Source: Candidatus Desantisiibacteriota bacterium (lineage in GTDB: Bacteria; JACRDZ01). Taken from it: a stretch of DNA of 8,201 nt. The DNA lies in NCBI GenBank assembly GCA_016209155.1, contig JACQWU010000144.1, forward strand, positions 1 to 8,201. Reading direction: 5' to 3'. Every line of letters starts with the position of its first letter. Positions within the stretch are counted from its first letter, which is position 1. The notes beneath the pieces are model-generated. The model searched no databases. It was not told the DNA's origin and was given only the letters and a program-made list of their open reading frames with translations. This document shows positions 1 to 8,201 of this stretch, piece after piece. The translations under genes and the position numbers were made by a program.

Positions 1-2
1 AA

Positions 3-1412
3 AAATCAAAAGTAGAATCAAAAATTACTTCCAAAGTTGATATGAATATTTCCGGTATTATGATAAAGGAAAAATGGTTTGATAAAAATAAAAAGGTGTT
101 TTATTCTTTGGCTGTTTTAGACAGGAATATTGCTTGTGAAAAATTAAAACAGCAAATTGATAACGAAATAAATGTGATTACAGAACTTTGTACTAAGGCT
201 GAAGAATATAAAAAAAATAAAAAATTAGTTAATGCTTTAAGTAATTACAAAACTGCATATATCAAAAGAGAAAACCTTGATCCTGTTATACATAGATATA
301 ATGTTTTAAATAGTGAAATTGATAAAGCAGGTGATAAGCTTCATCTTTTATCTTTATCAGAAATAAAAAATAAAATAGATGAAATATCGTCCGGAATAGG
401 AATTGCCGCGGTTGATGGGGATAATCTCACAGTGGGAAAGCAATTTTCTATGGATGAAGGGCTTGTTAATCTTTCCGAACAAATTATATCTAAGATATTT
501 GAAAAAGGTGTGATAAAAATTGCTGTTTTTGATTTTGTTGAAGCAAATTCCGGTAAAAGATTAAAATTAAGTAATATTATTGAATCGGAACTACGAACAA
601 TACTTGGGAAAGCAGAAGATATTGTAATAGTTGATTCAGATAATTCACAAATACAGGATTTAAAAGAGAAGGCAAAATCATTAAATGCACAAATGTATCT
701 AACAGGGCTTTATTGGGTAAATAATAATTCTTTGAAAATAAATGCAAAATTAGTTGATATAGATTCAGGAACATTGATTGCGACAGGAAGAGTAAATATT
801 GAAAATAATAATTTCAAAGCAGGTGATTTTGAAGCAATTGAAAAGGCAGAAAAATCTAATTTAACTTATGATTTTGCGGTGGATAAAATGTATTTTGCTA
901 AACGAGAGGAAAAAACTTCTGATCTCAACATAAAAGTATGGACAGATAAAAAAGAATATAAAATCGGCGACCCGCTTACAATATATTTTAAATCAAATAA
1001 AAATTGTTATGTAACTCTATTTGATATCGGGACAAGCGGTAAAATTAATATTTTATTCCCAAATTCATTTTATAAGGATAATGTTATAAATGCTGATGTA
1101 ACGTATTCTATTCCGGGAGATTTTTTAGGATTTAAGATTGAACTCCTGGGACCGGCAGGGATTGAAAGAATTAAAATTGCGGCAACGATTGATAAATTTG
1201 CATTTAAGAGTATTGATTCCGGTGAAAATATTTTAAAAGAGTTAAATGCGCTTTCATCAAAAAATTGGGTAGAAGATAATGTGGAAATCAGGATATTTGA
1301 AAATGAAGAAGCGCAAAAAACGCGAACAACAAGAGGTTTTAGTAAAAAAATAAAACAGGATAAACCGGAATCACCGATAGATATTATTGGAACACCGGGG
1401 GTTAAGCCATAG
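3..1412 (+). CDS. LPP20/FlgO-like/DUF4384 multidomain envelope protein, 5' end missing
   Basis: The frame is open to the left edge of the window, so the ATG at 42 is probably internal and the real start, with any signal peptide, lies upstream. Numbering from that Met: residues 1-35 look like the end of an LPP20/FlgT-type domain (FYSLAVLDR); 36-120 are charged and helical; about 140-260 resemble a FlgO/CsgG-type fold (IAVFDF at 160-165, then a VDIDSGTLIATG strand); about 294-385 match the DUF4384 pattern (KVWTDKKEYKIGDPLTIYF, then ILFPN). A basic, Pro-containing tail follows. Proteins of this build are usually exported or lipid-anchored and of unknown biochemical role. Domain names come from motif memory, not a search. 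It lies 134 bp upstream of the CHASE2/sigma-54 gene on the same strand, so a joint envelope-sensing role is possible but inferred. Its TAG stop abuts a repeat foot, giving TAGTAG. Confidence 0.8.
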   Translation, partial: KSKVESKITSKVDMNISGIMIKEKWFDKNKKVFYSLAVLDRNIACEKLKQQIDNEINVITELCTKAEEYKKNKKLVNALSNYKTAYIKRENLDPVIHRYNVLNSEIDKAGDKLHLLSLSEIKNKIDEISSGIGIAAVDGDNLTVGKQFSMDEGLVNLSEQIISKIFEKGVIKIAVFDFVEANSGKRLKLSNIIESELRTILGKAEDIVIVDSDNSQIQDLKEKAKSLNAQMYLTGLYWVNNNSLKINAKLVDIDSGTLIATGRVNIENNNFKAGDFEAIEKAEKSNLTYDFAVDKMYFAKREEKTSDLNIKVWTDKKEYKIGDPLTIYFKSNKNCYVTLFDIGTSGKINILFPNSFYKDNVINADVTYSIPGDFLGFKIELLGPAGIERIKIAATIDKFAFKSIDSGENILKELNALSSKNWVEDNVEIRIFENEEAQKTRTTRGFSKKIKQDKPESPIDIIGTPGVKP

Positions 1413-1495
1413 TAGGGGCCGGATTTATCCGGCCCGTTTAATGGATTTGATGAATCAAAATCAAAAAACGCGGGTTTGATGAATCAAACCCCTAC
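1412..1495. repeat. BIME-like inverted pair of GTAG-foot palindromes
   Basis: The element opens with GTAGGGG (1412-1418) and closes with its complement CCCCTAC (1489-1495). The left arm is a perfect 9-bp hairpin, GGGCCGGAT (1416-1424) with ATCCGGCCC (1427-1435). The right arm is another, GGGTTTGAT (1472-1480) with ATCAAACCC (1483-1491). A smaller hairpin, TTTGAT/ATCAAA (1446-1459), lies between. The layout of foot, palindrome, spacer, inverse palindrome and inverse foot matches REP/inverse-REP pairs, whose foot is classically GTAG. It starts on the last base of the upstream gene's stop codon. Arms recur at 1500, 2286, 2351, 4345 and 4399. Confidence 0.85.
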
Positions 1496-1499
1496 AGAG

Positions 1500-1524
1500 G
1501 TAGGGGTTCGATTTATCGAACCCG
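1500..1524 (+). repeat. Single GTAG-foot palindrome unit
   Basis: A lone REP-like unit in + orientation: foot GTAGGGG, then GGGTTCGAT (1504-1512) paired with ATCGAACCC (1515-1523) across a TT centre, then G. Only four bases (AGAG) separate it from the inverse unit ending at 1495, so the two form a foot-to-foot pair spanning 1471-1524. The same foot-to-foot arrangement occurs inside the next gene at 2286-2375 with a 40-nt spacer. Confidence 0.85.
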
Positions 1525-1534
1525 TTAAATAATT

Positions 1535-1539
1535 AGGGG
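1535..1539 (+). promoter_or_regulatory. Ribosome binding site of the CHASE2/sigma-54 gene
   Basis: AGGGG lies seven bases before the ATG at 1547 and supports that start. The surrounding TAGGGGTTT matches the beginning of the repeat unit at 1500-1524, so this site may be a relic of a truncated repeat copy. That origin is inference. Confidence 0.55.
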
Positions 1540-1546
1540 TTTCATT

Positions 1547-4348
1547 ATGTATGCTAAAAAAATGCAAATATATATTGGGATTGGGATAATTTGCTCTATC
1601 CTTACCATCATTTTCACATCACTTTTTTCCGATGTTTTTAATGATTGGGAATTAAAAACTTATGATTACCGGATGAAGCTGCGGAGTGAAATAAAAGTTT
1701 CTCCGGATATTATTCTTGTGGATATAGATGATCGAAGTATTAATGCTATCGGCAGATGGCCGTGGGATCGCACGATACATGCTAAAATAATTGATAAGCT
1801 TACGGGAAGCGGCGCTAAAATTATTGCTTATGATATTTTTTTTAATGCGTCAACTGATAAAAAATCTGATAACTTGCTTGCTGAAGCAAGTAAAAAAGCA
1901 AATAGAGTATATTATCCGGTTGGTTTTGATTTTTCTGAAGTTACCGGTGTAAATAAGAATGATGAAATATCTTATGTGGAAAAATTGGGGCAATATAGTT
2001 TTGGGAAATTTATTGGTGATACTAATGATTTATTATCTGTAAATAGAGCGATATTGCCTATCGAAGAAATTTTAAAAGCTTCAAAAGGTGTCGGGCATAT
2101 ATCATCGAATAAAGATATTGACGGAAAAATTAGAAGGGTTCCATTAATTGTAAAAGTGGATGATATGCTTTTCCCATCATTTGGGCTTGCAAGTTTATTG
2201 GATTACCTGGATGTTTCGAGAGATAATATTGTTATAAAATTGGGGGAAAGTATAACTTTAAAATCTGCGGTTGTAAATAAAATAGCGGGCTCGATGAATC
2301 GAGCCCCTACATTAGAATCCCGTGCGGCATTAAATGCCAATGAAAAAATTGTAGGGGTTCGATTCATCGAACCCGTGTTTGGATCAAATCAAGTAAACGA
2401 CAAAAATAGAAAAGATATTGTTATACCGATTGATAATAAAGGGATGATGCTTATTAATTATGCAGGACAATGGAATAAAACCTATAAACATTATTCATTT
2501 AAAAATTTGTTAGATAATGAACTGCAAAATGATGTTTTTAAAGACAAATTTGTAATTGTAAGCAATGCCGCCTCAGGATTTGATTTAAAACAAGTACCTC
2601 TTCAAAATAGCTATCCGGGAGGCGGAATACATGCAAATATTATTAATACAATCTTAACAGAAAATTTTCTTATTGAACCAAATTCAGCTGTAAAAATCAT
2701 AATTATTGTATTGCTTGGAATAATAGGCGCATTAAGCGGTGTATTCACAAGGTGGGAGCTGAAAATAGCTGTAAATTTTATTATTTTATTTATTTATTTT
2801 ACTACTGTTTATTATTTATTCAAACTCAATGGAATCGTATTAAATGTTTTATCCCCGACAATGGCATGTATATTCGGCGCTGTAAGTGTGTCTTTTTATG
2901 AAACACAATTTGAAAAAAGAAATGCAGTAAGATTAAATACGGAAAATCAAAAATTAGAAGAAGAACTGCTGAAGATTACTACGCAACTTAATGAAAAAGA
3001 GAATGAAATAATAAAAATACAAAAAGAACTTTCAATTCAATCCACATCTGTTCCACAATTAAATGAAAAAAGAGATGAAAAAGAGGAACTTGAAATTAAA
3101 AAAATTACTATTTTAAAAAAACTAACACCATCGCAATTTGAAGAATTAAGAAAAGAAGCAGAAAATTTACATATAATAACAAAAGATAGAAACTTACTTG
3201 AAGCATTTGATATGGCAAAGAGAGTCGCGCCCTTTGATCATACTGTATTAATTTTAGGTGAAACAGGTACAGGAAAAGAATTATTCGCCAATGCATTACA
3301 TGCAATGAGCAAGAGGAAAAAACAAAAATTTGCTGTTGTTGAATGTTCTTCTATTAACCTGTCACTTGCGGAAAGTGAATTTTTTGGTTATAAAAAAGGA
3401 TCATTTACAGGAGCCGTCAGCGATAAAGCAGGATTATTTAAGGAAGCAAATAACGGCACGATATTTTTGGATGAAATAGGTGAGCTTCCTTGTGATGTTC
3501 ATCCAAAACTTCTTAGAGTATTACAAAATCGTCAAATAAGACCTGTTGGCAGTAATGAACTAATTGATATTAATGTAAGAGTAATAGCAGCAGGAGATAA
3601 GGATATTGCAAGCGCGGTAAATAATAAAATGTTTAATACAGCGCTTTTTGCACGATTAAATAGATATCCTATTGTTTTACCGGCATTAAGAGAAAGAAAA
3701 GGCGATATCCCGGATTTAGCCGCTGAATTTATTAGAAGACACAAAGAAAAGAAAAATATTCTGGGAATATCAAAAGACGGGATAGAAGAATTGATGAAAT
3801 ACAATTGGCCAAATAATATACGGCAATTAGAAAATATTATTATAAGAACTATTATAAATGCAAATAATGATTATATTCAATTAGATGATGTTAAATATGC
3901 AATGGAACAGGACATTTATAAAAATAATAGCGGGCAAGTGACAAATGTAAAAATACCGGAAGAAAGTTCAGAATGTATTGGAAATGATTATCAAAAAAGG
4001 TTAATTGAAGAATTACGAAAAACCAATTTCAATATAAAAGAAACAGCAGAAATATTAAATATGGGACGAAATACTGTAACCGATAACTTTAAAGGTATAT
4101 GTTTTAAAAATCTTGCAGAAAATAATGGTGATATTAAAAAAACCGCGAATTTAATTGCCGGTCACCCGGATTCATCTGAGAAGCTTGAAAAAAAGATTGC
4201 TGAATATTATGAAAATCTTATTTCTAATGTTAATCAATGTGAGAATGTTGACATAGCCAAACAAAAGGTAAGATTAATTTATAAAAATATTCCCAAAGAA
4301 TATTTTTGTTATATTGATGTTTTAATTGAAAAATATTTCAAATTGTAG
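1547..4348 (+). CDS. Membrane-bound sigma-54 enhancer-binding protein with CHASE2 sensor
   Basis: 933 residues. Segments: TM helix about 7-27; CHASE2 domain about 30-375 (ILVDIDDRSINAIGRWPWDR, later PGGGIHANIINTIL), predicted outside the cytoplasmic membrane; three TM helices about 382-402, 406-427 and 431-452; coiled coil about 455-520; AAA+ sigma-54 activator domain about 545-790; Fis-like HTH at 829-849 (ETAEILNMGRNTV); and a further C-terminal segment of about 80 residues. The AAA+ domain has Walker A GETGTGKE (571-578), a GSFTGA loop (618-623; usual GAFTGA) that contacts sigma-54, Walker B IFLDE (639-643) and sensor II in NNIRQLEN. Predicted role: sense a periplasmic signal and drive open-complex formation at sigma-54 promoters. 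Oddities: residues about 247-277 come from an inserted repeat pair; sensor I reads AAGD rather than AATN; the first arginine of the usual FREDLYYR motif is Asn697, while Arg703 remains. The TAG stop lies inside a repeat foot. The start is supported by AGGGG seven bases upstream. Confidence 0.93.
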   Translation: MYAKKMQIYIGIGIICSILTIIFTSLFSDVFNDWELKTYDYRMKLRSEIKVSPDIILVDIDDRSINAIGRWPWDRTIHAKIIDKLTGSGAKIIAYDIFFNASTDKKSDNLLAEASKKANRVYYPVGFDFSEVTGVNKNDEISYVEKLGQYSFGKFIGDTNDLLSVNRAILPIEEILKASKGVGHISSNKDIDGKIRRVPLIVKVDDMLFPSFGLASLLDYLDVSRDNIVIKLGESITLKSAVVNKIAGSMNRAPTLESRAALNANEKIVGVRFIEPVFGSNQVNDKNRKDIVIPIDNKGMMLINYAGQWNKTYKHYSFKNLLDNELQNDVFKDKFVIVSNAASGFDLKQVPLQNSYPGGGIHANIINTILTENFLIEPNSAVKIIIIVLLGIIGALSGVFTRWELKIAVNFIILFIYFTTVYYLFKLNGIVLNVLSPTMACIFGAVSVSFYETQFEKRNAVRLNTENQKLEEELLKITTQLNEKENEIIKIQKELSIQSTSVPQLNEKRDEKEELEIKKITILKKLTPSQFEELRKEAENLHIITKDRNLLEAFDMAKRVAPFDHTVLILGETGTGKELFANALHAMSKRKKQKFAVVECSSINLSLAESEFFGYKKGSFTGAVSDKAGLFKEANNGTIFLDEIGELPCDVHPKLLRVLQNRQIRPVGSNELIDINVRVIAAGDKDIASAVNNKMFNTALFARLNRYPIVLPALRERKGDIPDLAAEFIRRHKEKKNILGISKDGIEELMKYNWPNNIRQLENIIIRTIINANNDYIQLDDVKYAMEQDIYKNNSGQVTNVKIPEESSECIGNDYQKRLIEELRKTNFNIKETAEILNMGRNTVTDNFKGICFKNLAENNGDIKKTANLIAGHPDSSEKLEKKIAEYYENLISNVNQCENVDIAKQKVRLIYKNIPKEYFCYIDVLIEKYFKL
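2286..2375. repeat. Translated inverted pair of GTAG-foot palindromes inside the CHASE2 gene
   Basis: The left unit, in - orientation, has GGGCTCGAT (2287-2295) paired with ATCGAGCCC (2298-2306) and ends CCCCTAC at 2310. The right unit, in + orientation, starts GTAGGGG at 2351 with GGGTTCGAT (2355-2363) paired with ATCGAACCC (2366-2374). The 40-nt spacer holds a small hairpin, GGCAT/ATGCC (2326-2338). The whole is exactly 90 nt, keeps the frame, contains no stop, and adds about 30 residues (roughly 247-277, including AGSMNRAPT and VGVRFIEP) between two predicted CHASE2 strands. No obvious target duplication was seen at the flanks. Confidence 0.88.
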
Positions 4349-4423
4349 GGGGCGGATTCATCCGGCCCGGTTTCGGGCTTAATAAATTCAATCAAAAACG
4401 GGTTCGATGAATCGAACCCCTAC
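4345..4423. repeat. BIME-like inverted pair between convergent genes
   Basis: Foot GTAGGGG begins at 4345 and the inverse foot CCCCTAC ends at 4423. The left arm, GGGGCGGAT (4349-4357) against ATCCGGCCC (4360-4368), has one G-G mismatch. The right arm, GGGTTCGAT (4400-4408) with ATCGAACCC (4411-4419), is perfect. An alternative stem, GCCCG/CGGGC (4365-4378), overlaps the left arm. The inner side of the right arm carries ATCAAAAACG, similar to the corresponding part of the element at 1412-1495, so the two copies are related beyond their arms. The left foot supplies the TAG stop of the upstream gene; the right end is 4 bp from the stop of the - strand GGDEF gene. Confidence 0.87.
4394..4419 (-). 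terminator. Probable intrinsic terminator of the ispA-dxs-GGDEF unit
   Basis: Read on the - strand, the perfect 9-bp stem of the repeat arm (4419-4400) is followed by G and then five T residues (4398-4394), nine bases after the GGDEF stop codon. Stem plus T-run is the intrinsic terminator layout. The T-run is short, so efficiency is uncertain. The hairpin belongs to the repeat, so termination would be a co-opted function. Confidence 0.5.
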
Positions 4424-4427
4424 AAAT

Positions 4428-5114
4428 TTATTTTGAAACTATACCGCTTTTCCCCTCTTTTTTCGCTTCACTTGCCGCTTCCTCTGCCTGGTTTATAATA
4501 GTGTCAATATTTAAAACTGTGCTGTCAAAAGTTTTTATCCCTATACTGACGGTAAATTGAATTTCTTTATTTTTATATTTAACATGGGCTTTTGATATTT
4601 TATTCCTTAAACGCGTGGCAAATTCAAATGAACCTGTTTTATCTGTGATATCAATTTTGCGTTTATTATGAAGACATATTTGTGATGTCATTTTTAATAC
4701 TTCATTACCGGCGGTATGACCATAGATATCATTAATTTTATTGTGTGAGTCTATATCAAAAATCAATACAGAAAAAATAGTTTTATATCTTATTGCCCGA
4801 TAAAATTCCTTTTGTGCTAATTCTAAAAAATGCTGTGTATTTAATGCCTGTGTCAGTTCATCGGTTACAGTAAGTGTCTCAACTTTTTGTTCCGCAGTAT
4901 CCAATCTGTAAATCAATTTAATAATAAAAGCGATTAAAAACGGCGCAATTATGCCCGGAGCAATTATTGATGTAACTATTGTAATAGCATGTATTGATTT
5001 ATAAATTATTTCATCTATTAAAATTGCAAGAAGCACTGATATGATTATTGCAATGATAGTATTAATTATTATCATTTTTATTGTGCCAATGCTTTTTATT
5101 AATTTTGTATTCAT
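4428..5114 (-). CDS. Membrane protein with degenerate GGDEF-family domain lacking the catalytic hairpin
   Basis: 228 residues from the ATG at 5114, chosen because it follows the dxs stop by 7 bp with AAAGAG (5130-5125) upstream; an ATG at 5150 inside dxs has no visible ribosome binding site. TM helices lie at about 13-35 and 41-66, then a linker, then a GGDEF-like domain from residue 84 (TDELTQALN, FDIDSHNKINDIYGH 119-133, AGNEVL 135-140, VSIGI 189-193). Diguanylate cyclases make cyclic di-GMP using a GG(D/E)EF hairpin. Here RKIDI (152-156) runs straight into TDKTGSFEFATRLR (157-170), which matches the helix that normally follows the hairpin, so about 15 residues including GGDEF appear to be missing. 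The Asp of AGDEVL that binds guanine is Asn137, and the C-terminal ADxALYxAK is AEEAASEAK. Cyclase activity is therefore very unlikely. A role as a c-di-GMP receptor or scaffold, or decay in progress, are the options. Confidence 0.87.
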   Translation of the reverse strand: MNTKLIKSIGTIKMIIINTIIAIIISVLLAILIDEIIYKSIHAITIVTSIIAPGIIAPFLIAFIIKLIYRLDTAEQKVETLTVTDELTQALNTQHFLELAQKEFYRAIRYKTIFSVLIFDIDSHNKINDIYGHTAGNEVLKMTSQICLHNKRKIDITDKTGSFEFATRLRNKISKAHVKYKNKEIQFTVSIGIKTFDSTVLNIDTIINQAEEAASEAKKEGKSGIVSK

Positions 5115-5121
5115 TGATTTA

Positions 5122-7002
5122 TCACTCTTTCTTAATAATTCTGGATACAATACTATTTATATTAATATTGTATTTATCGCGTAAAATTTCAGGATGACCA
5201 TGTTCTATAAATTTGTCCGGTAATCCTATGCGGATTATTTTAACCTGTGATAACATGTTTTCCTGCTCAAGAAATTCGATAATTGCACTGCCGAAACCTC
5301 CAGACAGCACATTTTCCTCAATGGTTATAAAACATGGAATATCCCGGGCAAGTTTTTTGAGCAAATCAGTATCAAGAGGCTTAACAAATCTGGTATTAAT
5401 TACTGTGGCAGATATATTATGTTTTTCTTTGAGCACTGTGGCAGTTTCCTCTGCTATTCGCACTGTAAATCCAAAACCGAATATCGCCATATCTTTTCCT
5501 TCCTTTAAAACCTCACTTTTCCCTATCGGCAGAATTTTTAATTCTTCATCCATATTTACTCCCAGTACTTCAGCGCGCGGATAGCGTATACAAACCGGGT
5601 GTTCATTATATTCTATCGCTGTTTTGAGCATATGACGCAATTCGTTCTCATCTTTTGGAGACATGATCACCAGATTCGGAATCAGCCGGAGGTAAGAAAT
5701 ATCAAAAATACCCTGATGTGTTTTTCCGTCCTGCCCAACTATTCCGCTTCTATCTATTGCAAAAATTACAGGTAAATTTTGAATGCATACATCATGTATT
5801 ATCTGATCAAACGCTCTCTGCAAAAAAGTCGAATAAATGGCGACAACAGGCTTAAGCCCCTGTTTGCACATGCCTGCCGCCATAGTCACAGCATGCTGTT
5901 CGGCTATTCCAACATCAAAAAAGCGGTCTGGATATGTGTTTGCAAAATCCTGCAGCCCTGTGCCATCAGGCATTGCGGCTGTAATAGCTACAAGATTATT
6001 ATATTTTTTACCAAGCTGAGTAATCGTACTGCTGAATATTTTTGTATATGAAGGACGTTCTCCGGCTATTTTTATTACTTTACCTGTTGCTATATCAAAT
6101 TTATCAACTCCATGATAGGACACAGGGAAATTTTCCGCGGGGGCATATCCTTTTCCTTTTTTTGTTATTATATGAAAAAGAACCGGCCCTTTCATATATG
6201 TAATATTCTGAAGAATTTTTATAAGATTATTCAAATCATGACCGTATGTGGGTCCGATATAATCAAATCCCATTTCTTCAAATATCATGCCTGGAGCAAA
6301 AATAGCACGCATATTTTCATCAAAACGTTTGGCAATATTATGCACTTTATTCCCGACTTTTGGTATAGACTTTAAAAAACCGTCAAATTCTTCTCTGAAT
6401 TTTGTATATGCCGGGTTGGAAAATATCCGTGTTAGATAGGAAGCAAGTGCACCTACTTTCGGGGAGATAAACATTTCATTATCATTTAGAATAACAATTA
6501 AATCTTTTTTTAAATGACCCGCGTTATTTAATGCTTCAAATGCTATACCTGAAGTCATTGAACCGTCACCGATTACAGCCGCAACTTTATAGTTAAGTTT
6601 TTTCAGGTCTCTGGCGCAAGCCATGCCAAGAGCAGCAGAAATAGATGTTCCGCTGTGACCGGTATCAAAAACATCATAGATGCTTTCACTTGTGCTTGGA
6701 AACCCGCTTATCCCTTCATGCTGACGTAAAGTAGAGAATCTGTCTTTACGTCCTGTGAGAAGTTTATGAGCATAACATTGATGTCCCACATCCCAGATAA
6801 TCTTATCCTGAGGTGTATCAAGCACATAATGCAGAGCAATCGTAAGTTCAACAACACCAAGGCTTGAGGCAAGATGACCGCCGGTTTTAGACACAGTTTC
6901 AATTATAGTTTCTCTTATTTCCTGTGCAAGCTGGGGAAGAAGAGATTGATTTATTTTTTTAAGATCACCAGGATCATTAATTAAATCTAAAAGTTTTCCC
7001 AT
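5122..7002 (-). CDS. dxs: 1-deoxy-D-xylulose-5-phosphate synthase
   Basis: 626 residues, normal for the family. This thiamine-diphosphate enzyme condenses pyruvate with glyceraldehyde 3-phosphate, the first step of the MEP pathway to IPP and DMAPP, in the cytosol. Seen in order: GGHLASSLG with His43, DVGHQCYAHKLLTGR (71-85), TGHSGTSISAALGMA (114-128), the ThDP-binding GDG (145-147) through to NDN (173-175), AEQHAVTMAAGM with the catalytic Glu368, and DGKTHQG with His429 (425-431), then the C-terminal transketolase domain with LSGGFGSAIIEFLEQE. All expected catalytic residues are present. The start at 7002 has GAGGT six bases upstream. It lies 106 bp downstream of ispA and 7 bp before the GGDEF gene, so co-transcription is likely. 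The family's 1-deoxyxylulose product also feeds thiamine and pyridoxal synthesis. Confidence 0.97.
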   Translation of the reverse strand: MGKLLDLINDPGDLKKINQSLLPQLAQEIRETIIETVSKTGGHLASSLGVVELTIALHYVLDTPQDKIIWDVGHQCYAHKLLTGRKDRFSTLRQHEGISGFPSTSESIYDVFDTGHSGTSISAALGMACARDLKKLNYKVAAVIGDGSMTSGIAFEALNNAGHLKKDLIVILNDNEMFISPKVGALASYLTRIFSNPAYTKFREEFDGFLKSIPKVGNKVHNIAKRFDENMRAIFAPGMIFEEMGFDYIGPTYGHDLNNLIKILQNITYMKGPVLFHIITKKGKGYAPAENFPVSYHGVDKFDIATGKVIKIAGERPSYTKIFSSTITQLGKKYNNLVAITAAMPDGTGLQDFANTYPDRFFDVGIAEQHAVTMAAGMCKQGLKPVVAIYSTFLQRAFDQIIHDVCIQNLPVIFAIDRSGIVGQDGKTHQGIFDISYLRLIPNLVIMSPKDENELRHMLKTAIEYNEHPVCIRYPRAEVLGVNMDEELKILPIGKSEVLKEGKDMAIFGFGFTVRIAEETATVLKEKHNISATVINTRFVKPLDTDLLKKLARDIPCFITIEENVLSGGFGSAIIEFLEQENMLSQVKIIRIGLPDKFIEHGHPEILRDKYNININSIVSRIIKKE

Positions 7003-7007
7003 TAATT

Positions 7008-7012
7008 ACCTC
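7008..7012 (-). promoter_or_regulatory. Ribosome binding site of dxs
   Basis: On the - strand GAGGT sits five to six bases before the ATG at 7002. It is the clearest Shine-Dalgarno sequence of the three - strand genes and fixes the dxs start. Confidence 0.7.
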
Positions 7013-7033
7013 ATAAGGGTCTTGCTGCATTTA

Positions 7034-7078
7034 AAATATGAATAGGAGTTTGCAAAAACTCAGGATTCACCCATATTT
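7034..7078. other. Imperfect 45-nt hairpin in the ispA-dxs gap
   Basis: AAATATG (7034-7040) pairs with CATATTT (7072-7078), AAT (7041-7043) with ATT (7065-7067), and GAGTTT (7046-7051) with AAACTC (7056-7061) around a 4-nt loop that reads GCAA on the + strand. Small internal loops separate the helices. There is no T-run after it on the - strand, so a plain intrinsic terminator is unlikely. It could be a processing or attenuation structure in the mRNA, or a decayed palindromic repeat. It does not carry the GTAG foot of the other repeats. Confidence 0.45.
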
Positions 7079-7108
7079 ATCTTAATCTCCAAATCGGAAT
7101 TCGGGTGT

Positions 7109-8017
7109 TTAAAATTTTCTATCTCTTATAAAATTCGCTAAAAGTTCCAGTATTTGTCCGCGCTGTCCGAATTTTTTGGCTTTTAAAATTGCATTATTTA
7201 TCAATTTATTACTCAGTTGTCGTGACTTTTTTATCCCGAACAAACTAGGGTAAGTATTTTTTTTATTTATTATATCACTGCCTGCTGATTTTCCCAAAAG
7301 TTTTGTATCTCCTTCAATATCCAGAATATCATCCACTATTTGAAAAGCCAGACCGATATTTCTGCCGTATTCAGAAATATATTTTAATTGTTTTGAATCA
7401 GCACCTCCTAAAAACGCCCCTGCATAGACACATGCTTCTATTAAATCAGCAGTTTTGTGATTATGAATGTATTTAAGTGTTTTTGCATCTGTTTTAATAC
7501 CGCTTGTTTCAATATCAACAATCTGTCCCCCTATCATACCATATGTTGAAATTGCTTTACTAATAATTTCTATAACTTGAGCCGTGATTTCCGGTTTAAT
7601 ATTTTTGCGTTTTGACATTAGTAAAAATGCATGTGTTAATAAAGCATCACCGGTAAGAACTGCGGTTGCCTCTCCAAATACTTTATGTGAAGTCGGCTTC
7701 CCCCGTCTTAAATCATCATTATCAATACATGGCAGATCATCATGAATTAAGGAATATGTATGTATCATTTCAACCGCACAGGCTACAGGCAGAGCATTTT
7801 TAATCTCTTCTGGTGAAAATATTTGGCAGCCGGCAATTACGAGTATTGCGCGCAGTCTCTTCCCGCCGGCAAATATACTATACCTCATTGCTTTATGGAT
7901 GGACTCCGGATAAATTGAATCTTCCGGCAGATATTTATCCAATGCTTTATCAATTATTTCTTTATTTTTTTTAAAATATTTTTCCAAACTAAATTTATTA
8001 TGCTTAATTGAATTCAT
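7109..8017 (-). CDS. ispA: Polyprenyl synthetase, farnesyl-diphosphate-synthase type
   Basis: 302 residues, the usual length. The enzyme extends DMAPP with IPP to geranyl and farnesyl diphosphate, precursor of the undecaprenyl carrier and quinone side chains; cytosolic. Seen: GGKRLRAIL (51-59) for IPP binding; first Asp-rich motif DDLPCID (93-99) followed by NDDLRRGKPTSH; LTGDALL (121-127); GGQIVDIE (163-170); HNHKTADLI (186-193); second Asp-rich motif DDILD (229-233) within FQIVDDILDIEGD. The two-residue insertion in the first motif and Tyr-Ser just before it (YSLIHDDLP) match E. coli IspA, favouring C15 product; a geranylgeranyl product cannot be excluded. It stands directly upstream of dxs, the common ispA-dxs order. 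The start at 8017 lacks a visible Shine-Dalgarno sequence but agrees with the family's N-terminal length. Confidence 0.95.
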   Translation of the reverse strand: MNSIKHNKFSLEKYFKKNKEIIDKALDKYLPEDSIYPESIHKAMRYSIFAGGKRLRAILVIAGCQIFSPEEIKNALPVACAVEMIHTYSLIHDDLPCIDNDDLRRGKPTSHKVFGEATAVLTGDALLTHAFLLMSKRKNIKPEITAQVIEIISKAISTYGMIGGQIVDIETSGIKTDAKTLKYIHNHKTADLIEACVYAGAFLGGADSKQLKYISEYGRNIGLAFQIVDDILDIEGDTKLLGKSAGSDIINKKNTYPSLFGIKKSRQLSNKLINNAILKAKKFGQRGQILELLANFIRDRKF

Positions 8018-8023
8018 TCTGAA

Positions 8024-8052
8024 TATTTAACATAGCCAATTTCTTTTGTCAA
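8024..8052 (-). promoter_or_regulatory. Putative housekeeping promoter of the ispA-dxs unit
   Basis: On the - strand a perfect TTGACA (8052-8047) is followed after 17 bases by TAAATA (8029-8024), which matches the -10 consensus at three of six positions. Initiation about seven bases further on would fall at the A of the ispA ATG, giving a leaderless or nearly leaderless message, in line with the missing Shine-Dalgarno sequence. The -35 is strong, the -10 weak; the hit could be chance in AT-rich DNA. Confidence 0.4.
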
Positions 8053-8108
8053 CTTTTATAAAGAACCCTGCGGCAGACAGACTGGGTCAAATCAATTTAT
8101 TTAGTTAT

Positions 8109-8122
8109 GGAGGATTTATGTA
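8109..8122 (+). promoter_or_regulatory. Ribosome-binding-site-like GGAGG followed by ATG-TAG
   Basis: GGAGG (8109-8113) precedes ATG (8118-8120) by four bases, and the next codon is TAG. The G of the ATG is the first base of the GTAGCGG repeat foot, so the repeat closes the reading frame at once. This may be the interrupted leader of a + strand gene lying beyond the right edge. It could equally be chance. Confidence 0.25.
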
Positions 8123-8175
8123 GCGGCTGGATTACTATCCAGCTTAAACATGGCGAATGGTAATTCGCCCGCTAC
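8120..8175. repeat. Second-class GTAG-foot inverted pair (GTAGCGG)
   Basis: Outer ends GTAGCG (8120-8125) and CGCTAC (8170-8175) are complementary. Inside are two perfect 7-bp hairpins: GCTGGAT (8126-8132) with ATCCAGC (8137-8143), loop TACT; and GGCGAAT (8152-8158) with ATTCGCC (8163-8169), loop GGTA, which is TACC on the other strand. An 8-nt linker separates them. The plan equals that of the elements at 1412 and 4345, but foot and loop differ, so it is a distinct class. It occupies most of the intergenic DNA right of the ispA promoter; the remaining 26 bases to the edge show nothing recognisable. Confidence 0.82.
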
Positions 8176-8201
8176 GCAGGATGTAATTGTTTCCTTTCTA
8201 T

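Follow-up and report, generated by a model that had tools for sequence, protein, structure and literature searches.

The stretch of DNA that we analysed, called here the window (8,201 nucleotides), is one contig (C60) of a draft genome of 3.08 Mb in 352 contigs, 79% complete. The host gene of the element studied here, at 1547–4348 on the forward strand, encodes a protein of 933 aa in which the ORF list and Pfam place a CHASE2 sensor domain (PF05226, residues 21–394), a sigma-54 interaction AAA domain (PF00158, residues 543–709), and, downstream of the latter, an AAA lid and then a Fis-type HTH. Its reading frame is intact and ends on a TAG stop codon at 4346–4348. Upstream of the gene lie three intergenic REP copies, i.e., at 1412–1436 (forward strand, CCG stem), 1471–1495 (reverse strand, TTT stem), and 1500–1524 (forward strand, TTC stem), of which the second pairs with both neighbors, head-head with the first and tail-tail with the third. 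Two more copies, at 4345–4369 (forward strand) and 4399–4423 (reverse strand), stand head-head across a 29-nt spacer where the host gene ends, and the GTAG of the first provides the TAG stop of this gene. Four more genes in the contigs that we read also end on the GTAG of a REP. The REPs at 1412–1524 and 4345–4423 show several unusual stems (CCG, TTT, CTC, and GCG), TTC and CTT being the common ones elsewhere, and a REP pair of a second GTAG family (GTAGCGG...) occupies 8120–8174, close to the contig end. At 4428–5150 on the reverse strand, a gene encodes a GGDEF-family protein with the signature TGSFEF in place of GGDEF, which suggests that diguanylate cyclase activity is probably absent. No match to Rfam was found within the window.

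Another pair lies inside the gene. Both of its copies are one 25-nt hairpin repeat, GTAGGGG-NNN-GATTYATC-NNN-CCCG, made of a GTAG foot, a 9-bp stem, and a 2-nt loop. The first copy, GTAGGGGCTCGATTCATCGAGCCCG, occupies 2286–2310 on the reverse strand and is read as (A)GSMNRAPT; the second, GTAGGGGTTCGATTCATCGAACCCG, occupies 2351–2375 on the forward strand and is read as VGVRFIEP. Their GTAG ends face inward (tail-tail) across a 40-nt spacer (2311–2350, forward strand, the TLESRAALNANEKI region), the sequence of which had no second occurrence in the loci searched. Taken as an inverted repeat, the arms 2286–2311 and 2350–2375 are 92% complementary, lie 38 nt apart, and span 90 nt in total. Of the three sense frames, a single one stays stop-free over these 90 nt, namely the gene's own, in which the pair is read as GSMNRAPT-LESRAALNANEKI-VGVRFIEP. 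Our coordinates agree here with an earlier note on this DNA, which had described an inverted, stop-free pair of exactly 90 nt in the frame of the gene. The predicted RNA fold of the pair reaches −54.8 kcal/mol (z = −9.3), and a strong mRNA hairpin would form from it.

The alignment with CHASE2 homologues, a check that the earlier note had proposed, points in the same direction as its claim of an insertion. Indeed, the SITL-to-VIPI loop counts 53 residues in the window protein and 4–14 in 27 homologues, with 13–14 in the most similar homologue type. None of these 27 carries an alignable segment of the same length free of the palindrome, and since all 27 lack the segment, the comparison argues for a real insertion rather than native sequence. 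That a native variable loop should be palindromic by coincidence draws some support from the varying length of this loop among homologues (4–14 residues); against it, the homologue maximum is 14 residues at this place, and the segment contains two copies of a 25-nt repeat found genome-wide. The 27 homologues led us to reject this reading, the probability of which we hold to be practically negligible. The extra sequence amounts to ~40 residues (~120 nt), i.e., ~30 nt beyond the 90-nt REP pair. Hence, the ~30 added residues of the earlier note describe the pair correctly and fall short of the whole difference from homologues. From the alignment and the low pLDDT, the inserted stretch covers approximately 2270–2390 (forward strand), with ends that are not fixable within a variable loop. 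Given the ~30 nt that the REP pair does not account for, and a spacer for which no second copy was seen, two insertion events, or later slippage, are possible. At the flanks, no clear target-site duplication was seen by eye, GTAAATAAAATAG and GTAAACGACAAAAATAG resembling each other weakly.

The place of the insert in the protein was modeled using AlphaFold2 with a 26-sequence alignment (mean pLDDT 88.8, pTM 0.87). Residues 247–251 and 259–284 have a pLDDT below 50, and this stretch sits between two strands (235–242 and 288–294), that is, in the loop of a beta-hairpin. The insert is thus predicted to be a floppy, exposed loop, in line with the sensor loop that had been predicted from the letters. 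PDB sequence and fold searches returned no usable solved CHASE2 structure. The collections searched contain no close relative in which the site is empty, and their nearest homologues are ~30% identical; the contig search of relatives' genomes gave one distant homologue, and none of the relatives searched belongs to the same family.

On the other hand, a short-read assembly could have fused two loci through the repeat, in which case the in-frame pair would be absent in the cell. The genome is a draft of many contigs, REPs are classic assembly breakpoints, and several other REP copies lie near contig ends. However, the two CHASE2 halves that flank the insert align to the same homologues, in the right order and frame, and the codon-usage score is high on either side in one frame throughout (24.6 upstream, 23.0 downstream), while a random join rarely rebuilds one domain in frame. 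We consider such a chimera highly improbable, and an insertion carried by the cell remains our reading of the segment.

The repeat is abundant outside the gene. We read around one-third of the genome completely, and the gene calls beyond the window are our own, made from ORFs and codon scoring. The core pattern gave 43 matches in the genome and its reversed pattern, used as a control, gave 0; these counts and the predicted RNA fold go well past what chance would produce. With up to 3 mismatches, 100 contigs contain 52 copies of the window's REP family, 45 of them paired or grouped. In the part of the genome that was read, 21 pairs are head-head and 2 are tail-tail, both of the latter within the window. 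The repeats had been described as otherwise intergenic, and pairs indeed occur elsewhere, whereas the intragenic pair differs from the usual head-head arrangement by being tail-tail. A scan of the same 100 contigs (971 kb) for GTAG followed by a hairpin returned 108 raw hits, as compared with 2–22 for five other tags. Their feet and stems distinguish at least seven families of GTAG hairpins. Once overlapping hits are merged, 96 sites remain, of which 21 are in coding sequence, while 88% of the DNA is coding; genes therefore contain far fewer REPs than their share of the DNA would predict, and the intragenic survivors are exceptional. Among 386 genomes, the window's REP family is present in 19, across phyla.

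This depletion also bears on the idea that the insert is adaptive, i.e., that the sensor is under the control of the added loop or of the hairpin in its mRNA, through RNA stability, ribosome pausing, or ligand access. The very stable fold predicted for the mRNA and the location of the insert in a sensory domain speak for it. Against it, the structure prediction gives a disordered loop, and the scarcity of REPs in genes fits insertions that are mostly harmful, with neutral survivors. An adaptive role appears to us unlikely, and an effect on the sensor that is none or slight is the likeliest outcome.

Judged by its foot, stem, loop, and dimer habit, the segment is a set of REPs from the GTAG superfamily, a class of elements mobilized by RAYT/TnpA-REP tyrosine transposases. 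The genome itself has six PF01797 hits, corresponding to three RAYT genes and three Y1 genes. The REP pairs that flank the three RAYT genes (on C349, C89, and C106) belong to other families, and the three Y1 genes have no flanking REPs, although some have long inverted repeats nearby. A RAYT gene bearing the window's own REP family was not found in this 79% complete genome, and the RAYTs on C208, C165, and C257 are also without it. Such genes are present in other genomes. In a genome of the same phylum (G003, L321:4982–5470), a RAYT gene contains GTAGGGGCGCAATTCATTGCGCCC and GTAGGGGCGTGATTCATCACGCCC in frame, read as VGAQFIAP and GVMNHAPT, and in a genome of another phylum (G228, L325) the window's family is read in frame inside a RAYT gene as VGAQLIAP and GMMNHAPT. 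Over RAYT loci of many genomes (L285–L314 and L315–L334), 28 of 30 short ORFs carry an in-frame GTAG REP, usually paired and located shortly past the HuH motif, with peptides such as VGAGLVPAQ...GATTRVAPT. We do not present these RAYT-internal REPs as a new observation; in-frame REPs within tnpA-REP genes of TnpA-Y1 subclass 2.4 were already reported by Quentin et al. 2018 (PMC6006769). On C89 (L121:5132–6232), an N6-adenine methylase gene contains, in frame, a RAYT gene with its REP pairs, and the adjoining helicase and methylase ORFs contain further in-frame REPs. These host genes look frameshifted and may be decaying.

A different assignment, to Rickettsia palindromic elements (RPE) or to a MITE, deserves consideration. 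RPE are the best-known in-frame intragenic palindromes, and, as here, they are palindromes that are read in frame as part of proteins unrelated to one another. However, the GTAG foot, the 9-bp stem with a TY loop, the dimers, and the in-frame copies in RAYT genes are REP features, and intragenic rickettsial REP-like repeats have been assigned to the CGTC superfamily (PMC3733652). The window element has a GTAG foot and not the CGTC foot of RPE-4 and RPE-6, and is a RAYT-type REP, a dimer of short units; it is set apart by its foot rather than by comparison with RPE sequences. We rejected RPE membership and regard an RPE or MITE identity as extremely improbable. In drawing the parallel with RPE, the earlier note was right that the GTAG foot is unlike theirs; it missed that a GTAG foot plus a hairpin is the hallmark of REPs, and that intragenic dimers had been published.

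With the REP assignment, in-frame copies can be looked for in proteins other than the transposase. The earlier note had advised a search for related peptides, and one was recovered in the same genome, in a CARDB/Ig-type protein on C288, where the window's REP family is read in frame as GLMNQAPT. This protein has a paralogue on C285, and its C45 paralogue is without the GLMNQAPT segment. In another phylum, a 2-oxoacid dehydrogenase E2 (L347, G312:C52) has a copy of the window's REP family, read as VGARFIAP, in the linker that follows its lipoyl domain, the 1 in-frame case among 50 copies examined in that genome. A further ORF around a REP (G174, L238) looked spurious and was left out of the in-frame count. 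Other REP families are also read in frame, i.e., as SKAEALPY and TGRMPVLL in a 1907-residue Ig/CARDB protein, as SEAEASHY, twice, in the C285 protein, and as VGQAFLPV and CQTGMSDLP in genes on C89. The large paralogous Ig/CARDB proteins (L203:6509–12229, L111:1791–7472, and L112:4394–5986) each contain two to three REP families in frame; the peptides found across them (SKAEALPY, SEAEASHY, TGRMPVLL, VETQCFASPQ, and GLMNQAPT) make them resemble repeat-collecting sites. In the C285 paralogue (L111, ~1850–1920), the frame shifts near a REP and the upstream half of the protein is not in frame with the downstream half, through either a sequencing error or a real frameshift.

All the non-transposase cases of the window's family (both orientations in the window, the CARDB protein, and the E2 linker) are read in the frames used in RAYTs, VGxxFIxP and GxMNxAPT. 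Each REP orientation also has a second stop-free frame, and we estimate the chance of a shared frame at ~1 in 16 (~4 independent events with two open frames each); the agreement with the RAYT frames is suggestive only. REPs might stay translatable through source copies held in a transposase ORF, with copies in other genes surviving mainly in that frame, an idea that we put forward as possible but doubtful.

We consider it very likely that a tail-tail GTAG-REP dimer, non-autonomous and of the RAYT/TnpA-REP type, inserted into the CHASE2 gene, where it persisted as a tolerated in-frame loop. A RAYT acting on single-stranded DNA would have placed the dimer in the gene. The insert would then have been retained as a multiple of three bases read in the sole stop-free sense frame, and tolerated at a site remote from the domain core, in an exposed beta-hairpin loop of variable length; we infer that it was kept through tolerance and not benefit. 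The loop is presumably translated, and the expression "direct evidence" of new protein sequence, used in the earlier note, overstated a case built on DNA sequence only.

This scenario has precedents. Di Nocera, De Gregorio and Rocco 2013 (PMC3733652) described 24 consensus REP families and reported GTAG REPs wholly within ORFs, more than half of these intragenic inserts being dimers or groups that code for 20–30 residues, as well as TAG stop codons provided by REPs. The window has in common with their cases the GTAG foot, the short stem with a TY loop, the dimers read in frame as 20–30 residues in unrelated proteins, the REP-derived TAG stops, and the several REP families per genome. Judged from its reading frame, it combines both of their features, i.e., an intragenic dimer and a REP-derived stop at 4346–4348. 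It differs from them by its sparsely sampled phylum, its CHASE2 sensor host, and its tail-tail dimer with a 40-nt spacer. With the subclass 2.4 REPs of Quentin et al. 2018 it shares REPs of the long canonical type, in which the foot stem is GGG, but its host gene is not the transposase. In-frame intragenic REPs are already published, and the window adds one case.

This case appears to show cleanly how a mobile repeat that is itself non-coding can turn into protein sequence, here in a sensory regulator from a phylum of which few genomes exist. It ties intragenic repeats to RAYT genes that hold the same repeat in frame, and thereby offers a testable reason for stop-free repeats. If the idea of source copies kept in the transposase ORF is true, RAYT systems would be a source of pre-tested linker peptides.
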